Source: Aigarchaeota archaeon (lineage in GTDB: Archaea > Thermoproteota > Nitrososphaeria_A > Caldarchaeales > Calditenuaceae). Taken from it: 64,000 nt of DNA. The DNA is taken from assembly GCA_025059745.1 (NCBI GenBank), contig JANXDH010000004.1:173783-237782 (forward strand), in the 5' to 3' direction. This document shows positions 1 through 64,000 of this stretch, piece by piece. A program made the position numbers and the translations under genes. Position 1 is the stretch's first letter. The number at the start of each line of letters is the position of its first letter. The notes below the pieces were generated by a model. That model saw only the letters and a program-made list of their open reading frames with translations, was not told the origin of the DNA and did not search any database.

Positions 1-231
1 AATGACCGTCACGCCCGAGAGCGACCGACCGGCCTTCCTCCTGAGGACCTCCCTGATCGAGTCTCCACCGCGCCCCCTGATAGACCTCAAAACGTCTAGG
101 TCGCTCGGTACGATCTTCAGGCCTAACTCCTTAGCGACTATCAACTTCAACCTCTGGAGCTCCTCCTTGGTGGCCACGCGCTCGAGCGAGGCCCTCTCGG
201 CGATCAATCTACACGCATCCTCCATCTCCAT
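1..231 (-). CDS. Elp3-like tRNA uridine-34 acetyltransferase, N-terminal fragment
   Basis: Reading from the ATG at 231 toward the window edge gives about 77 residues beginning MEMEDACRLIAERASLERVA and continuing through an ELQRLKLIVAKELGLKIVPS segment to a RKAGRSLSGVTVI-like end. This resembles the N-terminal helical region of archaeal Elp3, which precedes its radical-SAM and acetyltransferase domains and normally ends in a (R)T.SGV..V motif. Elp3 modifies wobble uridine in tRNA. The catalytic domains lie outside the window, so the call rests on the N-terminal pattern only. The gene follows the ETF operon on the same strand after 22 bases, and a second in-frame ATG lies at 225. Confidence 0.7.
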   Translation of the reverse strand, partial: MEMEDACRLIAERASLERVATKEELQRLKLIVAKELGLKIVPSDLDVLRSIRGRGGDSIREVLRRKAGRSLSGVTVI

Positions 232-253
232 ATCTCAACCACCATGCACTAAC

Positions 254-1951
254 TCATCCGTACCTATATCTAACTCCGTGGCCCTTTCTCTCGTGGTTGA
301 AGTCGACGACCCCTCGAGGCCCTATCGCACCACACGTCCCGCAGGCAACACAAGCCACGTGGTCGAACCTGAGCTTCGCCCTCCCTATGTCCTTTATCAT
401 CTGTGAGTGAGCCAATCTCCTTGCTTCACCGCTGCTCATACCTTGACTGAGGTAGTGGTTCATGTTGTAGAGGTAGAGGTCCCTGTAGGACGCGAATACT
501 CCCTTGTCTAAGACGAGTGTGTAGCAGTTGACTGGACATGCGGGGACCCACGGCTTGAAAGGCATCGAGGAGGCCCTCTGGGTATCCACCTTGATGTGCA
601 CGTAACTCTCGTCCTCATAGTAGTTCAATAGTCCTGTCCTCTCTTGGACCCTTTGAACCGCATCACGGTATTCGCTCGCCCTCACCTTGGCATCCAGAGT
701 CACCCGCTCGGCAAGCACGGTCAGGGCGAATCTGGCAAAGAGTCCATAGGCCACCCCCCCCTCAGATAACCTAGAGGCCCTCCCGGACCGCCTGACGTCG
801 TCATAGATCGGTGCGAGGAGCGTCTTGTAGTAAGCCAGCTGTTCTTCGTTGAACGCCCCCCTCTCTGCCGCCCTTATATAGGTCTGAGCTGCCATTACAC
901 CGGACGCGACGGCCCTCCGCATACCATCTATGAGGGCACCTATCTTTACGAAGGCACCCAGCGCATCACCGGTGACTAGGAACCCGGACCTGTAAGGCCT
1001 CTCTAACATGCACTTGTAACCCTTGGGTATGTTGTGGGCTGAGTACTCCACCAGCTCTGCACCCTCTATGAGCTCAGAGACCATAGGGTGTCTCTCTAGA
1101 TCTTCTAAGACGTCTAGAGGTTTACCGAACTCTTCGACCTTTTCAACCATTCGTCTCAACATAGAGTCCAGCGAGACGACTATGCCGATACTTAGGGTGT
1201 CGTAATTCGTGTAGAGGAAGGCACCACCATCGATACCCTTCATGAACTCCCCCATGTAGAAGATGGCCCTCCCCTCCCGACCAGAGACTTTGAACCGTTC
1301 CTCGATGGACTTAGGCGGGAGTTTGAAGACGTGCTTGACGCCGTGGTAGAGCTCACTAGGTCCGAGCCTACCCCTGAGTCCAGCCGCCTCGACTAGGTTT
1401 GAGGTGACACCACTCGCGTCTATCACTACGTTCGCCCTCAACTCATCATCATCAGTCACTACCCCCTTGATCGCACCGTCCTCCTCTATCAACCCCTCTA
1501 CAGTCGTGGAGCTGGCTACTACACCACCCGCCTCCCTCACCTTCTCCACGGCCCACTTATCGAACTTCGCCCGTAGGACCGAAAAGGCCGGACCCTGAAC
1601 CTCATGAAGACCAGTTACTCCGAGGGAGTTCAGCCTCGACCTCTCATCTATCCTCCACCTCTTGTAACTGACCTTTCCGTCGTTCACAAGGGCGTCTGAG
1701 AGCACCCAGACCTCGTGAGAGATCATCTTCCTCTCCCACGGTGCATCTCTCTCGAAATTTGGGAAGACGTCACCGAAGCTGTAACCCTTGACGTACTCGG
1801 TATAGAGTACCCCTCCGCTCGAGTTCCTCTCTCCGGGGACCTGAGACTTCTCCAAGAGCGCAACGTCGACGCCGTTTCTGGCGAGAGTCAGGGCCGCCGC
1901 CGACCCAGCGAGCCCTCCACCGACCACTATAACCTCAAAGTCTATACCCAT
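254..1951 (-). CDS. FixC-FixX fusion: ETF-quinone oxidoreductase with C-terminal ferredoxin
   Basis: A 565-residue flavoprotein that should pass electrons from the electron transfer flavoprotein to the membrane quinone pool. Residues 1-45 hold the FAD-binding fold (VIVVGGGLAGSAAALTLARN). The geranylgeranyl-reductase/FixC fold fills residues to about 440. The last ~100 residues match FixX: a CP.NC segment near residue 471 and CVACGTC near 534-540, which supply the four cysteines of a single 4Fe-4S cluster as in ETF-quinone oxidoreductase, and then the usual short glycine-rich tail. FixC and FixX are often separate genes, so this is a fusion. It lies 5 bases downstream of the EtfA gene as the third gene of the operon. 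Confidence 0.92.
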   Translation of the reverse strand: MGIDFEVIVVGGGLAGSAAALTLARNGVDVALLEKSQVPGERNSSGGVLYTEYVKGYSFGDVFPNFERDAPWERKMISHEVWVLSDALVNDGKVSYKRWRIDERSRLNSLGVTGLHEVQGPAFSVLRAKFDKWAVEKVREAGGVVASSTTVEGLIEEDGAIKGVVTDDDELRANVVIDASGVTSNLVEAAGLRGRLGPSELYHGVKHVFKLPPKSIEERFKVSGREGRAIFYMGEFMKGIDGGAFLYTNYDTLSIGIVVSLDSMLRRMVEKVEEFGKPLDVLEDLERHPMVSELIEGAELVEYSAHNIPKGYKCMLERPYRSGFLVTGDALGAFVKIGALIDGMRRAVASGVMAAQTYIRAAERGAFNEEQLAYYKTLLAPIYDDVRRSGRASRLSEGGVAYGLFARFALTVLAERVTLDAKVRASEYRDAVQRVQERTGLLNYYEDESYVHIKVDTQRASSMPFKPWVPACPVNCYTLVLDKGVFASYRDLYLYNMNHYLSQGMSSGEARRLAHSQMIKDIGRAKLRFDHVACVACGTCGAIGPRGVVDFNHERKGHGVRYRYG

Positions 1952-1956
1952 ACTAT

Positions 1957-3057
1957 CTATTCCCCCCTCAAGGCTTCTATGAATTTGGGCAGGACCTCGT
2001 ACAGGTCACCCACAACGCAGTAGTGAGCTATCTCAAAGATAGGCGCATTGGGGTCAGAGTTCACGGCCACTATCTTCTTAGACCTGTTCATCCCGACCTT
2101 GTGCTGTAGTGCGCCGCTTATACCGAGGGCTATATAGACGTCCGGCGCGACAGTCTTACCAGTCTGTCCTACTTGCATCTCCTTCGTCACCAAGCCCTCC
2201 AACTCCTTCAGTTCAGCGTAGATGAGGGCTCTGCTCGCCCCGACCTCGGCCTTGACGCCAAACCTCTCCCTTATCAGTTTGACCAACTCTTGAGCCATCT
2301 CATAGGCCTCTCGTGGGTTCCTCACCGTCCCTTTGGAGTCCCTCAGGATACCCAGACCCAGGCTCACTATGACCTTCGCGTCTTCTAGACCGGTCTCCTT
2401 TCTCCGCTCGTATCTACTCTCCAAGACCTCTACCTTGAAGTCATCATCTGAGAACCTCGGCTCCCACCTCACCACCTCACCGTTCCTTCTCTCGTCCCTC
2501 GGGAGCTCCTTGAAGTTCCCGGGCCTTACACTGCTTATCTGAGGCCTGTGGCGCGGCGTGAATATCTTCGCTATCCTGGTCCCGAAGTCAGGCCTTATCT
2601 GTGCGAGGAGGTTCGGGTAAGTTACCTTGCCCTGAGGGGTATAAGCGACGAAATCCTCGACCTTGAGATCGATGAGGTCCGCCGCCAACCCTGTCAAGGT
2701 CCTGTAAGCCACCCTAGAGGCTAAGTCTCTCCCCATCTCGTTGGCCACGAAGAGTAACGCCCACGGCCTCTCTTTGATCACCATATCAGAGACGATCGAG
2801 GTGTAGGGGAGGGTGAGGTAATCCTTAAGTCTATGATCGTCGCAGTAGATCACTTTATCGGCTCCGTAGTAGACCGGTTCCTTGACTAGATCGCCTAGGT
2901 TATATCCCAGAACTATGGCCACCACCCTCATCGAGAGTAGGTCTGCAACCGATCGGGCGGCCGCTATTATCTCCCTCGTCGGGCGAATCAGCTCTCCGTC
3001 CACGTGCTCACAATAGACCCATACGTCCCTATAGTCACCCAGATCGTTCGACGACAA
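1957..3057 (-). CDS. etfA: Electron transfer flavoprotein alpha subunit (EtfA/FixB)
   Basis: A 366-residue alpha subunit that carries the electron-transferring FAD of ETF. The N-terminus (VWVYCEHVDGEL..PTREII) is the normal EtfA opening. The C-terminal FAD domain shows VGQTGKTVAPDVYIALGISGALQH, in which the GQTGK.V.P..YIA.GISGA.QH signature binds FAD, and then the expected IVAVNSDPNAPIFEIAHYCVVGD segment. The TTG at 3057 is the likely start because homology begins a few residues inside; it overlaps the end of the upstream EtfB gene by 23 bases, suggesting translational coupling. Its partners are EtfB upstream and the FixC-FixX fusion downstream. Confidence 0.95.
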   Translation of the reverse strand: MSSNDLGDYRDVWVYCEHVDGELIRPTREIIAAARSVADLLSMRVVAIVLGYNLGDLVKEPVYYGADKVIYCDDHRLKDYLTLPYTSIVSDMVIKERPWALLFVANEMGRDLASRVAYRTLTGLAADLIDLKVEDFVAYTPQGKVTYPNLLAQIRPDFGTRIAKIFTPRHRPQISSVRPGNFKELPRDERRNGEVVRWEPRFSDDDFKVEVLESRYERRKETGLEDAKVIVSLGLGILRDSKGTVRNPREAYEMAQELVKLIRERFGVKAEVGASRALIYAELKELEGLVTKEMQVGQTGKTVAPDVYIALGISGALQHKVGMNRSKKIVAVNSDPNAPIFEIAHYCVVGDLYEVLPKFIEALRGE

Positions 3058-4243
3058 CCCTCTTCACCCCGAAGACCTCCTCTATCAACATCTCGAGCGT
3101 GAAGGTCCCCACGTCTCCCCTCTCTTCCAGATACTCGATCACCTCATGAGGCAGATCGTCGACCTTCGTACCTCTTTCAAACGGTCCGTACGTCTTACCA
3201 TCGAGGGAAAATCGCTCCACTCTCCTAAGGCAAACCTTGGTGACCCCCACCAACTTTCGAACCTGAGGCGCGCCTACGTCAACACCGGGTCCAACTATCG
3301 TGGGTGAACCAGCTAGCCCTATCTTTGATGGGTCGGCATCTATATCTCCCGCGTTCCATATCGTCGCGCGCCTCACCTTACACCTGTAGTTCCTGAGGAG
3401 GGCTGCCTTCCTACTCCGGACCGAGGGGACTCTGCTCCTGTACTCCGGGGAGATGGTGAGCACGCAGGGCAATCTAGATCTGAGCCTCTGAAAGAGGTCC
3501 CCCAACTTTCTCTCGACAATAATGGTCCCGTCCTCCGGATGGATATCGAAGTCCCTCACGTAGGTCAGGCTGGGTATGGTCCCTCCGTTCATCTCCGATA
3601 GTGCCTCGGCTACCTGAGGTCCGGTGCTACCAGTCTCACCGTCCGTGGTCTTTATCCCCGCTACTACGACGAACCTCCTCAGCTCCTCTAACGATGACCT
3701 AAGCCGTCTCAACGTCTCCTCTCTCGTTAACTCACCCTTCGCGAACGCGGTTACGGTGCTATTTCGTATCGTAGGTAACTCCGAATATATCGCGTTGGGG
3801 AGCATGTTGGAGTTGTAGAGCTCCCTACAATAACCGATGAGCTCATCCGTCCCTGCACCTCCCTCCACCATGCTGATCAACGTCTCGACCGGCCTCACGT
3901 GTACGTCAACCACCTTCCGTATTCCTTTAGCTACCGTATATGCGGTCGCCCACGTGTCCGCACCGGCCATCCTCCTATCGCTGAGGACGTACCCCTCATC
4001 GATTCCCTCGATCGGCGCATCGAAGAGTGAGTTGACTATCGGAGAGAGCTTCACATCAGGTCCCATAGTCAACGCTATCAGTTTACCCCCTACACTCCTC
4101 TTGATGTAGTCCGCCGCCTCCAAAGCCTTGAAATCATGCGGGTTCATGACGATGTCCATCTCCTCCCTCTTGAGAACGCCCCCGATGGTGACAACCCTCG
4201 TGGTCCTCGCGGGGACCCCCTTGAAAAGCGTTATAATCAGCAA
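3035..4243 (-). CDS. etfB: Electron transfer flavoprotein beta subunit (EtfB/FixA), enlarged
   Basis: Beta subunit of ETF. In ETFs coupled to FixC/FixX this subunit carries the bifurcating FAD. From the TTG at 4243 the protein begins LLIITLFKGVPARTTRV, matching the family opening; an open frame continues to 4288 but without homology. A TATA-like box at 4272-4280 lies about 33 bases before the TTG. Family motifs are TTDGETGSTGPQVAE (nucleotide loop) and KIGLAGSPTIVGPG. Length is about 402 residues against roughly 260 for common EtfB. The excess is a helical insertion of about 80 residues before the TTDGETG loop (including MVEGGAGTDELIGYCRELYN) and a ~70-residue C-terminal tail. Confidence 0.88.
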   Translation of the reverse strand: MLIITLFKGVPARTTRVVTIGGVLKREEMDIVMNPHDFKALEAADYIKRSVGGKLIALTMGPDVKLSPIVNSLFDAPIEGIDEGYVLSDRRMAGADTWATAYTVAKGIRKVVDVHVRPVETLISMVEGGAGTDELIGYCRELYNSNMLPNAIYSELPTIRNSTVTAFAKGELTREETLRRLRSSLEELRRFVVVAGIKTTDGETGSTGPQVAEALSEMNGGTIPSLTYVRDFDIHPEDGTIIVERKLGDLFQRLRSRLPCVLTISPEYRSRVPSVRSRKAALLRNYRCKVRRATIWNAGDIDADPSKIGLAGSPTIVGPGVDVGAPQVRKLVGVTKVCLRRVERFSLDGKTYGPFERGTKVDDLPHEVIEYLEERGDVGTFTLEMLIEEVFGVKRVVVERSG

Positions 4244-4271
4244 CTCTCTACATCTAGATGAAAACCGGTAT

Positions 4272-4280
4272 CTATTATAC
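4272..4280 (-). promoter_or_regulatory. TATA-like box of the etfB operon
   Basis: The minus-strand sequence GTATAATAG lies about 33 bases upstream of the TTG at 4243. This spacing suits an archaeal promoter with almost no leader, and it supports the shorter EtfB start. Confidence 0.5.
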
Positions 4281-4317
4281 TCAACCACTAAAATCGAGAT
4301 CTGGGTAGAGAATCCGC

Positions 4318-5589
4318 TCAGATCAGTAAAAACGGAACGTACACGACGAAGGAGCAGAGGGTCACTACCGACCCCAGTTTCAGGAACTTGACGTAGGATA
4401 AGGACGCACCGTATCTGCTCTCCAGAACCTCCAGGACTATGACGTTCGAGGCCGCACCGATTATGGTGAGGTTACCCGCGAGCGTTGACGTGACCGCGAG
4501 GGTCAACCAGACCTGTACGTCTCCACTCGAAACGCCTAGCGAGGTGAGTTGCTGTACCGCTAGATTGGCGTACGGCACGTTACTCACTAACTGACTCATG
4601 ATGAACGAGACGAACGAGAGGTAGAAGAGACCTACGGGGGTCGTGACGTCTTGTGCGTGAATCAGGGAGAAGAGCGGGGTTAGGATCCCTGACCTCCAGA
4701 TACCCTCCACCGTCACGAACATTCCTATGAAGAAGAGTATGGTACCGAAGTCGACCCTCGCGAGGACCTCCCGTGGACTCCTAGTGAAGGGCCAGATCAT
4801 CGCCGCTGCAACGAACGGTATTAATCCCCTCGACTCTATGTGAGGGTATCCCAAAGCCGCTAAGAGGTCGTTGACTATCAGCGCCATGAAGGTCAGTAAC
4901 CCCCCAATGGAGACCATGACGAACTCACGTCTCGAACTCACGGACTCCCAGGGCGAGAGAGCTATCGCTACAGGCCTGTTAGTCAACCGATAGGCCCTCA
5001 TCATGATCCATCCCACGAGGACCAGAGAGATCAAGGTGGGGATCGATAACCTCAACATGAACTCTATGAAGGGCGAATCGATGCCGGACTTTAGCGCTAT
5101 CAACATGTTCTGGGGGTTACCGATGGGGGTCATCACCGATCCCACGGTTATCGAGTAGCATAGCAGCAGGAACGCCAGTTGATAGTTGCCTATGGCCTTC
5201 CCCAAGATCACCGCTATCGGGGGCCCCATCAGCGCCACGGTGTCGTTGACGAAGAAGGCCGCCATCAGACCGAAGAGCACCGATGAACCCATCACCAGGG
5301 AGGAAAGGGACCTGAACCTAGAGATCATCGAGTACGCTATGAACTCCAGGAGGCCAGACCGTTCTGCCATACCAACCAGCGAGAACATCCCGATCAGCAA
5401 CATGATCACGTCTAGGTCGACGTAGGACATCGCCTCGTCTAGACCCACGAGGTTGAGGAGAAGAGTGACCGAGGTGCAGAGCATCATTATCGACCATAGA
5501 GGTACAGAGGGGAACCTACTCCTGAGGACCGTACCGCCGAGGAGGATGGCCAGTACGAGCGCCCCTGAGGCGTTGTTGGCGAGTTCCAT
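4318..5589 (-). CDS. ArsB/NhaD-type ion transporter
   Basis: A 423-residue polytopic membrane protein with about ten to twelve hydrophobic segments. Family features are the repeated half-domains with FFVNDTVALMGPPIAV in the first half and MSQLVSNVPYANLAVQQL in the second. The ND and SN.P loops are typical of the ion transporter superfamily that includes ArsB, NhaD antiporters and CitT-like anion carriers. The motif TPIGNPQNMLIALKSG is also typical of this group. The substrate (Na+/H+, arsenite or a dicarboxylate) cannot be decided from sequence. It lies upstream of the ETF operon on the same strand, but that operon has its own TATA-like box. Confidence 0.82.
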   Translation of the reverse strand: MELANNASGALVLAILLGGTVLRSRFPSVPLWSIMMLCTSVTLLLNLVGLDEAMSYVDLDVIMLLIGMFSLVGMAERSGLLEFIAYSMISRFRSLSSLVMGSSVLFGLMAAFFVNDTVALMGPPIAVILGKAIGNYQLAFLLLCYSITVGSVMTPIGNPQNMLIALKSGIDSPFIEFMLRLSIPTLISLVLVGWIMMRAYRLTNRPVAIALSPWESVSSRREFVMVSIGGLLTFMALIVNDLLAALGYPHIESRGLIPFVAAAMIWPFTRSPREVLARVDFGTILFFIGMFVTVEGIWRSGILTPLFSLIHAQDVTTPVGLFYLSFVSFIMSQLVSNVPYANLAVQQLTSLGVSSGDVQVWLTLAVTSTLAGNLTIIGAASNVIVLEVLESRYGASLSYVKFLKLGSVVTLCSFVVYVPFLLI

Positions 5590-5679
5590 CGTTCCACGAG
5601 TCTGACACGACCCTCAACTTAACCTTAAACTGAGCTCTTTGGTAGCTCAGAAACTTATTTTAGAAGAGAGTGAGATGAT

Positions 5680-6033
5680 ATGGTGGTGGACCGACTGACC
5701 AAGAACTGTGCGATATGCGGGGTCGAGGTAGCGCCCTCCGAGTCCGTAGCATCACGCTACGCGTGTCTGGTCACGTGCCTACCGCTGGTCAGACCCGATC
5801 ACTTAACTCGTGCACACCCGGAGTACCTCAGGGAGGCCAAGCTGATAAGCAGATCAGTCGTCTACCCAGCCATCGGTAGTGCCGTCATAGCGGTCGTCTC
5901 TCTGATAGTTCAAGGTTCAGTTCTCTTGGCGATCTCGTCGGCAGCTCTGTCGATCTCTCTACTCGGGCTTGGTAGCTGCCTGAGGGTGTGGCTGGTGAGG
6001 AGACACAGGCGTAGGTTCAGGCGGGGGCCCTGA
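5680..6033 (+). CDS. Small membrane protein with N-terminal Cys cluster
   Basis: A 117-residue protein that I do not recognise. It begins with CAICGVEVAPSESVASRYACLVTC, a CxxC followed by two further cysteines that could bind zinc. A charged linker leads to two membrane segments (about residues 63-98) and an Arg-rich end (RRHRRRFRRGP) that should lie in the cytoplasm. A TATA-like element near 5651-5661 supports the start. It is divergent from the ion transporter and its end overlaps the convergent zinc-ribbon gene by 17 bases. Confidence 0.6.
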   Translation: MVVDRLTKNCAICGVEVAPSESVASRYACLVTCLPLVRPDHLTRAHPEYLREAKLISRSVVYPAIGSAVIAVVSLIVQGSVLLAISSAALSISLLGLGSCLRVWLVRRHRRRFRRGP

Positions 6034-6247
6034 AGAATATGAAGAAGAGCGACGCTATCAGCAGTATGTAAACTATGAGTATTATCCTCCTACTCCTCCG
6101 CTCCCTCTTAAGCCTCTCTTCGTTCTTATCTCTACACTCCTTGGAACAGAAGTCCGCATCGGGGAGCATGACCCGACCACAGAGAGGACAGTGTCTGTGA
6201 TCCGGTAACCTCCCAGGACCGATCTTCTTCGGTGGGCCTGCCGACAT
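6017..6247 (-). CDS. DUF2116-like zinc-ribbon protein with C-terminal membrane anchor
   Basis: A 76-residue protein. Residues ~18-42 form a zinc ribbon, HCPLCGRVMLPDADFCSKEC, with the CPxCG...FCS.EC spacing typical of DUF2116 small archaeal proteins. A basic helix (KNEERLKRERRSRR) follows, and then one membrane segment (IILIVYILLIASLFFIFF) at the C-terminus. A TATA-like element near 6275-6285 sits about 33 bases before the ATG. The function is unknown. Such tail-anchored zinc ribbons are common in archaea, and two other zinc-ribbon membrane proteins occur in this window. Confidence 0.75.
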   Translation of the reverse strand: MSAGPPKKIGPGRLPDHRHCPLCGRVMLPDADFCSKECRDKNEERLKRERRSRRIILIVYILLIASLFFIFFRAPA

Positions 6248-6305
6248 GTGCGGTTAGACGTTACAAACGACGGACTAATAAGTTATCGTCTCAGGGCGGA
6301 GGACT

Positions 6306-6947
6306 CTAAGTGACCCTCAGAGGTGATCGCTTGACGTGCCTCCCGGACCCAGACTTGAACCTCTCCTCCCTCCATACCTCACCGACCTCGTGATATCCGT
6401 AGAGCTCCCAGTACCCGTCCACGTAGTGCTTCATGAACTCTATCTCAGTCAGCCACTTTGCGCTCTTCCAGCCGTAGAGGTGAGGGATGAACGGCCTCGC
6501 GGGAAATCCCTGCTCAATGGAGAGGAGCTTGCCGTCTATCTTCAGGGCCACTATTGCGTCGTCAGATAGCGCGTCCTCCAGGGTGATGATGGAGGTGTAC
6601 CCGTCAGCGCAACCGAACATGACCCACTCAGCCTCTGGCTTGACCCCTGCACGCTCGGCAAACCACCTCAGCGGTACCCCCTCCCAAGTGACGTCTGCAA
6701 CGGACCACCCAGTGACACAGTGGAAGTCCCTCTTGAGCGTTACGTTCGGTGCCTCCCTGACCAGGTTCTCATATGTGAACTCCAGCTCCCTATCGACGAG
6801 ACCACCGACCCGAAGCCTCCATTCATCGGGATTGATCGAGGGCACACCAAGGGCCGCATAGATGATGAACCTCCTCACTAGGCGCTGTCCGGGTGGTAAC
6901 TCCTTGACTGAGCTCTGCACTTCTACGCGAACCACCTCCCCGCTCAT
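6306..6947 (-). CDS. Sulfite-oxidase-family molybdopterin oxidoreductase
   Basis: About 213 residues that make up the molybdopterin-binding domain of the SUOX/YedY family, without a heme or dimerisation domain. The Mo-ligating cysteine lies in DFHCVTGWS (about residue 77). Other family motifs are EWRLRVGGLVDRELEFTYENL near the start, VMFGCADGYTSII and GFPARPFIPHLYGWKSAKW. There is no signal peptide, so it is probably cytoplasmic. The substrate is unknown. An ATG at 6953 is possible, but the TATA-like box at 6966-6974 fits the ATG at 6947 better. Confidence 0.88.
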   Translation of the reverse strand: MSGEVVRVEVQSSVKELPPGQRLVRRFIIYAALGVPSINPDEWRLRVGGLVDRELEFTYENLVREAPNVTLKRDFHCVTGWSVADVTWEGVPLRWFAERAGVKPEAEWVMFGCADGYTSIITLEDALSDDAIVALKIDGKLLSIEQGFPARPFIPHLYGWKSAKWLTEIEFMKHYVDGYWELYGYHEVGEVWREERFKSGSGRHVKRSPLRVT

Positions 6948-6997
6948 AAGCATTACCTACATACAAATATTTTAGTCGTGGAGGTCACACAACCCAC

Positions 6998-7004
6998 ATA
7001 AATA
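6998..7004 (+). promoter_or_regulatory. TATA-like box of the TrmO gene
   Basis: ATAAATA about 27 bases upstream of the GTG at 7028, with no Shine-Dalgarno sequence between, as expected for a leaderless transcript. The divergent molybdopterin oxidoreductase has its own AT element at 6966-6974. Confidence 0.5.
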
Positions 7005-7027
7005 CCGGAGACCATGAGACAACTTAC

Positions 7028-7495
7028 GTGGAGTTCCATCTCAGACAGATCGGGGTGGTGAGGACTGACGCGACGGATGAAGAGGTCCGAGAGAGGTCGG
7101 GGAACTTATCGGGCCGCATAGAGTTCTTCGATGAGTACGCTGAGGCCCTCGAGGGCATCGAGTCGTATACTCACACCTTCGTCATCGCTTATCTGAACAA
7201 AGTCGAGAGGCCCCTCCTGAAGATCAAACCGAGGAGGTTGCTGAGGAAAGGTTTCAGGGAGGATCAGCTGCCGGAGGTGGGCGTCCTCGCATCCGACTCA
7301 CCGATGAGACCGAACCCGATCGCTTTGACGCTGGTGAGGATAGTCCGTAGGGAAGGCAACGTCCTTCACGTGGAGGGGCTGGACCTCTTCGATGGGACCC
7401 CGGTGATAGACATCAAGCCATATAGGTCAGATTATAGGGCGAGGGAGTACAAGGTCCCGGACTGGGTCAACTACGAGGCCCGCCCAGACATCTAG
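7028..7495 (+). CDS. tRNA N6-threonylcarbamoyladenosine methyltransferase TrmO
   Basis: A 155-residue protein of the TsaA/TrmO (UPF0066) family, which methylates N6 of threonylcarbamoyladenosine-37 in tRNA using S-adenosylmethionine. The start IGVVRTD, the central SYTHTFVIAYLNK and SPMRPNPIALTLVRI followed by LDLFDGTPVIDIKPY are diagnostic. The SPxRPNPI loop is the core of the single beta-barrel domain. Length matches the short archaeal form without the C-terminal extension of E. coli TrmO. The GTG start is placed by homology and by a TATA-like box 27 bases upstream. Confidence 0.9.
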   Translation: MEFHLRQIGVVRTDATDEEVRERSGNLSGRIEFFDEYAEALEGIESYTHTFVIAYLNKVERPLLKIKPRRLLRKGFREDQLPEVGVLASDSPMRPNPIALTLVRIVRREGNVLHVEGLDLFDGTPVIDIKPYRSDYRAREYKVPDWVNYEARPDI

Positions 7496-7543
7496 TGAGT
7501 CACCAGGATCGACTGAATAAGGTTAAATCCAACGGATAGCGGC

Positions 7544-8425
7544 ATGAATCGACGCTTGATAGAGAGAGTCCTGATCCCGGCCGCCGGACTGGGCAGCAGG
7601 CTGTTGACGGTCACGAAGGAGCAGCCGAAGGAGATGTTACCTATCTTCGACGTCGGGAGCAATCACAGGCTCGTCGTGAAGCCCACGATACAGATGATCT
7701 TCGAACAACTCTACGACCTCGGTATCAGAGAGTTCTTCTTCATAGTGGGCAGAGGTAAGAGGGCCCTCGAGGACCACTTCACGCCCGATTACAATTACGT
7801 CGAGGAACTGGTCAATAGAGGGAAGGACGAGCTCGCGAACGAACTTGTAGAGTTTTACAGGAGGGTCGAGGGGTCCGTGATAACGTGGGTGAACCAACCC
7901 TCACCTCTCGGTTTCGGTCACGCGGTCCTGCTGTTCAAACCGCTCGCGAAGAAGGAACCGTTCTTGGTGCACGCGGGTGATACGTACATCGCCTCAGAGA
8001 ACGGCGACCACGTCATGAGACTCATCAAGTCGTTCGATAGATCCGGTTGTTCAGCGGCACTCCTACTACAACGCGTAGAGGACCCCAAGGAGTACGGGGT
8101 CGCGATCGTAGACGATGGTGAGGGCCTCATGGACGTAAGGAGGGTGGTTGAGAAGCCGAAGGTCCCTCCATCGAACATGGCCATCATGCCGATCTACGTC
8201 TTCGAGTACGAGATATTCCGGGCGCTCGAGGGTATCGGTCCGGGGGTCGGCGGTGAGTTGCAGCTGACCGACGGAATACAGAAGTTGATAGAGTGGGGGA
8301 AAAGGGTCATCGCCGTACGTCTCAAGGACGATGAGGTCAGGCTAGACGTTGGGAACCCGCAGTCCTACTGGGAGGCTCTAAGGACTTCTTACGACCTCTC
8401 GAGGGACAAATCGACTTCTCGATGA
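7544..8425 (+). CDS. galU: UTP-glucose-1-phosphate uridylyltransferase
   Basis: A 293-residue sugar nucleotidyltransferase that should make UDP-glucose (or a related NDP-sugar) from UTP and glucose 1-phosphate for surface glycans. The nucleotide-binding loop PAAGLGSRLLTVTKEQPKEM is close to bacterial GalU, and further GalU motifs are VLIPAAG, FVHAGDTYI, VEKPKVPPSN and GGELQLTDGIQ. The ATG at 7544 is used here, but a TTG at 7556 lies closer to ideal leaderless spacing from an AT-rich element near 7519-7528. The gene is convergent with PPDK, 5 bases apart. Confidence 0.88.
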   Translation: MNRRLIERVLIPAAGLGSRLLTVTKEQPKEMLPIFDVGSNHRLVVKPTIQMIFEQLYDLGIREFFFIVGRGKRALEDHFTPDYNYVEELVNRGKDELANELVEFYRRVEGSVITWVNQPSPLGFGHAVLLFKPLAKKEPFLVHAGDTYIASENGDHVMRLIKSFDRSGCSAALLLQRVEDPKEYGVAIVDDGEGLMDVRRVVEKPKVPPSNMAIMPIYVFEYEIFRALEGIGPGVGGELQLTDGIQKLIEWGKRVIAVRLKDDEVRLDVGNPQSYWEALRTSYDLSRDKSTSR

Positions 8426-8430
8426 ACGTT

Positions 8431-11094
8431 CTATGCCGTGACCGGTATGACCTCCTTGACCTGGAGCGACGCCTGAGCGGCGGCCAACCGTGCTATCGGT
8501 ATCCTGTATGGCGAGCAACTGACGTAGTCGAGGCCGGCCTCATCGAAGAAGTAGATACTTCTCGGGTCACCTCCGTGCTCGCCGCATATACCCACCTCGA
8601 GCCTCGGATTGGCCTGCTTACCCTCCTTTGTACCGATAGCGACGAGCCTCCCGACCCCCTCCCTGTCGATCGTCTCGAACGGGTTGTCGGCGAGTATCTT
8701 CTTCTCGAGATATATGGGTAGGAACTTGCCCTCCGCGTCGTCTCTGCTGAAGGCGAAGGTCGTCTGGGTCAGGTCGTTGGTGCCGAAAGAGAAGAACTCG
8801 ACGACGCTGGCTATCTTTGATGCAGTCAGCGCGGCCCTAGGCGTCTCTATCATGGTCCCGAACTTGTAGTCTATGCGCTCTCGGAGCTCCTCGAAGGTCT
8901 CCTCAGCGGCCTCCTCGACGACCTTCTTGACGTGTGCCAGCTCATTAGAGTCGACGGATTGCGGTATCATTATCTGAACGCCCACGGTCTCGCCCACCTC
9001 CCTGCGGACCTCAATAGCAGCCCTCAGGATCGCCCTGACCTGCATCTTGTATATATCGGGGTGACTGACCGCTAACCTACAGCCTCTATGACCCAGCATC
9101 GGGTTGTGTTCCTGAAGCTGTCTGACCTTCTTGAGCATCACCTCCTTCTTCTCGATCTCGGCCTTGGGTGCTCCGGAGGCACTAATCTCATGGAGCTCGA
9201 CAAGTAGCTGCGACTCGGAGGGTAAAAACTCGTGGAGCGGTAGGTCAAGCAACCTAACCGTCACCGGGAGCCCGCGCATGACCTTGAAGATCTCCTTGAA
9301 GTCCCGAAGCTGTAGCTCGTACAACTTAGCTAGTGCCCTCCTCCTCTCATCGTCGGTGGTTGCCATTATCATCTCCCTCACTATTGGCAACCTATCAGGT
9401 GCGTTGAACATCCTCTCCGTCCTACACAGACCTATGCCCTCCGCACCGAACTCTCTCGCGCGCCGAGCCGCCTCAGGTGTATCCGCGTTCGCTCTCACAC
9501 CCAGCCTCCGCCTCTCATCTGCCCACTTCAGCAGCGTTCTCAACTCAGTGGTCAGCTCTGCCTCCACTGTCGGGACCTCACCGAGGAAGACGTTGCCGGT
9601 GGAGCCGTCTATCGTTATGACGTCGCCCTTATTCACCTTGAGCCCTTTATTGGTGACGAAGTAGCCGCTCTCCATCTCTATGCGTATTTCACCGCATCCA
9701 ACGACGGCCGGCTTGCCCATACCCCTCGCGACCACCGCTGCGTGACTCGTCATCCCACCTCTGCTCGTCAGTACTCCCTGCGCGGCGATCACTCCTTTGA
9801 TGTCCTCCGGGGTGGTCTCTGGCCTCACGAGTATGACTTTCTCGCCCCTCGAACTCATCTGGTCGGCCTCCGTTACGTCGAAGACCACCTTGCCTGTAGC
9901 TACACCGGGAGATGCGTTTAAACCCTTAGCTATTGGATTGACCTTGACTCTGGGATCGAGCCTCCTGTGAAGGAGGTGCACCAGGTCGTAGGGACTTACC
10001 CTCATCAGAGCTTCCTCAATTGTAATCAGTTTCTCCTCGGTCATATCGACGGCTATCTTGACGGCGGCGTTTGCGGTCCTCTTTCCGTTCCTACTCTGCA
10101 ATATGTACAGCCTCCCCCTCTCTACGGTGAACTCGAAGTCCTGCATGTCTCTGAAGTGTTGTTCGAGCCTCCTGGCAACCTCCTCCAGTTGCTCCCTTAG
10201 TTCTCCCTTTAGCACATCGAGGGAGAGCGGTGTCCTTATGCCCGCTACTACGTCCTCACCTTGGGCGTTAGATAGGTACTCACCGTAGAGCCTCTTCTCT
10301 CCTGTCGATGGGTCTCGAGTGAACCCGACGCCAGTACCCGAGTCAGGTCCCATATTCCCGAAAACCATCAACTGTATGTTAACCGCCGTCCCAAGATCCT
10401 CGCTGATCTTGTAGTACCTCCTATACTCCCTCGCCCTCGGGTTGTTCCATGAGTTGAAGACTGCCCTCACCGCCAGCTCCAACTGCTCCCACGGGTCCTG
10501 AGGTAATTCCCTGCCGGTACTCTCTCTCACGACCCTCTTGAACTCTTCTATGAGACCTCTCAACTCGTTCGCAGGTATGTCCTGGTCACTCTTCACACCT
10601 AACCTCTCCCTCAGCTCCTCAAGTCTCCTATCAAACCTCTCGCCCGGTACCCCCATCGCGACCCTACCGAACATCTGAATGAACCTTCGGTAAGCGTCAT
10701 AGACGAACCTCTCGTTACCCGTGGATAGAATTAAACCCCTTACTACGTCATCGTTCACTCCTAAGTTCAATATCGTGTCCATCATCCCAGGCATGGAGTA
10801 AGGGGCTCCGGACCTCACGGAGACTATGAGAGGACTCTTGGGGTCACCGAACCTCTTCCCAACCCTCCTACTCAACTCATCGATCTTCTCCCTCACCTGC
10901 CGCATCAGACCATCTGGCATCTCCCCGCCGTTCTTGTAGTAGTCTTTACATGCCTCGGTCGTTATCACCAAACCAGGCGGGACCGGTAGACCCGCAGCGA
11001 CCATCTCAACTATACCATAACCTTTCCCACCGAGCTCAAATCTGCTCATACCTTTCGCCTCTTCGAAGAGGAAGACGTACCTCTTCATAGCCAC
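8431..11094 (-). CDS. ppdK: Pyruvate phosphate dikinase
   Basis: An 887-residue PPDK that interconverts pyruvate + ATP + phosphate and PEP + AMP + pyrophosphate. The N-terminal ATP-grasp region (1-340) contains GGKGYGIVEM and RSGAPYSMPGMMDTILNLG. The swivelling phosphohistidine domain has GGMTSHAAVVARGMGKPAVVG with catalytic His near residue 450. The C-terminal PEP/pyruvate barrel has GLCRTERMF, LPLHEFLP, MLGHRGCRL and GICGEHGGDP. Length and domain order match full PPDK. The start is GTG 11094 or ATG 11088. The gene follows the pyrophosphatase gene on the same strand with its own AT-rich upstream region. Confidence 0.97.
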   Translation of the reverse strand: MAMKRYVFLFEEAKGMSRFELGGKGYGIVEMVAAGLPVPPGLVITTEACKDYYKNGGEMPDGLMRQVREKIDELSRRVGKRFGDPKSPLIVSVRSGAPYSMPGMMDTILNLGVNDDVVRGLILSTGNERFVYDAYRRFIQMFGRVAMGVPGERFDRRLEELRERLGVKSDQDIPANELRGLIEEFKRVVRESTGRELPQDPWEQLELAVRAVFNSWNNPRAREYRRYYKISEDLGTAVNIQLMVFGNMGPDSGTGVGFTRDPSTGEKRLYGEYLSNAQGEDVVAGIRTPLSLDVLKGELREQLEEVARRLEQHFRDMQDFEFTVERGRLYILQSRNGKRTANAAVKIAVDMTEEKLITIEEALMRVSPYDLVHLLHRRLDPRVKVNPIAKGLNASPGVATGKVVFDVTEADQMSSRGEKVILVRPETTPEDIKGVIAAQGVLTSRGGMTSHAAVVARGMGKPAVVGCGEIRIEMESGYFVTNKGLKVNKGDVITIDGSTGNVFLGEVPTVEAELTTELRTLLKWADERRRLGVRANADTPEAARRAREFGAEGIGLCRTERMFNAPDRLPIVREMIMATTDDERRRALAKLYELQLRDFKEIFKVMRGLPVTVRLLDLPLHEFLPSESQLLVELHEISASGAPKAEIEKKEVMLKKVRQLQEHNPMLGHRGCRLAVSHPDIYKMQVRAILRAAIEVRREVGETVGVQIMIPQSVDSNELAHVKKVVEEAAEETFEELRERIDYKFGTMIETPRAALTASKIASVVEFFSFGTNDLTQTTFAFSRDDAEGKFLPIYLEKKILADNPFETIDREGVGRLVAIGTKEGKQANPRLEVGICGEHGGDPRSIYFFDEAGLDYVSCSPYRIPIARLAAAQASLQVKEVIPVTA

Positions 11095-11147
11095 CGCATA
11101 AATTATACACCTCCCTTAGATTAAAAATCTATCTCTTTAATGGTACA

Positions 11148-13166
11148 TCAAAAGACTAAGAGTGCGACGAAGACGCTTACAAAGACTATACTGACGGTAT
11201 TGAGGACCTTTATAACAGTGTTTAGTGAGGGCCCGCTCGTATCCTTCAGTGGGTCCCCAACTAGGTCGCCCGATACAGCGACCGCGTGCTCTGGGGCCCT
11301 CTTCTTTCCCATGAACTCGAGGAGCTTCTTCGCGTTGTCCCAAGCTGCACCCGAGTTCGCCATCATATAAGCTAAGTAGAGGCCGCTGAGGACGGCACCT
11401 ATCAATAGGCCAGTCACGGCCACGGGGCCTAACAGGACTCCCAGTACTATCGGTGTCGATATCACTATCAACGCGGGTCTGAATAGCTCGCTGATCGCGC
11501 CCTTGGTCGCGATATCGACGACCCTCCCGTAATCGGGCCTCGTTGAGCCTGTGAGTATGCCGGGACTATCCTTGAACTGTCTTCTGACCTCCTCAACGAT
11601 CAACGCGGCGGTCCTCTCGACGGCACCTATCAACCTACTCGAGATGAAGAACGGTATCAACGCCCCTATCAGGAGACCCGTTATTAGGACGGGGTTATTT
11701 ATCGAGTAGTCGAAGCTCTTTCCGAGTAGGTTGCTGGCCTCGTGTTGAAATGCTTGTATCATGGCGAGTGCCGCTAAACCCGCGGACGCTATCGCGAATC
11801 CCTTCGTCGTGGCCTTGGCCGAGTTACCGATCGCGTCGAGCTTATCGGTCACCTTCCTGTTCTCCTCGCCCATCCCCGTCATCTCCACGATGCCTCCAGC
11901 GTTATCGGTGACCGGTCCGAAGCTGTCGATACTCAGCACTATGCCCGAGAGGCTCAGCATACCCATCGTCGCTATAGCGGTAGCGTAGATGCCGTACAGC
12001 GGTTCACCGAGAAGTACAGACCCTAGGGAGTAGGATGCGATAACTACAACGCCTATAGAGATGCCGAGGGGCATCGCTGAGCTCAGTCCAGCGGAGAGCC
12101 CGGCCAGTATGTTCGCGCTGTGGCCGACCTTCGAGCTCTCAACGACCCTTTTGACTGGACCGTAACTGTAACCCGTATAGTAATCGGTGAGCCTCTGGAT
12201 CAACGGAACTAAGATTATCCCGAGGACCGAGGAGACGCTCAGTAGCACCGCCAGCCTCCACTCGAGTAGCAAAACAGATGTTATGATGGTAGTGACGGAT
12301 GCTACTACGGCCGAGACGAGGAACGAGACGTTGAGCGGTATCGAGGGGTTCTCGTGGTCCCTTCTACCGACGGCAAGGCTCCCTATCACAGATGCCAGCA
12401 GTCCTATGCCGCCCAGTAACAACGGGAAGACCACCAGCTCACTCCTCATGAGGAGGCCGCCCAAGAGCATGGCCGCGAGCGCGGTGACTATGAAGGACTC
12501 GTATACGTCGCTCCCCATACCCGCGGCGTCACCGACGTTGTCGCCCACGTTGTCCGCTATCGTCGCTGGGTTTCTAGGGTCGTCCTCAGGTATCCCGGCC
12601 TCTATCTTACCCACCAGGTCAGCACCGAGATCGGCCGCCTTCGTGTAGATCCCACCACCGACCCTGATGAAGAGGGCCATTAGGCTGGCCCCGAGACCGA
12701 CGCCCGCTATCGCCTGAGGATCGCCGAAGATCAGGTATAAAGATCCGACCGCGAGGAGCGCCATCGACGTGATGGTCAGACCGGCGACTGCCCCTCCCCT
12801 GAAGGCGGTCTGGAGCGCGACACCTGAGCTCCTGCTACTCGCCTGAGCGACCCTCGGTGACGACATCACGGTTATCGCCATGGCTATAAGACCCGAGATG
12901 GCGGAGAGCGCCGCGCCCAACGCGAACGCTATTCCGTTCGAGGGTCCAGATATCAGACCGATCGCTACAGCAAGCACCGCTCCTATCGGCGCAACTGTAA
13001 TGAACTCCCTCTTCAAGAAGGCCATGGCGCCCTCCCTCACCGCGCCGCTGATGTTCACAGCCTTCTCGTTCTCAACGCTCTTCGCCCTCAACCATAGCCC
13101 GTAGCCCAGTGCGGCCAGCAGTCCAATCGATCCGGCCCCCAGGCTGACGTAAGCGAGCACCATCAT
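11148..13166 (-). CDS. hppA: Membrane-bound H+-translocating pyrophosphatase, K+-independent type
   Basis: A 672-residue integral membrane pyrophosphatase with about sixteen membrane segments. It couples hydrolysis of pyrophosphate to ion pumping across the cell membrane. The substrate-binding loop DDPRNPATIADNVGDNVGD is intact, as is the second motif DSFGPVTDNAGGI. In the diagnostic segment DAIGNSAKATTKGFAIASAGL the positions that separate K+-dependent (A/G) from K+-independent (K/T) enzymes are Lys (about residue 450) and Thr, which predicts K+-independent H+ pumping. A TATA-like box at 13193-13200 is about 31 bases before the ATG. Confidence 0.96.
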   Translation of the reverse strand: MMVLAYVSLGAGSIGLLAALGYGLWLRAKSVENEKAVNISGAVREGAMAFLKREFITVAPIGAVLAVAIGLISGPSNGIAFALGAALSAISGLIAMAITVMSSPRVAQASSRSSGVALQTAFRGGAVAGLTITSMALLAVGSLYLIFGDPQAIAGVGLGASLMALFIRVGGGIYTKAADLGADLVGKIEAGIPEDDPRNPATIADNVGDNVGDAAGMGSDVYESFIVTALAAMLLGGLLMRSELVVFPLLLGGIGLLASVIGSLAVGRRDHENPSIPLNVSFLVSAVVASVTTIITSVLLLEWRLAVLLSVSSVLGIILVPLIQRLTDYYTGYSYGPVKRVVESSKVGHSANILAGLSAGLSSAMPLGISIGVVVIASYSLGSVLLGEPLYGIYATAIATMGMLSLSGIVLSIDSFGPVTDNAGGIVEMTGMGEENRKVTDKLDAIGNSAKATTKGFAIASAGLAALAMIQAFQHEASNLLGKSFDYSINNPVLITGLLIGALIPFFISSRLIGAVERTAALIVEEVRRQFKDSPGILTGSTRPDYGRVVDIATKGAISELFRPALIVISTPIVLGVLLGPVAVTGLLIGAVLSGLYLAYMMANSGAAWDNAKKLLEFMGKKRAPEHAVAVSGDLVGDPLKDTSGPSLNTVIKVLNTVSIVFVSVFVALLVF

Positions 13167-13192
13167 ACTATCGGTCTCGGTTATCCATGTGG

Positions 13193-13200
13193 TATTTAAA
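13193..13200 (-). promoter_or_regulatory. TATA-like box of hppA
   Basis: Minus-strand TTTAAATA about 31 bases upstream of the hppA ATG at 13166. It lies in the intergenic segment shared with the divergent secreted-protein gene. Confidence 0.5.
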
Positions 13201-13250
13201 CGGTATATCGCAGGATTTTCTGTCGAGCGGAGTGAGCCCTCGCGTAGTTA

Positions 13251-13260
13251 ACTTATATAT
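13251..13260 (+). promoter_or_regulatory. TATA-like box of the secreted-protein gene
   Basis: ACTTATATAT centred about 39 bases before the ATG at 13295. It supports the internal ATG as the start and argues against the longer open frame that begins at 13187. Confidence 0.45.
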
Positions 13261-13294
13261 ACTCAGGCTGCCATCTGGTACCTCAGGAATCGAA

Positions 13295-14134
13295 ATGGGA
13301 TACTCATTATGCCTGCTAGCCGCGGTCTTACTCACCCTCTCGGTGCTCGGGGCCGCGGGCGCCAGCCCAGTACAGGGCACTTCGCTCACCTACAGCTACG
13401 CGATAGAGACCGGTGATCGGTCAGTAGAGGGCAGGGTCGTCTCGAAGGTCTTGGAGGACGTAGGGGGCGGGATAGTTAGGGCGAGGATAGAGGTCTACTT
13501 CAACGATGGTGTAGCGACTCTAGAGAAACCGATGAACGGCTCGCTCCTCCGCCCACCGTCCATCAGGCTGATCCCGGGTACCTTCACCTTCAATAGGGAC
13601 AACGTCTCCATCAGCGTCACGGTAACTCAGGAGGGCACGGGCTCGACTGTGATAAGCGGCAGGTTCTACCAGACCATGAGGTACTCGATAAGGTCGACCG
13701 CGGACGTAGAGGGGACCGAGACCCAGTCCTCGGCGAGGGTAGTGACTGTGCAACCGTCCAACGTCATAGTCTACGTTGAGCTGTCTGCCTTAGCACAACC
13801 CGGTAGGTCTCTGAAGCTCAGGGTCCAGCTGACCGAGGCGAACGTTGACTTAAGCCGCGTTCAGACCCGCAGCCTAATACCCTTGTTCCCCGTCCTCGCC
13901 GGCTCGACAAGTAACTGGGACTTCGGATCCATGATAGCGCCTCTGGTCCTAAGTGAGTCGCAGGCGATCACTCAAATGACTAAACCCGTCAACGATGACT
14001 CGGACGTGAAGCTCACCATCGTCGGAGTATCGGGGACGGTCGCGTTGGCCGCACTGACACTCTCCATGACCGTTTGGAGGAAGCCGTCTAGGAGGAACAA
14101 CCAACCGATAGAGAGGAAGCCCCACTACATATGA
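13295..14134 (+). CDS. Secreted membrane-anchored protein of unknown function
   Basis: About 279 residues from the ATG at 13295, which places the signal sequence (MGYSLCLLAAVLLTLSVLGAAGAS) at the N-terminus. The body of roughly 220 residues is rich in beta-forming, Ser/Thr and polar residues with no cysteine, and looks like an extracellular beta-sandwich. One membrane segment near the C-terminus (VGVSGTVALAALTLSMTVW) is followed by a basic tail, so the protein should be anchored with its body outside. I recognise no family. It is convergent with the HtrA-ABC gene series, ending three bases from the permease gene. Confidence 0.7.
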   Translation: MGYSLCLLAAVLLTLSVLGAAGASPVQGTSLTYSYAIETGDRSVEGRVVSKVLEDVGGGIVRARIEVYFNDGVATLEKPMNGSLLRPPSIRLIPGTFTFNRDNVSISVTVTQEGTGSTVISGRFYQTMRYSIRSTADVEGTETQSSARVVTVQPSNVIVYVELSALAQPGRSLKLRVQLTEANVDLSRVQTRSLIPLFPVLAGSTSNWDFGSMIAPLVLSESQAITQMTKPVNDDSDVKLTIVGVSGTVALAALTLSMTVWRKPSRRNNQPIERKPHYI

Positions 14135-14137
14135 CCC

Positions 14138-14989
14138 TCACTGGGCCCTCCTAGTGACGTCGCTATACCTGAACCTGATGAACGCGGCGGAGAAGAACAG
14201 GAGCGAGTACGCCACGACATTGATTGCCGCCAACGAGAGGTCTAAGCCCGGATCGGAAATCCCCAGGGGCCCTGCTATGAACAGCCGCAACTGCGGGGTA
14301 TCTATCTGTTCTGAGACGACGCTTATCGGTATGTTCGTCGCGCCCCACGTGGGTAACAACTTGACCGTATCGAGTAGCGAGCCGTCGTTGTTGATCACTG
14401 CGATGAAGTTCGCGTAGCTCGTGTATATCACGCACCCGAAAAAGGTCGTACCTGCAACTATGGTCGCGACCATCCCCCTCCTTATGAGCTCTCCGAACGC
14501 GATGCCCATGAGGTAGAAGGGGAGCGCGGAGAAGACAGAGGACACGAGGCCGTTCATGAAGAGGTCGACGCGTTGTTGGGGGCCGAAGACGTACCAGGAG
14601 ACCGAGAGCGCGATGAATGAATAGGAAAAGATCAATACTACCAGGAGCATGAAGCCCCCAATTACCTTCCCGGTGAAGTACTCGAACCTAGACATGGGCC
14701 TCGTGAACCAGAAGTCCGCGGTCCCTGTCTCGTACTCCTCCGCGGATGTCGATGAGCCTATTGTCAGCCCGAGGACGTGCAACAGTACCGTAGACGGAGC
14801 GATCAGACCGACTACCCACGCGTACGGTCTTATGGAATCAATGAATGACGCGGGGAGCCTGGTAAGCACGAAGTATACCCCGATCTCTAAGAGGAAAGTC
14901 GTGGCCAGCAGTATCACTACCCTCTTCCTCGCTAAACTACTCCTCAACTCGTACTCAATCAAGACCGAGAGGACCCTACCTATTGACAT
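14138..14989 (-). CDS. ABC-2 type transporter permease
   Basis: A 283-residue membrane protein with about six hydrophobic segments and the layout of ABC-2 permeases: an N-terminal membrane helix after a basic start (ELRSSLARKRVVILLATTFLLEIGV), an EEYETGTADFWFTRPMSRFEYFTGKVIGG coupling segment and a C-terminal membrane helix ending in RFRYSDV. It overlaps the ATPase gene upstream by 14 bases and must pair with it. The cargo is not evident. The neighbouring HtrA protease suggests a role at the cell envelope. Confidence 0.88.
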   Translation of the reverse strand: MSIGRVLSVLIEYELRSSLARKRVVILLATTFLLEIGVYFVLTRLPASFIDSIRPYAWVVGLIAPSTVLLHVLGLTIGSSTSAEEYETGTADFWFTRPMSRFEYFTGKVIGGFMLLVVLIFSYSFIALSVSWYVFGPQQRVDLFMNGLVSSVFSALPFYLMGIAFGELIRRGMVATIVAGTTFFGCVIYTSYANFIAVINNDGSLLDTVKLLPTWGATNIPISVVSEQIDTPQLRLFIAGPLGISDPGLDLSLAAINVVAYSLLFFSAAFIRFRYSDVTRRAQ

Positions 14990-15917
14990 CCCCTTTCACC
15001 ACTTTAACGAAGACGTCCTCGAGCGATGGGTTCAAGGGCCTCAACTCCTCGAGGCCGCACCCACTCGTCACCAGGACCTCTGCAATCTTATCACTCGGAT
15101 TGTTGGCACCGTCGATGCCGATGGTGAGCCTCCTACCCTCGACGTTCACCGAGAGGACACCATCGATTGACTTCAATGAGTCGATAACTCCCGGATCGAG
15201 ATCCCGTTTTACAGTGGCGAGGACCCTAGAGCCCATCTCATACCTCGAGAGTAGCTCGTCGACCCCGCCCTCTAAAACCATCTTTCCCATGTAGACCATC
15301 CCCATTCGGTCTGAGAGCCTCTCGACCTCGTATAGTTCGTGGGAGGAGAAGAGGACGGTCTTGCCACGCCTCTTGAGCTCTAAGACGACGTCCCTTATCT
15401 TGACGCGACCGATCGGGTCAACGCCCAGCATCGGCTCGTCCAATAGTAGTATCTCCGGGTCGGCTATCAGAGCCTGACCTATCGAGAGCCTCTGGACCAT
15501 CCCCTTGGAGAAGTTACCTATCTTTCTATCTGCGTGTTCAACTAGACCAGTCAGGTCTAGGACTTCGCTGATCCTACACTCCGCCTCACGTCTGCTGAGG
15601 CCCCCGAGTTTACAGTTGACCTCGAGTAGTTTTCTGGCGCTGAAGAAGGGGGGGAAGATGGGTACCTCGGGCGAGTAACCGATGAGCGCGTTAACCTCCG
15701 CAGGATTGTTAAACGGGTTTCTTCCCAGAACCGAGACCTTCCCCGACGTAGGTCTCAAGAGTCCCAGGATGGCTCTGATCGTGGTGGTCTTGCCCGAGCC
15801 GTTCGGACCAACCAGTCCGTAGACCTCGGACTTTTTGACGGTGAGAGATATGGGTCCGACCCTACTGTTATCGCCGTAGACCTTGACGAGAGACTCTACC
15901 CTGATTACGTCACTCAT
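14976..15917 (-). CDS. ABC transporter ATP-binding protein
   Basis: A 313-residue ATPase of the drug/polysaccharide exporter type. Walker A is GPNGSGKTT at residues 38-46, the Q-loop region reads IGYSPEVPIFPPF with no canonical glutamine at the usual place, the signature is FSKGMVQRL at 136-144 (FSKGM in place of LSGGQ, as is common in this subfamily), Walker B is ILLLDEP at 156-162 and the switch His is in SSHELYEVE. The C-terminal ~90 residues are the extra domain found in ABC-2 exporters. It overlaps the HtrA gene by four bases and the permease gene by 14, so the three form one transcription unit. Confidence 0.93.
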   Translation of the reverse strand: MSDVIRVESLVKVYGDNSRVGPISLTVKKSEVYGLVGPNGSGKTTTIRAILGLLRPTSGKVSVLGRNPFNNPAEVNALIGYSPEVPIFPPFFSARKLLEVNCKLGGLSRREAECRISEVLDLTGLVEHADRKIGNFSKGMVQRLSIGQALIADPEILLLDEPMLGVDPIGRVKIRDVVLELKRRGKTVLFSSHELYEVERLSDRMGMVYMGKMVLEGGVDELLSRYEMGSRVLATVKRDLDPGVIDSLKSIDGVLSVNVEGRRLTIGIDGANNPSDKIAEVLVTSGCGLEELRPLNPSLEDVFVKVVKGDVNR

Positions 15918-17056
15918 CTCGGCCGGATACCTAGGACCACGTTGAACGTCAAAGTCTGATTACCCCTGAAGACCCTGACCTCTACGACGTCACCGGGCTT
16001 AGTATTGACCAACAAGTAAGATAACAGATCGGCTAAGCTTTGAATCTTCATTCTGTTCAGCTCCGTTATCACGTCGCCGCGCCTTATACCCGCGGTCTCT
16101 GCGGGACCACCGCTAACGACTGACTCAACTAGGAACCCATAGGAGACACTCAGACCCCTACTCTCTGAGATCCGCGCGTCGACGTTCACGCCCGAGACGC
16201 CCAACCAGCTGTGCTGATAACTACCGCGCTCTATGAGAACTGGCACGACCCTCTTAACGACCGACGCGGAGATGGCGTACCCTATCCCCTCGAAGCCCCC
16301 GCTCTCGCTTCGAATCGCATTGACGACGCCGACGACCTCACCCTTGCTGTTTAGAAGGGGACTTCCGGAGTTCCCCGGGTTAACTGCTGCATCTATCTGT
16401 ATCATGTCAGGTATGGAGTATCCGCCCTCTACGGTGTAGAGCCTCTTCTTCTGGTTGACTATCCCGATACTCAACGACCAACTCAGTTCAAGGCCGTAGG
16501 GGTTGCCGACCACCGCTACCTCCTCACCTATCCTCAACTCATCCGAGTCACCAATATTCAACGGCCTGACATTCAACCTCGTTACATCGATCCTTAGTAC
16601 AGCGAGGTCCGTGTATCTGTCACCACCGATCAGTCTTGCCTCCCTTAATGCCCCGTCAATGAATCTAGCGTAATAGCGCTGTCCACCGTCTACTACGTGA
16701 AAGTTCGTTATTATATGTCCGTTGGTATCGTACAAAAATCCAGTCCCAGTGCTGCCACCGACCCTTCCTACGGTCTCAATGAGGACCACGGACTCTTTCA
16801 CGCGCTCATAGATCTCGCCCCAATTAACTGATCTTACATCGGACTGAATCGCAGTGTATGTGGTGGTCACTACTACGGTCGTCGTACTGTCCCCCCTTAA
16901 CTTCTCCGAGAGATTACTCAGGGACCCCGATAGCTCATCAACCTTCTTGACGAGCGAGGTGTACTCGCCGTACAACTGATAGTAGGAGAACACCAGTCCG
17001 ATCAACAATAAAAAGAGAATTACTGTGACCGTCTTCGAGAAACCCCTCTCTCTCAA
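15914..17056 (-). CDS. HtrA/DegP-type membrane-anchored serine protease with PDZ domain
   Basis: A 380-residue protease. An N-terminal membrane helix (residues 9-26) is followed by a short coiled coil (28-55) and a Thr/Val-rich linker. The trypsin-like domain has the catalytic triad His120 (NFHVVDGG), Asp150 (RYTDLAVL) and Ser230 (NPGNSGSP). A single PDZ domain occupies about residues 285-375 (GPAETAGIRRGDVITELN). The active domain should lie outside the membrane and act in quality control of secreted proteins. It starts at a TTG with an AT-rich element upstream, and its coding end overlaps the ABC ATPase gene, linking proteolysis and export. Confidence 0.93.
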   Translation of the reverse strand: MRERGFSKTVTVILFLLLIGLVFSYYQLYGEYTSLVKKVDELSGSLSNLSEKLRGDSTTTVVVTTTYTAIQSDVRSVNWGEIYERVKESVVLIETVGRVGGSTGTGFLYDTNGHIITNFHVVDGGQRYYARFIDGALREARLIGGDRYTDLAVLRIDVTRLNVRPLNIGDSDELRIGEEVAVVGNPYGLELSWSLSIGIVNQKKRLYTVEGGYSIPDMIQIDAAVNPGNSGSPLLNSKGEVVGVVNAIRSESGGFEGIGYAISASVVKRVVPVLIERGSYQHSWLGVSGVNVDARISESRGLSVSYGFLVESVVSGGPAETAGIRRGDVITELNRMKIQSLADLLSYLLVNTKPGDVVEVRVFRGNQTLTFNVVLGIRPR

Positions 17057-17089
17057 ACTCGGGCTCTTGGGTAAGGTGACGCAACTCGA

Positions 17090-18355
17090 TTAATAAATAT
17101 TATGTACAATGGGTTTTAGGACACCCTCCAATCTACTACTGTACTGAGCAGCTTTCTTAGGCCTCTCCGCGACCTCACGCGGTAGGCCTACCTTCTCCGC
17201 GACCCTCCTCAGTATGACCTTGCGTTCGCCCCCGCTCAGTTTGAGGTGAGGGGGTAGATTCATTGCGAAGTGGAAGAGCGTCCTATCGAGGTAAGGAAGG
17301 AGGAGCGCACACCCTCCAATCGCGGACGCAGCGTAGTCCCTCCTCACCGCGTCCCTCCAGAGGTTGAGCGCATCGGACCTCAGCACGTCACTAATCTCAC
17401 TCTCATTCAATCTGAGGTACTTGTGATAACCGCCGAACAACTCGTCTGCCCCCTGACCCGCCACGAGCACCCTCCTGTTATGGGAGCGCGCGACCTCTGC
17501 GACTGAGTAGAAGATGGTCGCGATCGAGACGTCCATTGCACTCTTCAAGGAGAGGGAGGAGATGACGTACTTGGCCGATCTCACTGCGTCGTCCTTCTCC
17601 ATGATTACCTCCACACTATCAGCACCAACGGCGGTCGCCACGTACCTCGCAGCCTGAAAATCGTTTGATCCTTTGAGGCCAACCGTTATAGCCAGCGGGG
17701 CCAGTCCCAGATCCGCAGATACCTTCAACAAAATTGCACTGTCCACGCCACCCGAGGACATGACAGCCAAAGACCGTCTAGGCGCACTACGCTTGACCGC
17801 ATCGTAAATCATCTCGCTCAACACCTCCGCTACATCACCTTCACCGCGCCTCGAGAAGACGACTCCCTCAAAATTATTGAAAGAGGCGCACGACGATTGT
17901 TCGCATGAGACGGTCGATAGCGGTTCCAGACTCTCGGCTGCTCCGTTAACGGTCCTCAGTAGTGAATCCCAGGACGCGAAGGCCCGTACGTCTCCGTGCG
18001 CATGTGATAACGGAAAGGAACTCACGTGATCAGTATTCACCATGAAGTTTCCGTCACCTCCTACTTTAAGTCTCAGGTAGAACGGCGAGGCGTTACCAGG
18101 CACCTCGAACAACTCGTTCATGGATAGCTCCAGGTGAAGGCCGTCCTTGTTTGATCTAACTATCCCTGTGCCCTTCGAGTGCAGCAAGACAAGGGCGACC
18201 TCGCCCTCTGACTCAGCGAAGCTGCCGGGTGATACGGGATGGCCGTCCAGATATATCTCCACGGTCGGTAGCTTATGCGCATACCTCTGGACCTCGTTGG
18301 CGTACCTCGAGAGTACCTCTGGTCTCTCTGACCCCGCTAGGAACAGGATGGCCAT
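17090..18355 (-). CDS. Asparagine-synthetase-like protein without glutaminase nucleophile
   Basis: A 421-residue protein whose C-terminal half is the PP-loop ATP-pyrophosphatase domain of asparagine synthetase B: SSGGVDSAILLK at 200-211 and VLVAGQGADELFGGYHKY. The N-terminal ~160 residues replace the glutaminase domain. There is no Cys at position 2 (the protein begins MAILFLAGSERP), so glutamine hydrolysis is not expected. It may use ammonia or amidate or adenylate another substrate. It begins 5 bases after the L15e gene and ends 33 bases before the HtrA gene on the same strand. Confidence 0.82.
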   Translation of the reverse strand: MAILFLAGSERPEVLSRYANEVQRYAHKLPTVEIYLDGHPVSPGSFAESEGEVALVLLHSKGTGIVRSNKDGLHLELSMNELFEVPGNASPFYLRLKVGGDGNFMVNTDHVSSFPLSHAHGDVRAFASWDSLLRTVNGAAESLEPLSTVSCEQSSCASFNNFEGVVFSRRGEGDVAEVLSEMIYDAVKRSAPRRSLAVMSSGGVDSAILLKVSADLGLAPLAITVGLKGSNDFQAARYVATAVGADSVEVIMEKDDAVRSAKYVISSLSLKSAMDVSIATIFYSVAEVARSHNRRVLVAGQGADELFGGYHKYLRLNESEISDVLRSDALNLWRDAVRRDYAASAIGGCALLLPYLDRTLFHFAMNLPPHLKLSGGERKVILRRVAEKVGLPREVAERPKKAAQYSSRLEGVLKPIVHNIY

Positions 18356-18360
18356 GAGGC

Positions 18361-18849
18361 CTATCCGTCTCCCATCCTCTTCGTGACGCGCCTCCTCAAG
18401 GGACCAGGCAACTCGACCTCACGGTCCGAGACGATGGAGGGATGGTATGGATCTATCATGATGACCTCGAACCACTTGTACATGCTGTCTGAGAACAGTT
18501 CGTAAGCCCCAAGTGGGTGGAGGTTTGGGTACCTCCTCCTCGCTCTGTTTAATGCCTCCTCACGCATCTCAACGTTCACCTTATGCAGAACCGCACCAAT
18601 GGCCTTAGGCCTCCTCCCGGAGTTCGGCCTCGGTCGAGCGAAGCCGCCCCTCCTGACCCTCACCCTCAAGACGACCACGCCCTGTTTGTCCTTGTAACCT
18701 ATGGATCTGGCCCTATCGAGCCTGAGAGGTTTGTCCACCCTCACTACTGCGGGCTCCCTCCTCCACCTGATCCTCCGCTCCCTCAGAGAGTTCACGAGCT
18801 CTTGGGGTCTCTCGCGCCACATGCTATTCAACTGAGCGTAAAGTCCCAT
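18361..18849 (-). CDS. rpl15e: 50S ribosomal protein L15e
   Basis: A 162-residue protein matching archaeal and eukaryotic L15e along its length, with RPQELVNSLRERRIRWRREPAV near the start, RVRVRRGGFARPRPNSGRRPKA in the middle and NLHPLGAYELFSDSMYKWFEVIMIDP near the end. It is strongly basic, as expected for an rRNA-binding protein of the large subunit. A TATA-like box at 18871-18880 lies 27 bases upstream of the ATG, giving a leaderless transcript. It appears to be the first gene of a series with the asparagine-synthetase-like gene 5 bases downstream. Confidence 0.97.
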   Translation of the reverse strand: MGLYAQLNSMWRERPQELVNSLRERRIRWRREPAVVRVDKPLRLDRARSIGYKDKQGVVVLRVRVRRGGFARPRPNSGRRPKAIGAVLHKVNVEMREEALNRARRRYPNLHPLGAYELFSDSMYKWFEVIMIDPYHPSIVSDREVELPGPLRRRVTKRMGDG

Positions 18850-18870
18850 CGAGACCTCTATTGAGGACGG

Positions 18871-18880
18871 AGTTAAAATA
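18871..18880 (-). promoter_or_regulatory. TATA-like box of rpl15e
   Basis: Minus-strand TATTTTAACT centred 27 bases before the ATG at 18849, the expected distance for an archaeal leaderless mRNA. Confidence 0.55.
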
Positions 18881-18949
18881 CTTTAGACTGATGCCCAACC
18901 CGGGAACGTCTAGACGATCTGATCGTGAGGTGAGGCCGAGTCCTACCCT

Positions 18950-19102
18950 TTACTTACCCTTGACGTACCTCGATGGGTTCCGGGCGAACTGGTCCAGACA
19001 GTATTGAGAACAGAAGTAATAGGTGACTCCCTCGTGTTTGAACGAGTACCTCACCGTCTCTTCAATGACGACCATTCCACATACAGGGTCCTTGGAGGTC
19101 AA
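18950..19102 (-). CDS. Small YHS-domain protein (50 aa)
   Basis: Translating the minus strand from the TTG at 19102 gives 50 residues: an opening LTSKDPVCGMVV, a central HEGVTYYFCSQYCLDQF and an ending NPSRYVKGK before the stop at 18950-18952. DPVCGM, YYFCS..C...F and NP..Y are the full YHS-domain signature, seen in copper/heavy-metal proteins. Three cysteines (8, 31, 35) could bind a metal. An upstream in-frame TAG leaves no longer start, and an AT-rich element around 19131-19138 lies about 33 bases before the TTG. The role is unknown. Metal sensing or delivery is an inference from the family. Confidence 0.85.
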   Translation of the reverse strand: MTSKDPVCGMVVIEETVRYSFKHEGVTYYFCSQYCLDQFARNPSRYVKGK

Positions 19103-19245
19103 GTTAGACGAATCTACAATCTAATCACGAAGATATAGGCCTTTTGGCGTGAGTGACCCGCGGATCATTGATGAGAGTCCTCTCCGAGAAGTAACCCGCA
19201 TGATCAGAAGGACGTTAAATACAGGGAGGTCCAACGACAACTGAC
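19103..19245. other. Intergenic segment between the YHS and ApgM genes
   Basis: About 140 bases with divergent promoters. An AT-rich element near 19131-19138 suits the YHS gene, and GTTAAATA around 19214-19221 lies about 28 bases before the TTG of ApgM. I see no RNA gene here. Confidence 0.4.
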
Positions 19246-20496
19246 TTGACCAGAGCCAGGTGCCTCATAGTACTCCTCGACGGGTTGGGAGACAGGCCGT
19301 CAGTTGAACTAAAGAAGAGGACACCGTTGATGTACGCGAGGAAACCGTTCATCGACAGGCTATCGCGCGAGGGCGTAAACGGGTTGATGGATCCAGTGGG
19401 GCCGGGGATCCCAGTGGGCAGCGATACCGGACACCTCGCGATACTCGGTTATGACCCTTACAAGTATTACACGGGGAGGGGCCCCTTCGAGGCCTTGGGG
19501 GCCGGGATAAGGCTGGAGCCCGGTGACGTGGCCTTCAGGTACAACTTAGCCACGGTCGACGAGAACTGGAGGTTGATAGATAGGAGGGCAGGAAGGATCT
19601 CGACCGAAGAGGCCGAGGTCTTGGCCGATTCTCTAAGAGATCTGGCTGCAGACCTCTCAAAGGGCGGCGTGGAGGTGATAATAAGAAGTACGGTGGAGCA
19701 CAGAGGTGTATTGGTACTCAGGGGCCCGTCCCTCTCTCACAAGGTGACGGACGTTGACCCACATAAGGAGAACGTTACCGTGGAGATGCCGAGACCCACT
19801 GAGGCCTCTGAGGGCGCGAGGAGGACTGCCCAGATACTCGCTGAGCTCATAAAGGGGTCCCACGCCCTGCTTACCGTTCACGAGTTGAACAGGGATAGGG
19901 TGAGGAGGGGGATGATGGCCGCGAACGCTCTGCTCACGAGGGGCGGTGGTGTGATGCCCAACCTCTATTCGCTGAACGAGCGCTTCAAGATCAGGAGCTC
20001 TGTGATCGCGGGGGGCGCGTTGTACAAAGGTGTGTGCGGCGCGGCTGGTATGGAGGTGGTTAACGTCGAGGGAGCTACGGGCACGCTGAAGACCAACTTG
20101 GCCGGGAAGTTCAGGGCGGCTAGGGATAGGCTGAGGGTCGACGACCTAGTCTTCCTCCACATAAAAGGCACAGACAGCGCGTCACACGACAGATCACCGG
20201 CTAGCAAGGCACAGTTCATAGAGAGGGTGGACGAGGAGTTCTCGAGGGCCTTCGGTGATACCCCATCGGGGCTGGTGATCTGCGTGACCGGAGATCACAC
20301 CACCTCATCTATAACCGGGGAGCACAGGGGTGACCCAGTGCCGCTGCTGATATGGGGAGATGAGGTGAGGAGAGACGGTGTAGAGAGTTTCGACGAGGTC
20401 AACTGTTCAAAGGGGGGCCTGAACCGGCTGCGAGGCCTCGACCTGATGAACGTTCTGCTAGACGTCGCGAACGTCACCGAGATGTTTGGCGAGTGA
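19246..20496 (+). CDS. apgM: 2,3-bisphosphoglycerate-independent phosphoglycerate mutase, archaeal type
   Basis: A 416-residue alkaline-phosphatase-superfamily enzyme that interconverts 3- and 2-phosphoglycerate. The metal-binding opening LIVLLDGLGDRP, the catalytic serine motif GIPVGSDTGHLAILGYDP, HIKGTDSASHDR and VTGDHTTSS are all intact. Length is typical of the archaeal short form. The start is the TTG at 19246, preceded by a TATA-like GTTAAATA about 28 bases upstream, so the transcript is probably leaderless. With PPDK and FBP aldolase/phosphatase it supplies the lower half of glycolysis or gluconeogenesis. Confidence 0.96.
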   Translation: MTRARCLIVLLDGLGDRPSVELKKRTPLMYARKPFIDRLSREGVNGLMDPVGPGIPVGSDTGHLAILGYDPYKYYTGRGPFEALGAGIRLEPGDVAFRYNLATVDENWRLIDRRAGRISTEEAEVLADSLRDLAADLSKGGVEVIIRSTVEHRGVLVLRGPSLSHKVTDVDPHKENVTVEMPRPTEASEGARRTAQILAELIKGSHALLTVHELNRDRVRRGMMAANALLTRGGGVMPNLYSLNERFKIRSSVIAGGALYKGVCGAAGMEVVNVEGATGTLKTNLAGKFRAARDRLRVDDLVFLHIKGTDSASHDRSPASKAQFIERVDEEFSRAFGDTPSGLVICVTGDHTTSSITGEHRGDPVPLLIWGDEVRRDGVESFDEVNCSKGGLNRLRGLDLMNVLLDVANVTEMFGE

Positions 20497-20499
20497 GCT

Positions 20500-20847
20500 A
20501 TGAAGACGTCTAGAGCGGTGACCGTCATAGGCCTGGTTCTCGTTCTTGCCTACGTCTCCCAGACCATCATCCTCTTATCCCGTGGAACTGAGAACGCCTC
20601 ACTGGTCTACCTGAACTTGGTCTACGCCGCATCCTACGCCGTCAGCATCGTACTCATCAACTCGATCCTAAAAGTTGGCGTCATCATGGGTGTTATGGCG
20701 GGGACGATCAACGCAGTCAGGTTGCTACCGGCCTCCTTCGCGGTCGAGAGGGGTCTGCCCTTCATCGCCTCGCACGCGGCACTTATAGTCTTGGCGTGTA
20801 CGTTCGTCGCGCTCTCCTCCCTTCTCCCGCTCTCCTCGTCTGAGTAA
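20500..20847 (+). CDS. Small four-helix membrane protein, unknown function
   Basis: A 115-residue protein starting three bases after the ApgM stop, so probably co-transcribed with it. Four hydrophobic segments span about residues 7-27, 37-56, 58-76 and 88-110, with few charged residues, and I recognise no family. Its last 123 bases lie antisense to the end of the coiled-coil gene on the other strand. Confidence 0.6.
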   Translation: MKTSRAVTVIGLVLVLAYVSQTIILLSRGTENASLVYLNLVYAASYAVSIVLINSILKVGVIMGVMAGTINAVRLLPASFAVERGLPFIASHAALIVLACTFVALSSLLPLSSSE

Positions 20848-21027
20848 GACGTCCCTGAGGAGCCTCTCCGATACCCTCTCGTATCGCTCCTCGAACTCGG
20901 CCCTAGCCTTGACGTAATCTTCTGCGCTCAGTCTGTTAGCCCTGAAATCCTCGGTAACCGAACGGACGCTCGCACTCAACTCCGAGAGATCGCTCTTCAC
21001 GGCCGAGATCTTTCTCTTAACCCTCAT
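20725..21027 (-). CDS. Coiled-coil basic protein downstream of S19e
   Basis: A 100-residue charged protein. Residues 1-65 form a likely coiled coil (VKRKISAVKSDLSELSASVRS and LSAEDYVKARAEFEERYERV). The last ~35 residues are a disordered Arg/Glu/Asp-rich tail. The ATG lies 15 bases after the S19e stop, so the two genes probably form an operon, and a ribosome or nucleic-acid role is possible. The C-terminal tail overlaps the convergent membrane-protein gene by 123 bases, which is unusual and lowers confidence in the tail. Confidence 0.55.
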   Translation of the reverse strand: MRVKRKISAVKSDLSELSASVRSVTEDFRANRLSAEDYVKARAEFEERYERVSERLLRDVLLRRGEREKGGERDERTRQDYKCRVRGDEGQTPLDREGGR

Positions 21028-21042
21028 CGATCACTACGTCCC

Positions 21043-21462
21043 TTACCTCTTGGTCAAGAGCGACTTGCTGAGAGAGTTGAGCAACTTCCTCCCCTTATCG
21101 GTCAAGACTCTCCCTTTACGATCGGCCCTCTGGACCAGCCCCGCCACCTCGAGTTGCTGGCACATCTTCCTGACAATGGTCCCGCTGCCCTTAGCGAACC
21201 TCGGCGCGCCGTGACCGACCCTGTGACGACCGCCATAATATTTCCTTAGTCTCGAGACCCCTATAGGGCCCTTTAGGTACAGCCTCCTTAATATTGATGC
21301 GGACCTCACGTACCACCAGTCTGGGTCTGCAGGAGGCCTCTCTCTACTCACCCCCGTCTTCACGTAAGGCGCCCAGGTGGGAGGCTTGACCAGTCCGTTC
21401 TCTTTGAGATATCTCGCTGTCAGCTCGATCAGTTGACCCGCCTCGACGAGTTTTACGCTCAA
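21043..21462 (-). CDS. rps19e: 30S ribosomal protein S19e
   Basis: About 139 residues of S19e, a winged-helix protein of the small subunit. Typical segments are PTWAPYVKTGVSRERPPADPDWWYVRSASILR, RLYLKGPIGVSRLRKYYGG and a C-terminal LTDKGRKLLNSLSKSL. The TTG at 21462 is chosen: it starts SVKLVEAGQLIELTARYLKENG, as in the family, and lies about 30 bases from the TATA-like box at 21488-21495. A TTG at 21477 would place the start too close to the box. The coiled-coil gene follows after 15 bases. Confidence 0.95.
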   Translation of the reverse strand: MSVKLVEAGQLIELTARYLKENGLVKPPTWAPYVKTGVSRERPPADPDWWYVRSASILRRLYLKGPIGVSRLRKYYGGRHRVGHGAPRFAKGSGTIVRKMCQQLEVAGLVQRADRKGRVLTDKGRKLLNSLSKSLLTKR

Positions 21463-21487
21463 TCTATTATTGACCAAAGAGGTGCGA

Positions 21488-21495
21488 TTTATAAA
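21488..21495 (-). promoter_or_regulatory. TATA-like box of rps19e
   Basis: Minus-strand TTTATAAA located about 30 bases upstream of the TTG at 21462. It decides between the two possible TTG starts. Confidence 0.55.
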
Positions 21496-21645
21496 CTAAA
21501 CCCCTCACGCTCTCCGATCGCGATAGAGGAACAGTTAACCTTTAGGGATTATTGAGAGAATACTCTGATAATCCACCGAGAACATCAAATCGTTTGACGG
21601 GTAGTTAGAAATATATCATGAGGGGGAGGAGGATCCAGCTGAAAC

Positions 21646-22194
21646 ATGTTCAAGAGTAGCGACGAGAAGACGATGAGGCTGGTAGGCGACGCCCTGAACA
21701 AGCTTGAGGTCATAAACAACAAACTCTCTCACCGGATCAACTACATGTCGGGAAGGAGCAAGCAGCTCTTCGATTACTGCGTCAAGGCTCAGATGGAGGG
21801 AGACGTGGAAAGGGCGTCGGTCTACGCATCGGAGCTGAGCCAGCTGAGGAAGAGCATCAACACGATGGTCAGGAGCCAACTCGTCATAGAGTCGGTCATC
21901 AACAGACTATACACGGTGAAGGACTTCAAGGAGGCCAAGGACGTCATAATGCCCGTGATGGGCTTGGTCAAGAAGCTGGAGAAGAACGTCTACGCGAGCC
22001 TCCCCGAGATAGGCACCAACGTCAGATACGTCCAAGAGGTACTGGACGACGTCGTCCACGAGATAGGCATAATGAGCGATGCACCGTCACTCATAACGTC
22101 TACCGATAGTGAGGACGCTGCTAAGATACTGAAGGAGGCCTCAGAGGTCGCCCTCAGGAGGAAGAAGGACCTGCTCCCAGAGGCATCACCGTAA
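21646..22194 (+). CDS. ESCRT-III-like protein, CdvB family (Snf7 domain)
   Basis: A 182-residue helical protein with the Snf7/ESCRT-III layout: a basic, helical N-terminal half (VGDALNKLEVINNKLSHRINYMSGRSKQLFDYCVKAQ) and an acidic C-terminal half (EIGTNVRYVQEVLDDVVHEIG). It should polymerise on membranes during cell division or vesicle release, as do the CdvB proteins of TACK archaea. No obvious MIT-interacting motif or winged helix is present at the C-terminus, so it looks like a short paralogue. No CdvC (Vps4) gene is adjacent. A TATA-like element near 21604-21618 and a GGAGG sequence at 21627-21631 precede the ATG. Confidence 0.85.
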   Translation: MFKSSDEKTMRLVGDALNKLEVINNKLSHRINYMSGRSKQLFDYCVKAQMEGDVERASVYASELSQLRKSINTMVRSQLVIESVINRLYTVKDFKEAKDVIMPVMGLVKKLEKNVYASLPEIGTNVRYVQEVLDDVVHEIGIMSDAPSLITSTDSEDAAKILKEASEVALRRKKDLLPEASP

Positions 22195-22269
22195 CGAAGA
22201 GGACCCCGCACGCTCCCAAGACGAAAATTTATCTCTGAGACCTAGAGAATATAGAAATGGACGCCACAT

Positions 22270-22737
22270 ATGATGCTAGAACGGAAGTCCGCCGGCGCGG
22301 TGGTCTTCACAGAGATCGATGGGGAGAGGTACTATCTACTGCTGCTCTACGGGGCCGGTCATTGGGACCTACCTAAGGGCGGCATCGAGAGGGGGGAGAG
22401 CGAACTAGACACAGTCCGACGAGAGGTGAGGGAGGAGACCGGGATAGAGGACCTGGTCATAATAGACGGCTTCAGAAAGGTGATAAACTACTTCTACAAG
22501 AGCGGTAGTGCACTGGTCAGGAAGACCGTGGTCTTCTACCTCGCTAAAACGCCCCAGACAGAGGTCAGACTGAGTCATGAGCATAACGCGTACGCTTGGT
22601 TGAAGATGGAGGACGCAATGGTCACCCTCACGTATAAGACAGCGAAGGAGGTCCTATTCGAGGCCAACCAGTTCATCTTTCCCCTTGAGAGGTCCGGTTA
22701 TTACGAGGGAGCCCCGCTCAGGAGGACTAGGGTGTAA
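22270..22737 (+). CDS. Nudix hydrolase
   Basis: A 155-residue Nudix protein. The Nudix box begins GGIERGESELDT and continues REVREETGI (residues about 37-59), fitting GX5EX7REUXEEXGU. The flanking WDLPKGG and VVFYLAKTP resemble diadenosine tetraphosphate hydrolases, so the substrate may be Ap4A or another nucleoside di- or polyphosphate. Two consecutive ATG codons at 22270 and 22273 both fit the start. An AT-rich element lies near 22222-22233. Confidence 0.92.
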   Translation: MMLERKSAGAVVFTEIDGERYYLLLLYGAGHWDLPKGGIERGESELDTVRREVREETGIEDLVIIDGFRKVINYFYKSGSALVRKTVVFYLAKTPQTEVRLSHEHNAYAWLKMEDAMVTLTYKTAKEVLFEANQFIFPLERSGYYEGAPLRRTRV

Positions 22738-22800
22738 CGGTCTGCGACTGACAACCCTAGAGGGATCTTAATATAGAGTCACAGAGGTAAGTAGCACTTG

Positions 22801-24567
22801 ATGCAGACGACATGGAGGTCCACCGCGCTCGTGGCCTTGTTGGTCTTGGCATTCTCTCTCGTGCAGTTGATGATCGAGGCGGACCCTGTTAACGCCTCTG
22901 TTAGCGACCTGACGGTCTTGGTATACGACGCCAAAGGGAACCCCAGGCAGGGAGTTGAGGTGTCCCTCACCAACGCAACCGTAACCTTCAGGTCCACGAC
23001 CGACGTCAACGGCAGAGCGGTCTTCAGGTCGATTTCATCCGGGGGGTACGAGGCATACGTCACGGTCGGCGGCGTCAAGGTGGCCAGTGCGAGGGTCACC
23101 CTGCCAACCGACAGCACGGTGAGACTCAACCTAATGGTATCCACGATCAAGGTAGAGGTGAGGGACGTTGAGAACGTCCCCGTACAGGGTCTGACAGTTA
23201 CGATCTCTCCATCAGGCCGTCTCTTCAGTAGGAGTGCGGTCACGAACATCAACGGGAGCGCGACCTTTCCGGACCTCCCGAACTCGGCCCTCGATAACGT
23301 GGGCGAATACACGATCGAGGCCCTCTATAAGGGCATCAGGGTGGCCGAGGTGAGGGTCACGCTCCCGGTCGCAGATGAGACGGTGACGGTGAACGCCAAG
23401 GTGGCCCCTCTCTCACTCAGGTTCGTTGATCTGGAAAGGGTCCCTGTACCGTCTGCGTCCTTAAACCTCCGTGCAGGCCCTCTCCAAGAGATCATCCAGG
23501 TAACCAACGGTGAGATGGGTACCGTCCAGCTACCTCTATCAGAGGTCGTTGGGACCTACTCGTACAGCGTGCTGATGAGTTACACCGATCCCACCAGACC
23601 GTTCCCTGTGTTCAATGGTACGCTCTCGCTGACCTCTAGAGTAACGGGTGAGAGAGTCCTAGAGCTCGCGAGGTTATCGTTGACGTTAAGGGACGATGCG
23701 GGTCAACCGCTACAGGGTATGACTCTTGAGCTGAGCAACGAGAGGACGGGACTGATAGGCAGGGCCACCTCCGGGACCGCGGGTACAGCCCTATTCGAGT
23801 TCGTACCCCTATCGAGAGGTCAGGCATCGCCTGGAGACTACAGGTTAACCGTCTCCAAGCAGGGCACCCCACTGACCACCTACACCGTAACCCTCGCGGA
23901 ACCATCTAGAAAGATGGATTTAGTCGTCGAGAGGAGGCCGTTCATCGTTAGAGTGATAAAGGCGGACGGTTCTCCCCTGATCGGCGCGGTCCTCAATTTG
24001 ATAGACGTCGTGACGGGCCAGAGGAGCAACGGGACCACCGACTCAGAAGGGCGGGTCACCACGAGGGCTCTCGGTGGAGCTCACTCGTACGAGGTGATCT
24101 ATAAGGGCAACAGGGTATCGTCTGGGATGGTTGATCTGATGGGCGACGTCGCGACCATCACGGCCCTCGGCGTGGACCTGAGAGTGATACTGAAAGTCTA
24201 TGACTGGTTCGGCAACCCCATCCCGGATGCGGTCCTCAACGTCTACCAGCGCGGTGAGAGGATACCCACGACCACCACCGGACCTAACGTCCACTCGGCC
24301 GTGCTCCCGGTCGCGGGAAGCTTTACCGTGGAGGTCTTGCTGGGAGACGAGCTCTCGATGAGGAGACACTTCGAGACCTACACCGGTACGACGTTAGTGG
24401 TATCACTTTACGGGCTCTACTTGAACGGTACGTTGATCGACGCGGCCCTCCTCTTCAACACCGTCTCGGCCGTCTTCCTCGCGGCCGCTGTCATCGCTGT
24501 GGGGGTGATATACCTGTCTAGAAAGAGGAAGATGGCCCCGGAGAAAGATAGCAAAAGTGAAATATGA
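22801..24567 (+). CDS. Surface protein with six tandem carboxypeptidase-regulatory-like domains
   Basis: A 588-residue cell-surface protein. A signal peptide (residues 6-30, ALVALLVLAFSLVQLMIEA) is followed by about six beta-sandwich repeats of ~80 residues (near 37-110, 112-200, 203-288, 290-375, 378-455 and 457-540). Each starts with a strand and a turn such as VYDAKGNPRQGVEVSLTN, VRDVENVPVQGLTVTI or VYDWFGNPIPDAVLNV, the pattern of CarboxypepD_reg/transthyretin-like domains. A C-terminal membrane helix and basic tail (SRKRKMAPEK) anchor it. It has many N-x-S/T sites and no cysteine, consistent with a glycosylated S-layer-associated or adhesive protein. The start could be the TTG at 22798. 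Confidence 0.78.
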   Translation: MQTTWRSTALVALLVLAFSLVQLMIEADPVNASVSDLTVLVYDAKGNPRQGVEVSLTNATVTFRSTTDVNGRAVFRSISSGGYEAYVTVGGVKVASARVTLPTDSTVRLNLMVSTIKVEVRDVENVPVQGLTVTISPSGRLFSRSAVTNINGSATFPDLPNSALDNVGEYTIEALYKGIRVAEVRVTLPVADETVTVNAKVAPLSLRFVDLERVPVPSASLNLRAGPLQEIIQVTNGEMGTVQLPLSEVVGTYSYSVLMSYTDPTRPFPVFNGTLSLTSRVTGERVLELARLSLTLRDDAGQPLQGMTLELSNERTGLIGRATSGTAGTALFEFVPLSRGQASPGDYRLTVSKQGTPLTTYTVTLAEPSRKMDLVVERRPFIVRVIKADGSPLIGAVLNLIDVVTGQRSNGTTDSEGRVTTRALGGAHSYEVIYKGNRVSSGMVDLMGDVATITALGVDLRVILKVYDWFGNPIPDAVLNVYQRGERIPTTTTGPNVHSAVLPVAGSFTVEVLLGDELSMRRHFETYTGTTLVVSLYGLYLNGTLIDAALLFNTVSAVFLAAAVIAVGVIYLSRKRKMAPEKDSKSEI

Positions 24568-24602
24568 CGTGATTCCACTATTACGTCAGAAGGGGAAGGG
24601 TA

Positions 24603-24908
24603 TTGGGTTGGGTCCTTAGTAGGGAGCCGACTGAGATATGCAACCCACTCTGCAGGTTCTTCAGGTGCGGCAAGAGCGCTTTGGATATCAAACGCGATCC
24701 TCCGTGGTGCAACTGGGTCAACGCCCCCTGTATCGGATACAAGTGTCCCTTCGCCAACTGCGCTCAACTGAAGTTACTCTTCGACGGTAGGTGCGCCCTC
24801 TTCGTCAAGAGGAAGACCAACGAAGACCGGGATCTGACGGCGACGGTACCCGGGGTAGGCGCGAGCGTCAAATCTAAGAAGAAGCTCGAGGACCTCGGAG
24901 TACTATAA
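24603..24908 (+). CDS. Cys-rich protein linked to CofE
   Basis: A 101-residue protein with eight cysteines (about positions 13, 17, 22, 36, 43, 48, 53, 64) in ICNPLCRFFRCG, PPWCNWVNAPCIGYKCPFANC and GRC patterns. Two four-Cys metal sites are possible (zinc or iron-sulfur). The last ~35 residues are basic and may be flexible (VKSKKKLEDLGVL). Its stop codon overlaps the ATG of CofE, which indicates translational coupling. I recognise no named family. The start is a TTG at 24603 or possibly the TTG at 24608. Confidence 0.68.
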   Translation: MGWVLSREPTEICNPLCRFFRCGKSALDIKRDPPWCNWVNAPCIGYKCPFANCAQLKLLFDGRCALFVKRKTNEDRDLTATVPGVGASVKSKKKLEDLGVL

Positions 24909-25669
24909 TGGTCCCTAAACTGATGATATGGGGTCTTAACGGTGTCGGTGAGATAAGACCGGGCGATAACCTTGGCAGGTTGATAGTCGACGCATCGATC
25001 AGTTCCGGCATCAATCTGGAGAACGGTGACGTAGTGGTGGTGACCCACGTTGCCGTCTCCAAGGCCGAGGACCGCGTCTTCACCCTCGATCACTTCAGGC
25101 CCTCGGAAGAGTCCATGAGGCTAGCTGCAGAACTGTCTAAGGACCCCCGGCACGTGGAGGCTATACTCAGGGAGTCCGTAAAGGTAGTGAGGATGGAGAG
25201 GGGGGTGATAATAACGAAGACCAGACACGGGTTCATATGCGCAAACAGCGGAGTCGATCTCTCTAACGTGGGCGAGGGTATGGTCGCGCTCCTACCTGAG
25301 GACCCCGATGCATCCGCGCGCAGGATAAGGCTCGAGATACGCCGCGCATCAGGCGTCGATGTGGCCGTGATAATCTCTGATAGTTTCGGCAGGCCCTTCA
25401 GGAGAGGTACCGTTAACGTCGCCGTAGGCTCCAGCGGTCTGGAGGCGATCTGGGACAGGAGGGGGGAGCCTGACAGGTACGGAAGGCCGCTTAGGAGCAA
25501 ACAGGTCTGCGTGGCCGACGAACTGGCAGCAGCCGCAGGCCTCGTAATGGGTCAGGCGGCAGAAGGGGTCCCGGTGGCGATCATAAGGGGCTACCCATAC
25601 AGACGTAGCGAGGAGTCGTGCGTCAAGAGAGACGTGGTGCGGGGTGAGGACGAGGACCTCTTCTTATAG
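24908..25669 (+). CDS. cofE: Coenzyme F420-0:L-glutamate ligase CofE
   Basis: A 253-residue enzyme that adds gamma-linked glutamates to F420-0 using GTP, the last step of F420 synthesis. Motifs include IRPGDNLGRLIVDA near the start, VVVTHVAVSKAEDRV, GFICANSGVDLSNV, IISDSFGRPFRRGTVNVAVGSS and ADELAAAAGLVMGQAAEGVPV. Length fits the archaeal ligase without the C-terminal nitroreductase domain of the bacterial fused form. The presence of CofE means this organism is likely to use F420. It is coupled by stop/start overlap to the Cys-rich gene upstream. Confidence 0.96.
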   Translation: MVPKLMIWGLNGVGEIRPGDNLGRLIVDASISSGINLENGDVVVVTHVAVSKAEDRVFTLDHFRPSEESMRLAAELSKDPRHVEAILRESVKVVRMERGVIITKTRHGFICANSGVDLSNVGEGMVALLPEDPDASARRIRLEIRRASGVDVAVIISDSFGRPFRRGTVNVAVGSSGLEAIWDRRGEPDRYGRPLRSKQVCVADELAAAAGLVMGQAAEGVPVAIIRGYPYRRSEESCVKRDVVRGEDEDLFL

Positions 25670-25734
25670 TGACTTGACCGCGATGCGAGTGATACAGGGC
25701 CTCCTCGGATAAGGGCAAGGTCAACCTCGACGAC

Positions 25735-26400
25735 GTGGCCAACTCCGCATCGGTGACCAAAGATGTGGTCGAGTCGGTCCTCTGCGCATACGGTCTTGAG
25801 GACGGGTCCCCCATCGACGAGGAAGGTTTGGTAAGGATAACCGTAGACGTGCTGAGGAGGACCGGATGGTCCAACGACCTCATCAAGGCCATGGGGTGGC
25901 GGTTATACGAGTCATTGACCAGCAGGGTCCTGTCGTTTCACGGCCTCTCCTCTCTACACGACGTAACCGTCGTTCACAAGGGCACCAGGTCCCAGGTCGA
26001 CGTCATCGGCGTGGGGAGTGACAGGCTCTACGTCATAGAGTGCAAGAGGTGGAGGAGGTCCATCTATCGGGGTCAGATGAAAAATCTTGGCGAGGCGGCG
26101 CGTAGACGTGCGGTCCTGATCGCGGAGCTACTGAGGGAGAGGATCGGTCCGGGCTCAAAGGTAGTCCACGTTGTGCCCGTGGTATTGACGGTCTACGGAG
26201 GGCCTGAGGTGATTGAGGAAGCGTTCAGGGTCCCTATCCAGTCGCTACCCGCCTTCATCGCCGAGCACCCGATGGCCCTCCCATCACCACCTCTCATCAG
26301 AGTTGAGTTGGGGGAGAAGTTGAACGGTGAGCTGATGACCAAGATAGTGAAGAGGGTGGCCAGGACCTTCGGTGAGGGCGTTCTTGAGAGGACTTCGTGA
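25735..26400 (+). CDS. Restriction-endonuclease-like (PD-(D/E)XK) protein
   Basis: A 221-residue protein with a nuclease-like core: a helical N-terminal part (residues 1-75) and then TRSQVDVIGVGSDRLYVIECKRWRRSI, in which D, E-x-K and the following Arg fit the PD-(D/E)XK active site of Mrr-like or RecB-like nucleases. The C-terminal VVPVVLTVYGGPEV segment fits the central sheet. No methyltransferase or other restriction-modification gene is nearby, so a repair function is as likely as defence. The start is the first in-frame GTG after a stop at 25690. Confidence 0.75.
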   Translation: MANSASVTKDVVESVLCAYGLEDGSPIDEEGLVRITVDVLRRTGWSNDLIKAMGWRLYESLTSRVLSFHGLSSLHDVTVVHKGTRSQVDVIGVGSDRLYVIECKRWRRSIYRGQMKNLGEAARRRAVLIAELLRERIGPGSKVVHVVPVVLTVYGGPEVIEEAFRVPIQSLPAFIAEHPMALPSPPLIRVELGEKLNGELMTKIVKRVARTFGEGVLERTS

Positions 26401-26440
26401 TCAAGATATATGAGGGAGTCCGGCCGATGGTAATGGAGAG

Positions 26441-26842
26441 ATGTCATCGCAAGACGTCGATAAGACGATCTTGAGGTTCCTCGACAGACTCTTCAACGGA
26501 CACATACAGGATTCAGAGAAGATGCTCGAGAGGTTGAGCAAGAGGATAGAGAGCGATGAGGACGTGCAACTCTACAGGGCCCTCTACGGGATATACTACT
26601 CCTACACGACCGAGGACAGGGACTCCCTAATATACAAGCTCTACAGGGACGGACGTCTGAGCGACGATAGGAAGAAGTACCGTGAGTCACTCGAGAGGCT
26701 TCTCAACGAACCTGACGGCAGCAAGAACGAGTTCATAAGAGTCTGGTTGAGGGTGATCGACCTCCTCGAGAAGGCGCCCCTACCCCACAAGTTCAGGGCA
26801 GAGGAGGGTCAGCAGTCACGAGAAGGCGTTGAAGAACAGTAA
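26441..26842 (+). CDS. Helical protein of unknown function
   Basis: A 133-residue charged, helix-rich protein without cysteines (ILRFLDRLFNGHIQDSEKML, DEDVQLYRALYGIYYSY). The C-terminal 20 residues look disordered. I recognise no domain. It begins 40 bases after the nuclease-like gene and overlaps the end of the convergent membrane-protein gene by 27 bases. Confidence 0.55.
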   Translation: MSSQDVDKTILRFLDRLFNGHIQDSEKMLERLSKRIESDEDVQLYRALYGIYYSYTTEDRDSLIYKLYRDGRLSDDRKKYRESLERLLNEPDGSKNEFIRVWLRVIDLLEKAPLPHKFRAEEGQQSREGVEEQ

Positions 26843-27088
26843 CCACGATGCCAACCAGACGAATATATAGGTCCCGAGCCCACTCGTTATCAACACCCGC
26901 CTGGGGTGTTTGTTCCTCTCCATCCTGATCAGAGGTGGTACCAAGTACAAGGTCGCGACGTAGATGAGGCCGGCCATCAGAACGTTGAGGAGCCAGTGAT
27001 AGTCACTAATAGACAGGATAGCAGATGCGAGACCGACGATCAGGCTCAAGACGAGCCTCACTACGTAGAGCCTGTCCTCAGGCTTCAT
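26816..27088 (-). CDS. EMC6-like small membrane protein
   Basis: About 90 residues from the ATG at 27088 (MKPEDRLYVVRLVLSLIVGL). Three membrane segments are visible: VVRLVLSLIVGLASAILSI, LLNVLMAGLIYVATLYLVP and ITSGLGTYIFVWLASWLLFF. The R-x-x-x-S-x-x-x-G first helix and the L-x-T-Y/F-x-x-x-W last helix resemble EMC6/Rab5ip-family proteins, the archaeal relatives of a subunit of the ER membrane protein complex. The resemblance is by pattern and needs a profile search. The ATG at 27133 would extend it by 15 residues, but the promoter spacing from 27117 favours 27088. It shares that promoter element with the divergent RqcH gene. Confidence 0.6.
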   Translation of the reverse strand: MKPEDRLYVVRLVLSLIVGLASAILSISDYHWLLNVLMAGLIYVATLYLVPPLIRMERNKHPRRVLITSGLGTYIFVWLASWLLFFNAFS

Positions 27089-27113
27089 CGGTTGATGATC
27101 ATGGACTACCCGG

Positions 27114-27121
27114 TTAAAATA
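27114..27121. promoter_or_regulatory. Shared AT element of a divergent promoter pair
   Basis: TTAAAATA between two divergent starts. Its centre is about 29-30 bases from the ATG at 27088 on the minus strand and about 30 bases from the ATG at 27147 on the plus strand. Read either way it can act as a TATA-like box, so one element may serve both the EMC6-like and RqcH genes. Confidence 0.5.
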
Positions 27122-27146
27122 CCTCAAGAACATCTAAACTCTTGGG

Positions 27147-29057
27147 ATGTCGGAACTCGCCTCTGTAGACTTGGAGGTCTGGGCCTCTAGGGTCAGCGAG
27201 CAGGCATCAGGTAGTCTAGTGGTGAACGTGTACCGAATGGAAGACGGGTCATACCTGATCAGGTTGAGGAAGGGAGATCAGTTCACGATTAGGTTGGTCC
27301 CGAGGTTCTGTGCATTCTTGGTTCAAGGAGTGTATGAGAGGAGAGGAGAGCTCGACGAGTTCGCAAAGCTTGCCCGGAGGGAGATTAACAAGCTCCAGCT
27401 GCTCTCTATTGAACCGGTAGAGGGGGAGAGGATACTCACCTTCTCGTTCGGCGCGCGCGGATCTGTCAGCAGGTTGCTGATATCGGAGCTCTTCCCCGGA
27501 GGCTGTACCGCCATCACCACCCACGACCACACGATCATCGGTATCGAGGGCGTTTCAAAGACCACCGGGATGAGGTCGCAGGTGGGGAGCAGGTATCAAC
27601 CGCCCGAGAGGAGGGTGAGCGTCACGAGCGCCGACGAGGTGCTATCGACCCTCACCTCCAGATCAGGAAGGGAGAGGATAGGACAGGTAGTGGCGAGGGA
27701 CCTCGGCTTGGGTAGGAAGTACTCGAACGAGGTGCTCTACAGGTGCGGCATAGCTCCATTGACGAAGATCACCGAGCTCTCAGACGAGTCGATGAAGAGG
27801 ATCGCGGAGTCAGTAGAGTCGTTGGTGAAAGAGGTGAGGAGCTCCACCGCCGGCTGGTTGTACGTCTCACAGGAGGAACTCTCTCCATCACCGATCAGGC
27901 TGTACCACTTCGAGGGCAAGGGCGTAGAACCCATCGCCCTCCCCTCTCTCAACGACGCGATAAAAGCGTACTACGAAGAGCACCTGAACAGGCGTGCCGC
28001 TGCGTCGTTGGAGGAGGAGGTATCGAGGAGGAAGAAGTCGTTGGAGGAGGAGATATCGAAGAAGAGGGCCGCATCATCGTCTCTCCTAACCGAGGCTGAG
28101 TCGGTGAGAAACGTTGCATCCCTCATGATGCGATACTTGGGCTCCCTCGAGGCTTTGAGGAAAAGGATACCCGAGGGTTACAGTGGGATGGGGTTGAGGG
28201 TGGTGGAGGAGTCGAGCGATCGCATAATCGTCGAGATCGAGGGCAATAGGCTGGTAGTGATGACGAACGTGCCCGTATCACAACAGGCGTCCGTACTCTT
28301 CGAGAGGGCGAAGAACCTCACGAGGGGCGCGCGCAACATCGAGGAGGAGATAAGGGGTCTGGAGGTAGAGATCGAGAAGCTGAGCCGCAAGAGACCCATA
28401 AGGGTCGAGGAACCGATCAGGACCTCGCAGAGGCCGAGGCGTGAGTGGTACACCGCCTACCGATGGTGTTTCACCTCTGGGGGCAAGTTGGTCGTTGCTG
28501 GTAGGGACTCCTCGTCAAACGTCAGGTTACTCAAGAGGCACCTAGAAGACGACGACTTGGTGTTTCACGCTGAGTTGCGCGGCTCACCCGTGGCCGTTCT
28601 CAAAAAGGGCTCTGAGGCGTCCGAGGCAGAGATAAGGGAGGCTGCGTGCTTCTGCGCGAGTTACAGCAGGGCATGGAGGGAGCTACTGACCTCCGTATCG
28701 GTATACTGGGTTAGACCGGATCAGATCGATTTCACCCCTCCTCCAGGCACCTATTTACCAAAGGGCTCCTTCATCATCAAACCACCGAAACAGTACGTCA
28801 CCTCCGAGCTGGGCATCTCGATCGGTCTGACGTACGTCGATGGAGGGCGTGAACCGATCGCTGGTCCCCACGGCTGGGTCTCCTCAGTTAGCAGGGTCCA
28901 CATGAAAGTCGTCCCCGGAGAGAAGAGATCGATCGAGATCGCGAGGACGCTCAACGAATTGCTTGCCGAGATCAACGAACCTCCTCTGACCGATGAAGAG
29001 TTGGTGAGGACATCATCACTTATCCCTTTTGGCAAGGGACGAGTAGTAAAAGGTTAG
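27147..29057 (+). CDS. rqcH: Ribosome quality control protein RqcH (NFACT family)
   Basis: A 636-residue NFACT protein that binds 60S/50S-nascent-chain-tRNA complexes after ribosome splitting and may add C-terminal tails. The NFACT-N domain (1-255) has PGGCTAITTHDHTI and RYQPPERR. A short helix-hairpin-helix region and a long coiled coil (about 275-410, VSRRKKSLEEEISKKRAASS) follow. The NFACT-R domain (about 430-540) begins REWYTAYRWCFTSGGKLVVA and includes LVFHAELRGSPVAVL. The ATG at 27147 is placed by homology and by the promoter element at 27114-27121. Confidence 0.93.
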   Translation: MSELASVDLEVWASRVSEQASGSLVVNVYRMEDGSYLIRLRKGDQFTIRLVPRFCAFLVQGVYERRGELDEFAKLARREINKLQLLSIEPVEGERILTFSFGARGSVSRLLISELFPGGCTAITTHDHTIIGIEGVSKTTGMRSQVGSRYQPPERRVSVTSADEVLSTLTSRSGRERIGQVVARDLGLGRKYSNEVLYRCGIAPLTKITELSDESMKRIAESVESLVKEVRSSTAGWLYVSQEELSPSPIRLYHFEGKGVEPIALPSLNDAIKAYYEEHLNRRAAASLEEEVSRRKKSLEEEISKKRAASSSLLTEAESVRNVASLMMRYLGSLEALRKRIPEGYSGMGLRVVEESSDRIIVEIEGNRLVVMTNVPVSQQASVLFERAKNLTRGARNIEEEIRGLEVEIEKLSRKRPIRVEEPIRTSQRPRREWYTAYRWCFTSGGKLVVAGRDSSSNVRLLKRHLEDDDLVFHAELRGSPVAVLKKGSEASEAEIREAACFCASYSRAWRELLTSVSVYWVRPDQIDFTPPPGTYLPKGSFIIKPPKQYVTSELGISIGLTYVDGGREPIAGPHGWVSSVSRVHMKVVPGEKRSIEIARTLNELLAEINEPPLTDEELVRTSSLIPFGKGRVVKG

Positions 29058-29090
29058 ACTTTTTAGATCGATCTTCATCTTATATCTCGG

Positions 29091-29660
29091 TTGAAGAAGG
29101 TATTCCTCTCCGAGGAGATACTGGTAAAGGACGTCATGAGCAGCCCAATAATAGAACTGGACGTGAGCGATACGGCACTCAAGGCGGCCCAGTACATGGC
29201 TAAGTACAACATAAGCAGCATAGTTGTGATGCGCAACTCTGTACCCGTGGGGATAGTGACGAAGAGGGACCTCGTGGAGAAGGTCGTGGCACAGGACAGG
29301 CTCCCGAGCGAGATAAAACTAGAGAGCATAATGTCGTCACCTCTTCACACTATCGGGCCTGACGAGACGATCGAGGAGGCGGTGAGGCGCATGAACCGGC
29401 TGAACGTAAGCAGACTGGTCGTATTATACAAGGGAGAGGTCCACGGTGTGGTCAGCATGAAGGACGTCCTGAAGGTGACGCCGGAGATCATCGAGATAAT
29501 CAAGGAGCACTATATGATCAAGGGCAGCGCGAAGCCCCTAGAACCGCTCTTGGAGGGTTTCTGTGACTCGTGCGGTGAGTGGAGCGATATGCTCAAGCGA
29601 GTGGAAGACCAGTACCTCTGCGAGGAGTGCAGTCTCGAACTGGAGAAGAGCAGGACTTAA
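29091..29660 (+). CDS. Two-CBS-domain protein with C-terminal zinc ribbon
   Basis: A 189-residue protein. Two CBS domains (about residues 12-65 and 78-135) show VKDVMSSPIIELD..DTALKAAQYMAKYNISSIVVM and LESIMSSPLHTIGPDETIEEAV. Together they form a pair that usually binds adenine nucleotides. A C-terminal zinc ribbon (CDSCGEWSDML...YLCEECSLEL) follows. Proteins of this type often regulate an enzyme or transcription, but the partner is not visible here. The start is the TTG at 29091, with an AT-rich element near 29058-29064. Confidence 0.82.
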   Translation: MKKVFLSEEILVKDVMSSPIIELDVSDTALKAAQYMAKYNISSIVVMRNSVPVGIVTKRDLVEKVVAQDRLPSEIKLESIMSSPLHTIGPDETIEEAVRRMNRLNVSRLVVLYKGEVHGVVSMKDVLKVTPEIIEIIKEHYMIKGSAKPLEPLLEGFCDSCGEWSDMLKRVEDQYLCEECSLELEKSRT

Positions 29661-29661
29661 T

Positions 29662-29669
29662 TTTTATAC
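29662..29669 (+). promoter_or_regulatory. TATA-like box of the Mut7-C gene
   Basis: TTTTATAC begins just after the stop of the CBS gene and sits about 35 bases before the TTG at 29701, supporting that start. Confidence 0.45.
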
Positions 29670-29700
29670 CGTATCGGATTTAGGTCAATATAGGAGACCC

Positions 29701-30177
29701 TTGTCTCCCGCGCACCCGTCCTTCGTGGTCGACGCCATGCTGGGGAAGCTCTCCAAGTGGTTACGGATACTGGGCTACGATACGCTCTACGCGAGGTCAG
29801 ACGATAGGGGACTGATAATGAGCGCCATCAGGGACGGGAGGGTGCTGCTGACCTCCGACGTAGACCTGTTCAGGGAGGCTATGAAGTGCAGGGCCGAGGC
29901 GCTACTCATCAGGAGCTCGCGACTGACGGACATGCTGGCGGACGTGGCTAACTACATCGAGAGGACGCGCGGCATCAGGGCCTCAGACTTTCTCACCCCA
30001 AAATCTACTAGGTGTACGGTCTGTAACGGTGAACTCGTCGAGGATCAAGACGAGAGATACCGGTGCACTTCATGTGGCAAGCATTACTGGCAGGGTAGTC
30101 ACTGGAGAAATATAGAGAGGACGTTCAGCGCAGCTAGATCAATCGCGCAGGAGAGAGTCGCTCGCAAGGTGTACTGA
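29701..30177 (+). CDS. Mut7-C RNase-domain protein
   Basis: About 158 residues from the TTG at 29701 (MSPAHPSFVVDAMLGKLSKW). Residues 8-90 form the PIN-like Mut7-C domain, with FVVDAMLGKLSKWLRILGYD and VLLTSDVDLFREA supplying the conserved acidic residues. The C-terminal zinc ribbon has CTVCNGELVED and RCTSCGKHYWQGSHW. The longer open frame from 29563 overlaps the CBS gene in another frame and adds sequence without homology. A TATA-like box at 29662-29669 backs the shorter form. It may process or degrade RNA. Confidence 0.88.
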   Translation: MSPAHPSFVVDAMLGKLSKWLRILGYDTLYARSDDRGLIMSAIRDGRVLLTSDVDLFREAMKCRAEALLIRSSRLTDMLADVANYIERTRGIRASDFLTPKSTRCTVCNGELVEDQDERYRCTSCGKHYWQGSHWRNIERTFSAARSIAQERVARKVY

Positions 30178-30191
30178 GACCTCGGAATACC

Positions 30192-30199
30192 TTTATAAT
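30192..30199 (+). promoter_or_regulatory. TATA-like box and leader of top6B
   Basis: TTTATAAT lies about 62 bases before the ATG at 30258, so the mRNA should have a leader of about 35 bases. A Shine-Dalgarno match GAGGTG at 30246-30251 stands six bases before the ATG. This is one of the few genes here with a clear ribosome-binding site. Confidence 0.55.
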
Positions 30200-30257
30200 T
30201 CCCGCATGAGATCAAGTAGATGCCTCTATTAGGAAGCCGGCCTATGAGGTGTTCAGG

Positions 30258-31844
30258 ATGGTAGAGGTACGCTTCGAGCAGATCTCTCCAGCGGACTTCT
30301 TCTACAGGAACAGGGACATCGCTGGGTTCAGCAACCCCTCAAGGTCTCTCTACATGAGCATCAGGGAACTCGTAGAGAACTCGTTGGACGCCTGTGAAGC
30401 AGGCCGAATACCTCCGGACGTCCTGATCGATCTGAGGGCACAGGCGAACGAGTCGGAGGGTGACGTGAAGGTCTACAGGCTCACCGTGAAGGACAACGGC
30501 ATCGGCGTCGAGTCGGATTACATACCGAAGGCCTTCGGTACCATCCTCTTCGGTAGCAAGTACGGTTTCAAGCAGTCGAGGGGTACATTCGGTGTAGGTG
30601 GTACAATGGCCCTGCTCTACGGTCAAATAACCACGAACAACCCCTTCAGAGTGATCTCGAGCACCGGGAAGAAGGAGATACACGAGTACTCGATGATGAT
30701 CGATATAGTCGAGAACAAACCGAAGATAATAGAGCATAAAAAGCATCCTAACCAGAACGGGTGGAGAGGGACGATAATTGACTACACGTTAGAGGCCGAT
30801 TACACCAACAGTAGGTCCAAGATAATTGAGTACCTCATCAATACATCGATAATAAACCCACACGCGAACCTGACCTTCATAGATCCGAGAGGGAGGGTCT
30901 ACTCCTTCATGCGGGTCATAGATGAGATACCGGTCCCTCCGAAAGAGGCGAGGCCGCACCCATTGGGAGTCGACGTAGAGACGATGAACAGACTCCTGGC
31001 CTCTACCAAGGCTCGTGACGTCACCACCTTCCTCATCAGGGAGTTCCAGAAGGTGGGGAGGGTCACCGCGTTAGAGGTATTGAAGCTCACGGACATAGAC
31101 CCCAAGCAGCGTCCGAAGGACCTCTCTCACGATCAAGTTACGATGTTGGTGGACGCGATCAAGAGGTACGGGAAGTTCAGGGCCCCCGACCCATCATCGT
31201 TGAGTCCCGTGGGAAAGGAGTTCCTCGAGAAGGGCATAAGATCGATACTAGAACCCGAGTTCATCAACGTGGTCCAACGACCGCCCAGTAGTTACTCGGG
31301 GATACCCTTCATCGTAGAGGTCGCTGTAGCTTACGGCGGGAAGATTCCAATAAGTGACGAGATACACCTCTACAGGTTCGCCAACAAGATACCCTTATTG
31401 TACGATGAGAGGGCGGACGTCTCTTGGAAGGTCATCAACGAGAGGATAGATTGGAGCAGCTACAAGGTCATGAAGGAGGCGCCGCTCGCGATCTTCACCA
31501 GCATCTGCTCACCGAAGGTGCCCTACAAGACAGTCGGTAAGGAGGCAATAGCCGACAGGCCAGAGATCGAGAGGGAACTCGTCATAGCCGTACGAGAGGC
31601 CGCGAGACACCTGAGGGGCTACCTGACCCAGATAGAGAAGGGCGAGGAGGTGAAGAAGAGGCTCAACGTCTACGCCAAGTACCTCCCCAAGGTCGTTAAG
31701 CTCTCCTCAGAGCTGGCGGGGACCAACCCTCCCGATATAACGCCGCTCCTAAAGAGGGTCGGCGTGACGAAGGCCATGATAAAGGAGGTCGAGGAACAGG
31801 AGGCCAAGGAGAGTGAGGAGATCCTCATAGGCGGAGAGGAGTGA
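30258..31844 (+). CDS. top6B: DNA topoisomerase VI subunit B
   Basis: A 528-residue ATPase subunit of type IIB topoisomerase. The GHKL ATP site has RELVENSLDACEAG, VKDNGIGV and GTFGVGGTMALLYG. The helix-2-turn-helix region begins GVDVETMNRLLASTKARDVTTFL. The transducer domain follows with HLYRFANKIPLLYDERADVSW. Length is typical. The ATG at 30258 fits a GAGGTG ribosome-binding site; a GTG at 30249 would add three residues. The partner gene for subunit A is not in the window. Confidence 0.97.
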   Translation: MVEVRFEQISPADFFYRNRDIAGFSNPSRSLYMSIRELVENSLDACEAGRIPPDVLIDLRAQANESEGDVKVYRLTVKDNGIGVESDYIPKAFGTILFGSKYGFKQSRGTFGVGGTMALLYGQITTNNPFRVISSTGKKEIHEYSMMIDIVENKPKIIEHKKHPNQNGWRGTIIDYTLEADYTNSRSKIIEYLINTSIINPHANLTFIDPRGRVYSFMRVIDEIPVPPKEARPHPLGVDVETMNRLLASTKARDVTTFLIREFQKVGRVTALEVLKLTDIDPKQRPKDLSHDQVTMLVDAIKRYGKFRAPDPSSLSPVGKEFLEKGIRSILEPEFINVVQRPPSSYSGIPFIVEVAVAYGGKIPISDEIHLYRFANKIPLLYDERADVSWKVINERIDWSSYKVMKEAPLAIFTSICSPKVPYKTVGKEAIADRPEIERELVIAVREAARHLRGYLTQIEKGEEVKKRLNVYAKYLPKVVKLSSELAGTNPPDITPLLKRVGVTKAMIKEVEEQEAKESEEILIGGEE

Positions 31845-31848
31845 GACC

Positions 31849-32520
31849 TCATGGGAAGAGTCTCTTGAGTTCAGCTCTGATCTCTCTATCATCGATCGTG
31901 ATAGATGCACAGTAACCGTCCTTCGCTGGGCCCGCGTTGACTATTAGCGCGTTGCCCAACCTATCGATGCTCCTGGCCTCGTGGACGTGACCGCAGCTGA
32001 CGAGTAATAGCTCGGGGTGCGACTCGACGAACTCCCGGACGGCCTTACTACCTATGTGCCTGCCCCCAACCTCATCGCACTTCACGTCGTGAGGAGGTGA
32101 GTGAGAGATGAGGACCGTGCCGCGTCCAGGTATGGACCGAAATTTTCTGAGCAATCCTCTCAACTCGTCCTCTGTGAACTCGATCCACGTCGCTCTCGAC
32201 GGTGTCTCTCCGCTTCCCCCTACCCCGAAGAGGTCATAGTCAGCGTACCTGTACTGCCTCCCGGAGACGTTCACGACCCTCTCCGACCCAGTCTCGTAGT
32301 TCAGGAGGGCCGGCGGATCACAGTTGCCCGCGACGAAGTAAACAGGCACCCCTCCTCCCGAGACCTTCTGGAGAATGGACGCCGCCTCCTGTACCGTGCC
32401 GAAGTTCGTGATGTCCCCGACTACGAAGACAAGGTCGTACCCCCCCTCCTCTGCGACTCTCGCGGTCCGCTCTGCTGCCCTGACGTTCCCGTGCAGATCG
32501 CTGACCTGTAGGATCCTCAT
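31849..32520 (-). CDS. Metallophosphoesterase
   Basis: A 223-residue calcineurin-like phosphoesterase. Metal ligands are visible in order: DLHGN (residue 8 onward), VVGDITNFG, AGNCDPP, ISHSPPHDV and SCGHVHEARSID. The order and the N-D/H pattern are complete, so it should be active. The substrate is unknown; small archaeal members act on phosphodiesters or nucleotides. It is convergent with top6B, five bases apart, and has an AT-rich element near 32551-32560. Confidence 0.88.
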   Translation of the reverse strand: MRILQVSDLHGNVRAAERTARVAEEGGYDLVFVVGDITNFGTVQEAASILQKVSGGGVPVYFVAGNCDPPALLNYETGSERVVNVSGRQYRYADYDLFGVGGSGETPSRATWIEFTEDELRGLLRKFRSIPGRGTVLISHSPPHDVKCDEVGGRHIGSKAVREFVESHPELLLVSCGHVHEARSIDRLGNALIVNAGPAKDGYCASITIDDREIRAELKRLFP

Positions 32521-32572
32521 GGACTCTCGGATAGAACGGCGCGTGGGGATATTTAAGTGACAAACGGACAGA

Positions 32573-32881
32573 TCATCGCAATCTGGACGCTAACATGGCC
32601 AGCACGATGACGACGGGCTGGAAGACCACCGACGCCACGTACGGTGGAAGACCGAAGAGGTACTCCGCGAACTCTATGTATGTGATCCCGAACTCGGGAG
32701 CCGTCAGTATATCACCGAGGAAGAGAAGGAGCTTGATCGACGCCCAGAGGCCGAGTAACCTCAGGAACAGACGAGACCTCCACGCGAGAAGCAGGTAGGC
32801 GTGAAGGTCCACCATCGTGATGGCGATGAGACCGTACGCGTGACCCGGAGCGGCCGCCCATAGTTCAGCGTCCGTGAGCAA
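32573..32881 (-). CDS. Small membrane protein of unknown function
   Basis: A 102-residue hydrophobic protein with three membrane segments (about residues 15-32, 36-56 and 75-98). The N-terminus has an AELWAAAPGHAYGLIAITMVDLHAYLL segment with two histidines. I recognise no family. It lies between the cupredoxin and the phosphoesterase genes on the same strand, 38 and 52 bases away. Confidence 0.55.
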   Translation of the reverse strand: MLTDAELWAAAPGHAYGLIAITMVDLHAYLLLAWRSRLFLRLLGLWASIKLLLFLGDILTAPEFGITYIEFAEYLFGLPPYVASVVFQPVVIVLAMLASRLR

Positions 32882-32919
32882 TAGTATTATCTGGGCGATT
32901 ATTGATCCGGTGTGCGGGA

Positions 32920-33516
32920 TCAGCGGCGCGACCTTGACCTTATCAACCAGACTCCAACACCTACGATCGCGACCGCTAAGACGGCCGCTATCACGATGAT
33001 CGCGCTGACATCTGGACTCTGGGGTTGCACCGTATCGGTCACTGTCGTGGCCCGAGTCTCTGTAACGGTCGTCCTCTGGTCCTGCTGAGGGGCAGTTGCC
33101 CTGACCACTATAGTCCCCTCCTGTCCCCTGCTCCTGTGACTCTCGCCGTACGCTGGAGCTACGCTGCAGTAGTACTTGAACTCGCCCGGGTGATTAGCCA
33201 CGAACTCTATCACCTGGACCTGACCCCTAGAGAGCCTATTACTCCTGATGGAGTAGGGCGACGGTGAGTACTCGTCTAGGGCGAAGTCGTGGACGACGGG
33301 CCCTGAACCGTTGCCTATCAGTCTTATCCTGACCAAATCGCCCTGATTCACCACTATGAGAGGCCCGCCCTTCGAGGCGTTGTACCCGTAATCGTTGAGG
33401 TAGAGGGTGAAACTCCTCGTCGTACTCGCACCCACCTCAGACCCGAGGGTGAGCAACGCTACCGCGAGTATAATTGTTACCGTCAGTATGATGTGACCCC
33501 GATACATAGATCCCAT
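32920..33516 (-). CDS. Membrane-anchored cupredoxin with Gln at the axial-ligand position
   Basis: A 198-residue exported copper protein. A signal peptide (residues 8-30) leads to one cupredoxin domain (35-138) and, after a Thr-rich linker, a C-terminal membrane anchor (AIIVIAAVLAVAIVGVGVWLI). Type 1 copper ligands are His76 (VVHDFAL), Cys117 (FKYYCSV) and His127 (ESHRSRG). The usual Met is replaced by Gln132 in SHRSRGQEGTIVV, and the Cys-His loop is longer than usual. The ATG at 33516 is preferred to 33561 because the TATA-like element at 33541-33549 sits 29 bases upstream. It is probably a cell-surface electron carrier. Confidence 0.85.
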   Translation of the reverse strand: MGSMYRGHIILTVTIILAVALLTLGSEVGASTTRSFTLYLNDYGYNASKGGPLIVVNQGDLVRIRLIGNGSGPVVHDFALDEYSPSPYSIRSNRLSRGQVQVIEFVANHPGEFKYYCSVAPAYGESHRSRGQEGTIVVRATAPQQDQRTTVTETRATTVTDTVQPQSPDVSAIIVIAAVLAVAIVGVGVWLIRSRSRR

Positions 33517-33540
33517 CTCGTAATGACCTCCCCAAGACTC

Positions 33541-33549
33541 ATAAATACT
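33541..33549 (-). promoter_or_regulatory. TATA-like box of the cupredoxin gene
   Basis: Minus-strand AGTATTTAT centred 29 bases before the ATG at 33516. It decides the start in favour of the shorter protein, which has the signal peptide at its beginning. Confidence 0.5.
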
Positions 33550-33573
33550 TTTACCGGACATCTAGCGGACTGA

Positions 33574-33581
33574 TTTAAATA
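33574..33581 (+). promoter_or_regulatory. TATA-like box and ribosome-binding site of the NuoL gene
   Basis: TTTAAATA about 45 bases before the TTG at 33622. The leader holds GGAGGT at 33606-33611, ten bases before the TTG, so this gene uses a leader with a Shine-Dalgarno sequence while its divergent neighbour looks leaderless. Confidence 0.5.
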
Positions 33582-33621
33582 GAGAACGAAACATGAGCAT
33601 AAGCCGGAGGTAGTAAGTGGG

Positions 33622-35547
33622 TTGCTGCCGTACGCACCTTGGCTCGCGTGGTTGATCCCACTGGTCGGCTCGACTTTCGTCCCCATTGCATTCAGGGCGT
33701 CCAAGAGGATCGGCGAGCTCTACTCTGTACTCATAGCCGGTTCAGGCTCGACCTTCGCGGTGAGCATGGTAACGGACGCCTGGGGTGGCAGGTCGCTCCT
33801 CATATCTGCGCCGTGGATACCACTCCCCGCTGGTAGGTCAGTTGAGTTCACGTTACTCATCGACCCGTTATCGGTCCTGATGGCGTCCATCGCCACCGGT
33901 ATAGGCACGCTGATCCTGATCTATTCGATCGGTTACATGGCCCACGAGGAGGGCCTCCCGCGGTACTACTTCTTCATGACCTTCTTCATAGGCGGCATGG
34001 CGTTGCTGGTACTCGCAGACAATCTTCTCGTCCTATACATCGGGTGGGAGATAGTAGGCCTGTGCAGCTATGCCCTGATCAGCTTCTTCTACCACAAGCC
34101 TGAGGCCAGGCTGGCGGGGATAAAGGCGTTCGTGACGACTAGAGTGGGTGACGTGCTCCTGCTCTCCTCGGTCCTCATAACGTTCGTCCACTTCGGTTCT
34201 TTCAGCCTCACCGAGGTATCTAGATCGATCGAGTCTGCGGCGGCTCGTGGCACTCTGGACTCCGGAATTCTCACCTTGATCTTGGCCCTCGCCTTCGGTG
34301 GTGCTGTCGGCAAGTCCGCCCAGATCCCGTTGCACGTATGGCTCCCTGATGCGATGGAGGGTCCGACTCCGGTCAGCGCTCTGATACACGCAGCCACCAT
34401 GGTCAAGGCCGGCGTCTATCTGGTCGCTAGGTACAGCTACACCCTCGTACCCTTCGAGGTGGTAGGCCGTCCATACCTCTCGCAGTGGTACGATGCGGTC
34501 CTGATCATAGGTGGTTTGACGGCGTTCTTGGCGGCTACTATGGGGCTCGTGATGAACGACATCAAGCGGATCATAGCGTACTCGACTATGAGCCAGCTAG
34601 CGATAATGTTCACCGCGCTCAGCGTCGCGTCCTCCGTCGGTTTCTTCGGTGGTGTCTTCCACCTCCTCAGCCACTCCCTCTTCAAGGCGCTCTTGTTCCT
34701 CGCTGCTGGTTCAGTGATACACGCAGTGGTCACCAATAACGTCGACGAGATGGGCGGTCTGAGGAGATACATGCCCCTGACCTTCGCCACCTCCCTCATC
34801 GGAGTGTTGAGCCTCTCGGGGGTACCACCGTTCAGTGGATTCTTCAGCAAGGACGTCGTCCTCGAGGCACTGATATCGTCCGGGAACCTCTACGGGATCT
34901 TGATCATCGCTGCGACATCGATACTGACCATCATCTACGGCTTCAGGTGGTTGAGTGCGGTCTTCCTGGGAGAGTTCAGGTCCAAAGTCGTTCACCATAC
35001 CAACGGAGGTCATAAGACAAGTGCACCCCACGAGTCTCCAAGGGTCATGACCGTACCTCTCATTATACTTGCCGCCCTCGCCGCGGTCGCAGGCCTCCCG
35101 CCAATCGAGGAGACGTTCCACGAGTATATGGGCATTCACGACCACATCAAGGTCTCGCCGCTGACCTACGCGACTACAGGAATCATACTAGCCGTGGGCC
35201 TGTCGGTCTCGTACGCCTTCTTTATCAGTAAAATAGTCAGCCCTGCTGCGGTGAGGGAGAGGTTCAGCGTGCTCCACAGAGTCGTCGTGAACAGGTACTA
35301 CATGGACCACGTCTACGAGATGATCTTCGTCAGGGGATTGATCGGTCTCTCATCGGTCCTCAGGAGATACGTAGAGGAGGGCGTCATAGACAGGGTGAAT
35401 TACGCTGCGGCGAGGTGGTTCACGTCGTTGGTCAACGTCCTTCGCAATATTCAGACCGGGAGCAGCAACCTCAACGTGAGTTACATCGCTATAGGCATCA
35501 TAATACTCCTAGTGGTGCTGCTGTTGAGGCTGTTAGGGGCCCTGTGA
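33622..35547 (+). CDS. nuoL: NADH-quinone oxidoreductase subunit L-like proton pump protein
   Basis: A 641-residue NuoL/MrpA-family membrane protein with about sixteen membrane segments. Core motifs are FVTTRVGDVLLL, KSAQIPLHVWLPDAMEGPTPVSALIHAATMV (key Lys and Pro-rich helices), MNDIKRIIAYSTMSQLAIMF and HLLSHSLFKALLFLAAGSVIH. The C-terminal NRYYMDHVYEMIFVRGL and the final amphipathic and membrane helices are those of true NuoL rather than of the shorter DabB protein. It stands alone; no other nuo genes are in the window. Confidence 0.93.
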   Translation: MLPYAPWLAWLIPLVGSTFVPIAFRASKRIGELYSVLIAGSGSTFAVSMVTDAWGGRSLLISAPWIPLPAGRSVEFTLLIDPLSVLMASIATGIGTLILIYSIGYMAHEEGLPRYYFFMTFFIGGMALLVLADNLLVLYIGWEIVGLCSYALISFFYHKPEARLAGIKAFVTTRVGDVLLLSSVLITFVHFGSFSLTEVSRSIESAAARGTLDSGILTLILALAFGGAVGKSAQIPLHVWLPDAMEGPTPVSALIHAATMVKAGVYLVARYSYTLVPFEVVGRPYLSQWYDAVLIIGGLTAFLAATMGLVMNDIKRIIAYSTMSQLAIMFTALSVASSVGFFGGVFHLLSHSLFKALLFLAAGSVIHAVVTNNVDEMGGLRRYMPLTFATSLIGVLSLSGVPPFSGFFSKDVVLEALISSGNLYGILIIAATSILTIIYGFRWLSAVFLGEFRSKVVHHTNGGHKTSAPHESPRVMTVPLIILAALAAVAGLPPIEETFHEYMGIHDHIKVSPLTYATTGIILAVGLSVSYAFFISKIVSPAAVRERFSVLHRVVVNRYYMDHVYEMIFVRGLIGLSSVLRRYVEEGVIDRVNYAAARWFTSLVNVLRNIQTGSSNLNVSYIAIGIIILLVVLLLRLLGAL

Positions 35548-35552
35548 GACCG

Positions 35553-36956
35553 TCACCTGAGGTAAGCGTTCTCCACCTCCGAGAGCCAGGGTACGTCCCT
35601 CCTCAACGCTTCTATCGATGCCCTCACAGCGTCCTCGGGGTAGTGCCAAGGTTGTAGCTTCCCCTCGAAGTACTCCGAGTAGGCGTTCATGTCGAAATAT
35701 CCGTGACCGCAAAGGTTGAAGAGTATAGTCTTCTTCTCACCAGTCCTCTTGCACCTCAGCGCTTCATCTATTACGTACCTGATGGTGTGGGAGGGTTCCG
35801 GTGCTGGAATGTAACCCTCCGTCCTCGCGAAGGTCACCGCCGCATCGAAGACCGCCACCTGATCGTAGGCGACCGCCTTGACCTGCCTCTCCTTGACCAG
35901 TAGACACAAGGTCGGCGCGTCTCCGTGGTACCTCAGACCCCCGGCGTGTATGGGAGGTGGTACGAAATCCGATCCCAACGTGTACATGGGTAGTAGTGGC
36001 GTCATTTTAGCGGTGTCACCGTAGTCGAAAGTGTATATCCCCTTGGTCAACGTTGGGCACGCTGTAGGCTCAGTAGCGACGAACTCGACGCTCTTGGGTG
36101 CCTTGCCGGTGACCTTGTCGTGGTAGAAGGGCCAGAAGAGTCCCGAGAAGCTGCTGCCCCCGCCCACGCATCCCACCACAACGTCCGGGTACTCGTCCAC
36201 GATCTCCAGCTGCTTCTTCGCCTCGAGCCCTTGAACTGTCTGGTGGATGAGGACGTGGTTCAGCACGCTACCCAGACTGTACCTGGCGTTCTCATAGGAT
36301 AGTGCGTCCTCGAGCGCCTCGCTGATCGCTATACCCAGGCTCCCCGGGTGATTGGGGTCCTTGGAGAGGACAGACCTACCATAGTTCGTCTTATCACTCG
36401 GACTCGGAAAGACCTCCGCTCCCCAGGTCTCCATGAGCACCCTCCTGTACGGTTTCTGGTTGTAGCTCACCCTCACCATGAAGACCCTGCACTTGAGACC
36501 GAAGAGCATGCAGCCGAACGAGAGCGCCGAACCCCACTGTCCTGCACCGGTCTCTGTCGATAACCTCTCTACCCCCTCCTTCATGTTGAAGTAGGCCTGA
36601 GCGACCGCCGTGTTAGGTTTATGGGAACCTGGTGGACTCACCCCCTCCCACTTGAAGAATATCCTCGCGGGCGTCTTGAGCGCCCTCTCTAGGTGGGTGG
36701 CCTCTATCAGTGGCGTCGGCCTCCATATCAGGTACGTCTCCCTCAACTCGTTCGGTATCGGTATCCAGAGGTCGGGACTCAACTCCTGTCTGATCAGCTC
36801 CTTCGCGAATATCCTCTCGAGTTTACGCGGGTCCACCGGCTTCCGAGTGGACGGATCTATCGGCGGAGGGAGTGGTTTTGGAAGCTCGGGTAATATGTTG
36901 TACCACTCACGCGGTAGCTCGTTCTCATCTAAATTTATTGAACGGCCCTTCGACAT
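35553..36956 (-). CDS. trpB: Tryptophan-synthase beta-like PLP enzyme, TrpB2 type
   Basis: A 467-residue PLP enzyme of the TrpB2 group. The PLP lysine is in [15 protein letters not shown], and the other family motifs are [48 protein letters not shown] and [12 protein letters not shown]. It converts indole and serine to tryptophan, possibly without a TrpA partner. Extra N-terminal length (about 60 residues) and the absence of trpA nearby fit TrpB2. The ATG lies 30 bases after a TATA-like box at 36984-36990. Confidence 0.92.
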
Positions 36957-36983
36957 TGTATCTCAACCTTATTCGGACTAATA

Positions 36984-36990
36984 TAAATCT
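36984..36990 (-). promoter_or_regulatory. TATA-like box of trpB2
   Basis: Minus-strand TTTATAT about 30 bases upstream of the ATG at 36956. It separates trpB2 from the ribosomal protein genes transcribed just upstream. Confidence 0.5.
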
Positions 36991-37023
36991 TCTAGAGTGA
37001 GATCAGTAATGAAACAAGGGGAC

Positions 37024-37284
37024 TCAGAAGACTCCTAACTTGACCGCAAGCTCGCTGGCCTTGTACTCAGGTCTCAGTTTCACGAACGCCTTCTTTTCAC
37101 CTAGCGGCGTTATGAGCGTATTCACTCTCTCGACCTTCACGTCGTACAGTTCTTCTACCGCGCGCGCTATCTCGGCCTTGGTCGCCTTTATGGAGACCCA
37201 GAAGGTCAACTTGTTCTCCTTCTCCACGAGCGGTACCGTATCCTGGGTTATCACCAGTCCAAGGATCACTTCGTCAGGCTTCAC
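37024..37284 (-). CDS. rpl23: 50S ribosomal protein L23
   Basis: An 86-residue L23, a protein of the ribosomal exit-tunnel rim. The core VEKENKLTFWVSIKATKAEIARAVEELYDVKV and the VNTLITPLGEKKAFVKLRPEY segment are standard. The GTG start overlaps the L4 stop by four bases (GTGA). In many archaea L2 would follow; here the cluster stops. Confidence 0.97.
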   Translation of the reverse strand: MKPDEVILGLVITQDTVPLVEKENKLTFWVSIKATKAEIARAVEELYDVKVERVNTLITPLGEKKAFVKLRPEYKASELAVKLGVF

Positions 37285-38102
37285 GTCGATTCACCGAACC
37301 TCTCCTTGAGTCGATCTATTGCGCTCTCCGTGAATACACATAATCTACCCGGCACGCCTCCAGGCGATAGGTGTAGGACGCTCAGGTCCTTTGCTTTGAC
37401 CACGTCCACACCCGGTACAGAACCCGCGGCCCTCACGACTCCCTCATCATCACCTATCACTATCAGAGGCCCGACCCTCGCCTTGTAACGCCTCCCCCTC
37501 ATCTTCCCTCTCCCCGCCCTCATCTTCACCACCCTACACCTCTCGAGCTCCTCGCTCAACCCGATCTTCTCCAAGAACTCTATCACTTCCTTTGACTTCT
37601 TCAGAGCTTGCAGAGAATTTTTTACGATCAAAGGCAGTTCTATATTGGCAGGTAATCTGTGTCCTCTCTTAGTAACCCATTCTCTCTCGCGTGTGAATGC
37701 GATCGCTGCGATGGTGGCCGCCCTTAACTCTCTCTTATTGATCCTCTTGTGAATTCTCTTCTCTGGTACCGGAGGATGGGTGGGCCTGCCACCGACTGCG
37801 GACGGGACGAAACCTCCCGCGCCCGATCTTCCGGTGCCGCGGCCCCTTACCCTCGCTATACGAGCTAATCCGTGGCCCACTCCGAGTGACTCAACAGAGT
37901 ACTTGTGAGCTGAACCTCTCCAGGCTCCCTTGGGCTGGAAGCCGTGCGAGAGGAGCGCTATGTACGCCCTCCGGACAAGCGACGGCCTCAGAGGCGCTGA
38001 GAAGATTCGGGGCAACCTCACCTCACCGACCCTGGACCCATCGATATCGATCAAAGGTGCAGAAGTTTCATCGGCTAGAACGGTTCGACCGATGAGAGTC
38101 AT
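37281..38102 (-). CDS. rpl4: 50S ribosomal protein L4 (L1e family)
   Basis: A 273-residue archaeal/eukaryotic L4. Family segments include LPRIFSAPLRPSLVRRAYIALLSHGFQPKG near the start, the basic GRGTGRSGAGGFVPSAVGGRPTHPP loop that enters the exit tunnel and RAGRGKMRGRRYKARVGPLIV. The start overlaps the L3 stop (ATGA) and the end overlaps L23, so the three genes are translationally coupled. Confidence 0.97.
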   Translation of the reverse strand: MTLIGRTVLADETSAPLIDIDGSRVGEVRLPRIFSAPLRPSLVRRAYIALLSHGFQPKGAWRGSAHKYSVESLGVGHGLARIARVRGRGTGRSGAGGFVPSAVGGRPTHPPVPEKRIHKRINKRELRAATIAAIAFTREREWVTKRGHRLPANIELPLIVKNSLQALKKSKEVIEFLEKIGLSEELERCRVVKMRAGRGKMRGRRYKARVGPLIVIGDDEGVVRAAGSVPGVDVVKAKDLSVLHLSPGGVPGRLCVFTESAIDRLKERFGEST

Positions 38103-39100
38103 TTAGCGACTATCACCTCCTCACCGAACGTCACGGCGGTCACCTTGGGTTCCTTAAGGGTGTAACGAGGCGGTCTGGCCGGCACTCTCAGTATGAGGGG
38201 GCGCTTCGGTGTACCTGGCACGGATCCAAGCAACAATATGGAGGGCGATCTGATGAGGCCGAAGTGCTTCCAGCCACCCTTCGGGAACGGAGGGTTGTTA
38301 CCGTCGTATACCGCGAGCACTCTCTTGTTGAACTCGACCCTCCTGTGGAACCCCATCTGGCCGGCCCTGGGGACGAAACGCGTGATGTATGTCGGCTTCC
38401 TACCTCCTATCGCGCCAATAGCCCTCCTAGTCTTCCTCTGTTTACGCGGAAGCTCCTTTACCCCGAACCTGGCTATGACCCCTTGGAACCCCTTCCCCTT
38501 GGTGACGCCGATCACATCGACGAACTGACCAGCTCTGATCAAGTCGTTCACACCGATCTGCTTCCCCAGATTCGTCTTCACGTAATCCAGAGCCTCCTTG
38601 ACCTCTCCCGAGACCTTTATCTCTGCTATGAAAGGTCTCTTCCGCTCTATCCCTGCGTACCTCGGTATGGAGGCTACCAAGGCCCTTACCTCCGAGACGT
38701 CCCTTACCAGCTCCTCCAATTTCATCCTGTTCGCGTTGGAGTTAACTCCTCTCACCCTATCCGTCAACCCCTCGGGTAGATTGTCCGAGATTATCCTGCC
38801 GACCTCAACGAGGCCCCTATCACCGTCCTCTCTATAGAAGACCGCACCTATGAGATGGAGCGGTGGAGTAGCTAGGACCGTACAGGCAGATGCGACCTCG
38901 CTACCCTGAGTGGGTGATCCGGGCACGTCGTCGACGTAGAAGACCGTTGACATACCGACCTTGTAAGCGATGAACCCCTCTAACCCAACCCCCTCCCTAG
39001 CGGGCCAGTACTTCACCGACGGCAGTAGACCGTCTGCCCGCTTCCTGGGTGCGAACGCCAGCGAGCCGTGCCTAGGAGCCGAGTACTTCCTCCTTCCCAA
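38099..39100 (-). CDS. rpl3: 50S ribosomal protein L3
   Basis: A 333-residue archaeal L3. It begins GRRKYSAPRHGSLAFAPRKRA and holds IGVTKGKGFQGVIARFGVKELPRKQ, RRAIGAIGGRKPTYITRFVPRAGQMGFHRR and a basic C-terminal half, the pattern of the protein next to the peptidyl transferase centre. It begins at a TTG. Its upstream region (39101-39248) is AT-rich in places. It is the first gene of the L3-L4-L23 cluster. Confidence 0.96.
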   Translation of the reverse strand: MGRRKYSAPRHGSLAFAPRKRADGLLPSVKYWPAREGVGLEGFIAYKVGMSTVFYVDDVPGSPTQGSEVASACTVLATPPLHLIGAVFYREDGDRGLVEVGRIISDNLPEGLTDRVRGVNSNANRMKLEELVRDVSEVRALVASIPRYAGIERKRPFIAEIKVSGEVKEALDYVKTNLGKQIGVNDLIRAGQFVDVIGVTKGKGFQGVIARFGVKELPRKQRKTRRAIGAIGGRKPTYITRFVPRAGQMGFHRRVEFNKRVLAVYDGNNPPFPKGGWKHFGLIRSPSILLLGSVPGTPKRPLILRVPARPPRYTLKEPKVTAVTFGEEVIVAK

Positions 39101-39232
39101 TCCGCGCGCCCTTTGCTGTTTTTACTCTTATTCACCAGCAGCTTTTAAGGATAAACGAATCTCTCCGTCGGGACTATGTTGAATACTCGCCGCAGCAGTT
39201 CTAAGATAAGTTGACTGAAATTTTTAGGATGG

Positions 39233-39240
39233 AAAAAAAA
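39233..39240 (-). terminator. T-tract terminator after the membrane-protein gene
   Basis: Eight consecutive T on the minus strand lie 9 to 16 bases after the stop at 39249. A run of T is the usual archaeal termination signal. The remaining 130 bases up to the L3 start hold only AT-rich promoter-like stretches. Confidence 0.5.
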
Positions 39241-39248
39241 GATAATCT

Positions 39249-39800
39249 TTACGCGGTCTTCCTGCGCCACGCAAGGACGTATCCGAGACCACCCAGCAGG
39301 ACACCTGCCCCGAGCACTATCAGGAATATCGAGATCCAGAGCGGGTATCCGCCGGGTATGGCGTAGAAGACCTTGTCGTGAACTTCTGCAGCAGTGAGGC
39401 CACCTCCACCGACAGCCTTAGGCAACATGGCCGCACCTCCTAGATACCCTCCGATCATCATCATCCACGTGGCTCCTATTATCCCGACGTTCATCAGTAT
39501 CAGGTGGAGCCCAGCGAGCGTGTTGAGCGTGCCGGTGTACGGTTTGTTCAAGGTCACTTCAATGTAGTAGTAGAAGAGCGACGTCACCGCAGCCCCGATC
39601 ACGCCCACTATCAGGTATGATAGGTATCCCATCGTGAACCAGTTACCCGCTCCGCCAGCCGCGATCACTCTGCTGACCTCGGGACGCAGAAACCATAGCT
39701 GTCCTATCACGACGTACGCCGTCAGTCCAGTGACCAAAGCGCCTTGGACTATCGCTGCGGCGAGAAACCTATTTGCCCATAATGAAGACTTTGCCGACAT
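39249..39800 (-). CDS. Five-helix membrane protein, possibly related to heme-copper oxidase modules
   Basis: A 183-residue integral membrane protein with five hydrophobic segments (about residues 11-33, 54-80, 92-118 and two in the C-terminal half) and no cysteines. One helix contains LAGLHLILMNVGIIGATWMMM, whose single conserved-looking His resembles helices of heme-copper oxidases. This likeness is weak. A glycine-rich loop and the segment VHDKVFYAIPGGYPLW precede the last helix. A TATA-like element (CTTTTTAATAG) lies around 39817-39827, and a T-tract follows the gene, so it has its own transcription unit and is probably highly expressed. Confidence 0.6.
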   Translation of the reverse strand: MSAKSSLWANRFLAAAIVQGALVTGLTAYVVIGQLWFLRPEVSRVIAAGGAGNWFTMGYLSYLIVGVIGAAVTSLFYYYIEVTLNKPYTGTLNTLAGLHLILMNVGIIGATWMMMIGGYLGGAAMLPKAVGGGGLTAAEVHDKVFYAIPGGYPLWISIFLIVLGAGVLLGGLGYVLAWRRKTA

Positions 39801-39968
39801 ATTCTCTCAATAATATCTATTAAAAAGTAAATTATAAACGTTTTTCATATAGATGAAAAATAAACTTTTGTATATAAGTAAAAAAATATAACTACTTTTT
39901 TATACAAAACATGCCATATAAAAAACAACTTTTTTAAGCATTTTAAGCAGCTGTTAGAACGATACTCC
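39801..39968. promoter_or_regulatory. Very AT-rich divergent promoter region with a perfect hairpin
   Basis: About 170 bases of low GC between the membrane-protein and CutA genes, in a genome with GC-rich coding DNA. It holds several TATA-like elements for both directions (for example around 39817-39827 and 39936-39946) and an inverted repeat at 39841-39860, TTTTTCAT/ATGAAAAA around the loop ATAG. No open frame fits. Confidence 0.5.
39841..39860. repeat. Perfect inverted repeat, 8-bp arms
   Basis: TTTTTCAT and ATGAAAAA are exact complements separated by ATAG. The palindrome may be a protein-binding site or an RNA hairpin. It lies upstream of CutA and of the membrane-protein gene. Confidence 0.75.
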
Positions 39969-40313
39969 ATGAGAGGAGAGGAAAGAACTGAGAGAGGATC
40001 GACCGAGTCGCTCGTGGTTTACGTGGTGACTTATCCGGAGAAGAATTACGTAGAATGGGTGAGGAGTTTGGTCGAGAGAAAGTTGGTCGCTTGCGTCAAT
40101 GTGATCCCAATCAGATCGCTATATCGCTGGGAAGGATCTATAGTGGACGAGGGCGAGGTGCTCCTATTGATGAAGACCTCAACCTCAAAGTCACGCGCGT
40201 TGCGCGAGGTGATCTCGAGAGAGCACCCCTACGAGATACCGGAGATCGTCGAGATCAGCCCACTAAGCGTAAACGAGAAGTACCTGAATTGGGTTGTAGA
40301 CGCTACTAGTTGA
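39969..40313 (+). CDS. cutA: CutA1 divalent-cation tolerance family protein
   Basis: A 114-residue CutA. After a ~17-residue non-conserved N-terminus it reads VVYVVTYPEKNYVEWVRSLVERKLVACVNVIPIRSLYRWEGSI, then VLLLMKTSTSKSRALREVISREHPYEIPEIV, the fold of the trimeric ferredoxin-like CutA1. The role in metal tolerance is inherited from the family; the molecular function is uncertain. The ATG at 39969 follows an AT-rich promoter. Confidence 0.94.
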   Translation: MRGEERTERGSTESLVVYVVTYPEKNYVEWVRSLVERKLVACVNVIPIRSLYRWEGSIVDEGEVLLLMKTSTSKSRALREVISREHPYEIPEIVEISPLSVNEKYLNWVVDATS

Positions 40314-40351
40314 GTCGACTCGTAATGTCGTGAAGCGTTACTATCGTTAAG

Positions 40352-40359
40352 CTTTTTAT
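40352..40359 (+). promoter_or_regulatory. TATA-like box of the FBP aldolase/phosphatase gene
   Basis: CTTTTTAT centred about 28 bases before the ATG at 40384, typical of the leaderless promoters in this window. Confidence 0.55.
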
Positions 40360-40383
40360 CTTACATCAATAGGTTAAAGCCGT

Positions 40384-41535
40384 ATGAAGACAACGATCTC
40401 GGTCATAAAGGCCGACGTAGGGAGCGTCGCAGGTCACTACAAGCCGCATTCGGAGATGCTGAACTACGCCAGGAAGAAGCTCGCCGATGCAGAGGGCACC
40501 GGGCTTATATACTCGGGTTACGTTACGCATTGCGGCGACGATATAGTCCTGGTCATGACTCACGGCCGGGGAGAGAACGATCCTGAGGTACACCTCCTCG
40601 CGTGGACCACCTTCAGGGAGATAACGGAGAAGGTGGCGAAGAAGTACAAGCTGTACGGTGCAGGTCAGGACCTCTTGAGCGACGCGTTCAGTGGTAACGT
40701 AAGAGGTCTTGGGCCCGGTGTAGCCGAGCTGGAGTTCAATGAGCGCGGGTCCGACCCAGTGATAGTCTTCGCGGCGGATAAGACCGAGCCGGGCGCGTGG
40801 AACATACCCCTCTACAGGATATTCGCGTCGCCGGACAACACTGCAGGGCTGGTGATCGATCCGAAGTTGCACGAGGGGTTCAGGTTCGACGTGCTAGACC
40901 TGATAGAGTCACAGTCCGTCCTCATCAAGACGCCCGAGGAGGTCTATGATCTGATAGCGCTCATAGGGACCCCCGGAAGGTATGCCATCTCGAAGATATT
41001 CAGGGCCTCGGACAACGAACCCGCGGCCGCCGCGAGCACCTCGAGGTTGAGCCTGATCGCCGGGAGGTACGTGGGAAAGGACGACCCGGTGATGATAGTC
41101 AGAGCTCAGGCGGGATTCCCTGCGGTGGGCGAGGTCATCTCAGCATTCGCGGTCCCGCCCATAGTATCCGGGTGGATGCGGGGTAGTCACAGAGGTCCTC
41201 TGATGCCGGTATCATTCAGGAAGGGCCAGAACGTGGTGAGCTTCTTCGACGGCCCACCCAGAGTGACGGCGATGGGGTGGCAGATAAGCAACGGCAGGCT
41301 CGTGGGAGTAGACGGGATCGAACCCGCAGACCTGTTCGAGGACCCGTTCTGGGATCACGTGCGTCAGAAGGCGGCAGAGATCGCCGTTTATCTGAGATCC
41401 ATGGGTGAGTTCGAGCCGGCGAGGTTGGGTCACGAGGAGATGGAGTACACCACGCTCCCGCTGATACTCGAGAAGCTGAAACCGAGGTTCCGACCGGTCA
41501 AGGAAGGTGTGAGGGAGGAGAAGGTCGCCAAGTGA
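40384..41535 (+). CDS. Bifunctional fructose-1,6-bisphosphate aldolase/phosphatase
   Basis: A 383-residue archaeal FBP aldolase/phosphatase, which makes fructose 6-phosphate directly from triose phosphates in gluconeogenesis. The N-terminus MKTTISVIKADVGSVAGH supplies metal-binding acidic residues. The lid loop GRYAISKIFRASDNEPAAAA holds the catalytic Tyr and Lys. Length and C-terminus (YTTLPLILEKLKPRF) are normal. A TATA-like box lies 28 bases upstream of the ATG. The enzyme complements PPDK and ApgM in this window. Confidence 0.97.
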   Translation: MKTTISVIKADVGSVAGHYKPHSEMLNYARKKLADAEGTGLIYSGYVTHCGDDIVLVMTHGRGENDPEVHLLAWTTFREITEKVAKKYKLYGAGQDLLSDAFSGNVRGLGPGVAELEFNERGSDPVIVFAADKTEPGAWNIPLYRIFASPDNTAGLVIDPKLHEGFRFDVLDLIESQSVLIKTPEEVYDLIALIGTPGRYAISKIFRASDNEPAAAASTSRLSLIAGRYVGKDDPVMIVRAQAGFPAVGEVISAFAVPPIVSGWMRGSHRGPLMPVSFRKGQNVVSFFDGPPRVTAMGWQISNGRLVGVDGIEPADLFEDPFWDHVRQKAAEIAVYLRSMGEFEPARLGHEEMEYTTLPLILEKLKPRFRPVKEGVREEKVAK

Positions 41536-41553
41536 ACCAGCTCCAGTAAAACA

Positions 41554-41562
41554 CTTTTTATT
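41554..41562 (+). promoter_or_regulatory. TATA-like box of the alcohol dehydrogenase operon
   Basis: CTTTTTATT centred about 30 bases before the ATG at 41588. It likely starts a transcript that carries the four closely spaced genes down to 44804. Confidence 0.55.
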
Positions 41563-41587
41563 ACCTCGAGTCCGAATGAACTGAGAG

Positions 41588-42610
41588 ATGAGAGCGGTAG
41601 TGCTAGAGCGACAGGGAGGACCGGAGGTGCTGAGCTACAGGGAGGACGCTCCGATCCCAGTTCCTAAGAGCGGTGAGGCCCTCGTCAAGATCGCCGCGGT
41701 AGGCCTTAACAGAATCGACGTCTGGATAAGGAAGGGCCTCTACAAGGTGAACCTCCCCCTGATACTAGGGGCCGATATATCGGGTCACGTTGAGTCATCG
41801 AGCGATGGGGGTCAGGTGGGGAGGGGTGACGCAGTAGTGGTGTACCCTATAGTGACGTGCGGGTCCTGCGAACCCTGTCTTGTCGGGAGGGAGGACGCGT
41901 GCCTGAAGAGGTCCATGATAGGCCTCAACAGGGACGGAGGATACGCCGAGTTCGTGACGGTGCCCGAGAGGTGCTTGGTGAGGCTCCCCGGTACGATCGA
42001 CCCGGTCGAGGCGGCTGCTATACCAATAAACTTCCTGACGGCGTATCACATGCTGATCTGCGGTGCCTCGCTATCCGCTGGGGAGACTGTACTAGTGGTG
42101 GGTGGAGGTAGCGGCATAGGGTACGCGGCCATACAGCTGGCTAGACTCATCGGCGCCACGGTCATTACAACGGTCGGAGACGACTGGAAGGTCGAGAGGG
42201 CCTACGAGATAGGTGCTGATCTGGTCATAAACAGGAAGAAGAGCGACGTCACGGAAGAGGTCAAGAAGTTCACCGAGGGTAAGGGCGTCGACGTCGTCTT
42301 CGAGCACGCAGGTTCGGACTTCTGGAACACGGCGATCAGGTGCTTGAAGCAGACGGGGAGGCTGATTGTAGGCGGTGCGACGACTGGCAGTAACGTGAAC
42401 GTCGACGTCCGCGACCTTTATATGCGTAGATTAACCGTGGTAGGCTCCGGGTTCGGGACGAAAGCCGACCTGATGAGGATAATAGATCTATTCGTCAGGA
42501 AGAGGTTGAGGGTCCTCATCGACAGGACTTACCCACTCAAAGATGCCTCGAAGGCGCACGCCAGGATGGAGAACTCTGAGCACTTCGGGAAGATACTCAT
42601 GAGGCCTTGA
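41588..42610 (+). CDS. Zinc-type medium-chain alcohol dehydrogenase
   Basis: A 340-residue MDR-family oxidoreductase. The first half has GADISGHVESS and the four-Cys structural zinc site CGSCEPCLVGREDAC. The Rossmann domain has VLVVGGGSGIGYAAIQLARLIG. In place of the usual catalytic Cys the sequence reads VGLNRIDVWIRKG, as in quinone-reductase-like members, so zinc at the active site is doubtful. The natural substrate is not evident. Its stop codon overlaps the TTG start of the next gene, indicating an operon. Confidence 0.87.
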   Translation: MRAVVLERQGGPEVLSYREDAPIPVPKSGEALVKIAAVGLNRIDVWIRKGLYKVNLPLILGADISGHVESSSDGGQVGRGDAVVVYPIVTCGSCEPCLVGREDACLKRSMIGLNRDGGYAEFVTVPERCLVRLPGTIDPVEAAAIPINFLTAYHMLICGASLSAGETVLVVGGGSGIGYAAIQLARLIGATVITTVGDDWKVERAYEIGADLVINRKKSDVTEEVKKFTEGKGVDVVFEHAGSDFWNTAIRCLKQTGRLIVGGATTGSNVNVDVRDLYMRRLTVVGSGFGTKADLMRIIDLFVRKRLRVLIDRTYPLKDASKAHARMENSEHFGKILMRP

Positions 42611-43479
42611 GCGATCTCTCAGACCGGTTCGTAACCCTTATCCGCGAGATAGTCCACGACGAGTCATCCGGGTCAACAGAGATAGGTAGGAGACTCCTCC
42701 TCACTCTGAGTAGATACATAGAACACTCAAGAGGAGATCCACGATCAGCGGAGTACATCGAGGCGGCATTGAGGGCGGCAGAGGAGAGGCCGTCCATCTT
42801 GCTAGTCGGCAACATGCTGAGAATCTTAAGAGAGGTGACGCCGGAGGTACCTCCACAGACAGCCATAGATGGTCTCCTGCTACTCTACGATCAGGCAGTC
42901 GACAGGTCTCTGAGGAACGCGCGCGACCTCGTGAAGGGCCACCAAAAGGTCCTGACGTACAGCTACAGCTCGAACGTGATAAGACTCCTCAGCTCGGTAG
43001 AGGTCAGGTCGGTGTACGTGTCCGCTTGCTGGCCGTCTCTAGAGGGCCTGCGTACCGCAGCTTCGTTGAGGGAGGCAGGAGTCCACTCGATAGTGATAGG
43101 TGACATGGACGTGTTGGACGTCGTGGAGCGCGTCGACCTCGTACTGGTGGGATGTGACGCAGTCCTCAGGGATGGTTCTCTGGTGAACAGGAGAGGAACC
43201 AGGACGATCGTGGAGGCCGCAAAACAACACCACGTCCGTGCGTTAGCGATAGCCGACTCGTTGAAGGTTGATTACTGGGGCTCGTGGAGTAACGAGAGGC
43301 GTCGATACGAGGTGAGGGGAGTAGAGGTAGATCTGGAGGTCTTTGACGTGACACCCTGTGATCGCGGCCACTACTACGTCACGGAGTACGGTGTATCGGA
43401 TGGCCGTTCGCTCATCGACGTCGCATTTAAAAGTTTGGAGAGCGAATGGATCTCGAGGCTCAAGGGTGTCAGAGGATGA
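42607..43479 (+). CDS. eIF2B-like sugar-phosphate isomerase family protein
   Basis: A 290-residue member of the aIF2B/ribose-1,5-bisphosphate isomerase/methylthioribose-1-phosphate isomerase family. The C-terminal Rossmann-like half shows VYVSACWPSLEGLRTAASLREAG, VDLVLVGCDAVLRDGSLVNRRGT and a D-rich VEVDLEVFDVTP segment near the end, in which the GCDAV..DGS..N..GT signature is the family hallmark. The precise substrate is undetermined; no RuBisCO or AMP phosphorylase gene is present here. It begins with a TTG that overlaps the dehydrogenase stop, and ends with an ATGA overlap with the next gene. Confidence 0.82.
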   Translation: MSDLSDRFVTLIREIVHDESSGSTEIGRRLLLTLSRYIEHSRGDPRSAEYIEAALRAAEERPSILLVGNMLRILREVTPEVPPQTAIDGLLLLYDQAVDRSLRNARDLVKGHQKVLTYSYSSNVIRLLSSVEVRSVYVSACWPSLEGLRTAASLREAGVHSIVIGDMDVLDVVERVDLVLVGCDAVLRDGSLVNRRGTRTIVEAAKQHHVRALAIADSLKVDYWGSWSNERRRYEVRGVEVDLEVFDVTPCDRGHYYVTEYGVSDGRSLIDVAFKSLESEWISRLKGVRG

Positions 43480-44108
43480 GTTTGAACGTGCAGGTGGCGG
43501 TCGTTGGGCCCATACAGAGCAACTCCTACCTAGTGTACGCGGGTAGCAGGGAGAGAGCAATACTGATAGATGCAGGAGGAGACGCGGACAGGATCATCAA
43601 CATGGTCGAGAGGGAAAGGGTCAAGGTCCGAGTCATTATTGCGACGCACGCTCACTTCGATCACGTTTTCGCGGTCGATGAACTGAGGGAGAGGTTCGGT
43701 TGCGAGTTCCTCCTGCACAGGGACGACGTACCGGTCCTCAGGACCTTCAGCGATAGCTTGTTCAGGTGGGTCGGTCTCCTCAAGAAGGAGCCCAGACCGG
43801 ACGGTTACGTGGCGGAGGGTGACCTCATAGACCTCGGAGATTTACAGCTATCGGTTATCCACACCCCGGGTCATACGCCAGGCAGCATATCCCTCTACGG
43901 AGGTGGGGCCGTCTTCACCGGGGATACGCTCTTCTTCGGTTCGGTGGGGAGGACCGATCTATTCGGCGGCGACTTTGAGGCTCTGGTCTACTCGATAAGG
44001 TACAAGCTCTACAAGTTGCCCCCTGAGACGAACGTCTATCCCGGTCACGGCCCGTCTACAACTATAGGCATAGAGAAGGTAATGAACTCCATCGTCAGGG
44101 AAGAGTAG
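43476..44108 (+). CDS. Metallo-beta-lactamase-fold hydrolase, glyoxalase II-like
   Basis: About 210 residues from the ATG at 43476, which overlaps the previous stop as ATGA. The binuclear metal site shows THAHFDH, HTPGHTPGSISLY, FTGDTLFFGSVGRTD and VYPGHGPSTTIG in the usual order. This is the pattern of hydroxyacylglutathione hydrolase-like proteins, but glutathione is unlikely in an archaeon, so the thioester substrate is unknown. A longer frame from 43446 would add ten residues without homology. Confidence 0.9.
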   Translation: MSLNVQVAVVGPIQSNSYLVYAGSRERAILIDAGGDADRIINMVERERVKVRVIIATHAHFDHVFAVDELRERFGCEFLLHRDDVPVLRTFSDSLFRWVGLLKKEPRPDGYVAEGDLIDLGDLQLSVIHTPGHTPGSISLYGGGAVFTGDTLFFGSVGRTDLFGGDFEALVYSIRYKLYKLPPETNVYPGHGPSTTIGIEKVMNSIVREE

Positions 44109-44804
44109 TTGCTCACCACTCTAGAGGAGCTGAACCGAAGGATAACTAGATGCCGTAAGTGTCCTCGATTGGTCCGTTACAGGAGGGAGGCCGCATCGAG
44201 GCCGCCTAGACGTTACGCGGGGGAGAGGTACTGGGCTAAACCGCTCCCCGGGTTTGGCGATAGGGACGCTAGGATACTGGTCATCGGTCTGGCACCAGCA
44301 GCGCACGGAGGCAACAGGACCGGTAGGATATTCACGGGTGACAGCTCCGGCGATACACTGATGCGCGCGCTGCACGCTAACAGATTATCTAACAGAGAGA
44401 CATCGGTCGATAGGAACGATGGTCTCGCGCTCCACGACGTCTACTTGACCGCCGCGGTGAGGTGCGTACCCCCGAAGAACCGGCCGACAGGTGATGAGAT
44501 CAAGAACTGTTTCGATTACCTCATCCACGAGTTCTCCCTCCTCACACGGATAAGGGTGGTGGTGGCACTCGGAAAGATAGCCTTCGATGCAGCCGTGAGG
44601 CTACTCAAGACGTGTGGTTACAGATGCCTGAACGGCCCTCCGAAGTTCTCTCACTCAGCTATCTACGAGTTTGAGAGTGACTCCAGGGTCATTCTTCTCA
44701 TAGCCAGCTACCACCCTAGTAGACAGAATACCCAGACCAAGAGGCTCACGCAGGAGATGCTCGACGACGTCTTTAGACGCGCGGTAACGCTACTGGACAC
44801 GTGA
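44109..44804 (+). CDS. Type-5 uracil-DNA glycosylase (UDGb) with 4Fe-4S cluster
   Basis: A 231-residue DNA glycosylase that removes uracil and other deaminated bases. Motif A is GLAPAAHGGNRTGRIFTGD (residues 60-78), where family 5 lacks the Asp or Asn of other types, and motif B is YHPSRQNTQTKRLT near the C-terminus. Cysteines 15, 18, 119 and 134 fit the 4Fe-4S ligands. The TTG start follows the preceding stop directly. Its end overlaps the convergent MFS gene by 15 bases. Confidence 0.93.
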   Translation: MLTTLEELNRRITRCRKCPRLVRYRREAASRPPRRYAGERYWAKPLPGFGDRDARILVIGLAPAAHGGNRTGRIFTGDSSGDTLMRALHANRLSNRETSVDRNDGLALHDVYLTAAVRCVPPKNRPTGDEIKNCFDYLIHEFSLLTRIRVVVALGKIAFDAAVRLLKTCGYRCLNGPPKFSHSAIYEFESDSRVILLIASYHPSRQNTQTKRLTQEMLDDVFRRAVTLLDT

Positions 44805-45917
44805 GGTACGGTTGAGGATCAGCGAGAACAACGCGCCGCTCCCTATTACCGAGGCCGTCATTAGAAAGGTGAAGTCAGGTCCGTATCGGTCGTAGATGAG
44901 GGGCGCGAAGAGGCTACCGAGCGAGTTGCCTACGTCCATCATGAGGGCGATCATTGCAGTCATCGAACCGCGTCTCTTGTTCGGACTAAGCTCGTTTATA
45001 GAGAGTATCGCGGTGGAGACGAAGGTACCAGCGCCTACGCCGTAGAGCGACATGGCAATCCACGGTAGTATGGGGTCTCTCAAGGTGATTATTATCAACG
45101 AGATTATCAGTATCGACTGGGCCATGAAGACCTCGACCCTTGTGGATAGCGATATCCTACCGATGACCGGCCTTATCAGGGCGTTCATCAACGCACCCAC
45201 GAAGAACATCAGCCCTACTTGCTCACCACTCATACCGAGTGACAGCGCGTAGAACGGAACGATGGTATAGAGCGTGCCTATCACGTAAGAGACCGCCGCC
45301 CTGTTATATAACACGAATAGGACCTCTGACCTCCAGAACTTCTTAGAGTCACCGACCTCTCCATCATCGCTTGCGTCCGCGTACCTGCTCAAGGCCCTCG
45401 GTATCAAAGGACTGGAGAGAGCGTAGAGGAGGGTACTGGATAACATGATCCCGTGAGTCTCGCTAATGAGGAAGACCGCCGAAGCTATCGAGGGCCCTAT
45501 CGCCATACCCAAGGGTGGACCAACTATGACGAGACTGGCGCTCTTACGAGGGAGACTGGAGGTGACCGAGAGGAACGAGACGTGGAACGCACCTGACCCG
45601 AAGCCGCGGACTGCATTGGCTAGCGTTATGACAACAAGGTCATCGATTATCGTGATGATCGCGGTGCTGACGGACATCAGCGCTATCCCGAGGTACATGA
45701 GCCTCCCCGCCGGATAACCGCGGTCAATTACCCTCCCCGTAGGGAGACGTCCTAGGAGCGTCGCCAAGAGGCTCGACGAGTAGATCAGAGCGACATCACT
45801 GAGCGAACCGCCGAGACTGTAGACGTGAAGCCCCATGTAGACGTTTATCATGCTGGTCGCGGAGGTGATCAGCGACGATCCGACCATAAGCCTACTGTCT
45901 GTGACCTTATCTGACAA
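44790..45917 (-). CDS. Major facilitator superfamily transporter
   Basis: A 375-residue transporter with about eleven to twelve membrane segments. The MFS loop 2-3 motif appears as GRLPTGRVIDRGYPAGRLMY and its second-half relative as IGRISLSTRVEVFMAQS. The internal loop (SRYADASDDGEVGDSKKFWRSEV) is charged and cytoplasmic. Substrate unknown. The start is a TTG at 45917 with an AT-rich element near 45942. It is divergent from the aminotransferase gene. Confidence 0.85.
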   Translation of the reverse strand: MSDKVTDSRLMVGSSLITSATSMINVYMGLHVYSLGGSLSDVALIYSSSLLATLLGRLPTGRVIDRGYPAGRLMYLGIALMSVSTAIITIIDDLVVITLANAVRGFGSGAFHVSFLSVTSSLPRKSASLVIVGPPLGMAIGPSIASAVFLISETHGIMLSSTLLYALSSPLIPRALSRYADASDDGEVGDSKKFWRSEVLFVLYNRAAVSYVIGTLYTIVPFYALSLGMSGEQVGLMFFVGALMNALIRPVIGRISLSTRVEVFMAQSILIISLIIITLRDPILPWIAMSLYGVGAGTFVSTAILSINELSPNKRRGSMTAMIALMMDVGNSLGSLFAPLIYDRYGPDFTFLMTASVIGSGALFSLILNRTSRVQ

Positions 45918-45968
45918 TTTCGATTTGAGACCGGGTAACTACATTAACTCAGCTTAATTTATATATTG

Positions 45969-45976
45969 TTTAAATA
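45969..45976 (+). promoter_or_regulatory. TATA-like box of the class V aminotransferase gene
   Basis: TTTAAATA centred about 28 bases before the GTG at 46001. The TTG at 45977 lies next to this box and would be upstream of the expected transcription start. Confidence 0.5.
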
Positions 45977-46000
45977 TTGGATGATCGATATGCTCCTAAA

Positions 46001-47152
46001 GTGACCAGAGAGGACGATTTTCCGATACTATCACGGTACACTTACCTAGATAGTGCGTCTCACGGAGCGACCCCGAGGAGGGTGGTGGAGGCCGAGCGCG
46101 AGTACATCGAGAGCAAGTTCACGGACGGCGAGGATTGGCCTCGAGTGCTCTCAGAGCTCTTCAGATCCAAGGCTCTCTTCTCATCGCTCGTGAAGGTAAA
46201 GAGATCCAACGTCGCGGTGGTACCGAACGTCTCGACGGGACTTGGCCTCCTTCTCTCATCGCTGAATCTCAAGAGGGGGTCCACGGCGGTGGCCTCGCTC
46301 CACAACTTCCCAACGAGCCTGCACATATTGACTAATATGAGGAGGAGGGGAACCATCTCGGACCTGAGGGTAGCGAGGAATAACACCATCGATGAGTACG
46401 AGAGGCTGATCGATGACAGCACGAGCGTCGTATGCGTAGACGCGGTCGGCTGGCTCAGCGGGCGTGTGGTCGACCTGAGGGCCCTCTCCGAGATAGCACA
46501 CGACCACGGAGCGATCATGATCTCCGACATGTTCCACGCCTGCGGCGTCATACCCGTCGATATCAAGAACCTGGGGCTCGACGCGGCAATATCTGGCATG
46601 TATAAGTGGCTGCTAGGTCAACCCGGAGTTTCGTTCCTAGTAGCCACCGATGAGATACTCGAGGTATCAGACCCCCCACTGATGGGCTGGTTCTCTATAG
46701 ACGACTCGGTCACCCAGAGGTTCGAGAAGAACGAAAACCCGTTCTTCAGGCCACTCCCATTACTCGATGCCAAACCGGCACGCGATGCGAGTAGGTTTGA
46801 GTTGGGGACCCTCTCGGACTCCAGCGTGATAGCCGCGGCAGCAGCTTTGGAGCTGATGAACGAGATAGACGAACACGCGAGGCACTCATCCATAGAGAGA
46901 CTTGTCAAGGAGATGGCGGACCTGCTATCCTCAGAGGGTCACACCATCTACACCCCGCTTGACTCCCACAAGAGGTCCGGGATAGTATCAATAAAGATAA
47001 AGGAGGCGTTCGAGGTCTCTAGCAGGCTGAGGAGCAGGAGGATAATCTGCTCAGCACGCTTCGACCTCCTCCGAACTTCATTGCACTTCTACAACACCCG
47101 GGACGACATCGACGTCTTCATTAAGGCGTTGAGAGAGGTACTGAGGGGTTAA
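46001..47152 (+). CDS. Class V aminotransferase, cysteine-desulfurase-like but without its Cys
   Basis: About 383 residues of a PLP enzyme. The PLP lysine is in GMYKWLLGQPG, and YLDSASHGATPRRV and TSLHFYNTRDDIDVF are the family ends. The segment VIMISDMFHACGVIPVDI takes the place of the usual D-A-Q-S-x-G motif, and the active-site Cys loop of SufS/NifS is not visible, so desulfurase activity is unlikely. It resembles isopenicillin-N epimerase or kynureninase-like members. The GTG at 46001 is preferred because of the TATA-like box at 45969-45976; the open frame also permits a TTG at 45977. An MFS gene follows after 27 bases. Confidence 0.82.
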   Translation: MTREDDFPILSRYTYLDSASHGATPRRVVEAEREYIESKFTDGEDWPRVLSELFRSKALFSSLVKVKRSNVAVVPNVSTGLGLLLSSLNLKRGSTAVASLHNFPTSLHILTNMRRRGTISDLRVARNNTIDEYERLIDDSTSVVCVDAVGWLSGRVVDLRALSEIAHDHGAIMISDMFHACGVIPVDIKNLGLDAAISGMYKWLLGQPGVSFLVATDEILEVSDPPLMGWFSIDDSVTQRFEKNENPFFRPLPLLDAKPARDASRFELGTLSDSSVIAAAAALELMNEIDEHARHSSIERLVKEMADLLSSEGHTIYTPLDSHKRSGIVSIKIKEAFEVSSRLRSRRIICSARFDLLRTSLHFYNTRDDIDVFIKALREVLRG

Positions 47153-47179
47153 TTAATCGTCGGAACTCGGTATTCCCGG

Positions 47180-48277
47180 ATGATCCTCTTCTTCTACTTA
47201 GTTACCGTCACTCTAGGTATCTCCCTCTCCTCGACGTATTACCTCGTCCCGGTGTTCATGGAGCAGCTCGGCTACTCGGATACCCTGATAGGGATAATGG
47301 GATCGATAGTCTCGCTGCCCTATCTGATGATAAACCTCCTCGCCAGACACACCATAGGCCGACTGAGGGACAGCAGGGCCATAGCCATAGCCTGCGTCTG
47401 TGCGGCCCTCTCCGCCTCGATCCTCTTGAACTCCGGTGACCTCCTACCGATCCTCATCGCAGAGGTGATGATAGGGGTGGCGACGTCCTTCTACTTCCCG
47501 TTGGGCGAGATAATGATATCGGGGATAAGGGACGAGGTGAAGAGGAGGAGGGCCTTCGGGCTCTTCGGCACGTCTTGGACCTCTGGGTTCATGCTCGGCC
47601 CCGCTCTCTCGGGTATAGCTATCAATAGCGTCGGTGCCCAAGCCTCGTTCTACGTGCCGTTAGTCGCCTCACTCACCTCCCTACCCCTCTCGTTCCTCCA
47701 GAACCTACCTTTAGAGAAGCAGTTTCCCACCTCAACGTCAGGCGGGAGGGGACTCATAACACCGGCCCACCTTGCCGTGGCCCTCTACACCATGGCCCTC
47801 TCAACGATCGTCATGGCCTTCGCGGGGCTGGCCGCGGGCAGGGGAGTGTCGCCAACGCTACTCGCTTTGGCCTACTCGGTCTACGGGTTGTCGAGGATGG
47901 TCGCCTTCCTCTCCCTCCGGAACCTGCCCTTCTTTGGGACACAGATGGGCGCAACGACCGCGGCACTCATAACGTCGTTCGCGCTCCTCTCGCTCACCCT
48001 CTCAGAGGACTACCTATACCCGGTGATATTCGCGGCGATCGGTGCCTCAGCGACGCTCTACGTCTCTGCGACGTTCCTCTCCATGCTGGGTTCTTTCGGG
48101 AGAGACGCTCCTTCCGCGGTCGGGAGGTTCGAGTCGTGCGTGTCTATAGGGTTTCTGATAGGGCCAGGGGTGTCCGGTGCAATATCTGACAACATAGGGT
48201 TCACGGAGATGCTGGTGACTAACGGGCTGCTCGCGCTATCAGCCGGAGTCCTGAGCGCTAAGAGGTCCCTACGATAA
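47180..48277 (+). CDS. Major facilitator superfamily transporter, second copy
   Basis: A 365-residue transporter with about eleven to twelve hydrophobic segments. It begins ILFFYLVTVTLGISLSSTYYLVPVF and has an MFS-like RHTIGRLRDSR loop. A Ser/Gly-rich central loop (LEKQFPTSTSGGRG) separates the halves. It is probably co-transcribed with the class V aminotransferase gene. Sequence does not decide the substrate. The C-terminal end overlaps the convergent AbrB-PhoU gene by nine bases. Confidence 0.83.
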   Translation: MILFFYLVTVTLGISLSSTYYLVPVFMEQLGYSDTLIGIMGSIVSLPYLMINLLARHTIGRLRDSRAIAIACVCAALSASILLNSGDLLPILIAEVMIGVATSFYFPLGEIMISGIRDEVKRRRAFGLFGTSWTSGFMLGPALSGIAINSVGAQASFYVPLVASLTSLPLSFLQNLPLEKQFPTSTSGGRGLITPAHLAVALYTMALSTIVMAFAGLAAGRGVSPTLLALAYSVYGLSRMVAFLSLRNLPFFGTQMGATTAALITSFALLSLTLSEDYLYPVIFAAIGASATLYVSATFLSMLGSFGRDAPSAVGRFESCVSIGFLIGPGVSGAISDNIGFTEMLVTNGLLALSAGVLSAKRSLR

Positions 48278-49315
48278 GTTCTCGAAGCTGCATATCTCTG
48301 AGGGCCTCTTGACGAACTTGTTAATGGCCACCTCGGATATGATCTTACAGCCGTTTAGAACATCAGTTATCCTGCTTAGTACGACCCTGACCGAGACGGC
48401 CGCATCGCTGTCTTTGATCTTCTCGAGCCCCATCACCTCGAACTGCCTTATACGCTCCATTTCTTTCTTCAACTCATCGAATACCTCGCTCGCGAGCTTG
48501 AAATCTACGGAGATGAAGGAGTTGACGGCCCTACCGAAGATGTGGACGACGTTGTCGATTATGCTGAGAAGCTGTCTAGAGTTTGCGGATTTGGAGAGGC
48601 TCCCCTTCTCTCCGAGCAGGAAGACCTCCTTGCTGATGACCAGCGCGTGGTCGCCTATCTCCTCTAGGACCTTAGCGACGAGCCTGTAACCGGACGCCTC
48701 GGTGTATGATCCGATGCCTAGCGACTTGGCCAGGCTTGGGAACCTCAGGACTGTGAGTACCTGCCTCACGGCCAGGAAGTATAACTCGTCGAGTTTCTTC
48801 TCCATCGACGCGACCTCACCTACTTTCTCCGGCATCGACTCGAGCAGAGCGTCGATGGAGGCGGTGAGCATGGACGCACAAAGGACCTGCATCCGCTTGA
48901 TTAACGCCTCGACCCTGAACTTGGTTGGGTCTATTATCGACTGGACGGTCACAGAGTTCGCGTCCTGACTCATCATCTCAAATCCTGGCAGCTCCTCCAC
49001 TATCGAGTGTATCTCGGAGAGGTGATCGGAGGTCAATCCGTTCATGGAGACTATACGAACTACGTCGTAACCCTGAAGGTAGCACGCGGCGACCAGTTTG
49101 GCCAAAGAGGACGGCGAACCGACCTTGTCGGCGTCTATTATACACGTTATGGGGTTGTAGTTGGGCGTTGCGGTGTCTATCTTCAGCCCCTCCGGGGTCT
49201 CCTCGAGGTAGATCGTATCGCCTACTTTGAGCCCCTTCTGTCTGACCCACTTATGGGGAAGGGTGACGACGAGGCTTGTGCTACCGAGCTTCTGTAGGCG
49301 TCTTACCTCTGGCAT
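48269..49315 (-). CDS. AbrB-domain and PhoU-domain regulator
   Basis: A 348-residue protein. Residues 1-47 form a SpoVT-AbrB DNA-binding domain (LQKLGSTSLVVTLPHKWVRQKGLKVGDTIYLE). A linker is followed by two PhoU-like three-helix bundles (about residues 125-215 and 225-330) with the E-x-x-x-D pattern that binds metals (VASMEKKLDELYFLAVRQV and LEEIGDHALVISKEVF). Such proteins are usual in archaea next to phosphate-uptake genes, but no pst genes are nearby. The ATG at 49315 is followed upstream by a 16-base palindrome at 49321-49336. Confidence 0.9.
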   Translation of the reverse strand: MPEVRRLQKLGSTSLVVTLPHKWVRQKGLKVGDTIYLEETPEGLKIDTATPNYNPITCIIDADKVGSPSSLAKLVAACYLQGYDVVRIVSMNGLTSDHLSEIHSIVEELPGFEMMSQDANSVTVQSIIDPTKFRVEALIKRMQVLCASMLTASIDALLESMPEKVGEVASMEKKLDELYFLAVRQVLTVLRFPSLAKSLGIGSYTEASGYRLVAKVLEEIGDHALVISKEVFLLGEKGSLSKSANSRQLLSIIDNVVHIFGRAVNSFISVDFKLASEVFDELKKEMERIRQFEVMGLEKIKDSDAAVSVRVVLSRITDVLNGCKIISEVAINKFVKRPSEICSFENLS

Positions 49316-49320
49316 ACCAA

Positions 49321-49336
49321 TATATATTAATATATA
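49321..49336. repeat. 16-base perfect palindrome before the AbrB-PhoU gene
   Basis: TATATATTAATATATA is its own reverse complement. It ends five bases from the ATG at 49315, a position where a bound protein could block translation or transcription. An AbrB-domain protein is the product of the adjacent gene, so self-regulation is a reasonable inference. Confidence 0.7.
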
Positions 49337-49350
49337 CTATTTATGTGTAA

Positions 49351-49362
49351 CTCTTATAAGAG
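49351..49362. promoter_or_regulatory. Palindromic TATA-like element, divergent promoter
   Basis: CTCTTATAAGAG is a perfect 12-base palindrome lying about 40 bases from the starts of both divergent genes (49315 minus, 49395 plus). A separate TATA-like CATAAATAG (minus strand, around 49341-49348) is about 29 bases from the minus-strand ATG. The plus-strand gene has a Shine-Dalgarno-like GGTGAT at 49384-49389. Confidence 0.5.
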
Positions 49363-49394
49363 ATATTAATGAAGTATACGCAGGTGATGGATGT

Positions 49395-49592
49395 ATGTCT
49401 CAGCAGATAGCGGCCCAGAAGTTCACCAACAGGAGGAGCTACGCCGCGGGATACAAGTACTGTAGCAGGTGCAGGGTCTATCACCTGACCCTCTCAGTCA
49501 GGTGCCCCTACTGTGGCATACTACTGAGGAACTCACCGAGGAAGAAGAAGCCGGTGGACCCGTCCAAGTACGTCAAGACCCCCATCATATAA
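49395..49592 (+). CDS. Small zinc-ribbon protein
   Basis: A 65-residue basic protein from the ATG at 49395. Residues 23-47 make a zinc ribbon, KYCSRCRVYHLTLSVRCPYCG, with two CxxC pairs. The tail is rich in Lys and Pro (NSPRKKKPVDPSKYV). The Shine-Dalgarno-like GGTGAT at 49384-49389 fits the start. It may bind RNA or rRNA, as do many such archaeal proteins, but the function is unknown. The longer open frame (from 49227) runs antisense to the PhoU gene and is rejected. Confidence 0.75.
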   Translation: MSQQIAAQKFTNRRSYAAGYKYCSRCRVYHLTLSVRCPYCGILLRNSPRKKKPVDPSKYVKTPII

Positions 49593-49707
49593 CGAGCCAT
49601 ATTTTGGAGGGATATATGGTATATCTACTTGGAGAACTTCTATAGAACCCTCGGTTACGATTTAGTGTAAGAGCTAAAAAGCTGGTTCAAGGCCTTGGAC
49701 GACCGAG

Positions 49708-50304
49708 ATGAGCTCTACGATAATAGCAACGTCCGTCTTCATCTCGCTGGCTGTCCTAGGGGGCGTAATACTGGCTCCGAGCGTGCCAGATACTGGAGGT
49801 GGATTCCAGTGGGCTCTGCTAGTCCAATTCTATGCGGCCCTCACCTCGATAATCACTCCTATCTCGAGCGTTTTCAACGACGGCCTTACCATACACGGGC
49901 CTAACAACGTCACCATCTCGTCCTCCTATGGATTATGGCCGATAGCGATCCTCGTAATAGCGAGTGCGTTGGCTGTCCTTATAGCCTCCGCGGGCGATAG
50001 ATACGAGGGGTCCGGGTTCTTGGCCACGTTCACCGGGAGTCTGGCCCTCATAGGTGGGTGGATAGTCTTGGGCTTCATCGCCATTCCTGTATTCCTAGCG
50101 GGGACCGAATGGACCAACCAATTGAACCAGATCTTCAACAACGCGATATACAGCAGGCCCCTCGAGCTACCGATGATAGTGATGATCTCGCTCAGCGTCT
50201 CTGCCTTACTATCGATAGTTATAAACGCGGTACGCGGTGACCGAGAAGAGCTCTACGAGAGGAGCCTGCTATTCCCTTGGAGAGAGTGGAAGAAAAGGAG
50301 GTAA
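49708..50304 (+). CDS. Membrane protein of unknown function
   Basis: A 198-residue protein with four to five hydrophobic segments (about residues 3-20, 73-92, 106-132 and 148-172). The N-terminal half has an extracellular-looking segment rich in N, S and T between helix 1 and 2. The end is basic (EELYERSLLFPWREWKKRR). I recognise no family. It lies 115 bases from the zinc-ribbon gene in the same direction. Confidence 0.6.
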   Translation: MSSTIIATSVFISLAVLGGVILAPSVPDTGGGFQWALLVQFYAALTSIITPISSVFNDGLTIHGPNNVTISSSYGLWPIAILVIASALAVLIASAGDRYEGSGFLATFTGSLALIGGWIVLGFIAIPVFLAGTEWTNQLNQIFNNAIYSRPLELPMIVMISLSVSALLSIVINAVRGDREELYERSLLFPWREWKKRR

Positions 50305-50332
50305 AAAATGCTAATAGTAAGATAGAGGGATT

Positions 50333-50455
50333 CTATGGGCTCGGAGCGCCTTGCTGAGCCGGAGCCGCGGGCTTGGCCGGCTTAGTCACCTTCTTCGCAG
50401 GGGCCTTCTTCTTCGCCTTGCCCTTCTTCTTAGTGGCAGTCTTCTTCTTCGCCAT
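50333..50455 (-). CDS. Lys/Ala/Pro-rich small basic protein (40 aa)
   Basis: On the minus strand from the ATG at 50455 an open frame of 40 codons runs to the TAG at 50333-50335. The protein reads AKKKTATKKKGKAKKKAPAK after Met and ends PAKPAAPAQQGAPSP, that is, almost only Lys, Ala, Pro, Thr and Gly. Such composition resembles histone H1 tails and DNA- or rRNA-binding extensions. A TATA-like element at 50489-50502 about 40 bases upstream supports expression. Composition alone suggests nucleic-acid binding. Confidence 0.65.
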   Translation of the reverse strand: MAKKKTATKKKGKAKKKAPAKKVTKPAKPAAPAQQGAPSP

Positions 50456-50488
50456 ACCTATCTCGCATCATATATTTACCAATCGATT

Positions 50489-50502
50489 GTATAAATATTT
50501 TC
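50489..50502 (-). promoter_or_regulatory. TATA-like region of the Lys/Ala/Pro protein gene
   Basis: Minus-strand GAAAATATTTATAC lies about 40 bases before the ATG at 50455, in a strongly AT-rich segment (50460-50530). The separate element near 50558-50566 serves the plus-strand AsnRS gene. Confidence 0.45.
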
Positions 50503-50594
50503 TTGTTCTAAACGATCCTTTAATGTAAAATTCGATGCTAGAAGATCGCCTCTCAAATACTTAATAACGATCCGAGGGTCCAGTATCTGCAGGT

Positions 50595-51884
50595 GTGAGG
50601 AGGCCGATAGAGGAGGTCCTACAGTCGCCGGAGGGAACCGAGGTCGAGGTATGGGGGTGGGTGAGGAACGTCAGGAGGCACGGAAAGCTGATCTTCCTGG
50701 ATCTGAGGGACGCCTCGGGAATAGTCCAGGTAGCCGTGAAGGGTGGCGTCGCGGAGGACTCGGCTCTGAGAGTCGCGGAGAGCCTGAGGAGGGAGTCGTC
50801 AGTGAAGGTTACGGGTACCGTGAAGTTGGATGAGAGGGCGCCATCAGGGGTCGAGATAAGGTGCAAGAGGATCGAGGTCATCAGTCTAGCCGAAGAGGAC
50901 TACCCCATACGGCCCAAGATAGGGCCCAAGAAGCTCTACGACTACCGTCACCTACACCTGAGGAGCCCTAAGATAGCGAGCCTGATGAGGATAAGGTCAA
51001 ACCTCCTAGAGGCCTTCAGGGAGTTCTTCAGGTCGAGGGGGTTCGTGGAGATCAACTGCCCCTCCATAATAACGGCGGCCGTGGAGGGCGGTTCCACGCT
51101 ATTCGAGGTGAACTACTTCGGGAAGAAGGCCTACCTGACCCAGAGCGTCCAGTTCTACCAAGAGGCCGCGATCTTCGGGCTCGAGAGGGTCTACAGCATA
51201 CAGCCCAGCTTCAGGGCGGAGAAGAGTCGAACTACGAGGCACTTGTCCGAGTTCTGGCACATCGAGGCCGAGATCTCCTTTGCAGACCTGAATGCCCTGA
51301 TGGACGTGGTAGAGGAGATGGTCAACTACGTAGTCAACAGGACTGCAGAGACCTCATACAGGGAGATAAAGTCCCTTAACAGGAGCGTGAGGACCGAAGA
51401 GGTGGAGAGGCCGTTCCCCCGCATAAAGTACGCCGAGGCGCTGGAGATACTGGAGAGGAGGGGCGTGAGGACCTACTGGGGGATCGACCTGGGGGCGGAC
51501 GAGGAGCGAGTGATCTCTACGGAGTTCGAGAGGCCCGTCTTCGTCACGCACTTCCCCAAGGAGGTCAAAGCGTTCTATCACAAGGTAGACGAGGAGGACC
51601 CCAGAGTAACCTTGAGCGCCGACCTTCTGGCACCGAGGGGGAACGGAGAGATAGTGGGAGGGGGGGTCAGGATAGACCGATACGATCAGCTTATCGAGAG
51701 GATCTACCAGTTTGGTCTGGACCCGAAGGATTATTCATGGTACCTAGACCTGAGGAGGTACGGGTCAGTACCACACGCGGGCTTCGGAATAGGCGTCGAG
51801 CGGGTCTTGAAGTGGATACTAGACCTACCGCACGTCAGGACAGCCTGCCTCTTCCCCAGGACGCCTACAAGGGTGACTCCGTAG
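50595..51884 (+). CDS. asnS: Asparaginyl-tRNA synthetase
   Basis: A 429-residue class IIb synthetase. The N-terminal OB fold begins VEVWGWVRNVRRHGKLIFLDLRDASG. Class II motif 2 is SFRAEKSRTTRHLSEFWHIEAE, and motif 3 is GFGIGVERVLKWI. Within motif regions, YLTQSVQFYQEAAIFG, DYSWYLDLRRYGSVPHAGFG and ACLFPRTPTRVTP agree with AsnRS rather than AspRS. The GTG at 50595 is the start, about 32 bases after a TATA-like ACTTAATAACG element. mptA follows, 66 bases downstream. Confidence 0.9.
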   Translation: MRRPIEEVLQSPEGTEVEVWGWVRNVRRHGKLIFLDLRDASGIVQVAVKGGVAEDSALRVAESLRRESSVKVTGTVKLDERAPSGVEIRCKRIEVISLAEEDYPIRPKIGPKKLYDYRHLHLRSPKIASLMRIRSNLLEAFREFFRSRGFVEINCPSIITAAVEGGSTLFEVNYFGKKAYLTQSVQFYQEAAIFGLERVYSIQPSFRAEKSRTTRHLSEFWHIEAEISFADLNALMDVVEEMVNYVVNRTAETSYREIKSLNRSVRTEEVERPFPRIKYAEALEILERRGVRTYWGIDLGADEERVISTEFERPVFVTHFPKEVKAFYHKVDEEDPRVTLSADLLAPRGNGEIVGGGVRIDRYDQLIERIYQFGLDPKDYSWYLDLRRYGSVPHAGFGIGVERVLKWILDLPHVRTACLFPRTPTRVTP

Positions 51885-51950
51885 ATCTACGCAATATGTT
51901 ATCAGGCAGGTTATCCTTATCTTAAGCCTGTGAGCGATATGGGATGACCG

Positions 51951-52856
51951 ATGACCGCTACCGAACTCCCCGATCTACAGTCTCAGAGGCCGGGGGTGGC
52001 CTTAGGCCTTGATAGGGTTGGTATAACCGGGGTAAGGGCGCCCATGGGGAGCATCATCAGGATCAGGGACGGACTCATCTTACAGGACCCCTTGATAAGC
52101 GTATTCGTGAATCTTCCTCGGGATCAGAGGGGGATACACACCAGCAGGTCATATGAGGCGTTATACGAGGTGATAGAGGAGGCGAGGGGCAGTAAATCCA
52201 GACTCGAGGAGGTCGCGGAGAGGGTAGCGAGGCTACTACTACTCAAACACGACTACGCAACTAAGTCACACGTCAGGATAATAGGTAACGTACTCAGGGA
52301 GGTCAAGGCACCCAAGACCAGCAAGAGCTCCTTCGAGAGGATACGAGCGATGGTCGGGGCCTCGGGGCGCAACGAGGACGGCAACATAAACGTCTCTCTC
52401 TCGCTTGGGACCGAGGTCTGGGGGGTGACCGCGTGTCCGTGTGCCCAGAAGGTCATAAGCACCCTACTGAACAACCACCAGAACGGTTCCTACACGGTCA
52501 CCCACATGCAGAGGACCCTCTTCAGAGCCTCTCTATCCCCGATAGAGTCCAATTCCGTAGACCTCCTAGAGTTCGCCGACGTGGTGAAGTCAGGGATGAG
52601 CGCCCCCCTCTTCCAACTCCTCAAGAGGATCGACGAGGCCTACGTGGTCCTTAGGGCGGTGGAGAACCCGCTCTTCGTGGAGGACACGGTGAGGATCATC
52701 GCCCACAACGTAGCTACCCGATTCACGGAACTCCCTGACTCCACGACCCTACAGGTGAGGGTGAGGAGCATCGAGAGCCTCCACGAGTACAACTTCGAGG
52801 CCGAGCTGAGATCGACTCTGGGCGAGGTAAGGGCTCTGAAGAGAGGCGATAGATGA
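51951..52856 (+). CDS. mptA: GTP cyclohydrolase MptA (FolE2-type)
   Basis: A 301-residue Fe(II)-dependent GTP cyclohydrolase, first step of archaeal pterin synthesis. It begins ELPDLQSQRP.VALGLDRVGITGVRAP, and the Cys-containing TEVWGVTACPCAQKVI and SYTVTHMQRTLFRASLSP segments match the active-site region. The start ATG lies about 30 bases after an ATCTTAAGCC element, and the end overlaps the MptE gene as ATGA. The pair makes 6-hydroxymethyl-pterin precursors for methanopterin-like cofactors or folate. Confidence 0.92.
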   Translation: MTATELPDLQSQRPGVALGLDRVGITGVRAPMGSIIRIRDGLILQDPLISVFVNLPRDQRGIHTSRSYEALYEVIEEARGSKSRLEEVAERVARLLLLKHDYATKSHVRIIGNVLREVKAPKTSKSSFERIRAMVGASGRNEDGNINVSLSLGTEVWGVTACPCAQKVISTLLNNHQNGSYTVTHMQRTLFRASLSPIESNSVDLLEFADVVKSGMSAPLFQLLKRIDEAYVVLRAVENPLFVEDTVRIIAHNVATRFTELPDSTTLQVRVRSIESLHEYNFEAELRSTLGEVRALKRGDR

Positions 52857-53638
52857 GGGAGGAAGGGCCAGGTGAGTGGTGGTACAGTAAGTACGAATCG
52901 ATACTAAGCGTCTTTGGGTTCGACCGTAAACGGGACGAGCTCGCGGCCGAGTCGTGCGGTGAATTAATGCTAAGCCGCCCCTGCGTCGTCGGTGACGTCC
53001 GTAGCCTAATCGAGGGTAGGACTGTGGTCCTCGCGGGCGGTTCTGACGTGCTGGAGGAGGACCTCAGAGCGTTGTCCGGGACGCGAGGGAGGTTTGGCTT
53101 AGTCTTGGTGGCAGCAGACGGTGCGACCAGACCGATACTCGAGAAAGGTCTAGTACCAGACGTGGTAGTGACCGACCTCGATGGCGGTATAGACTCCCTT
53201 ATGAGCGCTCGGGAGAGGGGAGCGTTTCTCATCGTCCACGCCCACGGCGATAACCTCGTCGAGGTGACGGAGTTCCTAAAGAGGGTCGATGGGCGGATAG
53301 AAGCGACCTGCCAGTGCAGGCCGACGGGTCACGTCCATAACTTCGGTGGTTTCACCGATGGTGATAGGGCCGCCTTCCTAGTGCTCTCCTTTCAGCCCTC
53401 CGCCCTCGTACTGATAGGGATGGACCTCGACGGACCGGTTGGACGATTGACGAAGCCAGATGGATGGTACACACCCGAGAGGGAGAGGATCAAGAGGCTG
53501 AAGTTGAGGGTCGCGTCGGACCTCTTCCTGACCGCATCAGAGATCTACGGTGGGAAGGTCAGGTTGATCGACGCCTCCTCCTCATCCAGTACCGTACCCG
53601 GGTTCATTAAGAGGCCGCTCAGATCGGTCTTCGAGTGA
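52853..53638 (+). CDS. 6-hydroxymethyl-7,8-dihydropterin pyrophosphokinase MptE-like (DUF115)
   Basis: A 261-residue protein of the DUF115/archaeal HPPK family. The middle shows TVVLAGGSDVLEEDL, LVLVAADGATRPILEKGLVPDVVVTDLDGGIDSL and LIVHAHGDNLVEV, with several acidic residues for Mg-ATP. RPTGHVHNFGGFTDGDRAAFL and LIGMDLDGPVGR follow. It activates hydroxymethylpterin with ATP. Its start overlaps the mptA stop, so the two consecutive steps are translationally coupled. Confidence 0.88.
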   Translation: MREEGPGEWWYSKYESILSVFGFDRKRDELAAESCGELMLSRPCVVGDVRSLIEGRTVVLAGGSDVLEEDLRALSGTRGRFGLVLVAADGATRPILEKGLVPDVVVTDLDGGIDSLMSARERGAFLIVHAHGDNLVEVTEFLKRVDGRIEATCQCRPTGHVHNFGGFTDGDRAAFLVLSFQPSALVLIGMDLDGPVGRLTKPDGWYTPERERIKRLKLRVASDLFLTASEIYGGKVRLIDASSSSSTVPGFIKRPLRSVFE

Positions 53639-53639
53639 C

Positions 53640-54353
53640 TCAGACCTCAACTCGTATTATCGCATCCAGTGCAACGCGGGCCGCGATATCAACGTAGCTC
53701 CTGAGGGCAGTGGCATCTACCATCGGCGTCATCTCAGCCAAGTTATCACTCACTATGAGAATCGCCCCCGTCTTCACCTTCCTCAGCATCCCTATGCCGA
53801 AGAGGGTCGCACACTCCATCTCGACCGAGACGTGCCCCCTATCATACCACTTCTTCGCGAACTCGTGATCCTCCGCGTAGAACGCCTCACTCGAGAAGAC
53901 GGGCCCCACGTGACACTTAATCCCCCTCGCCTCGGCCGACCTCACCAGCTCCAGTGTTACATCGAAAGACGGTACGGGCGATATGTGAACGTCCGGTACG
54001 TACTGGTTAAGAGTGCCGCCTATGTACGAGGCCCCGGTCGCTATCACCAGCTCGCCCACCCGGACCCCTTTCACGAAAGCGCCGGTAGACCCTAACCTGA
54101 TCAATACTTTCGCGCCCAGCATTATCAGCTCCTCGAAGACGATGGCCGAGGACGGTCCACCCACTCCGTGGCACGCTACGCTCACCCTCTTACCGTTATA
54201 GGTCCCGGTGTAGGTTATGAAACCCCTATTCTCGTTCACCAATATTGAGTTCTCGAGCATCTTGGATACCTGGACCACACGCGCGGGGTCGCCGGCAACT
54301 ATCACCCTCTCTGCTATGTCACCGGCCTTGGCCTTGAGGTGCTGTGGCTTCAA
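53640..54353 (-). CDS. Purine-nucleoside (or uridine) phosphorylase
   Basis: A 237-residue PNP/UDP phosphorylase. It begins HLKAKAGDIAERVIVAGDPARV, and has GFITYTGTYNGKRVSVACHGVGGPSSAI, RLGSTGAF, VEMECATLFGIG and ILIVSDNLAEM. The last segment contains the conserved SD for base specificity. Nucleosides plus phosphate give base and ribose 1-phosphate. It starts with TTG, 29 bases after a minus-strand ACTTATATTTTCC element, and ends head-to-tail with the MptE gene. Confidence 0.92.
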   Translation of the reverse strand: MKPQHLKAKAGDIAERVIVAGDPARVVQVSKMLENSILVNENRGFITYTGTYNGKRVSVACHGVGGPSSAIVFEELIMLGAKVLIRLGSTGAFVKGVRVGELVIATGASYIGGTLNQYVPDVHISPVPSFDVTLELVRSAEARGIKCHVGPVFSSEAFYAEDHEFAKKWYDRGHVSVEMECATLFGIGMLRKVKTGAILIVSDNLAEMTPMVDATALRSYVDIAARVALDAIIRVEV

Positions 54354-54462
54354 CGGTCTTCAAGGACCCGGGGGAAAATATAAGTTTAGGTGGACTGAGG
54401 AGTCGCGTATTTATCTGAGCTGCAACCATATGGCCCTCAGAGGATAGAGCAACGGGTGTCGC

Positions 54463-57400
54463 GTGATGTACGCTCTACCACCGATCTACGACTGGAAGTC
54501 AGTCGAGGCGTGGGTTACGAAGTTTTGGGCGGAGAACGACATAGTTAGGCTCGTAATGGAGAGGAATAAGGGCGCACCGATCTTCGCGTTCTTGGAGGGA
54601 CCTCCAACGGTCAACGGCTACATGCACATAGGTCACGCTAGGGGTCGCGTGTACAAGGACATTGTCCTCAGGTACCAGTCTATGAGAGGTATGGACGTGT
54701 GGAGGAGGGCCGGGTGGGACTGCCAAGGACTGCCCACGGAGCTTGAGGTCGAGAAGAGACTCGGGATAAAGAGCAAGAAGGACATCGAGGCGATAGGGAT
54801 GGAGCGGTTCGTCCAGGAGGCCAACGCTCTCGTAGATCACTACATAGAGAGGTGGCGCGCAGACTCGGAGAGGCTCGGTCTGTGGCTAGATTACGAGACG
54901 GCGTATCAGACTAGAGACGAGAGGTACATGGAGCACGTCTGGTACCTCCTGAAGAGGGCATACGAAAGCAACGACCTGATAACGAGCTACAGGGTCGTCC
55001 CTTTCTGTCCGAGTTGCGAGACTCCACTATCCTCCCACGAGGTGGCTCAGGGTTACGAGGAGACCGAGGACTACTCGATATACGTCAAGTTCAAGGTCCT
55101 GGATGGGCGAGGTGGACCACCGAGATACTTGGTCATATGGACTACCACTCCTTGGACGATACCTGGTAACGAGGCTGTCGCGGTCAATCCCGATGAGACG
55201 TACGCTGAGGTGAGGGTCGGTGAGGAGGTATTGATCATCGCGGAGAAACTGGTTGAGAGGGTACTCGGCGAGACGGCCATGAAGGGTCACGAGATACTCA
55301 GGCGGATCAGAGGCAAGTCGCTAGAGGGATTGAGGTACGAGCACCCGTTGAGGGAGGAGGTACCCATCCATGAGTCCCACGCGGGACCATCGCACTCGGT
55401 CGTGACCGCAGACTTCGTGGCGTTGGACGAGGGCACCGGGTTGGTACACATAGCGCCAGGTCACGGGCCAGAGGACTTCGAGCTAGGGAAAAAGGTCGGG
55501 TTACCGGTCCTCTGTCCCATAGACCATTCAGGGCGGTTCACGGAGGAGGGAGGGGTCTTCAGGGACAAGTACTTTAGAGACGTAGCCCCAGAGGTGATAG
55601 AGAGACTCAGATCGAAGCACCTCCTCCTTTACGAGGGAAAGGTGACGCACACCTACCCTCTCTGTTGGAGGTGCGGGACTCACCTGATATACATAGCCAG
55701 CAAGCAGTGGTTCCTCAAGGTCGACAGGGTAAAGAGAATTATGATCGAGGAGAACGAGAAGGTAAAGTGGTACCCGCGGTGGGCCGGAGTAAACAGGTTC
55801 GGAGAGTGGCTCCAGAACGCCGAAGACTGGTGTATATCGAGGACTAAGATATGGGGTACTCCATTGAACGTATGGAGGTGCGAGACTTGCGGAAGAGTTA
55901 AAGTGGTCGGCTCCGCCGATGAGCTCCAGGACGCTGCAGTTAAACCGAAGATCGTGAGACTGCACAGGCCTTGGATCGATCAGGTAGTCTTCAAGTGTAT
56001 GTGTGGCGGTGAGATGCGTAGGGAGCCGTTCGTTCTAGACACCTGGCTTGACTCTGGGGTCGCCCACATAGCCAGCGTGGACTACCTCAGGAACAGGGAC
56101 CTCCTCGAGAGGCTGCATCCCTACGATTACATAACAGAGGCGATCGACCAGACGCGCGGTTGGTTCTATACGCTCATCTTTACGTCAGCCCTCCTCTTCA
56201 ACAAGTCTCCCTACAAGACTGTCTTGACGCAGGGTCACGTCCTCGATAAGTACGGGAAGAAGATGTCCAAGAGCCGATCCAACGTAATATGGGCCGCGGA
56301 CGCCTTCGAGTCCTTCGGGGTAGACAACCTCAGAGTGTATCTGACATCGAAGGCCGCGCCCTGGGACGCGGTGAACTTTGACCCAGACGAGATAAAGGTG
56401 ACCGAGTCGAACCTCAACGTCCTCTGGAACGCCTTCTCGTTCATAAAGACCTACTTCGATCTGGACCATTTCAATCCGGCGAGAGAGAGCCTGGAGTACT
56501 ATCTCGGGGAGGGTGAGCCTGAGGACAGATGGCTGCTCTCGAGGGTCAATCTAGTAATTCGCAAGGTCACTTCATCGATAGAGAGGTTCGATCTACACGA
56601 GGCCGTGAGGGAGATCTTGAGGTTCGTTCGGGAGGACCTCAGCAGGACCTACATACGCGCTGTGAGGAGGAGGTTCTGGACCGAGGAGAGGACCAAGAAC
56701 AAACTCTCCGCTTACGCCACGTCCTACTACGTTATCCTCAGGGTATTGGTGATGCTCTCGATCTTCGCCCCCTACGTCTCCGAGTACCTCTACCAGAAAC
56801 TGAGAACGCCTGATGATCCTCCGAGCATACACCTAATGAGGTGGCCCCACGCTGACGAGAAGATGATTGATCTAGAGCTCGAGGACTCCATGGAGGCCGC
56901 CGAGGACGTGATAACGGCCTCCCTCAATGCGCGCCAGAGGGCGAAGAGGAAGCTGAGGTGGCCAGTCTCGAGGTTGGTGATCGCACCGTCGACGAAGAAG
57001 GTCGCCAATCACCTGAGGACGCTCTCCTCTTATATAATGAGGATATCGAACGCGCTCTCGATCGAGATCAAGGAGCCCGGTCAGAAGCTGGACGAGCTCG
57101 AGCTCACGGTCGAACCCGTGCTACCCAAGTTAGGTCCGAAATTCGGAAAGAGACTCAACTCGGTCGTAGAGGCGCTAAAGGCGGTCAAGGTGAACGACCT
57201 GATCCAGACGTTGGAGACCCAAGGAAAGTATGAGATCCAGTTACCCGACTCGACGCTAGTCGAGATAACATCTGAGGATGTGAAGATTGCCGAGAGGCTG
57301 CCGGACTACATAGTTGAGGGCGAGGGAAGGATGTCAAAGGTCTACTTGGATCTGAGGGAGGACGAGAGGATCAGAGGTCTATCGGTTGCGAACGAGGTGA

Positions 57401-57639
57401 TCAGGAGGATACAGACGATGAGGAAGGACCTCAACCTTGAGATAACCAAGGAGGTCCTGTGCAGGCTCTACATGGAACCAGTCGAGCTCGGAGATCTGGT
57501 AAAGGACGTGGTCGATTACATAGAGGAGGAGACGAGAACCAAGTTGCTGATAGTCAACGAGGTCAAACGCGAATCAGGGGAGTACTTGAAGGAGTGGAGA
57601 GTGGGAGACGCGAGGATAGTGATAGCGCTAAGTGTTTAA
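54463..57639 (+). CDS. ileS: Isoleucyl-tRNA synthetase
   Basis: A 1058-residue class I synthetase of the archaeal/eukaryotic kind. The N-terminal GPPTVNGYMHIGHARGRVYKDI contains HIGH. The editing domain (about 200-400) has YLVIWTTTPWTIPGNEAVAV. The catalytic KKMSKSRSN motif lies near residue 600, preceded by DQTRGWFYTL, and the Zn-binding or anticodon-binding C-terminal domains follow to the end. The start is GTG 54463 or ATG 54466. The gene overlaps the RIO2 gene by eight bases. Confidence 0.97.
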   Translation: MMYALPPIYDWKSVEAWVTKFWAENDIVRLVMERNKGAPIFAFLEGPPTVNGYMHIGHARGRVYKDIVLRYQSMRGMDVWRRAGWDCQGLPTELEVEKRLGIKSKKDIEAIGMERFVQEANALVDHYIERWRADSERLGLWLDYETAYQTRDERYMEHVWYLLKRAYESNDLITSYRVVPFCPSCETPLSSHEVAQGYEETEDYSIYVKFKVLDGRGGPPRYLVIWTTTPWTIPGNEAVAVNPDETYAEVRVGEEVLIIAEKLVERVLGETAMKGHEILRRIRGKSLEGLRYEHPLREEVPIHESHAGPSHSVVTADFVALDEGTGLVHIAPGHGPEDFELGKKVGLPVLCPIDHSGRFTEEGGVFRDKYFRDVAPEVIERLRSKHLLLYEGKVTHTYPLCWRCGTHLIYIASKQWFLKVDRVKRIMIEENEKVKWYPRWAGVNRFGEWLQNAEDWCISRTKIWGTPLNVWRCETCGRVKVVGSADELQDAAVKPKIVRLHRPWIDQVVFKCMCGGEMRREPFVLDTWLDSGVAHIASVDYLRNRDLLERLHPYDYITEAIDQTRGWFYTLIFTSALLFNKSPYKTVLTQGHVLDKYGKKMSKSRSNVIWAADAFESFGVDNLRVYLTSKAAPWDAVNFDPDEIKVTESNLNVLWNAFSFIKTYFDLDHFNPARESLEYYLGEGEPEDRWLLSRVNLVIRKVTSSIERFDLHEAVREILRFVREDLSRTYIRAVRRRFWTEERTKNKLSAYATSYYVILRVLVMLSIFAPYVSEYLYQKLRTPDDPPSIHLMRWPHADEKMIDLELEDSMEAAEDVITASLNARQRAKRKLRWPVSRLVIAPSTKKVANHLRTLSSYIMRISNALSIEIKEPGQKLDELELTVEPVLPKLGPKFGKRLNSVVEALKAVKVNDLIQTLETQGKYEIQLPDSTLVEITSEDVKIAERLPDYIVEGEGRMSKVYLDLREDERIRGLSVANEVIRRIQTMRKDLNLEITKEVLCRLYMEPVELGDLVKDVVDYIEEETRTKLLIVNEVKRESGEYLKEWRVGDARIVIALSV

Positions 57640-58516
57640 CCCATCCGTAGTGAAGGCTTTAAGGTCGCTGGACGACTGGCACTTCGAGGTCCTACGAGTA
57701 CTGGAGGAGAAGATGCGTCACTACGAGACGGTACCAACAGACGTGGTTGCGAGGGAGACCGAGGCCAGCAAAGATCTAACTCTTAAGCGCCTCAGCACGC
57801 TCCACCGTTACGGATTGGTGTGGGCCCCTAGGGGGAGGGAGAGGGGATTCGTCCTCAACTACAACGGCCTTGACGCGATAGCGTTGAGGTCGGTGGTCAA
57901 CAGGGGAATCCTGGTCTCCATCGGGGGCAGGATAGGTGCGGGCAAGGAGTCGGAGGTCTACGAGGCAGTGACCGCAGAGGAGGAGAGAGTGGCGGTGAAG
58001 TTCTATCGGATGGGGTCCAGGAGCTTCAAGAAGTACAAAAGGCACAGGGACATCGCCCTTCACAGCCACCTCTACATGGAGGCATCCAGACTCGCCGCAA
58101 AGAGGGAGCTAGAGGCCCTCCAGATCTTGTACCCAAGGGGCATAAAGGTACCGAGGCCCATCTATAGGAACCGGCACCTACTAGTAACCGAGCTCATCAG
58201 AGGAATAGAGTTAGCCAAGGTCAAGGCGGTCGACGACCCCGCCCTCTTGCTCGAGAAGGTACTGCGCAATTTAGTTGAGGCCTTCAGGGCCGGTGTGGTC
58301 AACTGCGACCTCAGCGCGTACAACGTCATCTATCTGCCGGAGAGCGGTGACGTCTTCCTGATAGACTGGCCTCAGTGGGTCAGTCCCGATCACGCCACTG
58401 CTAAGTTCTACCTGAGGCGCGACATCGATAACGTGCTCGAGTTCTTCGAGAGGCGGTTACATCACCGTCCCAACAAGGATATTATGCGGGAGATACTAGG
58501 AGAAAACGTTTATTAG
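57632..58516 (+). CDS. RIO2 protein kinase/ATPase
   Basis: A 294-residue RIO2, which acts in maturation of the small ribosomal subunit. The N-terminal winged helix (1-90) includes MRHYETVPTDVVARETEASKD. The ATP loop is IGAGKESEVYEAV, followed by VAVKFYRMG (catalytic Lys). The catalytic loop reads VVNCDLSAYNVIY, with the Asp kept but the usual HGD written as NCD, and the metal loop is LIDWPQWV. The start is a GTG that overlaps the IleRS stop. Confidence 0.94.
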   Translation: MFNPSVVKALRSLDDWHFEVLRVLEEKMRHYETVPTDVVARETEASKDLTLKRLSTLHRYGLVWAPRGRERGFVLNYNGLDAIALRSVVNRGILVSIGGRIGAGKESEVYEAVTAEEERVAVKFYRMGSRSFKKYKRHRDIALHSHLYMEASRLAAKRELEALQILYPRGIKVPRPIYRNRHLLVTELIRGIELAKVKAVDDPALLLEKVLRNLVEAFRAGVVNCDLSAYNVIYLPESGDVFLIDWPQWVSPDHATAKFYLRRDIDNVLEFFERRLHHRPNKDIMREILGENVY

Positions 58517-58545
58517 ACCCTTTCCAGGTCGTTTATCGCAGAACA

Positions 58546-59169
58546 ATGAAAAAGGACGTACTGGGCCTTTTAATCTCGGCGTTCGGCCTCATCATAAGTC
58601 TGGTTCCCACGCTAATATACATCAACTTTGCAGACTCGCCCGCGTTCTACTTCTTGAACGAGCAGGTACTCCCCTCAATACCGCTCATACTCTTCATGGC
58701 GATAGTGGGGGTACCCATTACGATAGTCGGCGTCACCATATTCAGGAGGGGGATCCGGGAGATGATGGAGGAACTGAGCGAGTCTACAGCGGGTGCCATA
58801 GAAGGAGGGCGTCTGAGCGCGAATAAGTCCGTAGAAGTAGCGGTAAAGAGGTCAGCCGAGGTCTCTGGTACAAATTTTGAGCGACCTCCGACGAAGAGCG
58901 ACACCCCAAATAGATCTAAGTACCTGATCGTGTCGAGTGGGACCGAGTTGATATGTCAGAACTGCAGCTCCGCCATGCCGTTAGGCGCGAGGGTCTGCTC
59001 AAGGTGCCGCTCCCCCTTCCCGATCGCAGAGGATGAGGAGGAAGCTTGCCCGGTCTGTAGATGTTATCTAACCGACGCGAAGAGGTTGGGTGACGAGATA
59101 ATAGTCTGCAACTTTTGTTTCAGCGAGCTCAGGCTACAGGGGAACACGCTGAAGGGTCTCTCGTTATAA
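58546..59169 (+). CDS. Membrane protein with two C-terminal zinc ribbons
   Basis: A 207-residue protein. Two membrane helices at residues 6-26 and 43-66 are followed by a variable Ser/Thr-rich linker (80-130). The C-terminal half has two zinc ribbons: CQNCSSAMPLGARVCSRC and CPVCRCYLTDAKRLGDEIIVCNFC. Probably the ribbon part lies in the cytoplasm. The role is unknown. It resembles the other small zinc-ribbon membrane proteins of this window in build. Confidence 0.7.
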   Translation: MKKDVLGLLISAFGLIISLVPTLIYINFADSPAFYFLNEQVLPSIPLILFMAIVGVPITIVGVTIFRRGIREMMEELSESTAGAIEGGRLSANKSVEVAVKRSAEVSGTNFERPPTKSDTPNRSKYLIVSSGTELICQNCSSAMPLGARVCSRCRSPFPIAEDEEEACPVCRCYLTDAKRLGDEIIVCNFCFSELRLQGNTLKGLSL

Positions 59170-59179
59170 GTCGACGGGC

Positions 59180-59911
59180 TCACTCAACGATCAGTAGCTC
59201 AGGAGGCGAGTTGATCCTTACCTGAAGCCTCATGTTCCCCAATCCCCGAGATACGTACAGCCTCTTACCGTCACGGAACTCGTAGAGCCCCCTCGTGTAT
59301 CTAGAGTTAGTAATCACGGGGAAGTCACCCATCATTAAACCTCCGTGGGTGTGCCCCGCTAAAACGAGAGCCGCTCCATCGACGTAGTCGGCAGAGTTAG
59401 GATCGTGTGCTATGACGATCCCATCGAACTTCAGGCGGTTGTAGACCCTCGACTCACTCCAATCGAATCCGTATAGTTGTCCGACCTTCGAGTCATATCG
59501 CATCCCGTGAAGCACGGTAAAACCCCACCTCCTCAAGGAAGCGATACACTCCCCGTCTTTGAGGCTCCAGTACTCGTGATTGCCTAGGACCGCTAACTTC
59601 TCCCGAGCGTCGAGCCCCCTCAGGAAGTCATCCACCACATCGAACCTCTGGGTCTCCTCATCGACGAGATCGCCACCGATCACTACCACGTCCGGTCGCA
59701 GATCGCTCAGAGCGCTCATTACTCGCTCCACCTCATCAGCCTCATGAAGGTGTAGGTCTGGGAGGAACGCCAGAGTCCCACCTATTCCTAGGTCGAGCCT
59801 AGTCACGTATACCTCATCTCTGTTATTTATCTGAGGCAACAGCGCGGCCAGAGAGATCGAGAGTAGACCTCCTAGAATCAACGATCTGCGGCTAATCAGA
59901 CTCGAGGGCAT
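59180..59911 (-). CDS. Exported/anchored metallophosphoesterase, YkuE-like
   Basis: A 243-residue phosphoesterase with an N-terminal SRRSLILGGLLSISLAALL segment that looks like a twin-arginine signal or signal anchor. The catalytic domain has FLPDLHLHE, VVIGGDLVD, VLGNHEYWS, GIVIAHDPNSA and LAGHTHGGLMMGDFP, the complete order of metal ligands. YkuE/YaeI-like proteins act on membrane-linked or UDP-sugar-like phosphodiesters at the cell surface. The gene is convergent with the zinc-ribbon gene, ten bases apart. Confidence 0.88.
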   Translation of the reverse strand: MPSSLISRRSLILGGLLSISLAALLPQINNRDEVYVTRLDLGIGGTLAFLPDLHLHEADEVERVMSALSDLRPDVVVIGGDLVDEETQRFDVVDDFLRGLDAREKLAVLGNHEYWSLKDGECIASLRRWGFTVLHGMRYDSKVGQLYGFDWSESRVYNRLKFDGIVIAHDPNSADYVDGAALVLAGHTHGGLMMGDFPVITNSRYTRGLYEFRDGKRLYVSRGLGNMRLQVRINSPPELLIVE

Positions 59912-60034
59912 CCACTACCAGTACCTCTCAGGTACCTCTCTATTTATTTTACGATATCCAGTGGGAGAGCAACCCCATAAGAAGACTTAAATGAGGGATA
60001 GAGGAGACTATAACATCAGATTGGGTCGGAGGTC

Positions 60035-60271
60035 ATGGAATACGGGACCAAACCGTTGACCATATTGACGAGGTACAAGAACAAACCCGTCATGGTCACT
60101 CTGAAGAACGACCTCACATACGGTGGGGTAATGATAGAGCTGGACGGCTACATGAACGTGGTCTTAGAGAAAGCGAGCGAGTACTACAACTCAGAGAGGA
60201 GGGCGACCTACCCTTACATACTGATCCGGGGAAACAACATCATGTACATCAAGCTTGGGAGCGAGGAATAG
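60035..60271 (+). CDS. Sm-like (LSm) RNA-binding protein
   Basis: A 78-residue LSm protein. Sm1 is visible as VMVTLKNDLTYGGVMIELDGYMNVVLEKASEY in part and Sm2 as YPYILIRGNNIMYIKLG. Length and motifs match the archaeal Sm1 proteins that form heptamers binding U-rich RNA. The ATG lies after a GGAGGT at 60028-60033 that is too close to act as a ribosome-binding site. An AT-rich element lies upstream near 60007-60017. Confidence 0.93.
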   Translation: MEYGTKPLTILTRYKNKPVMVTLKNDLTYGGVMIELDGYMNVVLEKASEYYNSERRATYPYILIRGNNIMYIKLGSEE

Positions 60272-60345
60272 GCGCGCGCCACAAACTGAGACGTCACGTT
60301 GAGCCACGGTAGAGTTTTACTTAAATAATGCTTTCGGTATAGACA

Positions 60346-61587
60346 ATGGGGCGAATGGATAACACGCTCTTCGCGCTAGAGAGGTTGAAGGCTGTACCGG
60401 TCAGCAAACAGACGACTGAGCTAGTCGAGAGGAAGGGGCTAGGTCACCCCGACTACATGATCGACTCGGTCTGCGAGATAGCGAGCATAAAGCTCGCCAA
60501 ATACTACCTCGAGAGGTTCGGGAGGATACTCCACTACAACGTTGACAAAGGCCTACTAGTGGGTGGCAGGGCCGTCCCAAGGTTCGGAGGGGGAGAGCTC
60601 TTGGAACCGATACAGATCATAGTCGCGGGTAGGGCGACGCTGGACGTCAGGATACAAGGTAACCGCTACGAGGTGCCCATAAGGAGGATAATAGAGGACG
60701 CGGTCGACGAGTTCATAAATAGCAACTTCAGGTTTCTGGACCCCCAGAAACACATCGTAGTGGACTACAGGATCAAGCAGGGCAGCGCGGACCTCGTCAG
60801 CATAGTCGATAGCGGGACATCAGTACCGCTCGCCAACGACACCTCATTTGGGATAGGATTCGCACCCTTCACGACGCTGGAGAGGATAGTCTACAATACC
60901 GAGAGGATGATAAACTCCGAGAGCTTCAAGAGCCGCGTGAAGGAGAGCGGTGAGGACTGCAAGGTCATGGGGCTGAGGGTAAAGGAACGGATCATGCTGA
61001 CCGTTGCTGACGGCATAGTATCACACCTGACACCTGACCTCGACCACTACATCTCGGTCAAGGAGGAGATCAGGGAGAGGGTCGCCGATGAAGCGGTGAA
61101 GATGGCCGATGGTCACGACGTCTCGGTTCAGGTAAACGTTGGCGACGAGATAATGCCGGGTGATGAGGGGAGGAGCAGGGTCTACCTCACAGTAACGGGC
61201 TCATCAGCAGAGTGTGGCGACGACGGAAACACAGGTCGGGGCAACAGGGCATCCGGTCTTATAACTCCAAACAGACAGATGTCTCTTGAGGCTACCGCGG
61301 GGAAGAACCCCATGAGCCACATAGGAAAGTTGTACAACGTTGCGGCCTTCAGGATCGCCGAGAGGATCTACGATGAGACGAAGGCGTTCGAGGAGGTCTA
61401 CGTCAGGCTCCTCTCACAGATAGGTAGACGAGTGGATCAACCGTTTTCTGTATCTATCCAGTACCTCCCAGCTAGGACAATAAACAGTTCCGTGAAAAGC
61501 GAGGTCGAGAGTATCGTGAGATCGGAGCTTCAGAACGTAACGAAGCTAGTGGACCTAATACTGGAGAGGCGCTTCACGATATTCTGA
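60346..61587 (+). CDS. mat: Archaeal S-adenosylmethionine synthetase
   Basis: A 413-residue archaeal methionine adenosyltransferase. It has ELVERKGLGHPDYMIDSVCE, NVDKGLLVGGRAVPRFGGGE, GIGFAPFTTLERIVYNTERM and AECGDDGNTGRGNRASGLI in order. The enzyme supplies methyl donor for TrmO and others. The start is ATG 60346 or the ATG at 60355, which is better spaced from the TATA-like element at 60319-60330. It is convergent with the YchF-like gene with no gap. Confidence 0.96.
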   Translation: MGRMDNTLFALERLKAVPVSKQTTELVERKGLGHPDYMIDSVCEIASIKLAKYYLERFGRILHYNVDKGLLVGGRAVPRFGGGELLEPIQIIVAGRATLDVRIQGNRYEVPIRRIIEDAVDEFINSNFRFLDPQKHIVVDYRIKQGSADLVSIVDSGTSVPLANDTSFGIGFAPFTTLERIVYNTERMINSESFKSRVKESGEDCKVMGLRVKERIMLTVADGIVSHLTPDLDHYISVKEEIRERVADEAVKMADGHDVSVQVNVGDEIMPGDEGRSRVYLTVTGSSAECGDDGNTGRGNRASGLITPNRQMSLEATAGKNPMSHIGKLYNVAAFRIAERIYDETKAFEEVYVRLLSQIGRRVDQPFSVSIQYLPARTINSSVKSEVESIVRSELQNVTKLVDLILERRFTIF

Positions 61588-62790
61588 TCACCTCTTTCTG
61601 GCCGAGACTATGGAGATCACATCGCCGGGGCGCAGAGCGAAGTCCGATGGCAGTCTCATCCCGTTCCTAGCGTCGATAGCGTAGAGGAAACCCTCACCGA
61701 GCTCCGTGTGTATCTTATAGGCTAAATCTCTAGGCGTTGAGCCGCGCTTAACCAGGTACACGTCGGGTAGTACGCGGCCTTTCCTATCGGTCAACCTATT
61801 CGGGTCCTCAACGGGGAATACCGGGACGTAATCCAGGACCTCCCGGTACGCGATGTCTATCAACTTCTGGACGCCAGTGCCCCCGTTCCTCTTCATGAAC
61901 TCCTCGACTCTCTTGAGAGCGTCCCTCTGCTGTTGGGTCAATCTAGATTCATCAATGACCTCAAAACCATCACTACCAGGCAGGTATCTGATCAATCCCT
62001 TCTCGCTGGCCAGCCTCAGCGCCCTCTCTACCTCTCCGCTACAAGGGACCACTCTGTAGCCGCACCCCATCAAACTGCTGATCCCCTTCTCAGCGCCAGG
62101 GACGTCCGACTTGTTGGCTGCTATGATGAACGGCTTGGAGGCCTTCCTGAGGGAGGTCGCAAACGATAAAAGCTCTGACTCGCTCAACTTACTCGGCGCC
62201 TTCCTGAGTATGTCTGATGACTCGAGGACCTCTAGGACCTCACCCTCTTTTATCCTCAGGCCGGAGAAGCGTTTGGCGACCTCCGCCTCCAAGCTGGACT
62301 GTTTGTTCTCGACAAGGCGGGCGATCCTGTTCCAGTCTCTCATCAGTATATCGAGCATCCATCTATCGAACTCCTCCTCGACCATCCTCACGTCGTCCAA
62401 CGGGTCATGAGTCCCTGGTTCAACGGGGTTACCGTCCTCGTCCGTCCCTCCAGACGAGTCGACCACCACGATCAGCGCATCGGCCTGTCTTACCTCATCC
62501 AAGAACTGTAGACCCATCCCGCGACCCTTGTGGGCGCCTCTGACGATGCCTGGGCAGTCCAGCACCTCTATCGGTACGTACCTCACACCGTCCACACATG
62601 GAGCGTTATTCGGGTTGCACGTGACGCCGAACTCCGAGTGAACGCAAGGGCACGTCAAGTAGGTTATGCCTCTGTTCGGAGTCTTCGTAGTGAAGGGGTA
62701 GTTGCCGATCTGTACGTTGAGGAGCGTCAACGCCGAGAAGAGCGTACTCTTTCCGACGTTGGCCTTGCCCACGAGACCGACCAGCTCCAT
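61588..62790 (-). CDS. YchF/Obg-family GTP-binding protein with TGS domain
   Basis: About 400 residues from the ATG at 62790. The G1 motif is LVGKANVGKSTLFSALT, G3 is LDCPGIVRGAHKG, and G4 is AANKSD (about residue 220). A helical insert and a C-terminal TGS domain (DVYLVKRGSTPRDLAYKIH, FALRPGDVISI) follow. The archaeal YchF group includes cysteines in TCPCVHSEFGVTCNP, seen here. It may act in translation stress. The open frame could start four codons earlier at 62802. Confidence 0.92.
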   Translation of the reverse strand: MELVGLVGKANVGKSTLFSALTLLNVQIGNYPFTTKTPNRGITYLTCPCVHSEFGVTCNPNNAPCVDGVRYVPIEVLDCPGIVRGAHKGRGMGLQFLDEVRQADALIVVVDSSGGTDEDGNPVEPGTHDPLDDVRMVEEEFDRWMLDILMRDWNRIARLVENKQSSLEAEVAKRFSGLRIKEGEVLEVLESSDILRKAPSKLSESELLSFATSLRKASKPFIIAANKSDVPGAEKGISSLMGCGYRVVPCSGEVERALRLASEKGLIRYLPGSDGFEVIDESRLTQQQRDALKRVEEFMKRNGGTGVQKLIDIAYREVLDYVPVFPVEDPNRLTDRKGRVLPDVYLVKRGSTPRDLAYKIHTELGEGFLYAIDARNGMRLPSDFALRPGDVISIVSARKR

Positions 62791-62881
62791 CAGCTTTCTC
62801 AATTATTGGAGTCTCCGGACCTTATTTCGATATCTTCTCGGGCTGTACATCATTTATGAGCACGCATTGGACAGTCAGAGG

Positions 62882-63943
62882 ATGGTGATAGAGCTAGACG
62901 GTTCAGTGGGGGAGGGAGGCGGTCAGGTGCTGAGGAACGCCATAGCGATCGCCGCACTCCTCAGGAAGAGAATAAGGGTTTACAACATAAGGGCGAAAAG
63001 GAACCCTCCAGGACTACGCCCACAACACATGACTGCTGTGAAGGCCGTCGCCGAGCTGTGCGGTGGCGAGGTCAGCGGCCTCCATATCGGGTCGACCGAG
63101 ATAGTCCTCATACCGGGGGAATCGAGAGGCACCAGCTACGTCTTCGACGCTGGTACCGCGGGCAGCACCACCCTCATGCTCCAGTCACTCCTGCCTGTGA
63201 TGTCATTCGCCAAACATAGATTGTCCGTTGAGTTGAGGGGGGGGACCAACAACCCGCTGGCGCCACCGGTCGATTACATAGAGACGGTCCTTCTACCGGT
63301 CTTGAGCAGGATGGGAGTCCGCGCGAACCTAAGACTGCTGAGGCGGGGGTTCTATCCCAGAGGAGGCGGCATAATCCAGGTCTCTACTGAACCGGTCAAG
63401 AGGTTGTCGCCTATAGAGCTCGTTGAGGTTGGAGAAGTCGAGGAGGTGATGGTATACGCGTACAGCTGCAATCTACCAGCCCACATAGTAGACCGGATAT
63501 CCAAGAGGTCCGAGGAGTTGCTGAGAGCGAACGGCGTAAAGGACGTGAGGATCGTGAGAGAGGTGCTTCAGAGAGGCAACAGTAAGTGCTCACTGGATCC
63601 AGGTACCGGGGTGATACTGGTCGCCAGAACGAGTGCAGGAGCGGTGATAGGGAGCGACGCACTGGGTGAGAGGGGAGTCCCGTCCGAGGTGGTGGCGAAT
63701 AGGGCAGTCGACTCTCTGATAGGGCAACTGAAGTACCCGGTAGACAGACACCTCGGAGATCAGTTGATAATCTGGACCGCATTAGCCGCGGGCAGATCGA
63801 GGTTCACGGTCTCTGAACTAACAAGTCACACGATGACGAGCATAGAGGTCGTCAGGAGCATGGTCCATGCTAAGTTCGATGTCGACGGTAAGCTCGGCGG
63901 TCCGGCGACGATAACGTGCGAGGGCATAGGACTGACCACGTAG
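62882..63943 (+). CDS. rtcA: RNA 3'-terminal phosphate cyclase RtcA
   Basis: A 353-residue enzyme from the ATG at 62882 (MVIELDGSVGEGGGQVLRNA). It converts RNA 3'-phosphate to 2',3'-cyclic phosphate using ATP. The middle contains GTAGSTTLMLQSLLPV and RGGTNNPLAPPVDYI, and the catalytic His lies in SELTSHTMTSIEVV near the C-terminus after DRHLGDQLIIWTAL. An upstream open frame from 62702 overlaps the YchF gene antisense and is not homologous. The gene is divergent from YchF. Confidence 0.94.
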   Translation: MVIELDGSVGEGGGQVLRNAIAIAALLRKRIRVYNIRAKRNPPGLRPQHMTAVKAVAELCGGEVSGLHIGSTEIVLIPGESRGTSYVFDAGTAGSTTLMLQSLLPVMSFAKHRLSVELRGGTNNPLAPPVDYIETVLLPVLSRMGVRANLRLLRRGFYPRGGGIIQVSTEPVKRLSPIELVEVGEVEEVMVYAYSCNLPAHIVDRISKRSEELLRANGVKDVRIVREVLQRGNSKCSLDPGTGVILVARTSAGAVIGSDALGERGVPSEVVANRAVDSLIGQLKYPVDRHLGDQLIIWTALAAGRSRFTVSELTSHTMTSIEVVRSMVHAKFDVDGKLGGPATITCEGIGLTT

Positions 63944-64000
63944 AGTGATATAACTCGCTTATGTAATCACTTAAATCTCGCCGGCGCATCGCACGATCGT
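63944..64000. other. Right-end segment without recognisable gene
   Basis: 57 bases after the RtcA stop. The AT-rich TGTAATCACTTAAATCTCG (63961-63979) could be a promoter for a gene beyond the window. Nothing else is seen. Confidence 0.3.

Follow-up and report, generated by a model that had tools for sequence, protein, structure and literature searches.

A putative operator between divergent genes for an AbrB-PhoU regulator and a zinc-ribbon protein in an archaeon of the Caldarchaeales

The stretch of archaeal DNA analysed here (the window, 64 kb) contains two divergently transcribed genes separated by a gap of 79 bp with 25% GC. The start codon of one, encoding a predicted regulator, lies at 49315–49313 on the minus strand, and the ATG of the other, encoding a small zinc-ribbon protein, lies at 49395 on the plus strand. 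The features of the locus, in window coordinates, are the following.

48269–49315, minus strand: AbrB(MazE)-PhoU regulator P0001, 348 amino acids, assigned from Pfam and an AlphaFold model.
49320–49340, plus strand: operator-like element with two TATATA-type half-sites, this genome's putative version of GTATATGTARTGTATATACTAT, from a half-site model of genus g4 and the similarity of the gap to those of relatives.
49321–49336, no strand: 16-bp perfect palindrome TATATATTAATATATA, from the sequence and shuffles; exact in 1 of 33 homologous gaps.
49338–49345, minus strand: TATA-like box of the regulator gene, CATAAATA; all 8 gaps of family f1 have a TATTTA(A/T)G box, 26–36 bp from the regulator start.
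49351–49362, no strand: 12-bp palindrome CTCTTATAAGAG, from the sequence and shuffles; exact in 1 of 33 gaps.
49353–49360, plus strand: TATA-like box of the zinc-ribbon gene, CTTATAAG; CTTAT is kept in 8 of 8 f1 gaps, 40–47 bp from the zinc-ribbon gene start.
49383–49389, plus strand: Shine-Dalgarno-like GGTGATG of the zinc-ribbon gene, from the sequence; GGTGA is present in 8 of 8 f1 gaps.
49395–49592, plus strand: four-cysteine zinc-ribbon protein P0002, 65 amino acids, belonging to no curated family.

The regulator appears, from its sequence and predicted structure, to have both of the domains that characterise AbrB(SpoVT)-PhoU fusion regulators. The PhoU domain is clear (PF01895 at residues 139–230, 55.4 bits against a cut-off of 23.5), and the AbrB/MazE-type domain at residues 10–46 is a marginal match (PF04014, 25.5 bits, cut-off 24.7) that is backed by the AlphaFold model. 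In the model (pLDDT 88.4) an AbrB-like N-terminal part is followed by a middle domain of alpha-beta type and a PhoU bundle, with the PhoU fold at residues 129–337 matching 4q25_B (Z 25.3 over 203 residues, rmsd 2.7); Foldseek aligns the N-terminal domain with 2mrn and 1ub4_C at a probability of 1.00 but with E values of 0.65–0.85. P0001 is a predicted DNA-binding transcription regulator, by way of its AbrB domain. The middle domain, at about residues 53–128 between the other two, resembles Alba, SirA and SepF with Z scores of about 7–9, a range in which the structure-comparison tool warns against over-reading.

The zinc-ribbon protein is near-invariant and apparently specific to this class. 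It is present in 41 of the 44 genomes of the class, and its core is nearly unchanged, with 32 invariant residues among 37 relatives; at an E value of 1e-9 it has matches in 39 of 250 genomes sampled from the phylum, 36 of these in the class and three, all weak, outside it. No Pfam family scores above its cut-off, and with regard to function the matches in the PDB are only weak and the structural model is moderate (pLDDT 71). Short zinc-ribbon paralogues are also scattered through G009, G030 and G017 (17, 12 and seven matches respectively), as if spread by mobile elements.

Of the 41 class genomes with the zinc-ribbon gene, 34 carry it next to the regulator gene in divergent orientation, as counted from gene coordinates (and in G043 from coordinates only); the pair is conserved in the manner expected of a divergent autoregulated operator. 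They are unlinked in G001, G004, G006 and G008 (genus g2) and in G014, G017 and G027 (genus g7). A tree of 60 regulators places all 40 zinc-associated ones together and 18 that are linked to pst genes elsewhere, a split with support of 92/84 for which the tool warns of long branches, and the zinc-associated clade branches along families f1, f4 and f3.

A sequence-only reading had drawn attention to the two palindromes in the gap, describing the larger as abutting the regulator ATG and the smaller as nearly equidistant from both starts. Both are present, at 49321–49336 and 49351–49362, and the description is close: the 16-mer begins 5 bp past the start codon, and the 12-mer is centred 41.5 bp from the regulator ATG and 38.5 bp from that of the zinc-ribbon gene. 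When the gap is shuffled 5000 times with its dinucleotides preserved, 1.2% of the shuffles contain a perfect palindrome of at least 16 bp, 12% one of at least 12 bp, and 0.2% both lengths together, while the 64-kb window has three palindromes of at least 16 bp (0.7 expected) and 22 of at least 12 bp (17.5 expected). Symmetry with a flexible spacer in the AT-rich first 34 bp of the gap is not significant, being reached by 87 of 1000 shuffles. The 16-mer is unusual, though modestly, and the 12-mer is within chance; by themselves the palindromes are weak evidence. In the 1.17-Mb genome the 16-mer occurs only here, one other place coming within two mismatches of it, and the 21-bp site matches only itself at up to three mismatches; the 12-mer also turns up away from the gap in four further genomes of the class.

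We extracted 33 homologous gaps for comparison, and neither exact palindrome is present in any of them except the window's own. Only four of the 33 have any palindrome of at least 12 bp; where the window has the 16-mer, G023 and G019 carry another perfect palindrome of 16 bp, and G013 one of 18 bp. Perfect symmetry is not general, in that 15 of 17 gaps tested, including that of the window, do not exceed shuffles at the 5% level, and the symmetry of the operator is suggestive at most. The exact palindromes thus appear to be mostly peculiar to this genome, and the DNA around them is conserved. The sequence-only reading had named a lack of conservation beside homologues as evidence against it, and this is what we find for the exact palindromes (1 of 33), but not for the half-site element beneath the 16-mer.

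In g4, the best-sampled genus, the gaps of six genomes share a 41-bp block, GTATATGTARTGTATATAC-TATTTAAG-CATAACG-CTTATCA, with 40 of 41 columns invariant; it adjoins a leader that changes freely, and the four-fold degenerate sites of the regulator gene are only 45% identical in the same genomes. Within this genus the intergenic site is conserved beyond neutral expectation. In the block, two half-sites of TATATA type are spaced by about one helical turn, and each gene has a TATA-like box. When the window gap is aligned with the g4 block or with the gap of G002 the score is reached by 0 of 1000 shuffles, as is that of the f4 gaps of G023 and G019; the gap of G039 is intermediate (6 of 1000), and the similarity to f1 of the G029, G021, G018, G030 and G036 gaps (families f3 and f4) is not significant, with 112–354 of 1000 shuffles reaching the score. 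Other genera have a conserved block of their own at the corresponding place. In several of the genus g6 gaps (L014, L018–L021 and L025), both TATA-like boxes lie between the arms of an inverted repeat, AAAAATTAC...GTAATTTTT, which is possibly a second operator on the side of the zinc-ribbon gene.

A model of the half-sites, trained on g4 alone and allowing a spacer of 1–3 (a range chosen after the alignments had been viewed), has its best match in the 64-kb window at 49320–49340. A rigid 22-bp g4 model, in contrast, does not place the window site among its top 12 matches over 213.5 kb, because the half-sites are one base closer together here. The best reading of the 16-mer is that it represents the pair of half-sites in a form that has drifted in this genome. 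In genus g2, where the genes are unlinked, the best match of the rigid g4 model is directly upstream of the zinc-ribbon gene at four of four loci (in searches spanning 180 kb in G001, 12 kb in G004 and about 3 kb each in G006 and G008), and the best match of the half-site model, with a spacer of 0–3, is directly upstream of the regulator gene, again at four of four (about 4 kb each). Alignment tests of these genomes taken singly are weak, the scores being reached by 1, 31, 32 and 63 of 1000 shuffles on the zinc-ribbon side and by 1, 27, 103 and 109 on the regulator side.

The specificity of the element for this locus can be judged from an IUPAC two-site pattern, which was built from the g4 and g2 sites and thus partly from sites that it then found. 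At up to two mismatches it has 12 matches in 12 f1 genomes, of which 11 are at this gap or the zinc-ribbon gene promoter (in 10 genomes) and one is inside an unrelated coding sequence of G002; the backward control pattern has one match. At this threshold the pattern misses both the window's own site and the gap of G002.

TATA-like pentamers in this genome concentrate about 26–43 bp before the ATG (49 genes), and both TATA-like boxes, at 49338–49345 and 49353–49360, fit this zone. The element lies between the TATA-like box and the start codon of the regulator gene, which would fit a site overlapping or following the predicted promoter of that gene, and upstream of the box of the zinc-ribbon gene. 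The suggestion that the 12-mer is a bidirectional TATA is not supported: f1 relatives keep only its CTTAT half, and the regulator gene has a separate TATTTA(A/T)G box in 8 of 8 f1 gaps. The 12-mer is best read as mainly the TATA box of the zinc-ribbon gene, and not as a conserved bidirectional one. A scan for sigma-70 promoters was uninformative, the host being an archaeon. Elsewhere in the window, at 39801–39968, there is a 168-bp divergent gap with 21% GC and four TATAT-type blocks.

It could be argued that the conserved block is only two strong AT-rich core promoters packed together (TATA, BRE and initiator DNA), with no dedicated regulator and with the palindromes as AT-rich by-products. 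The window's symmetry is indeed unexceptional given its composition, 12-bp palindromes are within chance, and 12 of 94 sampled intergenic stretches have two or more TATAT-type blocks. We nonetheless regard this explanation as unlikely, since it does not account for a second half-site 11 bp from the first, for invariance that reaches past the TATA boxes, for half-sites on both sides after the genes have separated, or for how rarely the two-site pattern turns up at other places in 12 genomes.

A second AbrB-PhoU gene of this genome provides a comparison within the family. The pst operon (G000:C3, about 101–105 kb) is divergent from this gene, and divergent pst-linked paralogues occur in many members of the class.

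L134 5210–7459 (G000:C3, about 100210–102459): pst operon and divergent AbrB-PhoU paralogue, with a 69-bp gap.

The regulator of the window is not adjacent to pst genes, and the pst-linked paralogue is distinct from it and in a separate clade. The 69-bp gap has three TA-runs of 7–9 bp, one of them beside the start codon of the paralogue. Two or more TA-runs of at least 7 bp, a threshold picked after viewing the data, occur in only two of 95 intergenic stretches (213.5 kb), and both are AbrB-PhoU divergent gaps, namely this one and that of the zinc-ribbon gene; this restriction supports the view that AbrB-PhoU proteins read sites of TATATA type. The expectation that the same palindrome would recur before phosphate-uptake genes was not borne out, the 16-mer being unique in the genome and pst having another AbrB-PhoU paralogue as its partner. 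Nor is there support for the window's regulator governing a broad phosphate regulon, given the unique palindrome, a pattern that is nearly confined to a single locus in 12 genomes, and a pst operon with a paralogue of its own. A third AbrB-PhoU paralogue (L138 8279–9834) is divergent, across an 83-bp gap, from ribosomal genes that we take to be uL22-uS3-like, and this gap contains no TA-runs of at least 7 bp.

The possibility that the site is a genuine operator for some other protein, such as the zinc-ribbon protein or a global regulator that binds TATATA, seems to us improbable. The zinc-ribbon protein is basic, with a core that shows greater conservation than the regulator, and it is sequence comparison that links AbrB-PhoU to the site; against this, the pst-linked AbrB-PhoU paralogue has a gap of similar type with no zinc-ribbon neighbour, the regulator retains half-sites where the zinc-ribbon gene lies elsewhere, and the pattern is almost confined to this locus. 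That the 16-bp perfect palindrome is as such the operator and the 12-bp one a bidirectional TATA common to both genes is very unlikely, for although G023, G019 and G013 have perfect palindromes at the same position and the 12-mer, some 40 bp from both starts, is inside the genome's TATA-like zone, the exact palindromes are in one of 33 gaps, any of at least 12 bp are in only four, and all eight f1 gaps have a separate TATA-like box for the regulator gene.

We therefore favor the explanation that the 79-bp gap contains an operator controlling both genes and bound by this AbrB-PhoU protein, which we consider fairly probable. Comparison of sequences establishes the element, where it lies and that it is retained near both genes, and the 16-mer is best read as this species' version of the AbrB-PhoU operator, by which the protein would repress its own gene and co-control the zinc-ribbon gene. 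The original proposal of the 16-mer as the regulator's own operator is thereby retained in a modified form: the exact 16-mer is not the conserved unit, being in one of 33 gaps, but the half-site element beneath it is conserved and lies between the TATA-like box and start codon of the regulator gene, where an autoregulatory operator would sit; the half-sites stay with the regulator in the unlinked genomes, and the gap of the pst paralogue is similar in type.

The arrangement would be a compact divergent promoter with one operator. Proceeding from the regulator start codon, it would comprise the operator (under the 16-mer), the TATA-like box of the regulator gene on the minus strand, the BRE and TATA-like box of the zinc-ribbon gene on the plus strand (under the 12-mer), and a short leader with the Shine-Dalgarno sequence. 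Binding of the half-sites would be by the AbrB domain, with the protein acting as a dimer or a larger oligomer. AbrB-PhoU bound downstream of its own TATA box would block its own promoter, whereas the same operator, lying upstream of the BRE and TATA box of the zinc-ribbon gene, would act on that gene too, more likely by activation, and the PhoU domain may tune binding through phosphate, a metal or a partner protein. Sites of the TrmB family, according to passages of PMC4158304, repress when downstream of the BRE/TATA and activate when upstream; by analogy autorepression is to be expected here, and activation of the zinc-ribbon gene less surely. That the zinc-ribbon gene is activated by operator-bound AbrB-PhoU, and not co-repressed, is accordingly offered as a tentative suggestion.

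A broader generalization is more speculative and, in our estimation, rather unlikely. AbrB-PhoU proteins could be one-component switches in this class, each facing its own divergent target (pst, the class-specific zinc-ribbon gene, and possibly a ribosomal operon) over a short gap and reading there a tandem site with a TATATA core, such that binding at a single site would both repress the regulator gene and activate its target. If this were true, the PhoU domain would feed a phosphate- or metal-related signal straight into transcription, without a two-component kinase.

Several known systems resemble parts of this one. The available passages describe TK2157 of Thermococcus kodakarensis as a member of the SpoVT/AbrB family with a PhoU domain (PMC7325993), and PhoU2 (HVO_2374) of Haloferax as a predicted transcriptional regulator adjoining pst (PMC6267482); both are like P0001 in having an N-terminal DNA-binding domain and a PhoU domain, and these passages describe no operator for them. 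Haloferax PhoU2, in the part of PMC6267482 seen, adjoins the pst operon as this genome's paralogue does, whereas the window's regulator differs from the SpoVT/AbrB-PhoU regulators so described in belonging to a separate clade and in being paired with a zinc-ribbon gene and not with pst. The swapped-hairpin proteins MazE, AbrB and Sso7c4, as presented in passages of PMC5222340, share a predicted DNA-binding fold with P0001, in which, as a difference, this fold is joined to a middle domain of alpha-beta type and to PhoU; the locus shows no toxin partner. A parallel for the proposed mode of action is TrmBL1/Tgr and its TGM operator in the Thermococcales, where, by the passages of PMC4158304, the place of a single site relative to the BRE/TATA sets repression or activation. 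The differences are that TGM is TATCAC-N5-GTGATA, serving a broad sugar regulon through a TrmB-family protein, while here a predicted AbrB-PhoU protein, TATATA half-sites and essentially one locus are involved. Among the papers searched, none could be recognised as dealing with this gene pair or with an operator of an AbrB-PhoU regulator. The locus is a well-conserved example of a familiar arrangement in which the regulator and the target are unfamiliar. The comparison yields a specific site, a single predicted target and controls within the family, namely the unlinked genomes and the pst paralogue, so that the role of a PhoU domain fused to a DNA-binding domain becomes directly testable, and it also points to a near-invariant and apparently class-specific zinc-ribbon protein with a dedicated regulator of its own.
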